From Panorpa germanica (Eukaryota; Arthropoda; Insecta; Mecoptera; Panorpidae), in contig OY783209.1 in the NCBI GenBank assembly GCA_963678705.1, positions 5,332,001-5,396,000 on the forward strand: a DNA stretch of 64,000 nt, read 5' to 3'. Below the pieces are notes generated by a model. It was not told where the DNA came from. It ran no database searches and was given only the letters and a program-made list of their open reading frames with translations. The position numbers were made by a program, and so were the translations under genes. Below are positions 1-64,000 of this stretch, piece by piece; the first letter of the stretch is position 1, and each line of letters opens with the position of its first letter.

Positions 1-641
1 TCACATGCTCGTCTCACTCTCCACATGTAAACATAAGCAGGAATAGCAAGTCCTTCAAAGAATAATTTCACTGTTGTACTGGGTTCATATTTAATAGCTC
101 CGTCAACTCTTAGTTTTCGATTTAACCTTTGCACTCTCGTTACTTTAAAAGGTGGACACTCTATATTATTTAAAATTGTATCTTCCGAATATTCAATATC
201 AACACCTTTTATAATAGCAACTTTTGTGCACCAGTAAAATGGTATAAACGCTTCATACCCATTGTTTTTCAGCAATGTTGATTTGGTAATTTCGTTAGCT
301 AGTACTGCATTAGCACATTGAACGATTACTCTATTTCTTCCCACTTTTTTAATTTCTATTATATTAGATTTATTGCTAATTTTACATATTATTTCTGCTA
401 ATTTAAGAGAACTAAAAAATGTATTTCCATCACTATTATTTTTAACTATCATTACTTTATACGAGTCATATTTTGTTTCTGTGTTGTATAAATTATTAAA
501 TATTTTTTTAACATTGTCACTATTGTTATTTAAGTTTTCTGTTATATCACTGGATGTTTTATCTGTAGGAATTGATTTGTTAGTCACAGAGTTGTTTTTA
601 TTGATCGGATTTTTATCGGGAGGTTCAACCTCCATATCCAT
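1..641 (-). CDS. LINE ORF1 (gag-like), 5' part, cut by window edge
   Basis: An open minus-strand frame starts with ATG at 641 and stays open for about 213 codons to the window edge. It aligns along its length with ORF1 of the complete LINE at 8594-9913: shared blocks are an early SYK-MI motif, EIKK-GRNR/GKNR, F-P-FW/YW, the GVDIEYSE/NVDIEFSE block, an IKYE block and a FFEG...Y-Y-W block. By eye identity is about one third, so it is a different family of the same clade. The zinc-knuckle part would lie beyond the edge. Position and orientation place it in the last intron of CRAL-TRIO gene A, in the sense direction. The A-rich stretch at about 642-780 upstream may be its 5' UTR; the 5' end of the element was not resolved. 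Confidence 0.8.
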   Translation of the reverse strand, partial: MDMEVEPPDKNPINKNNSVTNKSIPTDKTSSDITENLNNNSDNVKKIFNNLYNTETKYDSYKVMIVKNNSDGNTFFSSLKLAEIICKISNKSNIIEIKKVGRNRVIVQCANAVLANEITKSTLLKNNGYEAFIPFYWCTKVAIIKGVDIEYSEDTILNNIECPPFKVTRVQRLNRKLRVDGAIKYEPSTTVKLFFEGLAIPAYVYMWRVRRAC

Positions 642-1231
642 ATTGTTAATTAACCAGTGATAATTAAATAGAAGTTACTTCACTTCTTATTAATAACACT
701 TAATAATAATATAAATTATAATTTAAAAAAAGATAAATCACGAAAAAAAAAGAATATTCTAATTTGCAAAAAAAAAAAGATCACTATTTATTTTATTGTT
801 TTGTTTATTGTAAATACGTGCGCTCACCAAGAAGACTCGATGTAAAACTGAGTAATTTATTATATTCGTAAACATTTTAAAAGGCCTATTAGAGAATCAA
901 CATTTTGTTGCTCTTAGAAAGGTATTTGTTGCTAACTCTTCAGTGTGGAAAACTCTTCGTTTTGCTTTTTAATTTCAGATATTAATGAAAGGCTTTAAGT
1001 AACTTATAAAAATAACCCAGTAAAACCAAAAACGACTTTCTAAGATTTTATAATTTTTAAAAGATGTTCTTCAGTAGCTTTGTTAGTAGCTAATCCGTAA
1101 AACGGTAGAATCATTTTTCAATAAACAGTAAAATAGGTTACATATTAGTCAAAATCGTTTACGTAACAGGTAACTTTTGGTATGTTAGATAAACCTAAAA
1201 TAATCCTAACTATGTTTAGCAGATAACTTAC

Positions 1232-2817
1232 TGTAGACATCTTCAATCGGTTTCAATTCACCACCAAAATCTTTCGGCAGCAAATTTTTATCAATGTGTT
1301 GATGAAGAGAGTCATAATCTTTATGAATAAACATCTGCAAAATGGAAATTCGAGAGTTTTTGAAAATGTTGTGGACATACACAGAGATATATATTTCAAT
1401 GGCGTTAGGTGATAGGAAAACTGTTAAATGAATTTATGCAACACCATTACAAATTTTAATATTTTTCACCGTTTCGATGTGATATTTCTTTATTAATGTT
1501 TAAATTCTGTTACTTACACGTGATCTAATTTTTGGCTTTAAAACTGATCGAATTAATTGAACCAGCGCTTCTCCAAATTTAGGCACGTGGATTATATGCA
1601 CACTCTTTATTCTTGAAACAAATGCTTCCTAAAATATAATAACTATGTAAATGAGTAAATAATAAACGTTTTTGCTTTCGTAATCGTTTCAAAATAGTTT
1701 GTAAAATGAATAAAAAAAATAGAAGAAATGTATATTTGTACCTGTGCAGCAAAAATTATCATTTTGATTACAGGTGGAGTAAGTTTTGTGATGTGGCCAT
1801 TTAAGGTGACATCAGCCATGTCGAAAATGTAGCTACAACCTTCAGCGTAATCGTAGTGCATTCTAATGTCGGAAGCCATGAAGTAACATTTATAGTACAG
1901 TTGGGCGTTAAACTCACCGTCTTGGCATTTAATGCAAACTATACGAACCTTTCCTGATAAAGTTGGCTGAAAAGAAAATATCCTAAAACAGATTATAAAG
2001 AAAAGTAAGAAAAATTGGTGTTTACTTAAATATCTGATTGGTTACCATTTAAGGTGCTGAAATATCTTACATTCCATCAGTAGCGTGTTTCATTTCTGGA
2101 AGACAAGGATCTTTATTTGTGAATACTTCTGGATAGATGTGCTTCAGTGAGTAGTAGGTGTCCAAGCAACTTTTCGTCCTCTCAATGCTGCCTTTGCAAG
2201 ACATGTAGATGCATTCGATCTGCTTAGTATCTGGTAAAATATATGTCTAATAATCACCAAGTGTAAACCAGCACTTCAAAATAATTTCTATATAACAAGT
2301 AGAAAATAAATCTTGGAATCAGCTTGTGGCAAGCTAGTGACGGTGTAACATGCATTGCAAGACAATATTCTACATAGTTTTAACAGGTTTATGTTTTTCC
2401 TTGAAACCATTACTCTATTGAATAAAATCTAGCAACTGACTTGATTCTAAATCAGTTATTTTTAAACTTGTATACAACAGGTGTTCAGATAAAAATGGAG
2501 CAAGGTACCTGGGTCAATTCATTTCTTTGGACACATTGTTTAAATGGTGTTAAACGAATTTTATAATGGTCAATTTTTTACATGGTCAATTTCTATATGA
2601 TATGAAGATTCAGGCTAAAACCAGAACAAACGGCAATAACAAATATAAATAACTTACCAGGAATAATTTTAGGCAAGTGTGGCTGTGTACCAAACCACTC
2701 TGTAGTAATTCTCACAGCATCTTCAAGATCTTTTAAAGTCAAATTCATTTCTTTCAAAGTATTACATTTCATTTCATCATTTAGATTTAACATCATCTTA
2801 ATTTTATCAGACTCCAT
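1232..2817 (-). CDS. CRAL-TRIO domain protein (gene A), alpha-TTP-like, last exon missing
   Basis: Coding exons, minus strand: 2658-2817, 2071-2230, 1742-1982, 1518-1628, 1232-1334, all with GT-AG borders and introns in phases 1, 2, 0, 0, 1. About 258 codons are present; a terminal exon of about 49 codons is expected left of base 1. The start is the first ATG, followed by an acidic helical stretch and the family hallmark QPHLPK (CRAL-TRIO-N). Next come a SIERTK...YY...PE-F helix pair, then the lipid-binding CRAL-TRIO fold with a F-MADV...H-TKL strand, a VHIIHVP strand and LLPKDFGGE near the end. Known for the family: cytosolic carriers of hydrophobic ligands such as tocopherol or retinaldehyde; the ligand here is unknown. 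Exon 3 uses the upstream of two possible AGs (exon start 1982), because the one at 1966 breaks the frame. It is three codons shorter in exon 3 than gene B. Confidence 0.88.
2278..2372 (+). repeat. Unit of the dispersed ~75-78-bp repeat
   Basis: It carries the family signature GGAATCAGCTTGTGGCAAGC followed by a GCAAGACAAT box. It lies in intron 1 of gene A. Related units are at 18715-18880, 31605-31705, 34505-34655 and 42005-42265. Confidence 0.5.
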
Positions 2818-4380
2818 TATATTTTCTTATATTTAACCTTGAATTTATCTTTTATCTTAAGAATATGACCACTGAGCTAGGCTCAGCCGGTTAAACTAAC
2901 ATTGAATTTGTCGAGGAAATAACCATGAGAGTTTTCAAATACACTTGAAAGGCTTTTTATTGCAAATAATTAATTTATTGTAATTATTCTATTGTTCGAT
3001 GAAAATTTAAATAAAAAAGCAATGTAACATGTAATTTAATTGTACTTATGTGTATGTAAAATAGGATATTGTCCACGTGCTATCAGTGGCGCATTAAGCA
3101 GTCTAGGGGACCTTCTACTGAATTTACTAACTTATTCATATCTAAACTATGAGGTGAACGTCCAAAAATGCAGTCAGGATCAGAATTCGTAACACTAAAG
3201 TAACTCCATACCTGATAACATAAATAAAGCGATTCTTAACGGCACTTTTTGTAACGTTACCATAACGTTCTTTTTAGAAAATACGTTTGTCTTTAACGTG
3301 TCGATCCTTTAAGATAAGTTCTACGAGGATCGTCGTTAAACCATCGCATGATAAGTCTCTTCACCAGTGGAACCAGTGCTACATGTGTTTAGAATGATAT
3401 TTAGTCCATTAGATCAGCGGTTCTTAAACTTTTTACTTCGAGCCCCACGCATAATCCAGCTGTAAGACGGGCCCCCTACATGTAAGCGTACTATATATTA
3501 TAAGGGAGTCGCATTTGACATTTTAAAGTCAATTTTTATTTGGTTAAATATTACACATTCTATGCATACTCTCTAGGTTTAATCGTAATCAAACAACAAA
3601 TTCTATAAAAACAATTACAATTTATTTAATTATTTTAGCTACTATAGTACATATACATATAGACCCCTTACGGGTCGCGCCCCTCACGCTGAGAATCGCT
3701 GCATTAGATCATTTAATCTTTTTTTTACCTTCGAACAAAGAAACACTTATATGAGTTTCTTTTAATAAACTCCATTGCTTCATTACTTGATTACTTTAAG
3801 AAGACTTCTTCCACATACCAATATGAAGATTCTAATGAATCAGAAAATATATTAAATAAACAAGGGTCCCTACAGTGCTTAATTAGGTTCTGCGCTCGTC
3901 TTTGAAATCTTGATGATAATAAAAAGAAAGACGATAAAAACTCTTATGGAAATTGATGAATTAATTAAAATTATTTACAACACAAGGCAAGAATCCAACC
4001 GTGTAATGTTGTCCCTTGATAAAGATTACAAGCGTAATGTAGTTAATTACATATATTATTAATTATGGGTTCATTAAGTTATTAAAAATATTGATAAGAG
4101 GAGCAGCAATACATCATATACGGTTTACGATGCGGAAAATAGACAAAACTCAAAGAAGAAGAGTTTCAGCACTGTTTCGAAAAATGGAAAATGCGCATGG
4201 AGCAAGGTATGATTACAATATGTATAAATTCAAAATCAAAAGTTGAGGTGTTGATAACTTTATCAATATAATAGTACAGTTGTTTAGAAATTAAGGCACA
4301 AATTCCATTAAATTACAAAATATACATTATATGATAATTTGTCTATTTGGTTCTCTCATAAGATTTAAATATAATTTAAA
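2818..4380. other. Intergenic region between CRAL-TRIO genes A and B
   Basis: About 1.56 kb separates the ATG of gene A from the stop codon of gene B, both on the minus strand. It must hold the gene A promoter and 5' UTR and the gene B 3' UTR, but I see no clear core promoter. Its one recognisable element is the hAT-type MITE at 3415-3701. Confidence 0.6.
3415..3701. mobile_element. hAT-type MITE, 287 bp, with perfect 8-bp target duplication
   Basis: The element starts CAGCGGTTCTTAAAC and ends with the inverted version (reverse complement CAGCGATTCTCAGCG), followed inward by C/G-rich blocks (GAGCCCC against GGGCGCG). Both sides carry the 8-bp direct repeat CATTAGAT (3407-3414 and 3702-3709). 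CAG-type ends plus an 8-bp duplication are diagnostic of the hAT superfamily. The interior is AT-rich with no reading frame, so it is non-autonomous. Confidence 0.9.
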
Positions 4381-4529
4381 TTAATCAACTGTAAGTTTTC
4401 TGAAAGATCCTTGGATTCCTAGAAGCTCATCAATTACAGGTTCTCCGGGTCTTTTGCTTTCATCAGGTTTTTCCGTATTTGATTGTAGGAACCAGTCCCG
4501 ATTTTCTAATATATGTTCGTACCAATCAT
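4381..4529 (-). CDS. Terminal exon of CRAL-TRIO gene B, beyond the LINE-bearing intron
   Basis: The exon follows an acceptor ending TTTTAG at 4530-4531 and supplies two bases that complete the codon begun in exon 5, giving R-DDWYEHILENRDWF. It ends in the family tail KRPGEP...GSFRKLTVD and a TAA stop at 4381-4383. It is separated from exon 5 by 5,876 bp, nearly all LINE. Without it the protein would lack its C-terminal helix, so this exon decides that gene B is intact. Confidence 0.92.
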
Positions 4530-7500
4530 CTAAAATACATAGAAGTTTTCAATTATTTGTTTATATATTTTAGAAAAATGCAGCAAAAACAAAGAGAATA
4601 GAAGTTATATCGTATGTAAGCAATAGTAAATTTATGCGCATATTTCTTTATTATTATTATATATTTTTTTTTTTATATTTATTTTCTTCTTTGCCTTGAC
4701 TTTCTTTAGTCATAGCCACCATCAAATAATTTTTTAACATCTTTTATAATTTATAATTCAATTTTACACATTTCTAAATATTTCAATAATTCACTAATTA
4801 ATTTTGTATCACTTAACAAAAATTTAGTATTAACAGGAAAAGTTTTAATCACATCTAATATACCACTATTCAATTTTGATCTTTCTAAACTATAATTTAT
4901 GCATTCAAATATAATATGATCCAAATTTCCTTCTTCACCACATTGACATCTATCGTCAGATTTAATATTAATTTTGTACAGATGAGCTGGAGTTTTGCAA
5001 TGATTACTTTTGATTCTGATTGTAGTTGATATAATTTTGCGGGACTCATTTCTAAACCATCTCTTCTTACTTAAATTTGGATGCAACATATAATAATCTC
5101 TTCCTTTTAACTGACTTTTGTTAATGAAATCTGTGTTTCTTAAATTGAAGTAAAATTTTTTGATTATATTAAAAATTTCATATGAAGGTAATTTCACTCT
5201 CATCTCAATTTCCAAATTTATTGATTCCTTTGCTAATTTATCCGCAATTTCGTTTCCTCTTATTCCACAGTGTCCTGGTATCCACATAAATTTTATGGTA
5301 TTATTCCTATTTATTATATTGAAATACATCTTCTTAATTTTGCATGTTAAAATATTATTATTTGATTTGTTATCATTTGAATTTAAATTTTTTAAAACAC
5401 TTAAAGAATCCGTTATTATTATAATTTTATTATTGTTGATATTTTCATTAATTTCCAATGCTTTTAATAATGCTAATTTTTCTCCAGTGTAAGAGCAAAC
5501 TTTGTTATTTAATTTATATTTATAATATCTTAAATTTATCTGTTCATATATAGCAAATCCTGCTTTATTTCTTTCTAAATCAATGGATGCATCTGTATAT
5601 ATTATTTTTGTAAAATTTATATTAAATTGATGCATTATATTTAAAAAATTTTCATTATTTATCGCATTATTAAAAGATTTTGACAATAATTTTGTGTTAA
5701 TATATATATCCATAGGTTTAATTAATGATTCAAAAGGAATAGAGTATATAGGCGATTTCGAATTTCTTTGTAGATTTAGATCCTTTAATTTCATGTAACT
5801 ATTTATTAAAATAGGTTTATTCTTTTTGATCCAGTAAGAAGAGTTTTGAATATATGTAGTTAATAATTTAATTTTATCAATAATTTGGAATTTCGATAAT
5901 GTTTCACATTTAACATAAAATTTATCACTAAGCAGTTGGTTTCTAAATTGTAATGGAGCTATATTAGATTCAGCTTGAAGTATATGAGTTGGAGTTGAAG
6001 TCATGCAACCTAAAGCGATTCTTAAGCTTCTGTATTGTATTCTATCCAATTTTAATAATCTTGATTTGGAAGCTGTACTAATTAATATACTTGAATAGTC
6101 TAACTGTGAACTTATAATTGCTTGATAAATTTGTATTAAAGAAATAGGATGAGCTCCCCATTTACTTCCTGCTAGACTTCTTAAAACATTTATTCCTCTG
6201 TTGCATTTAAGTATAATTTTATCAATTTCGAAGCTCCAAGTAGATTTACAATCAAACCAAATACCTAAAAATTTTGCTCTATTTGATATAATAATATTTT
6301 TGTTATTATATATTATCCTCGGACTTGATATAATTTTGTGTCTAGTAAAAATGACAGCTTGAGATTTTTCTACTGAGATTTCTAATTCAATTTTGTCTAA
6401 TATATCTCTTAATTTGCATAATTTCTTGTTAATTCTCTTCCTTAAACATTCTATGGATGGGCCAATACTATATAAAACAATATCATCTGCAAATTGTAAA
6501 ATAAATGTGTGATCGTCTTTTAATTTAGAAATGTCTTTAGAATATATTGTGTATAAAAGTGGACTAAGAATAGATCCTTGAGGTAGGCCTTTATTGCAGG
6601 TAAATGGTCCTATTAAATTTTCTTCATTTCTTACATAAATGGATCTCAATTCAAAATATGACATTAACCAATTTGTAATTTTGCTGGTTATTCCAATTTC
6701 TCTTAATTTCAGTTGTAGGTTAGGATATGTAACTGCATCATAAGCTCCCTTAATATCTAAGAACACAGCTAGCATGTATTTATTAGAGCTGTACGTTTTT
6801 TGAATGTCCAGATTGAATATATTTAAGCTGTCATGCACACTTCGATTTTTTCTAAATCCAAATTGCGAATCTGGTAATTTATTGTTGTGTTCTAAATACC
6901 ATTCTAATCTGTTTTTCAAAATATTTTCCATTGTTTTGGCTACGCATGATATTAAAGTAATTGGTCGATATGATGATGCTACTTCAGGATTCTTTCCAGA
7001 TTTTAAAATAGGGACAATAATATGATTTTTCCAATCACTAGGAATTATTCTGGTATTAAATATATTATTAAAATTGTTAATTAGGGCAATTTTGGCGCTT
7101 TTAGGTAAGTTTTGGATCATTTCATATGAGATTCTGTCAATACCAGTACTTGTTTTCTTGTTATGATTTAAACTGTAATTTAATTCTTCTAACTCTATTG
7201 ATTTATCTAAAAATTCTACTACTTTAAAATTTTGAATATACGGCCTTGAAATGATATTGTAGTTACCACAATAATTTCTAGCAAACTCTTCAATCCAATC
7301 ATTATTCATACTTCTGGTGTTCTGATTTATATTCGGTCTTGATAATTTATGCACTACTCCCCAAATTAATTTAGCTGGAGTTTTTGGCTTAATATTTTCA
7401 CAAAATTTCTTGTATTCCTCCTTCCTTCTTATCCTAAAATACTTTTGTGTGTTTGCTTGTTCCTTTTTAAAATTTAGATAATTTTCCATATTAGAATTTC

Positions 7501-10500
7501 TATTAAATTTAGTTAAAGCTAATCTTCTTTTAGCAACCATTTTATTACAATTGCTGTCCCACCATAGGGGTTTTTCATGTTTTGGGTCCTTATTATAAAT
7601 TTTAGTGCATGGAATACTTTCCTCCGCTGACTCATTCATGGTATTAATTAAATGCTCATAGCTGATATATAAATTTGAACCATTATCGAGTTTATTGGAT
7701 ATAATATTTTGATATTCATTCCAGTCAGCTTTTTTGAAATTTCTTCTAGTGATATAATTCCTTGTTCTACCTATGTCAACATTATTTGAATTTGTTAAAT
7801 TAAAAAGTATGGGATAATGATCACTCCCCATGCTGTCATTTAATACCTTCCAGTCTATTAACATGTGCATTATTCTAGGATTAATAAGGGTTAAATCCAA
7901 GATACTATCTCTTCTATAAGGATGGTGTACTCTTGTAGGACAATCATTGTTAGCTATATGAAGAAATTCTTCATCAATAAATTTATTCAATTCTTGTCCT
8001 TCGTAATTTATTAAGTTGTTTATATTCCATGATGGATGAAGTGAATTAAAATCTCCCGTTAGTATCACTGGTAATTTAATTTGTCTGTACATTTGTTTCC
8101 ATTTTAAATTGTCAATTTTGTGTCCTGGAGGAACGTATATTGATGTAATACATATTTCAATATTATTTAATTTTGTACTAATTGCAGTGAGTTCCATATT
8201 GTTTACTGGTTTAGTAATATGTAATCTTTTATATCTTATACTTTTATGTATAATAATGGCTGTACCCCCATGAGGATTTGTTCTTCCAATTTGTATTCTA
8301 TCATCCCTTTCTAAATTATATCCTCTTATATTAAAATTTATATTTTCTCCCAAAAATGTTTCTGAAATCAAAGCTATATGAATATTTTGCGTTTTTAATA
8401 AATTTTGTAGATCGTCTTTTTTGTGTCTAATGCTCTGTCCGTTCCACTGTATAATATTTACTTCTTTAATTTTGTTGTGGAAAATATCAATTTCTACAAG
8501 AACTTTTTAACAAATAAACGCTACTTAGAAATTATATTTTTATCTGATCCTCTAATATGTATGCTGCTGTATTATTTTATATTTATAATTTCGCTATGTT
8601 TTTCTTCTTTCTATATCTTCAAATATAGAAAATTTATTTGAATCCGTCATGAATTTATTCCTGTCATCATTTTTATTTTCATTAAAATTTTGGTTTACCA
8701 ATAATTCAGTGTTGTGTTGAATTTTTGGTACTTTTATGGACCTCTGAGAATTGTTTTCTGTTTGTTCTTCTTCATTATCTTGTTCATTTTTTCTGTAATT
8801 GTTCCTTGTATTATAAGTTCTAGGTGTAGAATTTGTAATATAATTAATGAAGCTTTGTTCTTTCTCATTCTGTTTATTTTCAATTTTATTATCATTCATA
8901 TTATTTTGTTTTTTCATATTTTTCGTTTTACAGTTTCTATCTAAATATGTTCTTTTCCTAATGGGTGCTGGCTTATATGATGGTATACTATTTTCACAAC
9001 TTGTTAAATTTTGAGGAAAGTCCTTGTCATAATTAGATAATATATCAAATCTATTTTTTGTAGTTACCGCATACGAATTTTTGTCTTTCCAAATTTGAGG
9101 TATTTCAATAGCGGCTTCTTGATAACTAAGATTTCTGTTTCCCATTAGAATTTTTATTTCTTGTTGCCTTTTTCTTTCTTTGCAATTTTTATCAGTCGCA
9201 TCATGTTCTTCATCACAATTTACACATTTTATAATTTCATTTTTACATAAATTTAGCGTATGTTCATTTGAACCACATTTGCTACATCTACTTTTTCCTT
9301 TGCATTGATTGGCCGTATGGTTATATCTTAAACATTTATAACATTGTTTCGTATTTTTAATAAATGGTTCACAGGGTAATTTAGCATTCCAAATATAAAT
9401 ATATTGGGGTAAATTTTGCCCTTCAAAGAAAATGATTATATTTCTAGAGTCCTCATACTTAATTTCATCTTCAAATTTCATTCTTCTTTTTAATCTCCTT
9501 ATGGAGTGAATTTTATAAGGGTAACTATATATATTTTCTTTTAATTCTTCCTCCGAAAATTCAATATCTACATTTTTTACAATTCCAATTCTTGTAGTCC
9601 AAAACATTGGTATAAACATATCAACTCCTGATGTTATCTTATTATTCAATTTCACTAACATATTAGCTGATTTTGCATTTTTGCATTCAGCCATTATTCT
9701 ATTTTTCCCTATTTTTTTTATTTCTGAAATATCCTTTCCAAATTCTGAATGATATAACATTTTTGCAGTTTTTAGTGTACTGATCCCAAATTTTTCGTTT
9801 GTTATATCTTCTTTTTGAATCATAATTTTATAAGAAGATAATGATAAATTATCTTCATTATATAAATTTATATTGGGGTCAACTCCCACTTTCCCCTCAG
9901 AGTTCAAATTCATTTTAAAAATTCAGAAAAAATTTGAATATTAAAATGATAATAATTTAAATAATACAATTTTACTTTTACTTTAAATTTACTTTTTAAA
10001 TAATTTATGTATATATATATATGTATTTAAAATTATTAATTCAATTAAATTATTTTTAGGAAAAAGACAAAACACGTCTATCACGTATCGAATGACTACT
10101 CGATGTATTATTATATAAATTTCTGCGATTATAACTTCTAGATCTTCGGTGATAGGAAATATGCAAACGTTAAATAGATTAAATTAAAAAAAAGCAAGAT
10201 TATATCTCGCATTAATTCTATGATAAATCTGTAGATTTGTTGATTTATAATTTTATTTATTATTTGGTGGGATCTTTAATTGTCAACCATATTATAAATC
10301 TATTCTCGCTCTATATTATATTTATATATTTAAAATGATAAACTACGTATAGAAGAAGTAATTCTTTATATTTATTTGCTAGAGTTAAGACATTTTTTGA
10401 CTTACCTCTCATTTCTTTGAGTGACTTAAGTTCACCTCCAAAATCTGAGGGCAGTAGTTTCTTGTCCACTACTTTGTGAATTGATTCGAAATTAGAATGA

Positions 10501-13500
10501 ATAAATAACTGAAACATTAAATTATTTTGTTAAAGGTATATTTCCATTTGAAACTGCGATTAAATTTAATAAATCCAAGTTAAATCGAATTAAATATCAC
10601 TTCAATATTTTTCCATATTTTACTTATTTTAAATTATTACATAGTATATATTATTTCTTATTATATACTTCTTTACCTCTGTAAATAAACGTATATAACA
10701 ATGGAGAAGCAGGTTCTGTTATACGTATGTATTACATAACAATTTCAAACAAAAAAATTCTTTATTGTTCATTTTCATAAAATATTTCTATAAAACTTAT
10801 TACTGAGCAATATTTCACTAATAAAAAGATAAATTTCTATCACATACACATATGTTCTACAGCTTAAACGCTTCCCCCTAGCTCCTCTCCCCACCCCCTT
10901 ACTCTGCTTGCCGTCTAGACGTTGTTATCTCGAAGTATTTTTTAAAATAACGTTGATTTGATATTTCAAGACGAATTTATTATTTTTATTCTTATTGCTT
11001 AAGTTAGAACTTGGACGACTAACGTGTTTTATTATTTATACCGCCCTGGAGAGACACACGAATTTGATAAGATGTAGTTTTAGAGCAATATGGTCAAACG
11101 ATTGGAGAAAAGAAATATTGATTTCAGAATGGTTCGTGAAAATACGAGCTATTACGTGGTAAATAGAAATGATGGAACAGGTGAACAGTTTTATTGGTTT
11201 AACGTAGAAAAGCGTTATGGATCATGCCCTACTACTGTTTTAGTTTTAATTTATATTTTAATCTTATATTTTTGCATGTTGCAAAACAGAGTATGTGTTT
11301 CTTGCAGTTTATTTAGATTTTAGGTTAAGTAATACACTTTACTTAATAATAATTATTACTTTTTATATAGTTATTTTTTTTTCTTTATCTCTCACTAGCC
11401 AAACATTCGTTTTATTTATCACAGATTGTTGAATATAGCCATGGTCATTAAGAAAATACTTTGTACTATCAGTTTTTAGGGGGTCAAATCTTGTAGTTTA
11501 CTTGTTACTTCTGCAAGTAACTAAACACAGTGACGTGTATTTAAAGTTTAACTAACATAACAAAATTAACTTGTTATGTAAACTGTTTTACCTAAAACAC
11601 AATCTGTTTATCTGTGCTACTACATTTTTTAAAATATGTGCAGCAGACGATTACGCAATAAAATATAATAAAACTAAAACTAAAATAGTAGATGAAAGTG
11701 ACACCTTATAATTTGCACCAATTTTTGTTTATAAAATTATTTTACGCCTGAAATATGGCAACCACTTGAACACTTCTCTCGAGGTTACACTTAATTAATA
11801 TTATATATATTCTTCAGACGAATGCATTTGACGAATAAATTCATGAGTCTTATTGTAAGTGTATATAAGGTTCATTTTATAATTTTCAGAAACGATTTTT
11901 CGAAGGCGATTTTAAATTATATATGACTCTTTTGTATACCTGTAATAAGACTAATAAGTTTCACTATCTGTCGTCAGAAAAATTAGACGAATATTCATTA
12001 TGCATTGTAAAGCTTATGGATCTTATAGAAATGTATTGAGTCATCTATGAAAAGTGAGGATTCTAAATTTGTTTAATCGAAATATCTTGAACTTTATTAA
12101 ATTTAAAAACTTACTCTAGACTTAAGTTTGGAAGATAAAGCTTGTCTCAGCATGTGAAGCAACTTATCGGTAATTCCAGGAGAGCTTAAAAAGTGCAGAG
12201 CTTTAAGTCGCGAGATATAACCTTTCTGTAAACAAAATAAATTCACAATAAACGCTAAAAGTTTTAAAGAAATTAAAAGCAAAATATTCAAATTTGTATT
12301 TACTTGTGCTGCAACTTCAATCTTTCTCACAGTTGCTGGATGTAGCTTGGTGACATGACCCAATTTAAATTGACTGCAATTGAAGATGACAATTTCTCCT
12401 AGGTTGTAATCCATCCGATATCTCATTTCTCCAATCATGAATACATATTTAAATAATGCGCACAAATCAAATTTATTTGGATCGCTATCGATTAAGGACA
12501 AGCAGACCACCCGATATCCTTCAGGGGTGTGTGGACGCATGGGGATGTAAATGCTGCAATTAGATAATATTCTAGTTTTTATCGGTTACATCATGCATCT
12601 CAGCTCATAAACCCAATGTGACCGAGATCGTAAGAAGTTCATCAAATTATAAAAAAGAAAAAGCATTTATCTGATTAAAGAATCTGTAAATCATAAATAT
12701 ATATAATATAAAAAAGCAGTTCTTATTTTAAAAGGAACATTTAAAATTTTAAACGAGTTATAATATTTTATGAAATTAAGTTTAAGGTCAAGGTCAACTT
12801 ACACAGTGTCCAATACTTGTTTTATTTCTGGTAGTAGCGGATCTCTATCTGTAAATATTTCAGGTATGGCTCCTTTGACGGTGTAATACATATCTATTAC
12901 TTGTTTGGACCGTTCGATACTTCCCTTTGCTCCAAGATACACAGTCCGAAAATGTCTTGAATCTAGAAAAATTAACATAAGATGACTGACTGTATCATAT
13001 ACAATGATATGTAATTTAATGATTTAAGGCGGAAGAATGTAGTGGCTAATAGCAAAAGCATTAAAATAAATATTAATAATAATAATAACATAAAATACAG
13101 ATAAATGAACAGATTACAGACTAGTATGCAGTTTTTTTTCACACGCAAAGGAGAAGGAAGGGACAAGGGGGATCAATTATTATGACGTCACATGCAGAAA
13201 TAAATGTATAATGTAAAATGTAATAAATAAATATTACAAAAAAAATGTATTAATTGAAATGTGTGATTTCACACCAAAGGTGTTCGTCAGATGTGACAAA
13301 TGGGGGGAGGGGGGTCCTGAATAGCGGGATATTTGTCAGACAAGTTTATTTACCAGCTTTTCCGTCAATTTGCCGCGTTAAGAGATATAAAGACACATTT
13401 CTGGATAGTTATGTCTGTACTATGAATAATAATCTGTGTATTAACAGTGTATTGCGCTATGCATTTGAAATGCACTAGATTGAATGGGATTGTGTCCTAT

Positions 13501-14418
13501 GTCTAGATTTCTATAAAAGTGTACTGTATATTGATAAAGTGGGTTACTAGAACCTCAAATGTTCAATTATTTTTTAATAACTCCTTATATGTTAAGAGAT
13601 ATTAACAATTAAAAAAGTCATTTTGTCTCTTTAATTATTAAAGGGATTCAACGTTGTACACATTCCAAATGCATGTAACATCACTACCAGTAGTTGCTAT
13701 CTCTTTTATACAACAGAGCGTAAAAGAGATATATTCTTGACAGAACTCTGACAAGTTTACAGGTTACCAACCTTACAGCTTATAAATCTCTGCTATATGT
13801 ATTTATATATCAAAATATCAAATATTATTACCAAATATTTCAAGGAATAATAAAATTTCAATATTATGACTGCCTTAGCAGGGTTAAATAAAATAAAAAC
13901 TGACCTACTCAACAAATAACTCATGTTAAAATGCATTTCACGTTATTCAAATATGGCCGACCATTTCTTGCTCTAAAACTACAATTCAAACTTTGAATTG
14001 CTATATCTCCGTCAATATTTAGATATTTAATAAAATAGACACGCCAATACACATTTATTTACATCAATTTCAATTAACAATTGAAAAATCGACCACTAAA
14101 AAATGAGGACACAAGCCCATTAATTAACACTCGTTTACTGTTTTATGCGGTGTCTAATTCTAAGTTACAGTCCGGTTTTTTAGGTCCTAGCGCTTATTTA
14201 ACATCCATTTGGCGACCTGTGCGAATGCCTCACACGCTATAAATAAAACTATTTCTCTTACCTGGAGTAATGTGTTTCAGATGCGGTTCTGAACTGAACC
14301 ATTCCAATAGAATCTTCACTGACTCCACCACATCTTCATCAGTCCTCTCGAGATCTTTTAGAAGCAAAGATTTTAGTTCGTCAGTAATTACGAGCAAATT
14401 TTGTGGTTCTAGCTTCAT
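4381..14418 (-). CDS. CRAL-TRIO domain protein (gene B), alpha-TTP-like, complete
   Basis: Six coding exons, minus strand: 14262-14418, 12803-12962, 12304-12553, 12115-12225, 10406-10508, 4381-4529, total 930 nt (309 aa). Every junction is GT-AG and phases (1, 2, 0, 0, 1) join without a break. The ATG at 14418 is the first base after an AG acceptor, so a separate 5' UTR exon is likely. Domains: CRAL-TRIO-N with EPHLKHITP (about residues 45-53) and GSIERSKQVIDMYYTVK (about 64-80); the PEGYRVV entry strand; the lipid-binding domain (about 100-255) with FNCSQF...GHVTKL, LKALHFL and LLPSDFGGE; and a typical tail (WYEHILENRDWFL, DESKRPGEP, GSFRKLTVD). Inferred role: cytosolic carrier of a hydrophobic ligand; ligand unknown. 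Intron 1 holds a MITE and a LINE tail, intron 5 a complete LINE. Confidence 0.93.
4751..8506 (-). CDS. LINE ORF2: endonuclease, reverse transcriptase, RNase H
   Basis: The frame is open for 1,251 codons. Counting from 8506, the order is: APE-type endonuclease from the first residues (NIIQWNGQS, then ISET, GDFNSLHPSW, SDHYPILF); reverse transcriptase with the AYDAV, GLPQGSILSP and FADD catalytic motifs (FADD near residue 675); RNase H with YTDAS, EKLALLKALE, TDSLS and WIPGHCGIRGNEIAD (about 970-1100); and a C-terminal CQCGEEGN-LDHIIFEC zinc motif. All catalytic residues I can check are present. Oddity: no in-frame ATG precedes the endonuclease start. The frame opens just after a TAA at 8507-8509, and the first candidate start, a TTG at 8371, would cut off the first endonuclease motif. 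Translation may reinitiate after ORF1, or the start is mutated. Confidence 0.92.
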   Translation of the reverse strand, partial: KVLVEIDIFHNKIKEVNIIQWNGQSIRHKKDDLQNLLKTQNIHIALISETFLGENINFNIRGYNLERDDRIQIGRTNPHGGTAIIIHKSIRYKRLHITKPVNNMELTAISTKLNNIEICITSIYVPPGHKIDNLKWKQMYRQIKLPVILTGDFNSLHPSWNINNLINYEGQELNKFIDEEFLHIANNDCPTRVHHPYRRDSILDLTLINPRIMHMLIDWKVLNDSMGSDHYPILFNLTNSNNVDIGRTRNYITRRNFKKADWNEYQNIISNKLDNGSNLYISYEHLINTMNESAEESIPCTKIYNKDPKHEKPLWWDSNCNKMVAKRRLALTKFNRNSNMENYLNFKKEQANTQKYFRIRRKEEYKKFCENIKPKTPAKLIWGVVHKLSRPNINQNTRSMNNDWIEEFARNYCGNYNIISRPYIQNFKVVEFLDKSIELEELNYSLNHNKKTSTGIDRISYEMIQNLPKSAKIALINNFNNIFNTRIIPSDWKNHIIVPILKSGKNPEVASSYRPITLISCVAKTMENILKNRLEWYLEHNNKLPDSQFGFRKNRSVHDSLNIFNLDIQKTYSSNKYMLAVFLDIKGAYDAVTYPNLQLKLREIGITSKITNWLMSYFELRSIYVRNEENLIGPFTCNKGLPQGSILSPLLYTIYSKDISKLKDDHTFILQFADDIVLYSIGPSIECLRKRINKKLCKLRDILDKIELEISVEKSQAVIFTRHKIISSPRIIYNNKNIIISNRAKFLGIWFDCKSTWSFEIDKIILKCNRGINVLRSLAGSKWGAHPISLIQIYQAIISSQLDYSSILISTASKSRLLKLDRIQYRSLRIALGCMTSTPTHILQAESNIAPLQFRNQLLSDKFYVKCETLSKFQIIDKIKLLTTYIQNSSYWIKKNKPILINSYMKLKDLNLQRNSKSPIYSIPFESLIKPMDIYINTKLLSKSFNNAINNENFLNIMHQFNINFTKIIYTDASIDLERNKAGFAIYEQINLRYYKYKLNNKVCSYTGEKLALLKALEINENINNNKIIIITDSLSVLKNLNSNDNKSNNNILTCKIKKMYFNIINRNNTIKFMWIPGHCGIRGNEIADKLAKESINLEIEMRVKLPSYEIFNIIKKFYFNLRNTDFINKSQLKGRDYYMLHPNLSKKRWFRNESRKIISTTIRIKSNHCKTPAHLYKINIKSDDRCQCGEEGNLDHIIFECINYSLERSKLNSGILDVIKTFPVNTKFLLSDTKLISELLKYLEMCKIEL
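8594..9913 (-). CDS. LINE ORF1, gag-like RNA-binding protein with three zinc knuckles
   Basis: 439 aa from an ATG at 9913 to TAG at 8594-8596. Residues about 28-180 form the conserved N-terminal region shared with the partial ORF1 at 1-641. From residue 191 come three CCHC knuckles: CYKC-LRYN-H-TANQ-C, CSKC-GSNE-H-TLNL-C, and a wider-spaced CVNC-DEE-H-DATDKN-C. The C-terminal third is Asn/Lys/Glu-rich and low in complexity. Known role in this group: binds element RNA and forms the RNP with ORF2. The reading frame has no break. Confidence 0.9.
   Translation of the reverse strand: MNLNSEGKVGVDPNINLYNEDNLSLSSYKIMIQKEDITNEKFGISTLKTAKMLYHSEFGKDISEIKKIGKNRIMAECKNAKSANMLVKLNNKITSGVDMFIPMFWTTRIGIVKNVDIEFSEEELKENIYSYPYKIHSIRRLKRRMKFEDEIKYEDSRNIIIFFEGQNLPQYIYIWNAKLPCEPFIKNTKQCYKCLRYNHTANQCKGKSRCSKCGSNEHTLNLCKNEIIKCVNCDEEHDATDKNCKERKRQQEIKILMGNRNLSYQEAAIEIPQIWKDKNSYAVTTKNRFDILSNYDKDFPQNLTSCENSIPSYKPAPIRKRTYLDRNCKTKNMKKQNNMNDNKIENKQNEKEQSFINYITNSTPRTYNTRNNYRKNEQDNEEEQTENNSQRSIKVPKIQHNTELLVNQNFNENKNDDRNKFMTDSNKFSIFEDIERRKT
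10509..12114 (-). other. Intron 4 of CRAL-TRIO gene B
   Basis: 1.6 kb between donor GTAAG at 12114 and the acceptor at 10509-10511. It holds a pyrimidine-rich patch near 10870-10910. A plus-strand frame at 11090-11323 (77 codons) has no recognisable domain and I take it as chance. A 24-bp stretch at about 11327-11350 recurs near 21592-21616. Confidence 0.7.
13003..13090 (+). mobile_element. 3' end of a purine-rich-family LINE, in intron 1 of gene B
   Basis: It holds the family's 3' terminal block (GGCGGAAGAATGTAGTGGC, then TAATAGCAAAAGCATTA) followed by an AATAATAATAATAA tail. The same block ends the copies at 26440-26800 and 49060-49640. It is opposite in orientation to the host gene. Confidence 0.65.
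13483..14121 (+). mobile_element. ~630-bp TIR element (MITE family 1), copy 1
   Basis: Ends are AATGGGATTGTGTCC and GGACACAAGCCCATT, an inverted repeat with one mismatch. The interior matches the copies at 17107 and 37448 closely, but this copy lacks about 75 bp found in those (the segment with GACTTGACTTGATT). It lies inside intron 1 of gene B. There is no coding capacity. The target duplication is not clear. Confidence 0.8.
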
Positions 14419-15285
14419 CTGCAAATTATGTATTAACTTTTTGTATTGAAATTTTGTATTTAAATATATTTTAAAAAGAAATAGATGCATTAATTTATAA
14501 TTAAAATTTCTTGTTCCGATTTTTTTAATTTCAGTACTTTACCTTAAATTTTTGTTTTTCACGAAAGTTACTGAACTAATAATTTAAACTATTGTTAAGT
14601 ATAACCATCCGTTAAGTAACAATTTGTTTGATCTACTGAACAGTTTTCGTAGTGAGCACGATGCGGCACGACAGATCAGCCAGAGAGATTATTTACGTTG
14701 GCATTGTTACACACTAGACGCTGGACAGGTTAGAAATGCATTGGCGTTGCTAATGTGAGGTTTCTTGGTTAGAATTGTTTAAATTCAAAAAAGTTGTTGA
14801 CATTGCATATGGTAATATTGTAAATCCGGTTTGAATAGGTTTGAAGCGTAATTCTCGAACAGAGGGTTTTTTAATTAACATCTGTTGTTACATTATGTAA
14901 TAGATTAATATACAAAACAACTCGTATTTTAAGTAAAAGTAAATAGTAAAAATATTACGAGTATTTAAATTTGAAAACGACAAAGTGTCAATAACAATTA
15001 TTTTATTATTCAAGAAGCGTCTTCGCTATTTCAGCAATATCAGCAGGTCATTAAGGCTGCTTTGTTATAAGATTGTATGGTTTAATGAATTGAGTTAAGA
15101 ATGCTATACAAATGTACCCCAAAAATCCCATTCAAATTTTCATGTCTTCGACTAAAACTGAGTATATCGTACGAAACGGGATAGCTCAAATAAAAAGCCT
15201 CACGCACAAAGTGGATTCGTTCCCTAATTTCTAGAATGCCTTAAGTGATAGAACTTATCTGGATTTGGATTTGATTATTATTACT
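14419..15285. other. Upstream region of gene B
   Basis: AT-rich DNA upstream of the first coding exon. It should contain the 5' UTR exon(s) and promoter of gene B, because the coding exon starts at its acceptor. A patch near 14640-14720 is less AT-rich, but I cannot define an exon or a TATA box. Confidence 0.5.
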
Positions 15286-15286
15286 T

Positions 15287-15640
15287 TCATTTATTATCGG
15301 TGTCTCTACGACCACGTTTGAAGTCAGCAAACCAACGTTTTATTGTTGTTTCTGATGGAGCGGAGTCCCCATAACACTTTTCAAGCCATTGCTTCGCTTG
15401 AACGGTATGTTTTCCCATCAAGAAGCAGTGTAAAATTAAAACACGAAATTGTTTTTGATCTATTGTTTTGAAAATAACAAAAGTAGCGTTACTCTTAGCA
15501 CAATAACTCACAAACTACTGAATAGAATATCATGAAATTTTAACAGCTGTCTTTTAAAGGTTAGTATTAACTGAAAAAAAGGTGACTGCAATAAAACTAG
15601 CGCCATCTATGTGTAAGGCCCGGGACTTTTCAGCCCATGT
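15287..15640 (-). mobile_element. Truncated mariner transposon, 5' end with N-terminal transposase piece
   Basis: The minus-strand frame 15511-15287 encodes the first helix-turn-helix of a mariner transposase: the string QWLEKCYGDSAPSETTIKRW followed by FADFKRGRRDTD is the family's DNA-binding signature. It stops after about 65 residues, so the DDD catalytic domain is missing. The 5' end on the right (about 15600-15640) has the terminal-region sequence GGGCTGAAAAGTCCCGGGCC and the AGATGGCGCTAG box. It is a dead copy. Confidence 0.8.
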
Positions 15641-15689
15641 GCTACGTTAAGTATATCATATTATATAAGGGGGAAGAGCAAGTTTAGGA

Positions 15690-15960
15690 TTGTCAGTGAA
15701 AAGAAGATAGAGAATTTGTTGATAGGGGTTAGAGAAGGAAATAGGTAGATGGCGGAGTACAAAGAACAAGCGAGGAGAAAGAGGAAAAGAGTATAAACAT
15801 GGAGTAAGAAGCAGAAATGGAAGAAACGTGGAGGAACTGTCATTTAAGGATAAGGAGTAAACGGTAAAGTAGAAGGCTAATAAAAGGAAGAGAAAGAGGA
15901 AAGCTTTATTTTGATTAATACTTATTATTATTTAATATATCAGAGGTTTGAGTAGATGTA
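15690..15960 (+). mobile_element. Degenerate purine-rich LINE fragment
   Basis: It begins with the GTGAAAAGAAGATAGAGAAT block seen in other copies (for example 58795) and continues as G/A-rich sequence of the same kind. All frames are broken. Assignment rests on similarity to 20270-20700 and 54470-55065. Confidence 0.45.
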
Positions 15961-16019
15961 ATTGCATATTATAAATTAAGATGTAGAATAGAGAGACGAA
16001 CTGTAAATGTAGATTGCTA

Positions 16020-16345
16020 TGCTGATCTATACATAGATCAAACGTTGGAACACATTAAGTAGTCATGTGAGAAAAGTTTAAAAAAGAAAAAAAGATTGTG
16101 CAGTTGTTAAAAGAAGGCAGAGAAGGGAAGAAGTAGATGACAGAAATTGAGTGATGGAGCGAGGAAAGAGAAACAATAACAGAGTAGAAACAGGAAGGAG
16201 AGGAGCACGAAGACAGAAACAGTAGGGGTTTAAGTTTATCTATTTTCTTTTTATTACTTTATTTTGCAGGAGTGAGAATTGGTAGATAGAATAAGAAACA
16301 CAATTAAAATGTAATTAATTACAACGATATGTAATTCAAGAACCT
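16020..16345 (+). mobile_element. 5'-truncated LINE: ORF2 C-terminus and 3' UTR
   Basis: A broken plus-strand frame reads QTLEHIK-stop-SCEKS then IVQLLKEGREGKK, matching the minus-strand ETLEHIKYSCEKR copy at 26.7 kb. This H...C pattern resembles the zinc-binding C-terminus of LINE ORF2 proteins. Downstream it shares GCAGTAGGGGTTT and GTAGATAGAATAAGAAACAC with other copies. Stops and frameshifts make it non-functional. Confidence 0.55.
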
Positions 16346-17106
16346 AACAAATATAACTTAAATTGTTTTAATAGCTTTAAAACTTAAGAAGCAAAACTAA
16401 TGACTATTACATCTATTATTAGTTGCTGTATTTAATTATCTTTACTATACCAAATAGTCCAAAGGGCACATCGCTTTTTAATATAATAAATGCAAATTAC
16501 TTTGCCATATAAAAACTATTAGTTTCCTGCGCTTGTGTATAGTTATTACATACGATTATTTATTTATATGCCGTACTTATGTTTCTAGAACGATGAAAAA
16601 GATAATTGTGAGTAAACGCGCATACTAATTATAAATCTGTGTCGATCTGATTACACAAGGTGAGTGAGATAAAATGAGAGTCAAGTTTCTGCAACCAGTA
16701 TCTATTGCACGCAGGCTACAGTACCATGGAGTGCAGCATGGCTATCCAAACTGTGATTACGCGCTGTATAAATTTATAATTCACTGTAATTATCAGGACG
16801 TGGTCGTTGACAATATCATAAAGAGCGAACTCGTACATTCAAACGCATGGCATTCTGAATTACTTAATTTATGCTTTTTTACTTTTAATTGCGTGATGAC
16901 TAAACACTTTATAGTTAAATAGCGTTTACAGATTTATAATTATTAGTGTGACAGTTTGAACTAATTAAAGAAGACGCAGTTACGTAAGTGTATGGATTGT
17001 ATCAGAATCTGTGCACCTCGTTTTAATTAGTGGCGTATCCATCAAAGTAACGTGTTGTGTAATTGCAAAAATTAAAATCAAAGAGAATCGTTTGAATCTC
17101 TTCTAC
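16346..17106. other. AT-rich DNA, no recognised feature
   Basis: A plus-strand frame at 16674-16922 (82 codons) has no domain or splice support that I can identify. No repeat of the other families is recognised here. Confidence 0.4.
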
Positions 17107-17746
17107 AATGGGCTTGTGTCCTATGTCTTAATTTCTGTAAAAGTGTACTATATATTGATAAAGTGGGTTACTAGAACCTCAAATGTCCAATTATTTTTTA
17201 ATAACTCCTTATATGTTAGGAGATATTAACAATTAAAAAAGTCATTTTGTCTCTTTCATTATTAAAGGGATTCAACGTTGTACACATTCCAAGTGCATGT
17301 GACAACACAATCCTTGTGTAAGGTTACCAACCTTACAGCTCATAAATCTCTGCTATATGTATTTATATATCAAAATATGAAATATTATTTACAGCTATTT
17401 CAAGGAACAATCAAATTCCAATATTATGTCTGCCTTAGCAGGGTTAAATAAAATAAAAACTTATTATTCGTTGACTTGACTTGATTATTTGACTACCAAC
17501 AGCTACAAAACATTACCACAGCACTGACCTACTCAACAAATAACTGACGTTAAAATGCATTTCACGTCATACTAATATGGCCGACCATTTCTAGCGCTAA
17601 AACTACAATTCACACTTTTAATTGCTATATCTCCGTCAACATTTAGATATTTAATAAAATAGATACGCCAATACACATTTATTAACATCAATTTCAATCA
17701 ACAATTGAAAAATCGACCACTAAAAAATAAGGACACAAGCCCATTA
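17107..17746 (+). mobile_element. ~630-bp TIR element (MITE family 1), copy 2, best preserved
   Basis: The 15-bp terminal inverted repeats AATGGGCTTGTGTCC / GGACACAAGCCCATT match perfectly. The interior shares long blocks with copies at 13483, 37448 and 57458, including AAGTGGGTTACTAGAACCTC and the ATGGCCGACCATTTC box. It has no open frame of note, so it is non-autonomous. Confidence 0.85.
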
Positions 17747-17937
17747 TAGTATCTGGTATGAAACTAGTACCAAACCTAATATTGTATTGTATTTATTTAT
17801 TTAACTCACCTGAGATTTTCATAAAAACAAATTTACTTTTCACTTAAATTTATCAGCTATACTTTTAAAACTACTTTAAAAGTGTACCTATGACAATATT
17901 CTAAACATTACTTGAGTTATATCAATTTGAAGTGAGC

Positions 17938-18215
17938 GTGTTAATAAATAACACAATAACTTCATACGATGACAAATAGATGGTGCCACTATTGACAAAT
18001 CTATATGATTTTTAGATAGTACCAACCTTTATTTTTTTAATTGTAAAAATATCGAGTCCGAACAACATTGGTCAAGCTATTGCTTTGCTTAACTAAAACT
18101 ACTGTATTTTGTAAACTAATAATGGGAATGTCATGAAATTTTGACACATATCGCTTGAAGGTTGGTACTATCTAAAACTCATATAGATTTCATAATAAGT
18201 GATGTGATGTTTACT
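17938..18215. mobile_element. Mariner-derived short foldback element, copy 1
   Basis: The left arm has GATGACAAATAGATGGTGCC then ACTATTGACAAATC. The right arm has TGTCATGAAATTTTGACAC and a decayed inverted counterpart of the left end. The centre retains a scrap of the mariner N-terminal coding region (CAAGCTATTGCTTTGC). It is a decayed relative of the element at 60908-61327. Confidence 0.65.
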
Positions 18216-18418
18216 TATTCAATACTTTTATTTCTTTAGCGTTTATCTCGAAAATTACAATTACATTTTCCTGTGTGAGTCTTTCATTACGTAACATTTT
18301 CGTTATGTAACATTTTTCCTAAAAATAAAGTAATTTGTATAAAGTATTGAGATTTTCATTTTACTTTATTTTTGAGATTTTCTGAATGTTTTATTTGTAC
18401 ATATTTCCACACACAGAG

Positions 18419-18452
18419 AGGGCCAGGGTGAGAGAGAGAGAGAGAGAGGGAG
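18419..18452 (+). repeat. GA-rich microsatellite
   Basis: An interrupted (GA)n run next to CACACACAGAGAG. No gene is nearby. Confidence 0.8.
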
Positions 18453-18714
18453 AGTTTAGACAGTACAACCACCATAACAAATGTTGGGTAGATTGTAGGT
18501 ACAAGGCTACCAGTAGAAAAGAGTTTTATGCCGATGATATTGCGAAAGTGGAATATGAAAGAATTGCCTCCATTTAAATGAAAAATACGATAGTATTTGT
18601 TTTGGCTACTGAACTATATTACAAGAAAGTAAAATGGAAAGTAGTCTGTGACCAGAGGGTGGTGATTCACACTGTTAGTTTTACTTCTTTTTGTCCAATC
18701 GTGTTTTGTTGTTA

Positions 18715-18880
18715 CTAGAAAAAGTCTACCTTAGGGTATCAGGTTGGATATTGCTGGTTTACATTTTCCACGACTACCCAGGTAGAAAATTGTCTTGGAG
18801 TGCAGGTTTGAAACTTGAAAGTAGCGGTATTTATGCTTGGTGTACAATGCTTGATATACAAGCTAACTGCAAGGTTGCTA
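18715..18880 (-). repeat. Dispersed ~75-78-bp repeat, two diverged units
   Basis: The minus strand reads CAGTTAGCTTGTATATCAAG, then further on CCAAGACAATTTTCTACCTG, the same two boxes as at 34505-34655. The plus-strand frame of 74 codons here is a by-product of the repeat. Confidence 0.5.
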
Positions 18881-18899
18881 CTAGAATAATATACAACAC

Positions 18900-20265
18900 A
18901 ACTCTAAACGAATAATTAAGCATTAAAATTAGCTAGTAGCTTATTTTCCAAGCGTTCTATGAAATTTGGTATGCTCATTTTATAAGTGTAGCACAAACTT
19001 GCTGAAAGACTAAAATACATACAATTTCAAGATTCATTTTTACCTGGGTACTTGTAGATACATGTTACTGTGAATTATTGAGTCAGCACAGTCCATCACT
19101 GGTGGTACACTTAGTCACATCGAAAAATGGAGGTTAAATATACGTAAGAGCACAAGAAAAACAGAAGCGAGTGTTAATTAATTAATATTGCACAGCACAA
19201 CAAATTATCCAGAGCACACAAACTGCACAAAACATATACGCTAGCAGAATCACTTGAAATCAGCGCTACATTAGTTGTTGTAGTATCACAAACTGTAAAT
19301 GTCTTAGCCGGTGTGACGTATGAGTAAAGTCCCCGTAAAGTACCCCAGCGAATTTCGTAAAGAGTATCGTTGGACTCTGCATATAAAAATAAAAACTGCA
19401 TCATAAGAGAATGCAAATTAAAGCATATAATAATAATGTATTTTTATTGAATAGGATCAAATCCATTATCTTGAGTAGTATTAACTTTTGTTTTTTTGTT
19501 CTACAGGTTGTTCCTATTCAATAAAACTATGTAGCTCACAACACTGACACTGTTTTGTCCTGTAGCAGACATATTATGCCCATTATGGGCACATTATGCT
19601 CATGTATAAACAATAGTAGGTTACTAAAGCAAGCGTCTGCAAGGTTCGCTTCAAACGCATTATATTTATTGTATAAAACGTGGTAAAAGAGAAGTAAAAC
19701 ACGACTTTTAGTGGTATCTGTATAGTTACTCGTATAAATGCTATTACTCGTATTACTTATATAAATTTACTTATATAAAATTACTTTATATAAATTACGC
19801 TTATTACTCGTATAAATTTACTGTTTATTTGAATATCAACCCAATAAAAATATAAAATAAAACAAATTGATTCGTAGAAACTTGACAGTGTTTTTATAGA
19901 CAATCTGTCATATGAAAATATAAGTTTTCAAGTTTAAATAATGGCCGCAGTGCGTCTCTGGTGTCAGGGATGTAATGCGTTGAAAATATTGTTGATAAAT
20001 CACAGAAGATGTAAAAAGAGTGGTTCTAACACCAGCTGAAGTAAATAATTTTTAATAAACTAGGAAAGGATGGAAAAACGTTTTCCTTTGAAGATGAAAA
20101 GTAATATACATTTAGTACAATTGTGTAAGGAGTAGTACTGATACTATTGTGATATGAAAACAATTGTCTAGCTTCCCTGGTTCAAGGACAGGATGTTTAT
20201 GGTCTTCTATTTATTTGAAGAAGTAAAAGTACAATAACATTAAGTTTTCATGTCAGAAAAAGGTA
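18900..20265. other. AT-rich DNA, no firm feature
   Basis: A minus-strand frame at 19174-19416 follows an AG that could be an acceptor (TTATATGCAG, at about 19380) and is open for about 65 codons, but matches no family I know. The region also holds ATTACTCGTATAAAT-type direct repeats at 19725-19820. Confidence 0.4.
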
Positions 20266-20269
20266 ATAA

Positions 20270-20700
20270 GCGAGAAGAATATTGTGCAGATATTAAAGGG
20301 AGGCAGTGAAGGAAAGAGGTGGATGGAGGAGATAGAGAAAAGAAACGAGGAAAGAGAAGGAACGGCAGAGTAGAAGTGATTTTAATCAGAAGCGATGTCT
20401 AATAAAACCAGGCGAACACCTAGTTGCCATTCCAAACGAGGAAAATATAATAGAGGGTTTGTCGAGAGGAGACAAAGAAGACAAAAGTTGAGGAAACGAT
20501 GAGAATGTAGGAGGACTAGGGAAAATGAAGAGAGAGGGTCAAGAGAAGAAGAAGCAGAAAGTACTTTTGGAAATAGAAAGGTCTAGAATAGTTTAAGTTT
20601 AATTTCAAGTTAAAGTTCTATGAAATTTATTAAGAATGTAGATTGTAAAGCCGAAAGGCACACAATTAATATAATATAACAATAATAATAATAATAATAA
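20270..20700 (+). mobile_element. 5'-truncated purine-rich LINE with (AAT)n tail
   Basis: G/A-rich sequence containing GGAGGCAGTGAAGGAAAGAG and GAGGAGACAAAGAAGACAA, followed by the 3' block GAATGTAGATTGTAAAGCCG and AAGGCACACAATTAAT, then an AATAATAATAAT tail at 20680-20700. The copy at 54470-55065 ends in the same way. It is dead. A patch at 20395-20450 that is not purine-rich reads KPGEHLVAIPNEEN in one frame and is absent from the other copies. Confidence 0.65.
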
Positions 20701-20914
20701 AGTACAATTAAAAAGAAGTCGATAATTGTTGAAACATGTTTATAAGTTATAGATTGGGATAGATAATATTTATATACATTATTTATTATATTTTTACATG
20801 CTTTTAAGAAACGTCAAGTAAATTGTTACGTTTTTATAATAGTACTTTTAGAGAATGTTTTCCTAAATGTATCTTGTCAAATTTTGCGGGTTTGATCTCT
20901 GATCAGACTTATAT

Positions 20915-21045
20915 TTGCTGGGTTAAGTTGTTATTAAGTTATATTGGTTATGTAAGATGATCTATACGAGCTGTCGATATAGTAGGAGGTCGTCGATAGG
21001 ACTCAGCATTGAAAATTGACAGACGTTTAATAAATGAAATTTAAA
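20915..21045 (+). mobile_element. SINE tail fragment
   Basis: It shares GTTATTAAGTTA...TGGTTATGTA and ATAGTAGGAGGTCGTCGATA...CTCAGCAT...GAC-GACGTTTAATAAAT with the body of the SINE at 28355-28615. The tRNA-like head is missing or decayed. Confidence 0.6.
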
Positions 21046-21049
21046 AACC

Positions 21050-23100
21050 GTTTCAATAATTATGAACTTAAAAAGAAGTCCCTAAACACCCTGTATAAGA
21101 AACTAGAAGTCTTAAACTTATAAGAAACTGTTCTATAAAAAGTTTGACTTCTTTTCTTGTGTAAAATTACTTTTTTAGGTCTTGTACTTTTCCCTGTGTT
21201 TAATACAACAATATTGAAACTTACAACAAAAGGAAATACAATAGAACAAGATATGAAGGCTATACAAGTATCAAATTGGTTTTAGTTTTTTTTTTGTCAT
21301 GTTTTATAGTTTATTTTATAAATAAATAAATGGAAAATAATATTGAAAAGTATGGAATTGATATGAAGTTTTCTAGAACTTGGTTATCTCAAATAAAAAA
21401 TATGTCACTTCAGATTAATAAAGTGGTCATGTGACGTGGAACGTTTGAACGCTTCAAACTCGTATTTGATACTGGAAAGTTACATCAATATAAATTGTTT
21501 TTGCAATGGGTTTTTGTTTGATTTAAGTGCCATTCCCATTTACTAGTTTAATTTTTAGTTTTAATTTTTAATGTATTTTGTCGTGTGTTAATAATACACT
21601 TTACTTAATAATAATTGAGCTAAGAACCACTACAATTAACATGGTGATGTAAGGTCTTCAAATATTCAAATTTGTAGAAAATTTTTAGAATCTTCAGTCA
21701 AGTTCTCTATTTGCAGAGATGTAACTTCGTATCTGTTAAAAGTGCAATAAATTCTTTTACATGAAAGTTGTAGGTAATTTTATTGTCTATAAGATTGATA
21801 ATTACAACTTTTTTCGTAAGACCCACTGTTAAGGAGATATTGCCTAAAATATACATACATGTACAAACAGATATTTTAGATTGTATTTGTATCCCATAAG
21901 CATACTAAACTGAATAACTGCAGCAATATACCGGAAGTTTATTATGTGGCCGTCAGACTCAGAACTGTGTGAATCCACTTATTATAGAAGTAGAAGATAG
22001 TGAGACGAAGTACATAGTACAAAGACTAGGAGGACCTTAACAAAGAACAATCTACCATCACGAGACAAAAAGAAAAACGAACTACTTGTTATGTGAAGTG
22101 TGTTTTGTAATAAAGATCTACAAAAGAGATGGCAGCACTGAGCGCTATATGAGTATATGATAGAACACTAAAATTGCAGACGAATGTACTCAGACTTGAG
22201 CACTAACTATGAGATGATTGACAAAAAAGTGTGCTAGGAGAATATGAAAGAACAGAGAAATAAAAGCTGACATAAACACCATATTTATTTAATTAAGGTG
22301 ACCAGACAGAGAACAGCATGAAGTGTGATCTCATCGCGCTGGAGATCATTTTGTACTGCTGAATTTTGTTTTATTTTTGTTTCGCACACATTTAATTGCA
22401 TAATATAAGTTTATATATACACAGAGCTACATATATAGTTCAAATTACGAGAGTTCGGCGGTGACTTATACTTAAAAGAGGTTATAAGAGCGGTACAAAT
22501 CTATAAAACGATAATGATTTTTATCTTATTCGTTTCTATATACATTATAGAAAAATAAGTGAATAAGTGCTTTTTAGTTATATCGGCAGTTTATACCCCA
22601 CAATTTGTTTTAAGTATAATTCGCCGAATTAAAAAAAAACAACTTTAAGTTACTGTAAAAGGTAATTTACCATATTATTATTACGCAGATTCGAAGATCG
22701 CTATACTTTTATAACTATTCCAATTTATGAAAAAAGCTTATCCTGTACAAATTAAACAAATCGTTATTTCTAGATATGGTATTTCAAACCCTGGTATTTC
22801 TAATTACAGTTTTTTAATGCTTGCTTTAATTTATTAAAACACTGTTTATAAATATTACCTACTTAATAAATAATAAATCCTTAGACTAACGTAAATTTCA
22901 GAAGTTATAATAAAAAAACATAGTTCATTAACTAATTATTATTATAACAATACTAAAACTTATAACTAACTAATTAATAATCATCATTCCACATGTATAT
23001 TTTCGCTACATTACAGTTACATGTATTTAATGCGCTTTTAAAGATTAACTTTAATCGACTATATAAGTATGGCTTGATATTATTTAAAAGAATTCCTTTT
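21050..23100. other. AT-rich DNA without recognised genes
   Basis: I see no ORF, RNA gene or well-kept element. A motif reading CACCCTGTAT near 21090 may be the end of an unclassified inverted-repeat element. The only other shared patch is the 24-bp repeat near 21592-21616. Confidence 0.4.
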
Positions 23101-23104
23101 TTAC

Positions 23105-23215
23105 TTAATTCTATTTAAATTTAACCTATTTCTAGTCCTGAGTCTAATCAGGGACAACCTCCACAGTGCTGACAGTTTATATGGTGTCGTGGCCTCAAAT
23201 ATGTGAACAAGACCA
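23105..23215 (-). mobile_element. SINE tail fragment
   Basis: The minus strand reads GCCACGACACCATATAAACTG and GAGGTTGTCCCTGATTAGAC then CTCAG, parallel to the body of the SINE at 28355-28615. It is degenerate; family membership is an inference. Confidence 0.4.
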
Positions 23216-24029
23216 CATACATACGTGTCTTATCAGCACATGCAGTTATCAAATCAAATTTTTTTCTAAAATGTTTTTTCCAAATTTTAAAATAAACAAC
23301 CAATATATAAATATGAAAATAGAAATTAGTATACACCGTCTTCAGCATCACGAACTACTAAGTTCTTCAAACTACTGACAGTCTGAGATAAAATACGATT
23401 TCTTTGCATTAAGTATGCAAGCTGCATTGAACGTGTAGAATGTGTTGCCGGCATAGCAGGAGCACGACATCTCAGCGTGTAGGATTAAACAACTGTAAGA
23501 GTTTTCCATTGTGTTGTAGAAAGCATTTGAATGTCAACTTTTTAATATTCGATGCATGTATGTTCAACTGCATATAATATTTAAATTTATAAATGGATAT
23601 AAAATCGCAACGTAAAAATATAACACAAAATAAAAATAAGATGCAGTTGCATTTGTATTGATATGTAAATAAGTAAATCTAAAAAAAAAAAAAAATGCTT
23701 ACAAAATGTAATGGACGTATCTTCTTAAATCGAAATCGAGCGTCAACGCCTTAACGCTTTGGGCCATAGTGCTGTAAATATTTATATTAAAATATACTGC
23801 ATATATAGTACGCTATTTCAAATATAAGATGGAAAATGTTTTTATATTCTACATGTTATGTTCGTTTTGTTAAACGGGCTCCATTTGACCATAATGATTT
23901 TGTATTCAATACACATCAAGTAAAGCGTATGTATAACGCCTGCAGTCATGAGTATAGGCCACAAATATTACATACAAGAAAATTGTTTAGTAGATGAAAA
24001 ATAAATGCAAAGAATATTACATGCTCATC

Positions 24030-24057
24030 TGTGTGTGTGTGTGTATGTGTGTGTGTA
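24030..24057 (+). repeat. GT microsatellite
   Basis: (TG)n run of 28 bp with one TATG interruption. Confidence 0.9.
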
Positions 24058-24059
24058 TT

Positions 24060-25240
24060 GTCTATATTGAATAAAAATAACCAACTGCACACTTGTTATT
24101 TATTCTCTTTGTATGTATTTGCAGTTTAAATAATATTGTGCAGACGCTTTAGAGTTATAATCAATACAAAACAAATGTTTTGCATTTTGTTGAAGGCGTA
24201 AAATATAACTTTAGGAAATATTCGTCATGGTATTCAGTTTGTATACGAACCGAATAAGATAAATGACTTTTAAAAATGGCGTCTGCTTTGCAACATATCC
24301 ATTGTTATGATATTATTTCACAAATCATCTTCTTGAATTTGTCCTTGGGTTAAAATGCTCAGACCTAATGTCCAGGCTTAAAAGAGGTCTATTAGAGGTC
24401 TTATAAGAGGTCTTATTCTGTCTATAATTATAATTCCTCGACAGCATAATAGTCGGGAACGTTCGATTCCAGGACCTCCAGCATCCCAGTATATCATTTT
24501 AATTAAAATTACATTAACATCACCAGCTGAATTCAGAAAATCTTGCTACTAATACTTTGTAACCCATCCTCCATACAAAATGAACCCACCACGCTCTCCT
24601 GCTTTTCCCATTTTTAGAATCCCAACAACGTAACATCGCATAATACTCGAATAACTCTCAAAAGTCTTATTAAGTAGGATTAATTCATAATATGTATATA
24701 TCTAAAAGAAAAACATATTTTGGTTATATATTACAAACATACCTCTAGCTTTTCTTTTTTCTTTTTAACGTTGGTAAAAGTATGCATGTTCTTGAAAAGT
24801 GACTTCACTCTCGCAAATAAAATGTTAGAATTACATAAATGAGACGTCAGACAGATGTAGGACATGTGTAATCCATTACATCTCTGAGGAACATCTCGAG
24901 AGGACGGTTGGATGCTGTGCTATATGGTATAGTGTATAGTGGGTTGCTTGTATACAGGCGCAATATGTAGTGGTTTGTGTTTGGGGTGTATGGGGAACTA
25001 TGAATCTTTGTAACATTTAACTGGATTTAGTAGAACGTATAATGTTGAATATAGTGTTTATTATTAACGTGGAAATGTACGCAATAAAATCCCAGTTGTG
25101 TTAGAAATCGTTGCAAGCCTGAAGAAGATGATTATTTCTAGAACGTAGTAAATCAACAGTGGAACTGGGTCTTTTCTAGGCTATTAGAATTTACTAATGT
25201 CTAAATTTTTTTTTTTTTAAATCATAGATTTAAGAAGAGT
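24060..25240. other. AT-rich DNA, one tRNA-B-box-like remnant
   Basis: The only structured point is GTTCGATTCC at about 24462-24471, a perfect Pol III B-box core. The flanks do not pair into a T-arm and no A-box lies upstream, so it is at best a SINE remnant. Just before it, AGAGGTCTTA is repeated in tandem (24387-24416). Confidence 0.35.
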
Positions 25241-25244
25241 CTAC

Positions 25245-25340
25245 TGTCTAGTGGCGCAGTGGTCGAGACATTAACTTAATAGTCAGTGGTGTTGAGCACA
25301 TATATGATGCTACAAAACCATCGTGATAGTACTACGCATT
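25245..25340 (+). mobile_element. tRNA-like SINE head fragment
   Basis: TAGTGGCGCAGTGGTCGAGA is a good Pol III A-box (TGGCGCAGTGGT) of tRNA type. The expected B-box about 50 nt downstream is not recognisable, so this is a fragment. Confidence 0.4.
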
Positions 25341-25471
25341 AAATAAATACTCAATAAACGTACTAAATAATTTTAATAAAAAAGTAACTAGTATGCATTT
25401 GCCTTCCATTTCCTTTTTACGTTTTAGTTTGTTAATTATTACTGTTTGATATTTTGTATATTTTATATTTA

Positions 25472-25700
25472 CTACATTGAATTGCAAGTGAGTTTATACC
25501 AATGCTGATATATCCTGGCATGCTCACAGAGCAACTCTTCTAAGGCTGTGTCATCTTTTATCTCTTCTCGGCCATCTTGAAAACGCCATAAAAAATATTT
25601 GCCATATACTTTTTCTAATAACAGATAAATTTTGAATTTGTAGCACTTATCACTTTTTTGAAGAATCAAAGAAATTGATCTTTTACAAACTTTTTAAAAT
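25472..25700 (-). mobile_element. Mariner-like transposase fragment (second mariner lineage)
   Basis: The minus-strand frame reads ILQKSDKCYKFKIYLLLEKV, then YG, then FLWRFQDGREEIKDD. This resembles the second helix and the W--RF-DGRE-I-DD hallmark of mariner transposases of the SETMAR type. It is degenerate and carries no catalytic domain. It differs from the KRGRRDTD copy at 15.3 kb, so it is a separate lineage. Confidence 0.5.
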
Positions 25701-26430
25701 GCCTACAGAAACGAGAAGGAAAGCAACTGAAAGAAAAGCATTCCCGCTATACAGCTGTCGATCGTAAGACATTGTTCCATGTGAGACATGGGCAGACAAG
25801 GATCCCATGTGCAAATTTGTTTGTAGTTATCGAAAAATCTCAATATTTTAATATTTATTTAATGTTTTCAATGAATTGTTGAATATTTATTTATAGTTAT
25901 TTATATTTTAAAAGTTATTCGTTATTTTTGTTTTACAAATTTTGTATTTTAAGAAATAATTTGGATTTTGTTAAGATCGTTTGTAAATGGATTGGAATAT
26001 TTTCCTTTTCTTTTATTTATTTATGTGACATTATGTTTCTCCTTTGTTGGTTTCTTTTTTCCTACTTTTTGACGTTAAGCAATACGAAATAGGATTTATT
26101 TAAAAAGTATTCATTTAGGGGCATCGCATCACAAAGAAGCCCTAGCATATACACATACATAATACATATATACACACATACATTGTATATTTCATCGTCT
26201 TACATACTCATATAGGGTGAAAATAAATAGCTTCAGTATACCGCTTTTTTTCTCTTATGTACAAAAATGTTAACTTATTAAATTTTTGTTAAAATTAATT
26301 TTAAAATACCATGGTTTAGTATCACAACTTTAATATGTAAAATTGAAAAGAATTTAACGTCGATATACTTGTTTTGTTTGTAATAATGGGGTGTCATTTA
26401 ATTACAGCGTTTATTTTTTGTTTCACTCAC
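25700..26430. other. AT-rich DNA, no recognised feature
   Basis: Low-complexity T/A-rich sequence with ATACACA-type short repeats near 26145-26190. No gene or element is recognised. Confidence 0.4.
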
Positions 26431-26439
26431 ACTTACTTA

Positions 26440-26800
26440 TTCATTGTAGTGTTTTTGCCATTAGGCACACTACATTCTTTCGCCTTATATCATTAAGTTA
26501 CATACCATTGTGATTAATTACATTTCATTTGTGTTTCTTATTCTATCTACTCAATTTCTCCTGAAAAATAAGAATACAAAAACCACTACTGCTTCTCTCT
26601 TCCTCTTAGTCTCCCTCCCGTTTCTACCCTGCCATTCCTTCTCTCTATCTCCGCCTCCATTGCTTCCATTTAATACCTGCACAATCTTCTTTTCTCTTTT
26701 TACTCTTTTCTCACATGAATACTTAATGTGCTCCAGCGTTTCTATGTCTCTCCGCACACCTTGCACATCATTTTTACTCACACTCATTCTGTTTGTAAGG
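26440..26800 (-). mobile_element. 5'-truncated LINE, ORF2 C-terminus readable
   Basis: The minus-strand frame 26787-26551 contains VRRDIETLEHIKYSCEKR, then KIVQVLNGSNGGG. This is the clearest copy of the H...C C-terminal motif of this LINE family. The 3' UTR follows with AAGGCGAAAGAATGTAGTG and GCCTAATGGCAAAAACACTA. It has no RT domain and is a dead copy. Confidence 0.6.
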
Positions 26801-26814
26801 AGTGCAAGTTAGGA

Positions 26815-27110
26815 GAAGGAAGGTAAATGCAAAGAAATAAACGCAAAGTACTTAATAAATATTGCGAAAGAAAAGAGGATAATAGAAATGCTAGTACAGA
26901 TAAAAAGGGAACGTGAGAGGAGGGTAGACAGTGAAAGCCAGATAAAAGAATTGTTGACAAGAGACAGGGAAGGTTCGAAGTAGACAGAGATTGAATGGCA
27001 GTGAAACAAAGAGGTTAGAAAGCAGGAAGAGTAGGCAAGGACAGATGACTAAAAAGATCAAGGGGTTCAAGGTTCAAGGTTGTTTATACTTTGTAAATTT
27101 GGTAAAGATC
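26815..27110 (+). mobile_element. Purine-rich degenerate LINE-like fragment
   Basis: G/A-rich sequence of the same texture as the LINE copies, ending with a direct GGTTCAAGGTTCAAGGTT repeat. It lacks the diagnostic 3' block, so assignment is weak. Confidence 0.3.
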
Positions 27111-27114
27111 ATAT

Positions 27115-28350
27115 GAATTTATGTTAGAGTAAGGTTATACAAAAGCAACGCTAAGCAATTATAAGAAATATATACAATAATTTTTTGACTTTTGCTGATT
27201 TAGACTTCTTTCCGATGTGTGCTATTTACAAAATATCTTACATTTCCAAATGTAATGTGTTAAATGACTAAAACCTATCTTGCAAAATAAGTATACAATA
27301 CATTAAAATAAAACAAAAAGAAACATTACATAAAAATGAAATATACTACATGCGATATATATAAATATACGTAAATTTATATTGTTTGGGTCATAAATAT
27401 ATTAAAATTGAGTAGCTAAAACAGATTTTTAATTCTTACACCAAACTAATTCACATTCAATCACATTTGATTTTCCGGGTGTCTCTTTCCGACTTCGTAA
27501 TTCGCCCTTAATTTAATCCGGCTCTGATAACACATACAGTAGATGCTAGATTGTAAACAATTGCATAAACAATAAAGTAAGTGAAATGTATGCATAATTT
27601 CAACCAGTTCAATTCTCTAAAAGTTTAGTTTAGTTTATGAAAACTTTATTTTTATATTGTTTTTTATTTATCCCTTCTGGCTTGCATAGTTATGGCATTC
27701 TATTAAATGATGATATTTTGCATTTACTTAGCCTCAACTGTACTTAACTCGTATTCAGATTTCTCTGATAACCATACGTATCATCCCAGTTCTAGCTCGA
27801 GATATGTACTTCAAATATACGATGCTCTTTAGTTATTCATAAAAACTACAGAGAGTAGATTCGCGTTTTTAAAAACAAAAAGAGAAGTTTTGCATTTTTT
27901 ATTTTGGTATGGAAATAGGATTGAAAATAGAATAGGATTACTACTAAAATAAAATGAAAGAGCTATAATTTAAAAAAATAGTTATTTGTTTGTGTGAGTG
28001 TGTGTGGTGGTGAGGGAGAAGTTCATCTTATCCCGCGTCATAACTTTTATGACATTTCATTGAAAATAATTCGCGGTGTTATCGTATAGAGTTGAGTTTT
28101 GTTTCATATTTCATAGCAGCTTTATAAAATTATTTGTATTGTTAGGAATTTATTAGAAGATGAACTTAACTGGTGGTAATTAACAACGAAGTTTTCAATG
28201 TCAATTACTTGTAGAGACAGTTATTGTTTACTGACATTAATTGCTTTAATTTAAATTTAAAATTAACAAATAGCTTATATCTATTACATTTTAAAAAATA
28301 AAATAAAAACTGAGAATTATCCAATTGTTTATTGTTACTAACAGTTTTGT
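27115..28350. other. AT-rich DNA, no recognised gene
   Basis: No convincing ORF or element. A patch reading AATCCGGCTCTGATAAC near 27515 recurs in part near 35875 and 53675. Confidence 0.4.
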
Positions 28351-28354
28351 TGAT

Positions 28355-28615
28355 GACACAGTGAGCGAGAGCGTTGGTACTTAACCCTGACTGCTGTGTC
28401 TTCGAAGTCGATTCTCGCACCAGAGTTATATTATCTAGGTTTGGTTGTTATCAAGTTAAATTGATTATGTATATACATAATTATAAACTGATTAGACCAG
28501 TGATGTAACTGACATATATGAAGTCACAACACCACAAAAATTGTCAACATAGTAGAAGGTCTTTGCCGATAATACTCAGCATCGAAAATAGGCCGACGTT
28601 AAATAAATTAAACAA
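28355..28615 (+). mobile_element. tRNA-derived SINE, most complete copy
   Basis: The head has an A-box-like CACAGTGAGCGAGAGCGTTG and, about 50 nt on, a B-box-like GTCGATTCTCGCACC, the spacing expected of a tRNA-derived Pol III promoter. The body carries GGTTTGGTTGTTATCAAGTT and ends near GCCGACGTTAAATAAATTAA. Related copies are at 20915, 23105, 48228, 62491 and 63405; the reverse copy at 63.6 kb keeps a better B-box (GGGTTCGATAC). Confidence 0.75.
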
Positions 28616-28619
28616 CAAA

Positions 28620-31145
28620 AAATTCTAAAAATAGTTTTGTTCACATTTACTCAAGAAGCTCACGATTTTATACTTTTATCTTGAGCCAGGGTCGGTAGTT
28701 CTAATTTTAGAATATGTTGTGACTCCAGGTGTACCTCCATCTTAGTAAAATGGCAGCGTAAAATGATTATTTTGCAATATGTTCTTACTTGTGGGTCCTA
28801 CAACAAACATACTTATTCAATTTTGTAGAGAATAACATTTTCTACAATTACACGTACACACTATTTTTTATATATGTGATAGATATTGAGCTGCAGCGCT
28901 GAAAAGTAGAGTACTTTAATGAAAATTAGTATAGATTTAAAATTGCGGATGATATTCAACAATAAGTGCAAACTCCTACTATTTTAACGATATCTAAAAG
29001 AGTTTTTAACATTTAAAAACTTTTATTCAAATATTTTTGGTAAATAAATAATTACATATCACTCTTTCATGCTGCTGAAATATTACACTCATAGCAACAA
29101 CTTTCAAGTTTATATATATATTATCGTTGCTATAAAATGTAGAATGTTACAACAGTGTGGACGCAACTTTATCCAGGATATGAACGTTACATGAATATCT
29201 ATTGCATTATCCTTTTTCTGATGTCTACAATATTGTACGAGTAGTAACTGAAAAGATAAGAATAAAAAATAAAACTAAACATTCAACACAAGTTAGTAAA
29301 CACCTAATACAGTTTTCCACAATTTTCCCACCCCTCTAACTATTTTCTTATCACAAAACACAACTCTCACAATATCGTATTGACATTTGACACTAAACAC
29401 AAGGACTGTTGAAATTCCTGAAAACCATCCCCTTAACCTCCACCTCCACCTCCATCTAGTCTCGCTCCCTCTTATACACTCTGTTTTATTTCAAGTCCAC
29501 AACTCAGTGTGTGTCTCACATGACCCTATCACCCCTTCTAGTCGGTCTATCACCCCCCAGGGTGGTTTAGACGCTGTGGTTGCTTTCCAGGGAGTCACTG
29601 ACGTTGCTGAGGGATGATAAAGGTTCCAAACGGACGTCCATCCTAAGGGTTATATTCTGCAATCTAACATGATATGAAAAAAACGTATTATATTTAGTAA
29701 TATTGTTTGTCAGAATGTGAAATGGTAGTCGCTCTCGCTGTCATTGTTGCTGTCACTGTCACTGTCACTATCACAGTTATTGTCATCGTCATCGTCATCG
29801 TCGGGCAGACTGACAAATCCCTAAAATGGATTGTGAAAAGTTTGCTTAAATTAAAATATGGAATCCGGCAGTGGCGTGCTAATAACCAGAAACTTTTAAG
29901 AAACTAATAAGTTACGAAAAGGGGCGTTTTAAAAAAGGGTTTAGATTTTAACGGAGTTGTAGATTGTCCAATACACCCAGAATGCCATCGTGACAGTTAT
30001 ATGTTCCTGTGTTGCAGAGAGTAATCTCTAATTCATATAACCGATTAATGAATCAGGACATTGGCTAAAACAACCTGAACGTAATATTATTTCTTATTTA
30101 TCTTTTTGCATATAATTTTGCACTCTTATAAAAATTTACTTATAAAACATTTTTAAAGCATAGTTTAGAACCAGGGGTCGTATTCTTGAGTCTTGCGAGC
30201 AATGGTCCTGATCGAACAGATATGATTTATATGAGTGAAACATTTTACGAATCACTTTTAAAAGACTGTTCAGAACCTCCAGTGACTGCTCCATTAATGA
30301 TACGATATACAATTCTCTTCAATAATAAAAGAAAAACCATTCTTAAATTAGTTTTTTTGGTTTAATCTCTGTTTTGTATTTCTTATGGTATGCCACTGGA
30401 ATTTCTCAGAAATAAAATGATAATAAACAACAACAAATAATATCGCTTCATTATCTAATTTGATTTAATTTTCAAGTATCGTACTAACACTGTAAATATT
30501 CTCTTGACGTTTAAAAAAGCAAAGAAATGTATTTTTAAATAATATAATATAATATTAATATATATATACATATATACCTAATGATAAAAGATTATCATCA
30601 TTAAAAGTATATTTGTAGAGAGATCAAATTTAAAATAACGAAGTCACATCATTAGAGAGTGGTAAGCTCATTTCAATGACGCAGTATTCTAGTTAAAAAA
30701 TATTTTTTTTTTATATTTAGCATCACATAGTTTAGATAGGAAAGTTATCATTAGCTGTATTACATAAAAATATTAATATTATTCTTTTCATGAATTTCTC
30801 AAAAAGTCTGTTTGTATTTATTTTTATATAAATTCATATACCTATATAAATAAAAAGAACTTTACATTATCAATTAAAGTTTATTTATCAAATTATAATA
30901 TTCAGTAGCTACAAAACAAGTTTTTAATCTACATTATAGAAATTGACAAGAAGATTTAGAAAGATCGCTATACTCTTATCCTAAACAAATATTATTAAAC
31001 AAATAAATACAATGGTTATATCTAGACAGGATTAATTTTAGTCTGACCCTCATAAGCTATAGTATTTCTAATTACGGTTTAATATTTGTTTAAATCTTTT
31101 AAAATACTACCTAGAAAGATTGGCTACTTAGTAAATATTAATTTA
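28620..31145. other. AT-rich DNA, no recognised gene
   Basis: No exon or element was identified. The clearest structure is a hexamer repeat built on GTCACT/GTCATC at 29735-29800, which produces the apparent 66-codon frame there. Confidence 0.4.
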
Positions 31146-31280
<135 letters not shown>

Positions 31281-31604
31281 TATCTTCAACGTGACATATA
31301 CGAGAAATGCCAATATATATTCCACAGACAGTAGGAATAGAAAACCGAGTCAGCAGAATAAATGGCGAGGCTGGACAGGTCAAAGTGCCTTGATATTTAT
31401 TAACTGAAATACCATACCATACCCTTTAACCATTTACCCTTAATTCCATCTCCCTTGTCTGACGTAACTACCCTACAATGTACGGCTAAAACTATTCACC
31501 CTCCTTGTCTAGTTGGTATTAAGCTTTGGAACTTTTACATTATTTTATTAAAAAAATGGAAAGTCAGATTGTTGTACTCGTATAATATATCACAGGTAGA
31601 AAAT

Positions 31605-31705
31605 GTAACGTAATTTCAACTAGCTTGTTGTAAGCTAGCAAGTGGGAAGCTAGGAAGAAGTACAAATGAACATTGGAAACATTACAAGACAATTTCCTAT
31701 CCGAG
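31605..31705 (+). repeat. Dispersed ~75-78-bp repeat unit
   Basis: It contains ACTAGCTTGTTGTAAGCTAG and the ACATTACAAGACAATTTCCT box of the family. Confidence 0.5.
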
Positions 31706-31709
31706 ACGT

Positions 31710-34500
31710 CGATAAAAAGGCAATCTATGAAGCCATGGTGTACAGCTACCTTAATTTTTTTCTTTTAACATAATATTTTAATTGAAGCAACCTATTTTAG
31801 GTCTTGTGTTTTCATTTCTTTGGATGCCGATGGTTTAAAATTGTACATCGTCTAGTTTATTGCGTTCGAACTATGCCATCAACAGTTTCGAAAGCGCTAG
31901 CATCTAAATCAAACGCCTGAAAACATTAAGACTAATCCTAGCCAATGCCACGCAAATGTCGTCAGCATTGGCATATCTAACGATGTAATTCCTAATGCAA
32001 TATTATAAGTGCAAACTGTTGAATATTGACTTAATTAACGGTGGCCACAGTTTGGAGTCCCTTCAAAATCTTACTCGATTCTACTTCGATTCGTTTGCGA
32101 AAAAACAAATAATAAAGTGTTGCGCTCTTAGTGTTCACTCATAGCAATACTGAAATGGTGCACGCGAGTGTGAGGACTGTGTGCATAGCTATATCCTTCC
32201 CATTCTCTCGCCACCAATTCCAAATGAATAAAATATTGGTTTATATATGTTAGAAGACGTGTTATCTAACTCCTAAAATATTTTCCCCAAATATTTTAAA
32301 GTAATAAGAAACCCGTATATTGACATTCAAACAATATTCTCTTCTCAGCCACGTATTATCCTCATTGTTTCCTCCCTACCCTTCAAAATAAGCAAGCAGC
32401 ATTTCCTTCCCCTTCAAGTTTACTGCTAAGCAACAAATAAAATCCTTATCATTAAGTCTTTGTCCCAAGTTTTCAAGTTGTACTTCTTACTTATTACTTC
32501 CTGCCACACTGTTCTGTGAGAATACAAATATTTTATACATCTTAAGACCCACTTACATCACAATATTACAATAAATAGAGGGTTAAGAGCTCTCGAGATT
32601 GAAATACTTGTCAAATCAGATGAAAATAAGTATATAATGACAACATAGATTATTATGAAATTTAATTAAACTTATAACAATTGGAGTTAAACGATGTGTG
32701 CGTCGTTTGTGGGATGTGGGAGTAGGGAATGTTCCTGTACGAGTATATTATGTATTTAGCACACCTGAGTCTTTCGTGTTGTGTAGATAGACTTATTTAT
32801 GAACATGATGATAGAAAGAGATGAAACTACAAACACAGATTCTGCGCCAAATCTTAGGGTGTATAATATTTTCTTCATGTATTTGTTAAATATTCATATT
32901 TGCGAGATGTATAGAAGAAAGAGTTCTAACATATACAAATGGCGCTACTAAATACCGACGGTGTTACTAAAATAATGGTTCCACATCAACTTAACCAACA
33001 AATTTAGAAATGAATGACATGGCACAGGTATTGCAATGATGTAGATGCATTCAATAATAAACATAAATGGAAGAATCGAGAAAGGGAGGAGGACGTCGGG
33101 CGCAATGATCAGAATTGAACGATAGATCCATAGTGATGTTTTTTTTTTTTTTATTTGATGTTTTATTGCTTCTTGATGGAATGTCACTGTTTTTTGTGTT
33201 TCCTTGTTAGTGTTTTTTATTGTGCTCATTGGTAAAATATCTCCTTATAATATTTGGTTCCAGATTTTGACACCTTGTTTCTCATTTTTTTGATACTGTG
33301 ACAGGAGTCATTTTGTGGAAAATAATATACTTTACCGTTAGTTAATTTTATAATTTGTTCCCCTGAAGGTGACCTTGAATCGGGGGTTAAAAACTGCTAG
33401 TATCTTTTTCTAATAAAGTTAACTTTTCTATGATAAAAGGGTTCTTTTATTGAACATATAACTAGTGATTTTAATGGCGGTTCTAAATCCTTACCTAGAA
33501 TTATTATGTATTTTTATATACATGCATCTAAACTTCATGCTTTATTTGTAGAGATATTAATCTACTACAATGTGTAGAGCCAAATTCTTCTAGCCAAAAT
33601 GAAATTGAATTATAAGGCGGGTTATTTAGTGGAAAGGAAAATTGTGTGATTAGAATCAGAGCTAATTAGGAAATGGAAGAGTATGAGATGGGAAAGGGAA
33701 AGAAGAGTAAAGACGGTGCAGGATATTGAATAGATTAACGTGTGTCACTCTGGGTCGAATTTAAATATAAACAAAATAGTAAAGTGATTTTCAAAGTATG
33801 TAGTATCCTTAAAAATATTAATAAAAATAGGAAACTGATCCAATATTTCATTTTATTATACGTATAAACCCAGTCTCTACCAACAAATATAAAATTCGAT
33901 TTTGTTGGAAAACGAAATAAAACGAACAGGTAACCTGTTAAACAAGAAGACACAGTACTCCAGGGTTTAAAATGCCACAGCAGACAAGTTATTGTGACTA
34001 TTCTATATTAAAATCCACCCTAAACGAAACGTAGGGTGTTCAGTTCTTTCAACCACCACTGACTGAATTCAAGCATTCCCTGAGTAACCCTTGTTGAAAC
34101 TCGTGACTCGACGTAGGTCTTGCTGTCTCTCCACCCACCCACTTCCACAGACTGTCAAGCTCTCTTTCTCTCTCTCTGAACTAAATAAAAAATACTTGAG
34201 ATTTGTTTTTAGTCGTTTTGCATATTTCTATTTGGAAAAATTCCATACTGTCGAGTTGAAATCGTATACAGCTCTGAATATGTCTAACTGGACGGCTGAG
34301 TTATATTTTATAGATTTATTTAAATAATTTTTGTTGGAATTTCAACGTCTTTTGGAATTTTGTTTAATATTAAAACAATGGATATAAATAAACTTTGAAA
34401 TGTGTCCGGACTTTTCTTTTTGAAACGAAAACGTTGTTTGAAAAACTGTGCTATGAGTAGTAGCAGTTAGCTTTACGCTATCACCTCGTAGTACACGTAG
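31710..34500. other. AT-rich DNA, no firm gene
   Basis: It contains CCCCTGAAGGTGACCTTGAA ending TCGGGG (33360-33385), a hairpin of the kind sometimes seen at retroelement 3' ends, followed by TAATAAAGTTAAC, but no RT sequence. A small SINE-head-like patch (minus strand, GTACTGTGTCTTCTTG) sits near 33940-33960. Confidence 0.4.
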
Positions 34501-34504
34501 AGTT

Positions 34505-34655
34505 ATAAAATATGCCTTGGAATTAGCTTGTGTTAAGTTAGCAAGTGCGGACTTATGTATTACAAAAAAGTTTCTATATGATAAGTAGAATTTTAGCAAG
34601 TTAGCAATTTTATGAAACTTGCATAGCAAAACAATTTTCTACCTAGGAATTTGTT
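34505..34655 (+). repeat. Dispersed ~75-78-bp repeat, two units in tandem
   Basis: First unit starts TTGGAATTAGCTTGTGTTAA; the second, shorter unit starts TTTTAGCAAGTTAGC and ends AAACAATTTTCTACCTAGG. Confidence 0.55.
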
Positions 34656-35471
34656 ACAGTTTAGGGAATAGAATAAGAATGTTATTAAAAATATATAGGA
34701 AGACATATAGGAATATATATATAGGAGACATATAGGAAATAATAATATTATTGTTCAAGGTATGAAATGTATCCTCATTAATTGTAGGGAACAAGAAAAA
34801 CCAACATGCAATGTCAGAGAATATGTTAGACAGGCTGATCTATTTAATAGAAGATTAGGTGGACCTAATCCTATTAAAGACAAGAGGCAGAAAATCAATC
34901 TTTTATGTATTTCAACCAGTGGTGGACTTAGACTTCATCCATTTATTTTTAATTAATTTGTTTAACAAAGGTTAATTTTCCGACTCTGAGTATTCTCTCT
35001 GAATCCATCACGGTGCATCCATATTAGTTTTATGATCGTGAAAGCACATACTCTAATTACTTTTGATCCGAGAAATGCTCCTGGCCTTTGTAGCAAAATA
35101 TCCTACAACAAAAACCTTCATTTTTAAGGTCTTTGAACGAAAGATGTCATTTTAAGAGTGTTTTGAAAGGGTGTCATTTTAAAACAACAGAAATATATTA
35201 TTGTAAAAAGTGGTTTATATTTTAAATTTTAGTTTTATTCAAAATATATTTTATTAGTAATGGAATGTAATATCACCGTTGTAACAGTTGCTATGTTGCT
35301 ATGTTGACAAGAGGTACAAAATTGAAAATAACACTTTTTCTTAAAAGACTATATCAACATAATATAAATATTAAACATCAGTTTATAATCAAATATTTTT
35401 TAAGTGTAACAGGAAGCGTTTCTTTGAGACGAAGGATTATTTCTTTGGTAAACGGAAGCACTGCAACTGTT

Positions 35472-35747
35472 TTTTTTTTTTAAATATAGTTTCTCGGGCT
35501 TCCTAGGCACGTAGCCTTTTATCGCCCCTAATATATTCTGCTTCTTCTTATACTTTGTATCCCGATAACAAGAATGATCTATTCATGGCTACTGCTGTTA
35601 ATCAATCAAAAAGGCGGTGTTAACAGGAAGCGTTTGCGAAGTCTGTAGCACCGCCCGTTGGAGTCTATTTCTTGCCATCGCTGTATTTTTACATTGCCAC
35701 AGAATGTGGTCAGGGTCTGCCTCTTCTTCACCACATTCGCATTTAGA
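35472..35747 (-). mobile_element. 5'-truncated LINE copy with 14-bp target duplication
   Basis: The minus strand encodes a LINE ORF2 C-terminus: SKCECGEEEADPDHILWQC, the same zinc-type motif as CQCGEEGN-LDHIIFEC of the complete LINE at 4.7 kb. A 3' UTR with GGGGCGATAAAAGGCTACGT follows, then a poly-A run (poly-T at 35470-35481 on the plus strand). The direct repeat GCACTGCAACTGTT flanks it at 35458-35471 and 35748-35761. The 3' UTR recurs at 55345-55480. Confidence 0.88.
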
Positions 35748-35761
35748 GCACTGCAACTGTT

Positions 35762-37447
35762 AACAGAAAACTTACCGTAAGATCAAATGGAAAATAGATA
35801 ACTTCTATCAAAAAGTAAAATCCCGAATGATAGAACAATAGTTTTCAGAAAATTGATAATTAAAGAACGCAGCCTAATCCGGCTCTGATCATCAACTTAC
35901 AACACACTTTAATTCAATTAGAAAGTTCCCGTTTCTCGTAAATGCACATTTATAAAGGAGTGTATCTCAAATAAAAGTATGCATCAAAAAAAATCTTTCT
36001 CTGCTACAATTTTCAAATTATTTATACAAATTTGAACGTATGAAGCCCATCGCATCGCATCGTATCCTACAGCATCACCAAAGAGTAAACTTAATTACAT
36101 TGCAAACCAGAAGTAGATGTAACGAAACCCAAACAAACATGAATCAACTTAAATAATAACAAAGAAATTCAACACATAACAGAACAAATAAATCAATGTT
36201 CTATTTTAGTAAGGGCTATAAAGAAGTGGAAAGGGGAGGGGGGGGAGGATGGTTCATTTCGGTTTATGTTTACCCTTATTTCGTATTATTAGATTTTATG
36301 TTATGTTTGTTTTTCATACATAAAATTGTTTATAACACGATTACAGGGGTTACACGGATATAATCGTGAAATAAAACAATTACATTCTTAAGGGTGGTTT
36401 GATCATGATATCTTTAATAATATATATTTTGTAATTTTCCTTCTGTTGTCCCTACATTTGGATTTTGTGTTATTGTGAATAGATACTCTTATAAGACAGT
36501 GGTCTCTCAGTAAACATTTGGTGCAGTGCCCCTTTTTGTGATGTTTCTATCACTATTTCAGTTCAATTATAGTTCGCATCAACTTTATCTTCATATGTAT
36601 TCCGACAGGTGGAGTGGTTCCGTCATCTGTAGCCGAAACTGAACTATAAATGAACTCTTTCATGACAAAAGAATCATACGCATCTCCAATATGATGTCAA
36701 AGTGACTCTAAAATACTTCAAAATGTTTACTGGGCTGTTAACATTCTGATGCAAGTCTGCTATATTTAAATATTGCTACAATATTAAACTTTAGAGTCTA
36801 CGACCTAACCACCGCGGTTATACTGTTTAAAAAAGTATTATATCATAAGTTTATAATGCAGTAAAACATTGGTCAGTAAGAAGTCGTCTGTGATAAGTTT
36901 GTATTCAAAATTAAAAAAAAATGAAATGTACACATTGAACATTCCTTTATCTATGGAGTATACTACCGTGTAATCCAACGTAATTTATACCTTGGAACTG
37001 AACCATTAAATATAAAATAACAAATATAAGATATTTTATGTTAAAAATTCTACTTTAAACCGTGTTCAGCTGTTCCACCACTAATAAAATAAAATAAAAT
37101 AATAAAAAGTAATTTAGTATAACCAATCAAAAAGTTTTGTTCACGGAATAAGAAAAGATTTTCAGAATGTAAATGTACGAGCACCTTTCTTGTATCTTTT
37201 CTTCTCTTCTCACAAATGAAAGTAACACATTTAAATAATTACTTTTATCATTTAAAATAATGAACCAGAACTCATATTAAAACTGCTGTAATAATATCTA
37301 CAGAATCTTAGCTTTATTTTATTAGTAAGAGTTTTATTCAGTATATTCTTTGTAGTAAATGATAATTACAATTAAGAAAGGTACTTAAATTACATAATAA
37401 CTAAAAAATAATGTATGTAGCATTTCTTTAATAAGCTTTACTTTACC
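35762..37447. other. AT-rich DNA, no recognised gene
   Basis: No exon or RNA gene is recognisable. A poly-G patch lies at about 36235-36247 and an AAAATAAAATAAAATAATAA run at about 37085-37105. Confidence 0.4.
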
Positions 37448-38069
37448 AATGGGCTTGTGTCCTATGTGTTAATTTCTATAAAAGTGTACTACATATGGAT
37501 AAAGTGGGTTACTAGAACCTCAAATGTTCAATTACTTTTTAATAACTCCTTATATGTTAGGAGATATTAACAATTAAAAAAGTCATTTTGTCTCTTTAAT
37601 TGTTAAAGGGATTCAACGTACAAATTCCAAGTGCATGTGACATCACAATCCTTGTGTAAGGTTACTAACCTTACAGCTCATAAATCTCTGCTATATGTAT
37701 TTATATATCAAAATATCAAATATTACTTACAGCTATTTCAAGGAACAATCAAATTTCAATATTATGTCTGCCTTAGTAGGGTTAATAAAATAAAAAGTTA
37801 TTATTCTTTGACCTGACTTGATTATTTGGCTATCAACAGCTACTAAACATTACCACAGCACTGAGCTACTCAACAAATAACTGACGTTAAAATGTATTTC
37901 AAGTCATACAAATATGGCCGACCATTTCTAGCGCTAAAACTACAATTCAAACTTTTAATTGCAAAATCTCCGTCAATATTTAGATATTTAATAAAACAGA
38001 CACGCCAGTACACATTTATTATCAACAATTGAAAAATCGACCACTAAAAAATGAGGACACAAACCCATT
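37448..38069 (+). mobile_element. ~630-bp TIR element (MITE family 1), copy 3
   Basis: Ends are AATGGGCTTGTGTCC and GGACACAAACCCATT (one mismatch). The interior is collinear with copy 2 (17107-17746) and slightly shorter. No coding capacity. Confidence 0.85.
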
Positions 38070-39255
38070 AGAAGTTTATTTATTAAATTATAATTTTTCT
38101 TAGCTAAAACAAATGCGTCTTTACTCTGTAATAGACAAATTTACGAAAGAGAGCGATTCAAAAATCGCTTTGCTTTTATATTATATTGGAAAGCCATTCC
38201 CTCTTAAAATAATCGCTTATCTAGTTTACAAATAACCCTTATCATTAACAATTATTATTAACCAGTAAATAAAATAATTACAATCAACAAATATAAGAAA
38301 ACATTTGTTTGTGGCTTTTAAAAGTTCAATTTCTTAGAAGTATTAATTACCAATTACTTCAAGTATCTCACTCATAAAAGCGCTTTGATAATTAAAATAA
38401 CTTCCTATACAAAATCAAAAGCTGTGCTTTTTTGTGAAAGCTCCCTTTTTAAATGAACACTTAAAGCTTTAAAGCTAATGAGTAAATTTAAAACATAAAT
38501 TTTATAACACCTATTTAATGAATGTTTTACACTTGATTTTATATCTTTTTAACTCTCTGAAGTATTATCTGTTTAACTGGTATAGGGTTAACATTATAGG
38601 CATAATTAAAAAGTTCCCTTATTACAAGTCCTCTGTATTACATTTATAAGATTATTTTATCTTTTATCATGTATTCAGCATCCTAGTTCTTATAGGAGGT
38701 TTAAAAAGGCGTTTTAAAATTCTCATTTAATTCACTAATTAAACCCGTTTAATTAGAGTTAATTAAAAATAGGTGTAGGGCACTAAAACTAAGTTAAAAA
38801 AATAATTAGTTGAATTGCAAATGTATATTACATCAACTGCTATGAGAATCTTTGTTAATTTAATTTTATCTTAACCCTTCTCATCTCTCTCTCTCTCGCT
38901 CATTCACTCAAATATGTATATCTTTCTCTACTGTAACTTTTTTTAAATCATTTATAATTAATCAAATTCAGAAATTTTTTAAAAGGATTTTGTATTAGTA
39001 TGTATAACTTTTTCTAAATGGATTATATTTAATTATTCTAATTCACTTGGTTTCAAATATGGGCTAACAAAACTTGCACATTTTAGAAATAACAAACATT
39101 ACACTGTGATAAAAATACAGTAAAAATTACTATGTAACATAGTTCCTGGGTGCTATAATAGTTTTATGACAAAAGTTTCTTTGTTTATATTAAAGGTTGC
39201 TATGATTTATTTGAATCTATACTAATTGTTAAAAACTGTTTTAAAAAAATGCTAC
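38070..39255. other. AT-rich DNA, no recognised feature
   Basis: Only a short CTCTCT run at about 38885-38900 stands out. Confidence 0.4.
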
Positions 39256-39259
39256 ATAA

Positions 39260-39640
39260 AGAAAATTTAAGTCAAAGTTAAAGCAAAAGACAAAGCAAAG
39301 GAGCCAAGTGATGATAAAAAAGAAGAAGAAAACGAAGAGAAAGATGATGAAGAGAATAAGGAATCCTAGGATGAAAGACAGCGAAATAAAAAGAAAAAGA
39401 AGTAGAGAAGGAGAATAGAAAAAATACGGTGGTTGAGATGCAATAGAAATAAAACAGTTAAAAGTAAAAAATGAGATAAAAAGCGAAAAGTAGGCTAGCA
39501 GAAAGAATCAAGTGAGGTAATGTTTAAGACGATCTTGTAAGTAATGGACGATCTTGTAATTAATACCATTGTAATTAACAGTGCGAAAAAAGGGTTGTGA
39601 CCCTAAGAAGCTCATCAAATTATAATAGAAAAAAAGATAT
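39260..39640 (+). mobile_element. Degenerate purine-rich fragment with LINE-like 3' tail
   Basis: A Lys/Glu-coding stretch (AKDKAKEPSDDKKEEENEEK) is interrupted by stops. It ends with TGTGACCCTAAGAAGCTCAT CAAATTATAATAG, also seen in diverged form at about 12610-12660 inside intron 2 of gene B. It is probably the end of another LINE family. Confidence 0.35.
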
Positions 39641-39644
39641 TTTT

Positions 39645-42000
39645 ATTAGGAAAAATGTTATGCATTTTAAATTAATAAAAGCTAATTTATAATAAGGAAA
39701 TGAAAGCTCTTTTTGGAAAAAAGAGAAAGAGAGAGGTTAATAGACACAAAATAATAACTTTTCAAAACGTCTTTGTATTTTTGTGCCATAAACATGCTAT
39801 TCAATATTTAATAGTTATAAGTATACTTACATTTAGACTTATAATTTGCACAATATACATATAATCAACTCAAAATAAGAAGTTCATAATTTTGATAGGA
39901 CTAAAAGGACCGTGCAATAATTGTCATTATATTATTATTAAAATAAAGAAGTTTTAGCGAATTTACTTGTAAAATGTCTTAAATGTCAGAAATATGAAAA
40001 TCTCGTTGAATAACTGAATATTTTATATAGTGAAAAGCAAGAAAGTGAGCGAGAGAGAGAGAGATAGAATTGTGAGAGCTAAGCACTTGTACATAGTATA
40101 AAATGTAAACTTTATAAAAGAAAAAGTGTTCTGTATATATCAAGTCAAGAACGATCTCGTTGGAGTAAAATGAGTGACGTCGACGAAGAGAGTTGATATT
40201 AAAAAATATAACAATATAAAAAATGGAACAAGGATAAAAACGTGCGAAATGAAGTAGAAAGATGCCAACTTATAAATATGTATATTGGATGAATATGGTA
40301 TATAGGGTTGCCTGATGCATTGTCTAATGGCAATCAGATGTGTCTTATTAAATATTATTTTAAAAGTCGTAAGAACAGGGTTTTTTAAATGAGGCAATAC
40401 TTTCTTAAGTGAAACTTCTTTAGTAATGGATAGAAAATTTTAACCTTTGTATTATATTTTTATAAATACTAATCATTTTAAATTAAAAAAAGGAACGTTT
40501 TAAAAATTTAAAACGAATTAAATTTTAAAACATGGTATGCAAGAAAATTCTATTTCTACATATGTATATATATATATGTATATTAATACTGATTATGGGC
40601 TTTGTTTCATTTTTTAATAAGTCTGCTCCCCTATGTTGTTTTATTCTAACGAGCATTCTAGATTATTTATCATATAATCTGTATTCTAGAACAAAAAAAA
40701 AATACAACAAAAAGGTTACGATATAAGCTAAGCTTGATACATCTAAAATATCTAAGAATATTAATATAGCATTGGTATAAATTTTATAATAAAAATAAAA
40801 AGTCCGCTGTATTTAAACTGTGAAACTATGTTATCACTCTTTGGTTAACGTGTAATATGCCTCAGGCAAATTGAGTGCGTAAATAAGCCTAACCCCTTCG
40901 AAGAAAACACAAATAATGTAGGTACCCTTAAGTTAGAAAATATTTTCTGAAAACAAAAGTGAATTTTTAATCAGGCATTAAATTATAATTTTTATAAAGT
41001 CAAGAGATGATCTTTCTTATATTTTTATAAGTAAAATAAAGAAAGAAATAACAAAGATCTTCTGAATCATCTAAAGAATTAAACCGGCTTTCTTGTGTTC
41101 GATTTGATAAAGCATTAGAAGTTCTAAATACAAAAATATTTCTAAATAGTGTATCGCTTATACACTCTTCCCCTCATAGTGATAGAGTTATGTAGGTGGA
41201 AGATTTTTCAGGTGTTCAAAATTAATTTATACAACCCTTTTGCATATATTAACCTCACTTTTCGTAATATAATAATTATTTTAAATATTGTTCAGTTTCG
41301 TAAGTTCATACAAAGTTGTTAACCATTTTGTCGCTTCGGAAACTCAACCAGCTTTCTCTTCATTCTTCATTCTACTCTTTAAATAGAGGGTAAGAACCCC
41401 AACCCCCTTTCAGCCCTTGTGCCTGTACGGATGGAAAGGTGTGAGATTGTCTTCAAAGGTTGAAGGGTGTTTAAAACAAGTGTGAGTGGGTGGAGTCATA
41501 TCTGTAAATGTGAAATGCAAATTTCACGGAAAACTAAATTGGCTACAAGTAAGATATGGACGACTGATATAGTATGAGAGTATAGAAAAAACAAAAATCA
41601 TTGTTCATTCAGGGAAAGTGGAATTTGTGAAACGTGCTTTGGAAATTGAAGGAGCTGAATATAATCCGATGGTAGTGGGAGAAAGTCTCATCTGTCATGT
41701 ATTAAATTAGAAATGGAATAAAAATCGATATATATAATATTGATATGAATTTGTATCCCAAATATGAGCAAGATCTGTTAACCAATTTGTTTAGAGCATG
41801 TAGTTAAATCAGTCCATTTCAGCAGTGCATCATGATTTTTGTGTTATTCCTTTAATAGAGTCAAAACAAATAAGCCGGACCGGAAATTTCAGTTAATGGA
41901 ACATAAAGAAGTAACACGTGGTTAAATCTGGTGAATACGATTATTAATCGATGGTATTTATAGAGTGTTTCGAGCGAAGGCCCATTATCCTTATATAAAA
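39645..42000. other. AT-rich DNA, no recognised gene
   Basis: Contains a short GA run near 40050-40065 and a (TA) run near 40563-40577. No exon with splice support was found. Confidence 0.4.
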
Positions 42001-42004
42001 TCCA

Positions 42005-42265
42005 AAAATTGTTATTCTGCGACCCTGTCGCAGGTGGAAATTATCTTCTAGTGCCAGGTTCACACGTGCTAGCCTGTCATAAGCTAATTCCAAAGTCAAT
42101 TTTTTATTTCTCATATAAAAATTGTATTGCAGTGTAAAGTTCACATTACCTAGTTTGCCAAAAGGTAATTCCAAAATTCTTCTTCCACCTAGGCTGACGT
42201 TAATGAAATCTTGTCCAAGTGAGACATCTCCTTTAAGTATAAGTTTTCTGTTTTGATAAATTAAT
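42005..42265 (-). repeat. Dispersed repeat in a tandem array, 26-codon periodicity
   Basis: Three neighbouring minus-strand units with a period of about 78 bp: ILELPFGKLGNVNFTLQYNF is followed 26 residues later by LTLELAYDRLARVNLALEDN. At DNA level both start TTGGAATTA and include a TGTGAAC...CACT box. The unit length is a multiple of three, so the frame stays open over about 100 codons, but with no recognisable domain. I treat it as a repeat, not a gene. Confidence 0.55.
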
Positions 42266-42269
42266 ATTG

Positions 42270-44754
42270 TACGGAGTATACTTTTATGGTATAAGTATAA
42301 TTTATAATATAAAATGTAAACAAGGAACCAAGAAGTAACCAAACCAAGGAGTACAAAGTTGTCAAGAGAATAAGAAATTGTCTAAACATGGTACGAATAT
42401 CCATTATGTGAAATCCAAAATGAAATTGAAATGCAAATAAATAACAGTTAGTCATTTAGAGCAACGTGTTCCTCTCTCATTTGCCATTTGCTGCCCCCCC
42501 TACCCCCCATTCCTAAAGCGAGTTCACTCTGCACATAACATATATATTATATATATTATAATTTATACATAAAGTATTACACGGTAACAACCGTTACATT
42601 TTTGCTCATAAACAATTCAACAATTTGCAACAAATAAAATGAATTGTATATTTACACTTGTTTCGTAACCGAAAAAGAAGTTACATATTCGTGAATTTTT
42701 TCTGTGGAAACGTGTGAATGTTTTTTAATACTTCTTTTTTTATAATAAAGAGTATAGCTTCAGGTATCTTTTCCAATTTTCTTAATAAAAAATATAATCA
42801 TATGTAATAGATACAAATGTTTGAACAGACCGCTGTATAAAAATCAACGCTGTTTAAAATTCTTTGTGGTGACCAATGTTTCTCGAAAGCAAATTGATAG
42901 GAAATTAAATCATTTAGCTTTTGATGACATTATCTAGTGGTTAAACAAATGGTAGATTTTGAAAAAATTAGCGTAATATAAACTGAAGTTTTAGATTTTT
43001 GTTGAAAAACTAACAATCTTTAATTTACTTGATAAAAAAACGATGTGTTTAAAGGTTTAAGTCTGGACTATATATAATAGATCGACCTGTAATTTACAAA
43101 GAATATTTTTGAGAAGCTGTTGAAACCCTAAAATCTATATTCGCAAAATTACTTGTGTAACTACGTAATACTAAATAGGTAGAGATATCTCTCTTTAATT
43201 AATGTGTTCATATAATATTGAATTTATCTTTGCACAACAAATAAAATTATAAATTAAATTGTTTTAAGACAGTCGTCTTTATCTCCAGTGTACAGCTACT
43301 CTAAAACTAAATCTGCTAAATATAAACCATTGATAGTACCTTATATTCATGTAATATTTTACTTGAGCAAAACACAGTAATATTCCATCAAGACTGGTCT
43401 TAAATTTGCACAAAATTAATTAATAAAAATACTATATAACTTTTAATACATAAAAAGACTTCTTTAGAAATTATAATAATTAAAGAAGATCTTCTTAAAA
43501 AGTTCTATTTTAAGAATAGTGGTAAAATTGGTCACAAAATGTAGTATATTAAGTAACACAGTTTGAATTACTTTTAATATTATTAAAGTTTTGGTTACTC
43601 TTGTTATGTTAGATAAATATATAGATAATTTAACTGGTATCATTTTATTACTGTAATGGTGTGATACCTCGGCATGTATAATCTAGTTTTATTTATTCTA
43701 AATTCGTGGGCTGTTCCGTGAATACAACCCCTGCCCAATACTATTACATTTACTTGTTCTTTCCTCTATTTATCTTTGAGTAATTAGAATTATTTGTAAA
43801 ACAGACTTAACCCACCACCACCCTACACCACTCCACACCTCCCACAAAATATAACAAAGTGAAAATAAAACCGAGTAAAAACATTCATAGATGGCACTGG
43901 CAGCACATGACAATGACGTATTCTGATGTATTATTCAATACAAGACGAAAAATGTTTAAAAATTATTAAGGGATAATGTTAGGCTTAGGGTGTAATGGTA
44001 ACAGTAATGTATTACGTATACTGAGGGTAAACTGATACCACAACACACCACACTCCTCCTCCTTAATACCCTACACCTTTCACTACCCTTAAAAATGAGT
44101 TTTTGTTGAAAATATGTAAATGTAAAGTCACGTGCGCGTCATAAATTTACCTCTAAAAATATTTTAGTAGAAATTTATTTTATTAATTTTATTCTTATAT
44201 TAAGAACTTTCATTTTTAACATTTTATCCAATGAATTTGATCGAAGCGAGTAGATTGTGTTGATATATATCAGGCGTTATAAAAACCTCAGTAACTTTGT
44301 ATATATATCAAAATAAAAAAATATATTTTATTTTAAGTTTGTTTGTAATATAACGATTTATTTTATTTCAGTTGTTTATTGCTTTAAAAAATTCTTTATT
44401 TTCTTTTAACGCCTGTGAATTATAAAATACAACTACAGTTACATAATTTCTACAATGTAATACAAAAAAGTGTTCGTATTAAATTCTATTATTTTACCAA
44501 ATGTAAATGGAACGCAGACTCTAGTAGATTTAGTTTTATACATAACCTATAAAACAGATTTATTTTTATCGAATTTAAATTTTAATACTTGTGCAATGTG
44601 TTAAATAGAAGCGCGAAATTTAGTATCGTATTGATTACTTCGGTGTTTAACTATACCTGGCGCTCACTTTGATGGTGTTACTCACACAGTAGGGCATATA
44701 TGCTGTACTGTAGTACCGCTACTCTACACTAGATGGCGGCGAAATACAAAGCAA
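42270..44754. other. AT-rich DNA, no recognised gene
   Basis: Contains a poly-C patch (42491-42516) and a palindromic TATATATTATATATATTATA stretch (42541-42560). Otherwise no structure was seen. Confidence 0.4.
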
Positions 44755-45019
44755 TGTGGCGGCCCAGCGCCATCCGTCACGCCTCTACAGGCGAATAGAC
44801 GACATAACTAAGAACTGTATAATCGTTCATTCCTACAGCGACTAGCGACCAGCACGGACTTCTACACATTACAACGACACGTTTCAAACTTACAACTATA
44901 AGTTTTGTATCGCACTTGTTATAATCATTCATTTCATTAAATATATAATATAAACTTTACATTCTGTTAAAAACGCACTTGATTTGTTTTAATAAATATA
45001 GTAGTCTAAGATAACTACA
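44755..45019 (+). repeat. 5' LTR, 265 bp
   Basis: Starts TGTGGCGGCCCAGCGCCATC and ends AAGATAACTACA. The first 60 bp are less AT-rich than the rest, which ends AT-rich with an AATAAA-like TTTAATAAATATAG near the 3' end, a plausible polyadenylation region. Confidence 0.95.
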
Positions 45020-45020
45020 T

Positions 45021-45038
45021 TGGTGACCCCGACGTGAT
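45021..45038 (+). promoter_or_regulatory. Primer binding site for tRNA-Trp
   Basis: TGGTGACCCCGACGTGAT starts one base after the LTR. It is the reverse complement of the conserved eukaryotic tRNA-Trp 3' end (ATCACGTCGGGGTCA plus CCA), 18 of 18 positions from my memory of that tRNA. Confidence 0.85.
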
Positions 45039-45345
45039 CAAGTGTAAACGCACGTTACAAAGTGTTAATCCACGTGCTAAAGTTTTAAACCGACGTGATC
45101 AAGTGTAAACGCACGTTACAAAGTGTTAATCCACGTGCTAAAGTTTTAAACCGACGTGATCAAGTGTAAACGCACGTTACAAAGTGTTAATCCACGTGCT
45201 AAAGTTTTAAACCTCGTGATACAGTGATAAAGTTTAAACCCACGTTACAAAGTGTTAATCCACGTGCTAAAGTTTTAAACCTCGAGATACAGTGATAAAG
45301 TTCAAACCCACGTCACAAAGTTTTTCAACAAAGTGTTAAAACACG
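45031..45345 (+). repeat. Tandem ~61-66-bp leader repeats containing part of the primer site
   Basis: Three near-identical units of about 61 bp start GACGTGATCAAGTGTAAACG and end TGCTAAAGTTTTAAACC. Two more diverged units follow (starting TCGTGATACAGTGATAAAG and TCGAGATACAGTGATAAAG). Units two and three begin with CCGACGTGATC, which repeats the inner 10-11 bases of the primer site. The array lies in the leader, where a packaging signal would be expected. Confidence 0.9.
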
Positions 45346-45409
45346 TGACTAACTTTCTAAAACACGTTTTTAAAATTTAATAATTTACATTCACCCACGC
45401 TACAACAAA

Positions 45410-45541
45410 ATGCAGCACGTGGTAGAATCAAACGTACCCTCTCGGCAAGAGCACAGCAGTCTACCAGACTATGACGGTGTTCTCAAAAACGACAACCAGT
45501 CGCAGACATACCTTCTGCCTTCTACCTTCTCTAGGTACTGA
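45410..45541 (+). CDS. Short leader-proximal ORF of the LTR element (43 aa)
   Basis: The first ATG after the leader (context ACAAAATGC) opens a 43-codon frame: MQHVVESNVPSRQEHSSLPD, then a segment ending in LPSTFSRY. It is in a different frame from the Pro/Thr-rich ORF that starts inside it at 45471. It may be the stub of a former gag start. No domain is recognised and its function is unknown. Confidence 0.45.
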   Translation: MQHVVESNVPSRQEHSSLPDYDGVLKNDNQSQTYLLPSTFSRY

Positions 45542-45962
45542 AGTCTTCAGAATTTCCCCCACGTTATCAGAAACACCGCCGACAGTTACAACATCACCAA
45601 CCGATAAACCAACAGATAAACCAACAGATAAACCAACAGATAAACCAACGGATGAACCAACGGACAAACCAACGGATAAACCAACGGATAAACCAACGGA
45701 TAAACCAACGGATAAACCAACAGAAAAACCAACAACACCAACAACATCTAAAAAACCAACTGATAAAACAACAACAGAAGCACCAGCTACTCCAGCACCA
45801 GCTACTCCAGCACCAGCTACTCCAGCACCAGCTACTCCAGCACCAGCTACTCCAGCACCAGCTACACCAGCACCAGCTACACCAGCACCAGCTACACCAG
45901 CACCAGCTGCACCAGCACCAGCTACACCAGCACCAGAGAGACTCAAAACCATGCTACACTAG
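45471..45962 (+). CDS. Pro/Thr/Ala repeat protein encoded by the LTR element
   Basis: 163 codons. After about 40 unremarkable residues comes a run of PTDK tetrapeptides (about ten copies from DNA units of 12 bp, 45598-45740), a spacer ([18 protein letters not shown]), then a run of PATPA pentapeptides (15-bp units, 45780-45935) and the end ERLKTMLH. The composition resembles mucin-type or extensin-like linkers; there is no signal peptide, gag zinc knuckle or coiled coil. Because unit lengths are multiples of three, other frames and the opposite strand are also open, so frame choice is uncertain. It could be captured host sequence or simple repeat expansion. Confidence 0.5.
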
Positions 45963-46089
45963 CAAAACAGATGCAGATCACCAGGATGACTCGACATCGC
46001 AGCCAACGCAGCCACATCAATGGACCTCAAACCTTGACAAACCCTTACGAACGTAAAGTGACTTTCAAAACTCACCTTGAAAGCCACTT

Positions 46090-46102
46090 AGGGGGGAGTG
46101 GA
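46090..46102 (+). promoter_or_regulatory. Polypurine tract of the LTR element
   Basis: AGGGGGGAGTGGA directly precedes the right LTR (TGTGGCGG), the expected position for plus-strand priming. Confidence 0.85.
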
Positions 46103-46367
46103 TGTGGCGGCCCAGCGCCATCCGTCACGCCTCTACAGGCGAATAGACGACATAACTAAGAACTGTATAATCGTTCATTCCTACAGCGACTAGCGACCAG
46201 CACGGACTTCTACACATTACAACGACACGTTTCAAACTTACAACTATAAGTTTTGTATCGCACTTGTTATAATCATTCATTTCATTAAATATATAATATA
46301 AACTTTACATTCTGTTAAAAACGCACTTGATTTGTTTTAATAAATATAGTAGTCTAAGATAACTACA
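46103..46367 (+). repeat. 3' LTR, 265 bp
   Basis: Same sequence as the left LTR as far as I can read. It is followed by the GCAA target duplication. Confidence 0.95.
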
Positions 46368-46371
46368 GCAA

Positions 46372-47865
46372 TTAACATTTAATTGAAACGTTGTTTTGTA
46401 GTTCTATAGGGTATTCAACAATTTGACTGATATAACGCAAAGGTGATATCTTACTTTGAAATCGGATTTGTTATTAATTTATCTTATAGTATACAGTCTG
46501 CAATACAGTTCCTACAACACGAATTACTGCAACGAATAACGAAAGTTCTTGTCTAAAATTTTTCTATTGTATTTCTTAAAACGCGATATCATACTAGCCG
46601 CAACAGGTAGAATATTAACCGCGTTATACGAAAGTCTATATACAGGGTGTTTGGTGGAATTGGTAAGATATCAGCTTAAATGATACCTCAAAAGAAAGGC
46701 CAATAACCGAGCATGTTTTTAAAAAGGTTTGAACGATCGAGGCTACTTTATTAATTTTTCTAAATACCATAAACTGTAGCAGCTATTTTTAATTTTAAAA
46801 GTTTTTACGACTTCAAGTTTCTCTAAATAATAAGCTACTCCTCTACAATACAATATGTTAGCCCATTAACAATAAAACGTATTATTTTTCGATGCTCAAT
46901 GTTATATGCTGTAATATGCCTAAGGAATACAGGCAGATATTTGAAAGCAGGGAATGTCTGAAAAACCTTATTGACCTTATCAATAAAACTAATTTAATCT
47001 CCTTCTTTTAAGTATCCATATTCGTGTCTATAAGTTGTAAATTATGTTTTGTAAATGCATATATTGTTTGAAGTGCTAAAAACTTTTGGAAGTTGATGCA
47101 CTCAAATAAATTTAAAAAAATAGAAACCTGTATTTAATAAGTAATGGTGTTGTTCACATCTAGGAAGTATTTCTTACTATTAATAACAAAATCTTTATGT
47201 TCATCCAGAATGTAATCAGTTTGAAATATTTCGTTTCACAATAAATGACAGATTCGTTAACGTAAAGTTCATATTGATTTACTTTCTCAGCTTATCTCTA
47301 ATGCTCTAATACTTGACGCATCTCTGTATCTCTAGCACAACATCTAACTCTGTCAGCTTCTAAAATGATGACGTAGTGGAGTCAGGACGTTAGCCACGTC
47401 GACAGAACTGTCAGAAGTGCAGAAGGTTATGATCCACATAATGTGGCCTTGATATGTACGATTTCTGTAACACATTTTTTTAAAAATCTATAAACGAGAT
47501 GAATCTGACGTGGCAAGTGTTGACAACCAGTTACCCCATGAATGTTACCCCATTGCTTCATCCATTATCCGTCGTTTCTGTGGGATATGGCTATTTATAG
47601 ATTTATAACAAACTGCTGTTTAATTTTGTTTTCCTTAAAGTAGTAAAAGATTTTGTTTTGAATCGCTTTTTTTAATTGGGTGAACCATTAAGTGAAAAAT
47701 TACACTTCTCGTCACTTTTGGAAACTTGATCATGTGACCCACACCGCTCTCTATCAAGTTTATGAATATGTATGCAAATACACAATCTTTTACTATAATA
47801 TATTGTTTGCGTTTCGGCTTTTCAATCTACATTCATATTTCTTACAACCGTTCATAAAATTTCAA
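46372..47865. other. AT-rich DNA, no recognised gene
   Basis: A patch starting TATACAGGGTGTTTGGTGGA at 46640 resembles ends of uncharacterised insect inverted-repeat elements (compare 54195). No exon was identified. Confidence 0.4.
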
Positions 47866-47869
47866 CTTA

Positions 47870-48210
47870 AAATTAATCTTAACTATTCTAGACCTTTCTC
47901 TTTTTCACAGTATTTTCTCCTTCTTCTTCTCTTTACCCTCTCCTATCCTGTTCCCTACAACTCCTTCGTTCTTACCGTTTCTTGCTTCTCCTTCCTGTAT
48001 CTCCATACTCCTTACCTTTTACCTTCCTTGACCCCTCTCGACAAACCCATTATTTTTGCACTATTCTTTCTTCCTTTTAGACTTCATTTTCACTTTCCTG
48101 CCTTATACCTCACTCTGTTAAGACATAAACCTCTGATTTTTCACTAACTCTTTCTAATTACTCCTGCCATCCATTTGTTCCCTTTCTTTCCTCGTAAATA
48201 TACAATTAAA
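47870..48210 (-). mobile_element. Purine-rich LINE fragment (pyrimidine-rich on plus)
   Basis: Long C/T-rich sequence on the plus strand with the texture of the other copies. No clear 3' block or ORF2 motif, so assignment is by composition only. Confidence 0.35.
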
Positions 48211-48227
48211 TTTGATAACAAACACAG

Positions 48228-48318
48228 AAAATATAACTCTAGTCCGAGGATCTAACATGAAGACACAACAGCCAACATCAAGCATCAATGCTCTCGCCCA
48301 CTGTGTCGTTTGAGGATA
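48228..48318 (-). mobile_element. SINE head fragment
   Basis: The minus strand reads CGACACAGTGGGCGAGAGCA, then TGTTGTGTCTTCATG, then a decayed B-box and AGAGTTATATTTTCTG, parallel to 28355-28450. Confidence 0.6.
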
Positions 48319-48479
48319 TAATTGAATTCATGATTTTCTAAAACACCCTGTAATATATCATGTCAGCTGGAAAGTAATTAAACTACAAATGAATGAAGAA
48401 ACTTTTGCACAATACTCAAATTATTCAAACACAATTCATACTTTATATTTAGTATTTAGTATAGGTCATAATTATTGAG

Positions 48480-48484
48480 CATAT

Positions 48485-48522
<38 letters not shown>

Positions 48523-48525
48523 CAA
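48480..48525. repeat. TA microsatellite, imperfect
   Basis: Two (TA)n runs separated by AAATA. Confidence 0.9.
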
Positions 48526-49059
48526 ATTAAATCAAATTGGATAATGATTATCTCCTCCCCGTATTTTTTAGACTAATGAAAACCTTTTTTTTTAATACAA
48601 AGTGTTTGTGTTATTTATAACAGTGTATACAGCTTCTATCTGGTTTAAAATTCAGCATCCTTGTTTTTTAACTATAATTTAATAAATGTATATAATTACT
48701 AAACAAAATTAACCGTTGGAAATTAAGTTAACTGAGCCAGGATTATCTAGAACGTAGTAGTACATAGTAGGATGAGCAGGAGGAGCACGAGGAGCAGGAG
48801 CAGGAGCTGGAACATTAACAGCGAGGGAAAAGTCTGGAAATGTGACTGGAATTGTTAAGGGTAGTTTATTTGAATATTTTAGCTAACGTCCACTTTCTGT
48901 AACGCATAATATATGAGGTGTTTTATTTATTATGTATACTTGGTTAATTGCAAAATAATATTTGGAATACTAATCACCATGTCCGAGATATTTGTAGAAA
49001 TTGGCGAGATTTGTTGGATTCCATGTTGTAAACTTCACTGCCCAAAGTTTTTTATTTAT

Positions 49060-49640
49060 TGTAATGTTTTTGCCATTAGGCACTACATTCTTCCGCCTTA
49101 AATCAATAAATTACATATCATTGTGCTTAATTATACATACTATCTATCCATTCTCGTTTGTTCCAAAAGAAAAAAGAAATATACAAACAAAACAGATAAA
49201 TTGAAACCCCTACTGCTTATCTCTTCCTGCCACTCCTGTTTGTACTCTGCCCTTCCTTCTTTTCACTTTTTACACTTTAGGACTCACTCAGGAAGCGGAT
49301 ACGGATCCTGTTCTATTCCTACGAGTTTTAACGACACTTCCCAGAGTTTCTTAGCGCTGGTTTCATCAAGAGCAGTTGCTCCAGGGGCGGTTACTCTACT
49401 GCCACTTTCTATTTCCAAAAGTACTTTTCTGCTGCTTCTTCACTTGACTCTCTCCCTTCATTTTTCCTAGTCCTCCTTCATTCTCATCATTTCCTCACCT
49501 CTTGTCTTCTTTGTCTCATTGCCACTTCAGATTAAAATCACTTCTGCTCTGGCGTTATTTTTTTTTTCCTCGTTCCTTTTCTCTATTTCCCATCTATTCG
49601 CCATCCACCTCTTTCCCGTCACTGCCTCCCTTTAATAACT
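49060..49640 (-). mobile_element. Truncated purine-rich LINE copy carrying a foreign coding fragment
   Basis: The minus strand begins with AGGGAGGCAGTGACGGGAAA-type sequence, passes through GAGACAAAGAAGACAAGAGG and AAGTACTTTTGGAAATAGAA (as at 20.5 and 54.9 kb), then has a non-purine-rich insert (49284-49409). It resumes with GCAGTAGGGGTTTCAATTTA and ends AAGGCGGAAGAATGTAGTGC, CTAATGGCAAAAACATTAC. The other copies diverge just where the insert starts. Confidence 0.6.
49284..49409 (-). pseudogene. Fragment resembling retinol-dehydrogenase (SDR) C-terminus
   Basis: A 41-codon open stretch ends in TGA at 49284-49286. It contains ALDETSAKKLWEVSLKLVGI, then EQDPYPLPE. The block -TA/SA-KLW-VS--L-GI is typical of the C-terminal helix of RDH11/12-type short-chain dehydrogenases. 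No Rossmann fold or YxxxK site is present. The upstream sequence is purine-rich LINE DNA with no polypyrimidine tract, so it does not look like a spliced exon. Most likely a captured or nested gene fragment; identification rests on memory of the family. Confidence 0.4.
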
Positions 49641-49939
49641 ACACAATATTCCCCTCACCGCCCAAAGTTTATTAGCGTTAGCGTGAAAACAAGAGCACTA
49701 GAAGTAAGTTTCAAAAATAGAATATCATTAGATATTTATCAAAATATTTTTATTCACAAACGCCTTTCCTCAAAGATGTTTTTAAAAATATAATCTCAGA
49801 CAGTATTTAATATTATAAAATATTTTTGACAAGTCAATGTAGACACGTTATAAGTAAAGGTATTACGCTGCTACGTTATAGCCTCTACATTCTACGGTTC
49901 TACGGCCCTACAGCTCTACGCTTCATCTGCTACGCACCA

Positions 49940-50080
49940 TGTTTGCTGAAAGTGGCTTTCAATCACATCTGCAGGACTGTACGCTATACGCTGAGCTTTG
50001 CGTGTGTTGGAACGACGGGCATGTTGATGACGTCATATTCGAATGTCGTGTTCATGTCAGATTTCACTTTTCAATTTAGA
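49940..50080 (+). mobile_element. LINE ORF2 C-terminal fragment
   Basis: The plus-strand frame reads FAESGFQSHLQDCTLYAELC, then CWNDGHVDDVIFEC. GFQSHL followed by C-x-C...DDV-(H)-VIFEC is the pattern of the zinc-binding tail of LINE ORF2 proteins. The histidine is lost and the RT is absent. Confidence 0.45.
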
Positions 50081-50089
50081 CGTTTTAGT

Positions 50090-52480
50090 TTTTTGACTTT
50101 TAAATTTTTATCTGCAAAAGTTAAATGGTATTTTATAAATACGTACCTTTATATTAGTTTATTATATATTTAGAAACTAATTGTGTTTGAAAGTAATCGA
50201 AGAAAAGATATTGCTCAAAGAAGTATTTGTAGAGACTGAAATAAAGACAATGTATGATGTTAGGCAGGCCTGAATTAATCGAGAGACAAGTCAGATAAAT
50301 GTCTAACGCCCGGAATCTTGGAAAGGCTCAGATTCAATTGTGGCAACTGATTTCGTAGGCTTCAGTTAGGCTTAGGGGTCCGCACACGATGCGACTGGTT
50401 GCAAACCTTAGCCCCGAATCTAGCCGAAGCGAATGTGATTACAACTTGATGTTAGTAACAAATACTTGATGGTAATAGACGCTAACAAAACAAACTACCC
50501 TCCCTTCCTTGCCACTCGACACTTTTAAAGAATTGTTCCTTTTTTAACTATAACGCATATCCATCTTAATAATAACTTGAATTAATCAACGATAGATATC
50601 AACTGAGACATTTAATTAGTCATTAATTGGCTATAATTAATAATTCAAGTTCTTCTTGAACAGATCTGTTCACTTCGATTTCAATTTCAAATAATTGACT
50701 TCGAAATAACCTTGAACAGATAAAAGCAACTGGAGGAATGTCTAGACGACGTTATTTTGACAGATGGATATACATTTAATATGAAATTCGTTTTCAAATC
50801 TAATAGATAATTCCTTTTCAAGCAATAACTAAAGCATCATTCCTACCTACTCTTTTAATTTTGGTTGTTATTTTAGATTTTACTTTAGAAGGTGTGAAGT
50901 TTCCAATAATATTAAAATTATAACATGTTATAGCATACTATTATTTCGACTGAAAAATTAAACTAAAACTAGACTGAGATTAAAGTAATAGGTGGGAATG
51001 AAAGTTAACAGTTAGGCAAGTTTAAGATCTTCGAGTGTTAGTAGTAGGACGAGCATAGATAATGACAAGACTGTCATGTTAATTGTAATGGTTAAACTAA
51101 TTTAAACTTTAATTGAAAATTATTCAAAATCAATCTCATATATAGATTACAGAAAATCTATTAGTGTTCTTAAAAATTAAGGTTAAAATTGGTTTTAAAC
51201 AATTAATAAATTTAATTAGTTTGCTGTACAGTTGTGTAGCTTCAGCGTGGTCGAAGTATAACCCCCCTCCCCCCTCCCGCCTAACATTTCAGATAATATT
51301 CAATGATTTTATTTTATGATTTGTTAATCTTACAACTAATTAAAAAATAATTTGATATGTGATGTTTTGATAACCAACTACCCTACCTACCAGTCACGTG
51401 ACAATCTTTTTTTACCGTGACGAAATTTTTTTTATCGTGACGAGATTTTTTGACCATGAATTACGGAGTTATTCGACTTTTTCGAACAATTCTTACAATG
51501 TACTATAACCTAAGACTTAAGACAGGTGCCTTAATAATTAGGGTCCTATTAAAACTGCATTATTGAACTTTTATTAGCTCAGAAATATACACAAAAACTA
51601 TATTTTGTGCAAATTTTACTAAATCGTTGGATTGTAAAGATAATCTAGGAACTGACACATTATAGAGGTCGGTAGGGGCGGTAAAATTTGGATACCTACT
51701 GGCGGTAAATATGTAATTCCGTCAATGCCTTAATAACCTTAAGGCTATTACCCTTAATAACTGTTTCGATTTTTATATAATAAAATTATATATATACTTT
51801 CATTAAATCTGAATATATTTCAAATTTATTTTTCTCATCAAATAAAAGGAAAGGAAGGAAGAGTAAGTCTCTTAGAAGTGTGTTCCTGTAATAATACGGG
51901 AATAAAATTTAATAACAACGCTGTATGAAAATTCGATAAGTAATTTCAAAAAACATTATTTAATAAGGAAATAATTTCATAACTAAGTTACCATATTTTC
52001 TTGTATTTTCTATTTCATTCTTTCTTCATTAAATAATAATATTTCATCTCTTTCTTAAAACCCAGCTATTTTAAACTCATTCCAACATTCCTGTTCATTT
52101 CAATTCGGTTCATAAAATTAAATTAACGGAATTTCTAATATCCCCAGATCTGTAGAAACCAGCCCACTATTTCTCTGATATATACGAGTATAGTACTATT
52201 TCGTTCAAAGTGAACGTTGAAAATCACCCCTGTAGAGAGTAGTGGTGGGCACCAACTAAATATTATCGATGTATTTTTTTATCGAACAATATAGAACAAC
52301 CACGAAAACATCACCGTGACGCAAATGTTGATAGTAACCTAATCATGTAGAATTCATTGGAGCAATCTATATCAAACCGTGTAATTATTGAAATGTAAGC
52401 CACTAGATAAGTATATCATCTATACTTAGTTGTAGTATTATAGAAAAATTAATAAGAAATGTATATTTAATTTATATTTA
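50090..52480. other. AT-rich DNA, no recognised gene
   Basis: Only short C-rich patches (51258-51280) stand out. No splice-supported exon was found on either strand. Confidence 0.4.
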
Positions 52481-52487
52481 TAAATTA

Positions 52488-52825
52488 ACTAGCTGTCCCG
52501 GCCACGCGTTGCTGTGCCTAACGTAGCGCCATCTATTGAATATTTACTCAATCTAGTCAACAGATTTCGATTTACTCAACAGAATATTTACTCAATCTAG
52601 TCAACAGATGTCGCCATCATCGTCGCCCGATGTCATATGTCATATACAGATAATTAATAGACAAATAATTAGCAAAAAGATAAATAAATTGAGATTTAAG
52701 CTATCCTATCTTTCAAGTTGGACCAAACTGCACACGGTGTACAAATTTGACTAAAATCGGTTAAGTAGTTTAGGAGTCCATCGCGGAGAGATGCTGTGAC
52801 ACGTAGTTTATATATATTAAGATAA
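52488..52825 (+). mobile_element. RTE-like retroelement remnant
   Basis: It starts AACTAGCTGTCCCGGCCACG and ends with AATCGGTTAAGTAGTTTAGG, AGTCCATCGCGG and GTGACACGTAGTTTATATAT, a combination I associate with abundant RTE-type or related repeats in insects. It has no ORF. A 29-bp stretch with GAATATTTACTCAATCTAGT is duplicated inside (52537 and 52583). Confidence 0.5.
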
Positions 52826-52829
52826 TATA

Positions 52830-54465
52830 TTAAACATTTAATATTGATGGTTTCTTATGGATGGCTGTTATATTTAGATTGTAGATTCTATAATAAATAT
52901 ATTTTACTAATAAAATATATTTATTCCACGGCTGTCAATTAATTTTTTATAAACTTTAGTATTGTAAGATGCTCTTTAATGGGAAAAAATACCAAGTTCA
53001 AATACCGCTTGTCAACCATTCCTTTTATTTGATGATTTCTTCGGGCTTCATATGCAAGTAACCTTTTATCACCGTAATAATGTGCAATAATCTTCATTTA
53101 AGTTAACATTGTGATTTCAAAGAGATTATTATAAGATGAAAGATATTTTTTGTTTAAGCTTATAAAATAAAAAAAGTATTTTCTGTATTCTATGTATTGC
53201 CCGCAAAGTGACGAATAAGTTAATGATCATTAATCAATCGATGTTTTCTTTCACACCCCTCTATTCACTACCCCTCAACTCGTACAATCATACTTTACAC
53301 CCTAAATCACGACAAAGTTGTCGCATTCTAATTACAATAAATCAAATAAGTTTTTCATTTTAAAATGTCGATTTAAAAAGGAAATAAATTCGTTTTTCGA
53401 CTATTATTTTCATATAAAAAAACGTCAGCTTTTAAAATTACATTCAAATAATATAATATGAATATTTCATTACTTCAGTGTCATTTTGTTGACATATTTA
53501 TTTTATTATTTAAAATTCCATTTCAAGAACATTCGCAGGAAATAGAAATTGATTCATTTAGTTTTTATATAATGTATTCGTATTAATGTACATCAGTGGC
53601 GTAGTTGTGTATTTTTATGTATGTGTGCGACTTTGAACCGGTAAAGTTTCTGTGCTTGAGTATCACCCACTACACAACCGGCCCTGATAACGAATTATCA
53701 TTTAAAAATAGATATTTGTTTAAATGATACGCTGTATTTGATTCAATTACACTTTAATATAACAAGATTTTTATTCCGATGTTTCCATCAATTTGAAAGT
53801 TTCACTTCCCCTTTTCACTTTCCATTTACCATATACCTTCCTCCTTACTACCCCTCTTTCACCCTTAAATAACTTCTCACTAATTCCATACGGGAATCTT
53901 TTTACTAGTTCAACGAATCCATCTCATTTATGTGTACCCCAAATAGATATCAATGTAGAGCTTTACCTCACCTTCTCGTACCTTGTTTAGCCATCGTCGT
54001 TTCACTAGGTGGTGGTGGTGGTGGTAGTAGTAGGTCTGGCTCATTGAGGATGGTGGAGGTTTGAGAGGAATACAAGGAGTACTGGAGGGATTGCCGATGA
54101 TGTAGGTTTTGCTTGGAGAGCCACAGGGATTCATATTAAATTACTACTCCTCTAATCGTACTATGTAATACTTGTATGTGTGCACAGGTACCTAAATACA
54201 GGGTGACTCTAAAATCTTAACCTGCAAATCATAAATATTTGAGAGAATTTAAGAAGATTGCTTCCTTTTGTGCTCTTATATTGTTTTAAAATTAACCTTA
54301 AACTAGATTCAGATATTTGTTGCAATCAAATCTTAAAAATCGCATAGGTGTTAATAACTATGTTTTTGACTTTTTACGCCAATACGTCTATGAGGATATT
54401 CAGCAATTAAGACTTGAGATATGTCTAATCCGATAATCAAAGAATACAATAACTAGATTAGAGTA
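52830..54465. other. Mostly AT-rich DNA, possible exon remnant near 54.0 kb
   Basis: The minus-strand stretch 54128-53982 is open in a frame ending with a proline run and followed by a good donor (CAAG|GTACGA), but a stop precedes it without an acceptor between. The proline run is a (TGG)n microsatellite (54009-54025). An ACAGGGTGACT motif near 54200 is of unknown kind. Confidence 0.35.
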
Positions 54466-54469
54466 TTTC

Positions 54470-55065
54470 CTAAAAGAGGCAGTGAAGGGAAGCAGGAGAA
54501 AGAAAGATTTAGGGAGGAAACAGTGAAACAACAGTCCAGAAAAATAGAGGATTTTCAGAAAGGAGATAAGGACAAGAGGTAGAGGACAAAGACAGAGACA
54601 ATAATAACATAGAAAAGGTAGAGAGTCAAGAAGAAAGAGTAATGTAAGAGAGTCAAGAGGAAATAGTAAAGATAGAGCGTCTATGCCTGTAATAGACATA
54701 AGTGGAGAAGTGAAAACGAAGAGAGAAGGCAGGATGGATAGTGAAAAGATAATAGAGGGCTTGGTCGAGAGGAGACAAGGAAGGCAAGAGGTGATAGATG
54801 AAGATACAGGCAATAAGGAAGGAGAAGCAGGAAACGGGTTTTACCGAGAGGAGACAAAGAAGACAAGAGGTAAGGAAACGGTGAGAATGAAAGAAGACTA
54901 AGGAAAATGAAGGAAGAGGGTCAAGAGAAGAAGAAGCAGAAAGTACTTTTGGAAATAAAAAGGTCTAGAATAGTTTAAGTTTAATTTCAAGTTGAAGTTC
55001 TATGAATGTATTAAGAATGTAGATTGTAAAGCCGAAAGGCGAACAATTAATAATAATAATAATAA
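54470..55065 (+). mobile_element. Longest purine-rich LINE fragment, (AAT)n tail
   Basis: About 500 bp of G/A-rich sequence followed by GTACTTTTGGAAATAAAAAG, TCTAGAATAGTTTAAG, GAATGTAGATTGTAAAGCCG and an AATAATAATAATAATAAT tail ending at 55070. The segment GAGAGGAGACAAAGAAGACA occurs twice in related form (about 54770 and 54846), so internal duplication is likely. A frame at 54683-54901 reads DSEKIIEGLVERRQGRQEV; it is not a complete protein. Confidence 0.65.
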
Positions 55066-55344
55066 TAATTAGGTTATGAGGAGTTTTTCTTTTTAGTCCT
55101 TGAAATATTTTCTTAGACTTCATTAGTCCTGTAGCTAGCTGACTTAGATGGTTTCCACTGGAGGCGGAGATGCGCCTCATAATTGAACTCAATAAGAACT
55201 GATCGGTTTATGAAATAACCTTAATTATATTAAGACCAGGATGCATTTATAGAGAAGTCGCTTATTGTTTAGAGAAAGTTGTTACTTGTATAATCCTTAA
55301 TTTTAGTCCTAATGCTTTTCGTTTAGCCGATATGAATATGTTAT

Positions 55345-55480
55345 GAATGAATAGATCATTCTTGTTGACGGGATATGAAGTTTAAGAAAACAGAAAAAAA
55401 CAGAACATTATTGGGGACGATAAAAGGCTACGTACCTCAGAAGTTTGAGAAATCATAAAAAAATATTTAAAAAAAAAAAT
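55345..55480 (+). mobile_element. LINE 3' UTR copy with poly-A
   Basis: GAATAGATCATTCTTGTTGA, GGGGACGATAAAAGGCTACG and a closing A-run match the 3' end of the truncated LINE at 35472-35747, in the opposite orientation within the window. It is truncated before any coding sequence. Confidence 0.75.
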
Positions 55481-55589
55481 CATGTACCCAAAAATAATTT
55501 TTAGTTAATGCTCTATAGACATTTTCTTAATAAAACCATTAAGCATAGTTCAATGACAAGTTGCTCCCATATTAATGTAAATTACTCAC

Positions 55590-55739
55590 CGTGTACAAAT
55601 AGACAATGGCGTACACAAATGATAAAAGCTCATATTTTACTCCACGCCCTGTCTTTAAGCGTATGCCGTTGATGAGACTTCGTGCGTCGTACGCATGAGA
55701 AACCAAGAGCTTATTTATGAGCCCCGTATTACGCAGATC
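55590..55739 (-). CDS. Internal coding exon of an unidentified gene (50 codons, phase 0-0)
   Basis: The minus strand has acceptor ATGCACATAG|GATCTG and donor ACACG|GTGAGT around exactly 150 nt without a stop in one frame. It reads DLRNTGLINKLLVSHAYDAR, then SLINGIRLKTGRGVKYELLS, then FVYAIVYLYT. Codon use and composition are far less AT-rich than the flanks, which fits a constrained exon. The last 17 residues are hydrophobic and could be a buried helix or membrane segment. I do not recognise the family. Partner exons were not found with confidence, so long introns are likely. Confidence 0.6.
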
Positions 55740-55744
55740 CTATG

Positions 55745-57455
55745 TGCATATAAAGTGTGTACTTTAGCTAGGAAAGTTTTTACAACGCAAATGACAAATA
55801 ATATAATTACCATCGTATTACGAACAAACTTTAGCTGCAGGCTGTAAATACCAATTAGGTTTTTCAAAGTAATAATTTTTATACTAGTACATTCCAGTTA
55901 TGAATAATTCTAATATATTTATACGTAGAATATACGTCACAGTAATTAGGTTATAAAACATAATAATTGACTCACTTCAATAAATTCAACCCTCGAATCC
56001 TCGAAAACTATTACAACCATTTCCAACGACCCTCTTTCTATAAAAAAGACGGTGGATCTATTAAAAAAATTTAACGGGAAAAAACCAACGTATTTGACTG
56101 AAAACTAACTCAATCTTATTTCAATTTCCACCCTTAGGTAAAGTTACCCTTGTACATAAATGCTGGCTGTGTATAACTAAGATCGTAGTGCTATAATAAA
56201 ATACTTAGGAACTTTCATCCCTTAACTACAAACACCTATATATGGGTTCAAGGGTAAAAGGTGAATAAAAATATAAAGGTAGTTGTAAGAGTATGTCCTT
56301 TAAAGGGTACTCTTGTATAATACTTTATTTATTAATTTTATTTAAATATATAAAATATATTTTAATTTTTATTTGCCTACTTTTTTCGGTTTGGACATAG
56401 GTGTTTTCTTTAAGTTAGAAGAATAGTACAAAGGTCATTCAAAATTAACCGTAAATTTAATAATTTTACTCACGTAGTGAGAATAAGGTATGTTACTGCT
56501 GCACTACTCATGCGCACTAAGTACATTCAGAATTGAAAGTGAAAATAATTTCTATTAGTAATTGTTATTAAAAATAGCAATTTTAATTATTCACATAAAA
56601 TTTTGTCGAACTGTCAAAATTTATATTACTAACGATGCATACGCACCAAGTAAATTATAAAAACTTAAATTGAAACATAAATGTGAAAAGGAATGCTTAA
56701 ACGAAAAACTAAAATCTAGATAACAATATTAAATAAAAACAGTAAATGAAATATCAAAACAATGAGTGGGAATGAGGCTTTATGCTGTTCTGTGACTAAA
56801 ACATACAATTAAAAATGAAGACGTTAAACTAAAACTAAAACTTGAAATTAAAACAAATGATTGTTAACGGTTCTATGTGTAAAAACCGGAAGGGAGTAGC
56901 GCCTCGATACTCAAATAAAGAATACTTCATTAGCTTTTCCAAGCCTCTTATTTATTACTCAAGAGATATGTTATATTTCTTGAAATTCCTGAAACAAATA
57001 CGTAAATAAATTGCTTATTAGAATTTCTTTTCTATGTACAAAGAATGCCTTGATAGTTTGGTAGTTTTCCATAAAAGTTCAATGAAAACTACTGAATAAA
57101 TATTGTAATTTTAATAGAGAATGCTACTTTACTAGCGAGAAAATTGAATGAAACACGCTTGGATGGATGGCTTAGGGGAGGGGGCGGGAGCTTAGGTGCA
57201 TTGAACAGCAATGAGTAGCGAGCGTAGCGGACGCTAGAGCTGTCGGCTAACCCGCTTAACTGACTAGCTGACTAAGGTTAGCGGGGTTAAACACCCCGAA
57301 TATATTATATAAAATATAATGCATAACTATGAAAAATCCAGAATAATGTTTAGAGATTATATGTAAAAAATGAGGAAAAAATCTTTTAAATTTTACTACT
57401 AGTTTGTGGTATTATTACACTGTTATTATGATTTAAAAACGGTTAAATTAACACT
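55745..57455. other. AT-rich DNA with one GC-richer patch
   Basis: A GC-richer patch at 57170-57295 contains GCGAGCGTAGCGGACGCTAG and an imperfect inverted repeat TAACCCGCT...AGCGGGGTTA. No ORF. Otherwise nothing was recognised. Confidence 0.4.
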
Positions 57456-57457
57456 GT

Positions 57458-57744
57458 AATGGGCTTGTGTCCTCATTTTTTAGTGGTCGATTTTTCAATT
57501 GTTGATTGAAATTGATGTTAATAAATATCTAAATGTTGACGGAGATATAGCAATTAAAAATTTGAATTGTAGTTTTAGCGCTAGAAATGGTCGTCCATAT
57601 TTGTATGACGTGAAATACATTTTAACGTCAATTATTTGTTGAGCAGGTCAGTGCTGTGATAATGTTTTGTAGCTGTTGGTAGTCAAGTAATCAAGTCAAG
57701 TCAAAGAATAATAAGTTTTTATTTTATTTAACCCTGTTACGGCA
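57458..57744 (-). mobile_element. ~630-bp TIR element (MITE family 1), copy 4, half
   Basis: It starts with the AATGGGCTTGTGTCC end, continuing CATTTTTTAGTGGTCGA, collinear with the reverse complement of the right half of copy 2. It stops matching near 57744 (after AACCCTGTTACGGCA). The other half is missing. Confidence 0.8.
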
Positions 57745-57749
57745 AACAG

Positions 57750-58785
57750 AACATTGATCTCTTCTTTTATAATCTTTTTTTTATAAAATACGTCTTAGTA
57801 CATCGCAGTCGTGTAGTATTCATTTAATCATACTGAATGCTGTATTTTCCTCGGATGGCTTCATATATTTTTCATATTGTATTGTCTGTCATAATACCTG
57901 TTGAAATTTAAATTTTAACTCTATGAAAAGGTTATCTTGAATTTATCCACTTCTCAGTTATTTACACTACGAAAGAATATTTTCTTCATTATATATGGAG
58001 CCCCCCCCCCCCCCTCCCGAAGTAGACAGGCCAACAAGACATTTGTATTATAATACAAATACATTCATAAATATATTATTTTACAAAGTTTATTAATATC
58101 CTGTAGACTGAACCAATTATAATTAAATTCTGTGCTAAGATTACGTACAAAGTTCTAGGCATATTGTCAGGTTAAATACGTTATTTAATTAAAGCTTATC
58201 CCTGCATCATAATGGCTTAATACAACAATATGGAATGGCCTAGATTAAGAAAACAAGCTCGTACATAGGTAACGAGAAGTATACTTTATGATTTAAGGCA
58301 ACATTTTACAAAACCGAGGTAACAAGTTTAATTGTGTATTTTAAATTTTAGTACAAGTTATTAAATTGAAACAACAACAAGCTTATTATCAAATTTACAT
58401 GTTGCCTTATAATCGTATTTTAAAGGGCGGGGGAGCAGGGGGGGGGGAAGCGGAGTGTTCAACGTAAACAATTATTTCTTAATATGTTGGAAGTTGTTTC
58501 AATATTTTGGAAGTAGTCAGGGTTCCCATGCAAGAACTACTTCTTTGTATATCTACTTGATGTTTTTTTTAATGTTTTTCTTCTAGGTAAATTATTCTTG
58601 TTTATTCGTTTGTAAGGTCGAAGCCATTGTGGTTACTGACCTGACAATACAGTCAGTAACTGTCTATTCTCTGGTCAGTAGCTCGCATCGTGTAACCAAT
58701 CCTTAAAACTTTTAACTTGATAGTACATTTTTTTAATGTTAATTTATATTGATTTTAATCACAGACTTTAGCACTGATGTTTGCG
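57750..58785. other. AT-rich DNA with C and G homopolymers
   Basis: A poly-C run sits at about 58002-58016 and a poly-G run at about 58438-58448. No gene is recognised. Confidence 0.45.
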
Positions 58786-58789
58786 AGAA

Positions 58790-59050
58790 TTAAGTGAAAA
58801 GAAGATAGAACAGTTATTGAAGGGCAGAGGTGAATGGCGGAGGTAGAGAGAAGAAGGTAGGAAGGAGAGGAAATGCAGAGTAGAAATGAAAGAGAGAGTA
58901 ACAAGAATAAAGAAGTGTTAGTGTGTAAGTTTATTTTTAAGTAGTAGAAATGACAAACTAGACTAAGGAATATAATGAAATGTAACTTAACAGAACTAAG
59001 ATGGAAAATTGTAGTACCTAACGCGTAAAACATTAAATAAAATAATAATA
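58790..59050 (+). mobile_element. Short LINE copy of the purine-rich family
   Basis: AGTGAAAAGAAGATAGAACA, GAAGGGCAGAGGTGAATGGC and, at the 3' end, GTAGTACCTAACGCGTAAAA, CATTAAATAAAATAATAATAG. This matches the type-1 tail (CCTAATGGCAAAAACATTA) with drift. Confidence 0.55.
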
Positions 59051-59054
59051 GTAC

Positions 59055-60905
59055 ATTTTTACTTTAACCTATACGATCTTATAATAAAGATAAGATGTAT
59101 ATAGTAACGAATAAGAAAAATTCGCCATCGTATTGCAGATTTATAAGACTCGTATAATCTCTGTTAAGCATGAGTGACTCCGAACTCTCGTAATTTGAAC
59201 TATAAAGCTTAAAATTAACAAAATAGGTGGATGATATATTTTATACAGAATTTACTGTTGCAGTTAAATAATAATAAATAATAGAATGTAAATAAATTAC
59301 CTCATTTTCAAATTTACCTTTTCGAATATAGCTTACTGCTCTTGGTACATATTATAAAAGCTTAATACTTCAATTCTATATCGCTAGATGGCAGCACCAG
59401 TAAAAGAAAAAACAACTTGAGTCATTATTTTCAATTTACGTTTTATTTTATTCCAATATATTACATAGATTATACCTCTCGCAGGTTATACTCGTATGTT
59501 ACAGAAATAACGTAGACCTGTTCATTTTCCTGTCAATGCATTAGTGGTTGAAAAACGTACTCCCACTCCCACTTCCTACATCGTATCACCTCCGTTCTAC
59601 GCCACCCCATAAGTTGCTTCAAGTCAAACCTAAAGTGGCTACCTGAATCGAATCGAATGGAATATAAAGGTGATAAAGAAAGTGCTGGTCCAATGAATAC
59701 TGTAGTCAATTCAACTATGGTATAATGGGATTGCTAAACAGGGGAAAATTTTCAAAGGAATGTGTACGGGTAGTTGTTTCTTGGCGATTTGATTCTTGTA
59801 TTGAATTTAGGTATCAAATCATACACATAAGGGACTTTGTTATTGATTATGTATTAGTTTTGTGGATGCAATATTTATTTGTGGTGTAAAACATTATCAG
59901 GTCAACTTAAAAGCTAAACTCTCCTGTTGTGATAAAGTTGTTTTGATTCTACGTACATGATAGCGATGGTAAATATTGACAAAGTAATAAAATATAATTA
60001 AAACACCTCAGACAAATTTTGAGTTCCAATACACATTTATCCAATATTAACAATTCAATCCTACTCGACCGTACGAGAGACTTGACTCCATTTTGTGTTT
60101 CAAAACAATATTATGATAAGATATGATGATATTAAAAATAAAACCAAACAGAATACTAGAACCATTGAATATTAAAATACCATCGAATATTGAAATTATT
60201 ACTTAAAAATGATGTAGATCACAAACTGGTTTCTCCTGTTGCTGTCCCAATTTTGTGTTACACAAACCATCGTTCGATAGTTCTCGAGTTTTTTCGGATG
60301 CTCGGCGAAAGTAAATGGAAAGTAAATTGCCTACAGAAGAGTGGTATTTTATAGAATACCCTGTCCTTAGTTTGTAGTCACTCAGTAATAGCTATGTAAT
60401 AAGAACAGAATATTATTACACAAATGTTGAACTGTTTTCCAGTATAGAATTCTCGTGGAACAGTTTCGTTTTGTAGTTACATAAATGTGTTATTATATAA
60501 CTGTAATACACATAAGTACAGGAGTATGTAGAATCAAGTCACTGCGCACTCTACAGGAGTATGCTGCCGTTATATTCTAGAATATCAGTAGAAAAAGCAG
60601 TAGCAGGAATATTTGCACTGCAGGTGTTTAATTCAGAGTTAGAACATTAAGAGTAAATACTATACAGCGAGAATTAAGATGAAAATAGTGAACTGAAATA
60701 CTCAGATCGCAGGACCAACTAGAACCAGTTGGAGCACTAGCTAGATAAAGCAGTCTGGAATTTTAATTATATTCTGTAACATTTCAACTCTTGTATCGCC
60801 ATTCCTTCTCCATACTGTGTAGGGTGAAGTACGTAGAGGCTAGTTCACGATGTCTTGAGTGGAAGTAAATTAAGCACTGTAATGTATGTAGTTACTTTTG
60901 GTGTA
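59055..60905. other. AT-rich DNA, no recognised gene
   Basis: I see no ORF, RNA gene or clear repeat of the families above. Confidence 0.4.
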
Positions 60906-60907
60906 AT

Positions 60908-61327
60908 TAACACACAACTCAATAAGTTCGTAGGATGACAAATAGATGGCGCTACTATTGACAAATCTATATGATATTTAGATAATGGCAACCTTCAAAC
61001 GAAAAATGTTAAAATTTCAGGACCATCCGACCATTAGTTTACGCTACTTTTTTTATTTTCAAAATAATACTGGTTAAGCCATTCCTTTGCTTGAACGGTA
61101 TATTTTGCCTATTGAAAACCAATACTTTATCAACACACTACATTCAGATATTTCCATTGTTTTCAAAATTACGAAAGTAGCGCCACTAAAATCATTGTAA
61201 CTTGTAAACTATTGGTTGGAATGTCATGAAATTTTAACACATAACGTTTGAAAGTTGGTTTTATCTAAAAATCATATCAATTTGTCAATAGTGGCGCCAT
61301 CTATATGTCATCTTACGAACTTATTGA
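60908..61327. mobile_element. Mariner-derived foldback element with long inverted arms
   Basis: Ends carry ACTCAATAAGTTCGTA on both sides in inverted orientation, followed by GATGACAAATAGATGGCGC / GATGACATATAGATGGCGC. Arms of about 150 bp each are inverted copies (left 60908-61065, right 61170-61327). Between them is a scrap of mariner N-terminal coding sequence (AAGCCATTCCTTTGCTTGAA) matching 15370-15400. Both arms resemble the 5' end of the truncated mariner at 15.5 kb. It is non-autonomous. Confidence 0.75.
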
Positions 61328-61329
61328 GT

Positions 61330-62485
61330 GATGTGTAATATTTTTAAAAACTTATGCTTTACAAACTCTATATATTTATTTTACATTCCATTTCTAAATT
61401 AACAAAACTTTTTTCTTTCGTTTCAATGTTTCTCACCATTCTTCTTCTAATTTTTATTTTCGTCATTCTCCTTCTTCCTTCTCTCGTACTTTTAATTCAA
61501 TGCGTTTTAGAGATTGTGCCCTTTTTCTCAATCTGTCGACGTAGTACTTTCAATATCTCATTGTAGTCACATGGTCTAAAAGTTTAAGGAAACCTATTTT
61601 GAACATTAAAACAGAGAATATTTTACTAACTGCACTTTTGTTTTAAAAAGTTCCCATTTAGTAATTTGATATAATAGAACAATAGTGTGTTATATAGAAA
61701 TGTATTCTACTCCTATTACAGCAACAACAGCTTACAGCTAGCACTATTAGTACTCTAATAAATAAGCTTATGCAATATTAAACTACAGCGAACATTATAA
61801 ATCAAGGAACATATCAATCATTCTGACTTTAATAAACAATATAATGGCTGGCATCATGTTTTTATAATAAGACTTTAAAGTTGTTTTTAGAATTCATTAA
61901 TATCTAAAGAACAAAACTTTATTTTAAAACTTATTAAGTATTGTTACATTTATTATGTATTATAGAGAATTTTACATTAATAATAAGTTTAGTAAAGTTA
62001 CATTTTAATGTAATTGTAATGTTTTCATAATATTAATCCATTCACTTGCTACCTAGAAGGTAATCTCTAATTATAACTGGTTTGAAATCACTTCTTACGG
62101 GTTTGCGTATTCTACCATTTGCAGAGATATAAGCGATTAGTGGCATATATATTTCTAAAATATATGTTTGTATTTACAACATAATAAAAATAAATATGCA
62201 TTCATTACAAATAATTTCTCGCTAAACACAATTACATATATTCAAGGTTGATTTCAAAATAAGATGTTACCTTTTTAACATTTAACATGTTGATGTTTTT
62301 ATGTTATTTAATATCAGATTAAAGCATTAGTTAAAGCTGAAGTTAATAATGCTTTTTATGCTAAATTACATAATGTTGCATACAGATTAATATATTATCA
62401 AAAGATTTATAATGTATTTTGCATTTGCTTAATGATAATGTAACAGAATTATGTTACAATTTGGTAAATAAGAAAATGTAAATCT
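61330..62485. other. AT-rich DNA, no recognised gene
   Basis: A pyrimidine-rich stretch at 61400-61510 gives a 70-codon hydrophobic frame with no domain. Nothing else was recognised. Confidence 0.4.
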
Positions 62486-62490
62486 TGGTA

Positions 62491-62716
62491 CATTGGGCGA
62501 GAGCATTGATGATTGACGAGGACTTCTGTGTCTTCGGTTTGGTTGTTATCAAGTTAAATTAATTATGTACATAGGTAACTACATAAACGTATCAGGCAGT
62601 AATGTAGTTCACATATATCAGGCCACAACAGTACGAAAACTCACAACGTCACAGTACACAGTACGTTGTACACACAGTACAACGTCATTAGTGATAGAGT
62701 CGATGAAATAAATAAA
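62491..62716 (+). mobile_element. SINE copy, nearly full length
   Basis: Head CATTGGGCGAGAGCATTGAT, middle TTCTGTGTCTTCGGTTTGG (the B-box region is deleted), body TTGTTATCAAGTTAAATTAA and tail GATGAAATAAATAAATCAC. There is a local GTACACAGTAC duplication at 62650-62680. Confidence 0.65.
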
Positions 62717-62719
62717 TCA

Positions 62720-63400
62720 CAATAGAACTATCCTTATTTTACATGTTTAGAAATCATTATTTGATTTATAGCCATTGGAATTTAACTCTTTCGTCTTAAA
62801 ACGCTCAAAGTGTGTTATTCTCATTAGACTATACAAATATTTAAGGTTCAACGTTTAATTTTCTAATTTTATTTATATCTAACATCATTTAAAATTATCA
62901 AAACACCGGCGGGTGAGACGGAGAGACTTTATAAATATCAACATTTCTCCGCGCAATTTCCTTGGAATTTACAACGATAGAGTTAAGTATTTCTGCACTA
63001 ATTTCCTTCCCATTCTCTTCACCAAACCCATGGTAATGGGGGGTTGTGGGGTAGTGAAAGGAGGGAAGTCTTATACTTGTTGTATAGAATATAATGTGAG
63101 TTCTTCAAGAGATGATATGAGCCGCAATGTAGCTGCTTGCATACCAAAATACAAAGAGCATGTAGATAGTATAGTAGTATAAGTAAGAGGGTTCTATGAA
63201 GGATGGGGAGGCGGGAGGTGTTACCTGACAAATAAATATCAACGAAAATTCAAAATACAAGGAATTAAACGTTGCTGTATTACAAGAGCTAAAGTTCCAC
63301 GATGTAAATGTCGTATAGTCCAGCTGAAGTATCATGAATATCATGAAAAATAAAAAATAATCCTTCCTGTAAATTGTATTAATATATTTTTTAAATTAAA
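62720..63400. other. AT-rich DNA, no recognised gene
   Basis: Plus-strand frame 62913-63182 (89 codons) begins MRRRDFININISPRNFLGIY and has no domain or splice support. I would not call it a gene. Confidence 0.35.
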
Positions 63401-63404
63401 TATT

Positions 63405-63632
63405 TAAATCGGTGTATTTCTTATGCTGAGCCTTATCTCTGACGACTTCTTATTATATTGACAGTTCCCATGGTTTCGTGGACTCGTATATATGGGTTAC
63501 AAAGCTGCCTTATGTAGTATTATGATTATGAAAGAATACAATCAAATTATGTTGATAACAACCAAACCCAGAAAATACTCGTACATATAACTATGTATCG
63601 AACCCGAAGACACAGTAGTCTAGCGTCAAGAA
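63405..63632 (-). mobile_element. SINE copy with best-kept B-box
   Basis: The minus strand has TTGACGCTAGACTACTGTGT, then CTTCGGGTTCGATAC (B-box GGTTCGA), then GGGTTTGGTTGTTATCAAC, and a tail with CAATATAATAAGAAGTCGTC and CTCAGCAT. The A-box region is degraded. Confidence 0.65.
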
Positions 63633-64000
63633 TAAATTTTATTCTGAACATTTAGCATATTCACATAAGTGCGTATACGATAGAAATATTTCCCGCTGCG
63701 GCTAATTGCGCTGTACAAAGATGAAGAACATTACTACTAGGCATGGGTAGGAAAGAAAACAAATATAGGTGCAAATTTCCAATGTCTAATTTTCACAATG
63801 AGTGTTAATATTTTGGGAATTTCATTGTAAATATTAAATTTAAAAACAGATTTAATAGAAAATGCATTATAAAATATAATTTTGATTATTGATACATATA
63901 CATATATATCTTTCATTTACTTTATTTAACCGACGATCTTCTACTATGTTGGCCATTTATCTAACCCAGTTTTAACCTATTTTACTGATAATAACTATTT

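Follow-up and report, generated by a model that had tools for sequence, protein, structure and literature searches.

The CsRn1-like elements of the Ty3/gypsy group carry a Gag protein marked by the motif CX2HX9CX3C, together with a primer binding site for tRNA-Trp and 4-bp target site duplications. In nine AgCR elements, the gag and pol frames overlap with a −1 shift, which is one of the layouts of the CsRn1 clade, according to the portions of the source that deal with these characters (PMC2582038). PbTRIM of the harvester ant is small and devoid of pol; it has a primer binding site, a polypurine tract and 4-bp duplications, and its movement in trans has been proposed. In the portions of its description considered here, no partner is identified, the interior is described as non-coding, and tRNA-Leu is given as the match of the primer site (PMC3532108). 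Non-autonomous LTR elements of animals often have neither a known partner nor a known birth event, PbTRIM being an example. Host sequences are also found in LTR elements. Bs1 of maize is an LTR element with transduced pieces of host genes, as summarized in a section of a review (PMC13317346), and gene fragments are mentioned in plant TRIMs (PMC4717578). In metazoans, LTR-mediated retroposition by template switching between the RNA of an LTR element and a cellular mRNA has been described as a route of host mRNA capture (Tan et al. 2016, as reported in passages of PMC5408686 and PMC8232201).

The complete LTR element presented here occupies 1613 bp (positions 44755-46367) of the window, that is, the whole 64-kb stretch of Panorpa germanica DNA that was analyzed. 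It is highly probable that this non-autonomous element was born by the loss of gag-pol and the capture of an exon fragment of the host gene CD164, likely via template switching, and that its long open frame is a likely passenger. Since a pol-bearing partner, the donor gene, a related mini family, and chimeras are present in one genome, both the birth of the element and its movement in trans become testable.

Results

Structure of the element

The element is bordered on the left (44751-44754) and on the right (46368-46371) by the target site duplication GCAA, which has no strand; all features below are on the + strand. The 5′ LTR (44755-45019) is 265 bp long, runs from TGT to ACA, and contains a TATA-like stretch around 44940-44955, recognized by eye, and an AATAAA at 44991. 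The 3′ LTR (46103-46367), also of 265 bp, is identical to it. The primer binding site TGGTGACCCCGACGTGAT (45020-45037), immediately 3′ of the 5′ LTR, is presumably that of tRNA-Trp, which it fits and which CsRn1-like elements use (PMC2582038). Positions 46090-46102 are occupied by the polypurine tract AGGGGGGAGTGGA. The features by which LTR retrotransposons are recognized (paired LTRs, target duplication, primer site, and polypurine tract) are all present, and each had been announced by the original prediction, which was right in describing the element as compact, very young, and devoid of pol.

The leader contains a minisatellite (45029-45281, tandem-repeat scan) that the original prediction does not mention, with a 61-nt unit that starts with primer-site sequence. 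Its motif is counted 0 to 7 times per copy, and it may originate during primer-site copying. It is followed by a 43-codon frame (45410-45541) and, in the +1 frame relative to gag, by a 163-codon frame of PTDK and PATPA repeats (45471-45962); both frames exist as previously claimed. The second frame crosses a captured fragment of the mucin exon of the host MGC-24/CD164 gene (45525-45781) with an internal PTDK array (45596-45733), and a 15-nt PATPA minisatellite (45779-45936), both arrays being delimited by the tandem-repeat scan. The interior then ends with sequence that corresponds to the last part of the partner's pol and to what follows it (45936-46101), frameshifted near the junction. The 12-nt and 15-nt units of the interior arrays have TRF scores of 220 and 274, respectively. 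As both unit lengths are multiples of three, the array region is open in other frames and on the opposite strand as well, and an open frame by itself says little about coding.

Neither an Rfam match at gathering scores nor a tRNA was found in the window. Elsewhere, the segment 4751-9922 (− strand) contains two long frames, open from stop to stop, of 1251 and 442 codons. The former encodes endonuclease, reverse transcriptase (RT), and RNase H domains; the latter shows zinc-knuckle-like cysteines by eye and has no Pfam match. The segment is an apparently intact non-LTR element. An exon with a CRAL/TRIO domain (Pfam E=4.5e-08) is found at 12103-12585 (− strand), and 64 perfect AT units at 31150-31277.

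Copies and age

The genome (464 Mb in 249 contigs) yielded at least 40 matches to the LTR, the best 40 of 155 candidates being scored, and at least 42 matches to the insert half, with the best 40 of 89 candidates scored; the copy numbers are lower bounds. Insert matches at C16:10105987, C9:4651673, C65, C2:3796139, C2:3615955, and C1:11946888, and some weaker ones, were left unread. The family of the window element, termed family A, was compared over 27 copies (L023, L029-L053, and L056), so that the element has relatives and is not a single-copy insertion. The counts of frames, LTR pairs, and duplications refer to these 27 copies; the six loci of a second family, family B, were kept separate.

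Copies L047-L049 were counted once, since all three have identical 30-nt flanks on both sides, which gives 25 independent insertions. These copies (C2:3857976, 3408482, and 3402766) share their immediate flanks and have no target duplication, as expected from a single insertion in a duplicated segment. Between L048 and L049, there is one difference in 1200 flanking nt and none in the element. L052, with one partial LTR, was excluded from the pair and duplication counts, leaving 24 insertions with both ends. The two LTRs are identical in 21 of the 24; the unequal pairs are those of L032 (95.6%), L041 (97.4%), and L043 (99.6%). Perfect 4-bp duplications are likewise found in 21 of the 24, the exceptions being L041, L043, and L047. 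L033 and L042 have inserts within their LTRs, and both pairs are identical.

The mutation rate of the fly, 2.8e-9 per generation, was used for dating. If this rate applies, zero differences in one 265-bp LTR pair correspond to an age of less than about 2 million generations, and zero differences in twenty pairs to a mean age of less than about 0.1 million generations.

A pol-bearing partner

Four elements of 4.9-5.0 kb (L024-L027) have LTRs that are 98.1-98.5% like those of the window element. The LTR pairs are identical and 4-bp target duplications are present in 4 of 4. The search for an autonomous partner sharing the LTR and the primer region, proposed along with the original prediction, was thus successful. 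The sequence in common with the window element comprises its left end (element positions 1-764) and its right end (1182-1613). An open gag of 330 codons and a pol of 1078 codons, in −1 overlap, were found in L024, L025, and L026 (3/3 listed). L027, at a different site, matches L026 without a single difference over all 4389 nt from the gag start onward. Pieces of the L025 pol contain RT, RNase H, and integrase domains (Pfam), with a GPY near the integrase end of the partner and the sequence LQATPAE within the integrase. The L025 gag (812-1801) matches DUF7041 in Pfam and ends with CX2HX9CX3C (CHCC motif, read by eye). The occurrence of DUF7041 on a Gag of the CsRn1 type indicates that this is probably a retrotransposon Gag domain. 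By its Gag motif, 4-bp duplications, and −1 overlap, the partner is classified as a CsRn1-type Ty3/gypsy element. Its primer site is presumably also that of tRNA-Trp.

Compared to the partner, the window element has kept the LTR, the leader, and about 36 gag codons (to 45518), and similarity resumes at 45936, near the pol end. As its first ~36 codons match the N terminus of the partner gag, the 43-codon frame is a gag stump. The 3′ internal end of the partners is only 90.8% like that of the window element, gaps counted, so that a closer partner may exist among the unscored candidates. From these comparisons, the window element is considered a recently active non-autonomous derivative of a CsRn1-type Ty3/gypsy retrotransposon, which a full-length partner probably moves in trans.

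Origin of the PTDK part

A single exon at C7:16506494-16506802 (L060) aligns with the fragment 45525-45781, and the shared frame is that of the exon. The likeness begins 5 nt (at the protein level) to 12 nt (at the DNA level) inside the exon, past the apparent splice acceptor. The donor exon matches Pfam PF05283 (profile positions 52-140 of 140) and continues into the membrane and tail part of MGC-24 (CD164/endolyn sialomucin) with E=1.9e-17. It is the single MGC-24 match found in the genome search, and no upstream CD164 exon was recognized in the 1.2 kb examined. The captured fragment lacks the membrane span and the tail of CD164, and up to E=0.01, neither this part of PF05283 nor any other Pfam family is matched by the window frame of the element. 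A search of solved structures with the donor exon returned a PT-repeat match (OCM3, 1.9e-13) and a weak one, neither of which was informative.

Low-complexity arrays expand readily and mucin-like repeats are common, so that repeats expanding within the element could have converged on a mucin-like sequence without any capture. The non-repeat sequences on both sides of the array argue against this, since both align with this one exon, collinearly and in its frame. With the donor exon, these two parts score 71 and 92, far above the maxima of 30 and 51 reached by codon shuffles (500 each), whereas with the two partners that were tried, L025 and L026, they score only 21 and 32. Convergence is therefore regarded as extremely improbable. 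The reverse transfer, in which the host CD164 gene would have gained the PTDK stretch from the element, would also leave the same sequence in both, and LTR elements can be exonised. However, over 2.6 kb around the donor exon, the only similarity to the element is that of the mucin part, LTR and gag sequences being absent, the exon runs on into the conserved membrane and tail part, and the homology starts 5-12 nt inside the exon. The probability of this direction appears very slight. Judged from the in-frame match that exceeds the shuffles, the PTDK part is derived from one exon of the host MGC-24 gene. Captured host sequence, one of the options previously offered for the repeat frame, is thus the right one for this part.

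Over 41 alignable codons, 8 silent and 2 replacement changes separate the insert from the donor, a count that excludes the more changed stretch between PSLGTEV and SETPPT. Such differences may mean that the sequence was taken from an old allele, or from the gene of another species.

The PATPA array and a second mini family

The PATPA array is absent from the donor exon. Family B, the second mini family, was read at six loci (L054, L055, L057, L062, L063, and L064). Its LTRs have diverged, the matched parts being 70-85% like those of the window element, and its interior combines the mucin repeats of family A with PATPA and a fragment of integrase. There, PATPA runs on from an integrase stretch that ends with ATPA or a close variant. 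This continuity, together with the LQATPAE of the partner, makes the integrase the likely seed of the array, and the PATPA part may accordingly stem from the integrase ATPA motif. It is also possible that the array was joined later to the integrase at a short similarity. As to the order of events, the integrase seed may have been lost later in family A, or the integrase piece gained later in family B.

Status of the repeat frame

Read from the position of the window ATG, 23 of the 27 family A copies keep the frame open across the repeats, despite varying numbers of units; it is broken in L046 and in the L047-L049 group (4/27), and not as often as it is intact. Selection for a functional protein of the element, such as a gag substitute or a packaging aid, could also account for this openness, and the sub-lineage of the window element does have an AUG. 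This start codon is found in 5 of the 25 insertions (the window element, L030, L031, L034, and L036), whereas the other 20 have GTG and no in-frame AUG before the repeats. Identical LTR pairs in 16 of these 20 indicate recent movement without the AUG. L046, although frameshifted, also has identical LTRs and a perfect duplication.

The frame was examined for purifying selection in the captured non-repeat parts, using 30 rows (the 27 family A copies plus L058, L059, and L061), of which 28 and 29 were scored for the two parts. There is no silent excess: the test, which rests on 20 variants only, gave 5 silent and 15 replacement variants, with about 28% silent expected from all possible single changes, so that replacements are as frequent as expected without selection. 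The variants fall on the three codon positions in numbers of 6, 8, and 6. In the gag stump, which is not known to be needed either, 6 of 19 variants are silent. In family B, three of the six loci (L057, L062, and L063) have an open frame of 155-203 codons across the repeats that is not the one read in family A.

The number of motifs over the 27 copies varies from 7 to 15 for PTDK and from 3 to 10 for PATPA, and the option of a repeat expansion fits this variation. With young copies and units of triplet length, an open frame is expected without selection. The scarcity of the AUG, the lack of a silent excess, and the other frame used in family B point to a passenger instead of a gag substitute. 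A function of the frame as a selected protein, for which no Pfam match of the window frame speaks either (E up to 0.01), is thus very unlikely; the gag-substitute option that had been raised receives no support, and the repeat frame is most likely a captured passenger.

Chimeras and LTR groups

In L059, the LTR, the gag start, and the mucin insert lead straight into the RNase H-integrase region; in L061, they lead straight into RT, with a joint that differs from that of L059 (both by eye). Such joints are the product expected of template switching between two packaged RNAs, and they support copying of the mini element together with the RNA of the partner. The chimeras of insert and pol suggest template switching with the partner.

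A tree of the LTRs (FastTree, support values not shown) contains two groups, with mini elements in both. One group contains all the partners, and the other contains both chimeras. Of the five copies with the AUG, L031 stands apart from the other four. The swapping of LTRs between the groups was addressed by comparing the divergence of the LTR to that of the 3′ end at ten loci. The signal is weak: an excess of LTR change at p<0.05, uncorrected, was obtained at four of the ten (L043, 0.017; L047, 0.0027; L058, 0.0081; L055, 0.035), and no such excess over the 3′-end divergence at the other six.

Discussion

The proposed ancestor is a CsRn1-type Ty3/gypsy element. About 3.8 kb of its gag-pol would have disappeared, and part of the exon for the mucin domain of the host protein MGC-24 (CD164/endolyn) would have been acquired, most likely through a template switch of the reverse transcriptase. 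The mucin fragment would be joined to the pol end through the PATPA minisatellite. The LTR is expected to drive an RNA that keeps the primer site, the leader, and the purine tract, and this mini RNA would be packaged, copied, and inserted in trans by the Gag and Pol of the partner. The open PTDK/PATPA frame would come from the donor exon and be maintained by the triplet length of the units, the array lengths being presumably altered by slippage.

The capture was presumably RNA-mediated, although no spliced junction is visible, as the fragment lies inside one exon. A copy of the element in or next to CD164 could instead have recombined at the DNA level, without an RNA step, and the confinement of the fragment to a single exon, where an RNA origin would not be visible, agrees with this. 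Set against it, L059 and L061 show that unlike templates do join in this family, though they may have other origins, and template switching with mRNA is a described route in animals, by the account given in PMC5408686. Recombination at the DNA level is considered unlikely, and template switching is preferred as the mode of capture.

Beyond its origin, the captured fragment may not be inert. Between the insert and the CD164 exon, there are runs of perfect match of 21, 25, and 29 nt, which is piRNA length, and copies of the insert are found on both contig strands; the element family could be a source of small RNAs directed at CD164, or such RNAs could keep the family under control. The element may also have arrived horizontally after a capture in another species, which the mostly silent differences from the donor would fit. 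These sequence-based conjectures are put forward as decidedly improbable ones.

For annotation, the element is a warning: when a transposon has a long, repetitive open frame, this may be part of a mucin exon whose triplet-length repeats keep it free of stops.

Among the matches listed in the literature on TRIMs, the CsRn1 clade, gene capture, and CD164, most of them judged from their listing alone, no report of the capture of CD164 was found. Pieces of host genes in LTR elements are already known, as is a TRIM family from an insect, and the capture of a CD164 mucin sequence is apparently a new variant.

The partner has in common with the members of the CsRn1 clade (CsRn1, PwRn1, Anopheles AgCR, and Kabuki) the CX2HX9CX3C motif, the 4-bp duplications, the −1 overlap, and the GPY near the integrase end, as far as these are described in the relevant portions of PMC2582038. 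The window element differs from the clade in that it has lost nearly all of gag and pol and carries a piece of host exon. It resembles PbTRIM, as the latter is characterized in the passages referred to above, in its small size, lack of pol, primer binding site, polypurine tract, and 4-bp duplications, movement in trans having been proposed for PbTRIM and being probable for the window element. Unlike PbTRIM in those passages, it has a pol-bearing partner related in sequence, gag and pol remnants, and a host fragment.

The TRIM label initially given to the element fits loosely: the primer binding site and the polypurine tract agree with it, the gag and pol remnants, the captured exon piece, and the length of 1.6 kb, above the size limit of classical TRIMs, less so. 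The interior, non-coding in TRIMs, here comprises these remnants and a fragment of host exon whose frame is open, but nothing indicates that a protein is produced or maintained. Like Bs1, as portrayed in the review section, the window element is an LTR element carrying a piece of a host gene; unlike Bs1, it has an animal-type host, one donor gene that was found, mucin repeats, and minisatellite-like variation. Compared to CD164/endolyn itself, the frame of the element has the mucin-domain stretch in the same frame, without the membrane span or the tail, and is not a CD164 protein. Finally, unlike the products of metazoan LTR-mediated retroposition in the accounts cited, the chimera found here became a replicating, multi-copy, non-autonomous family.
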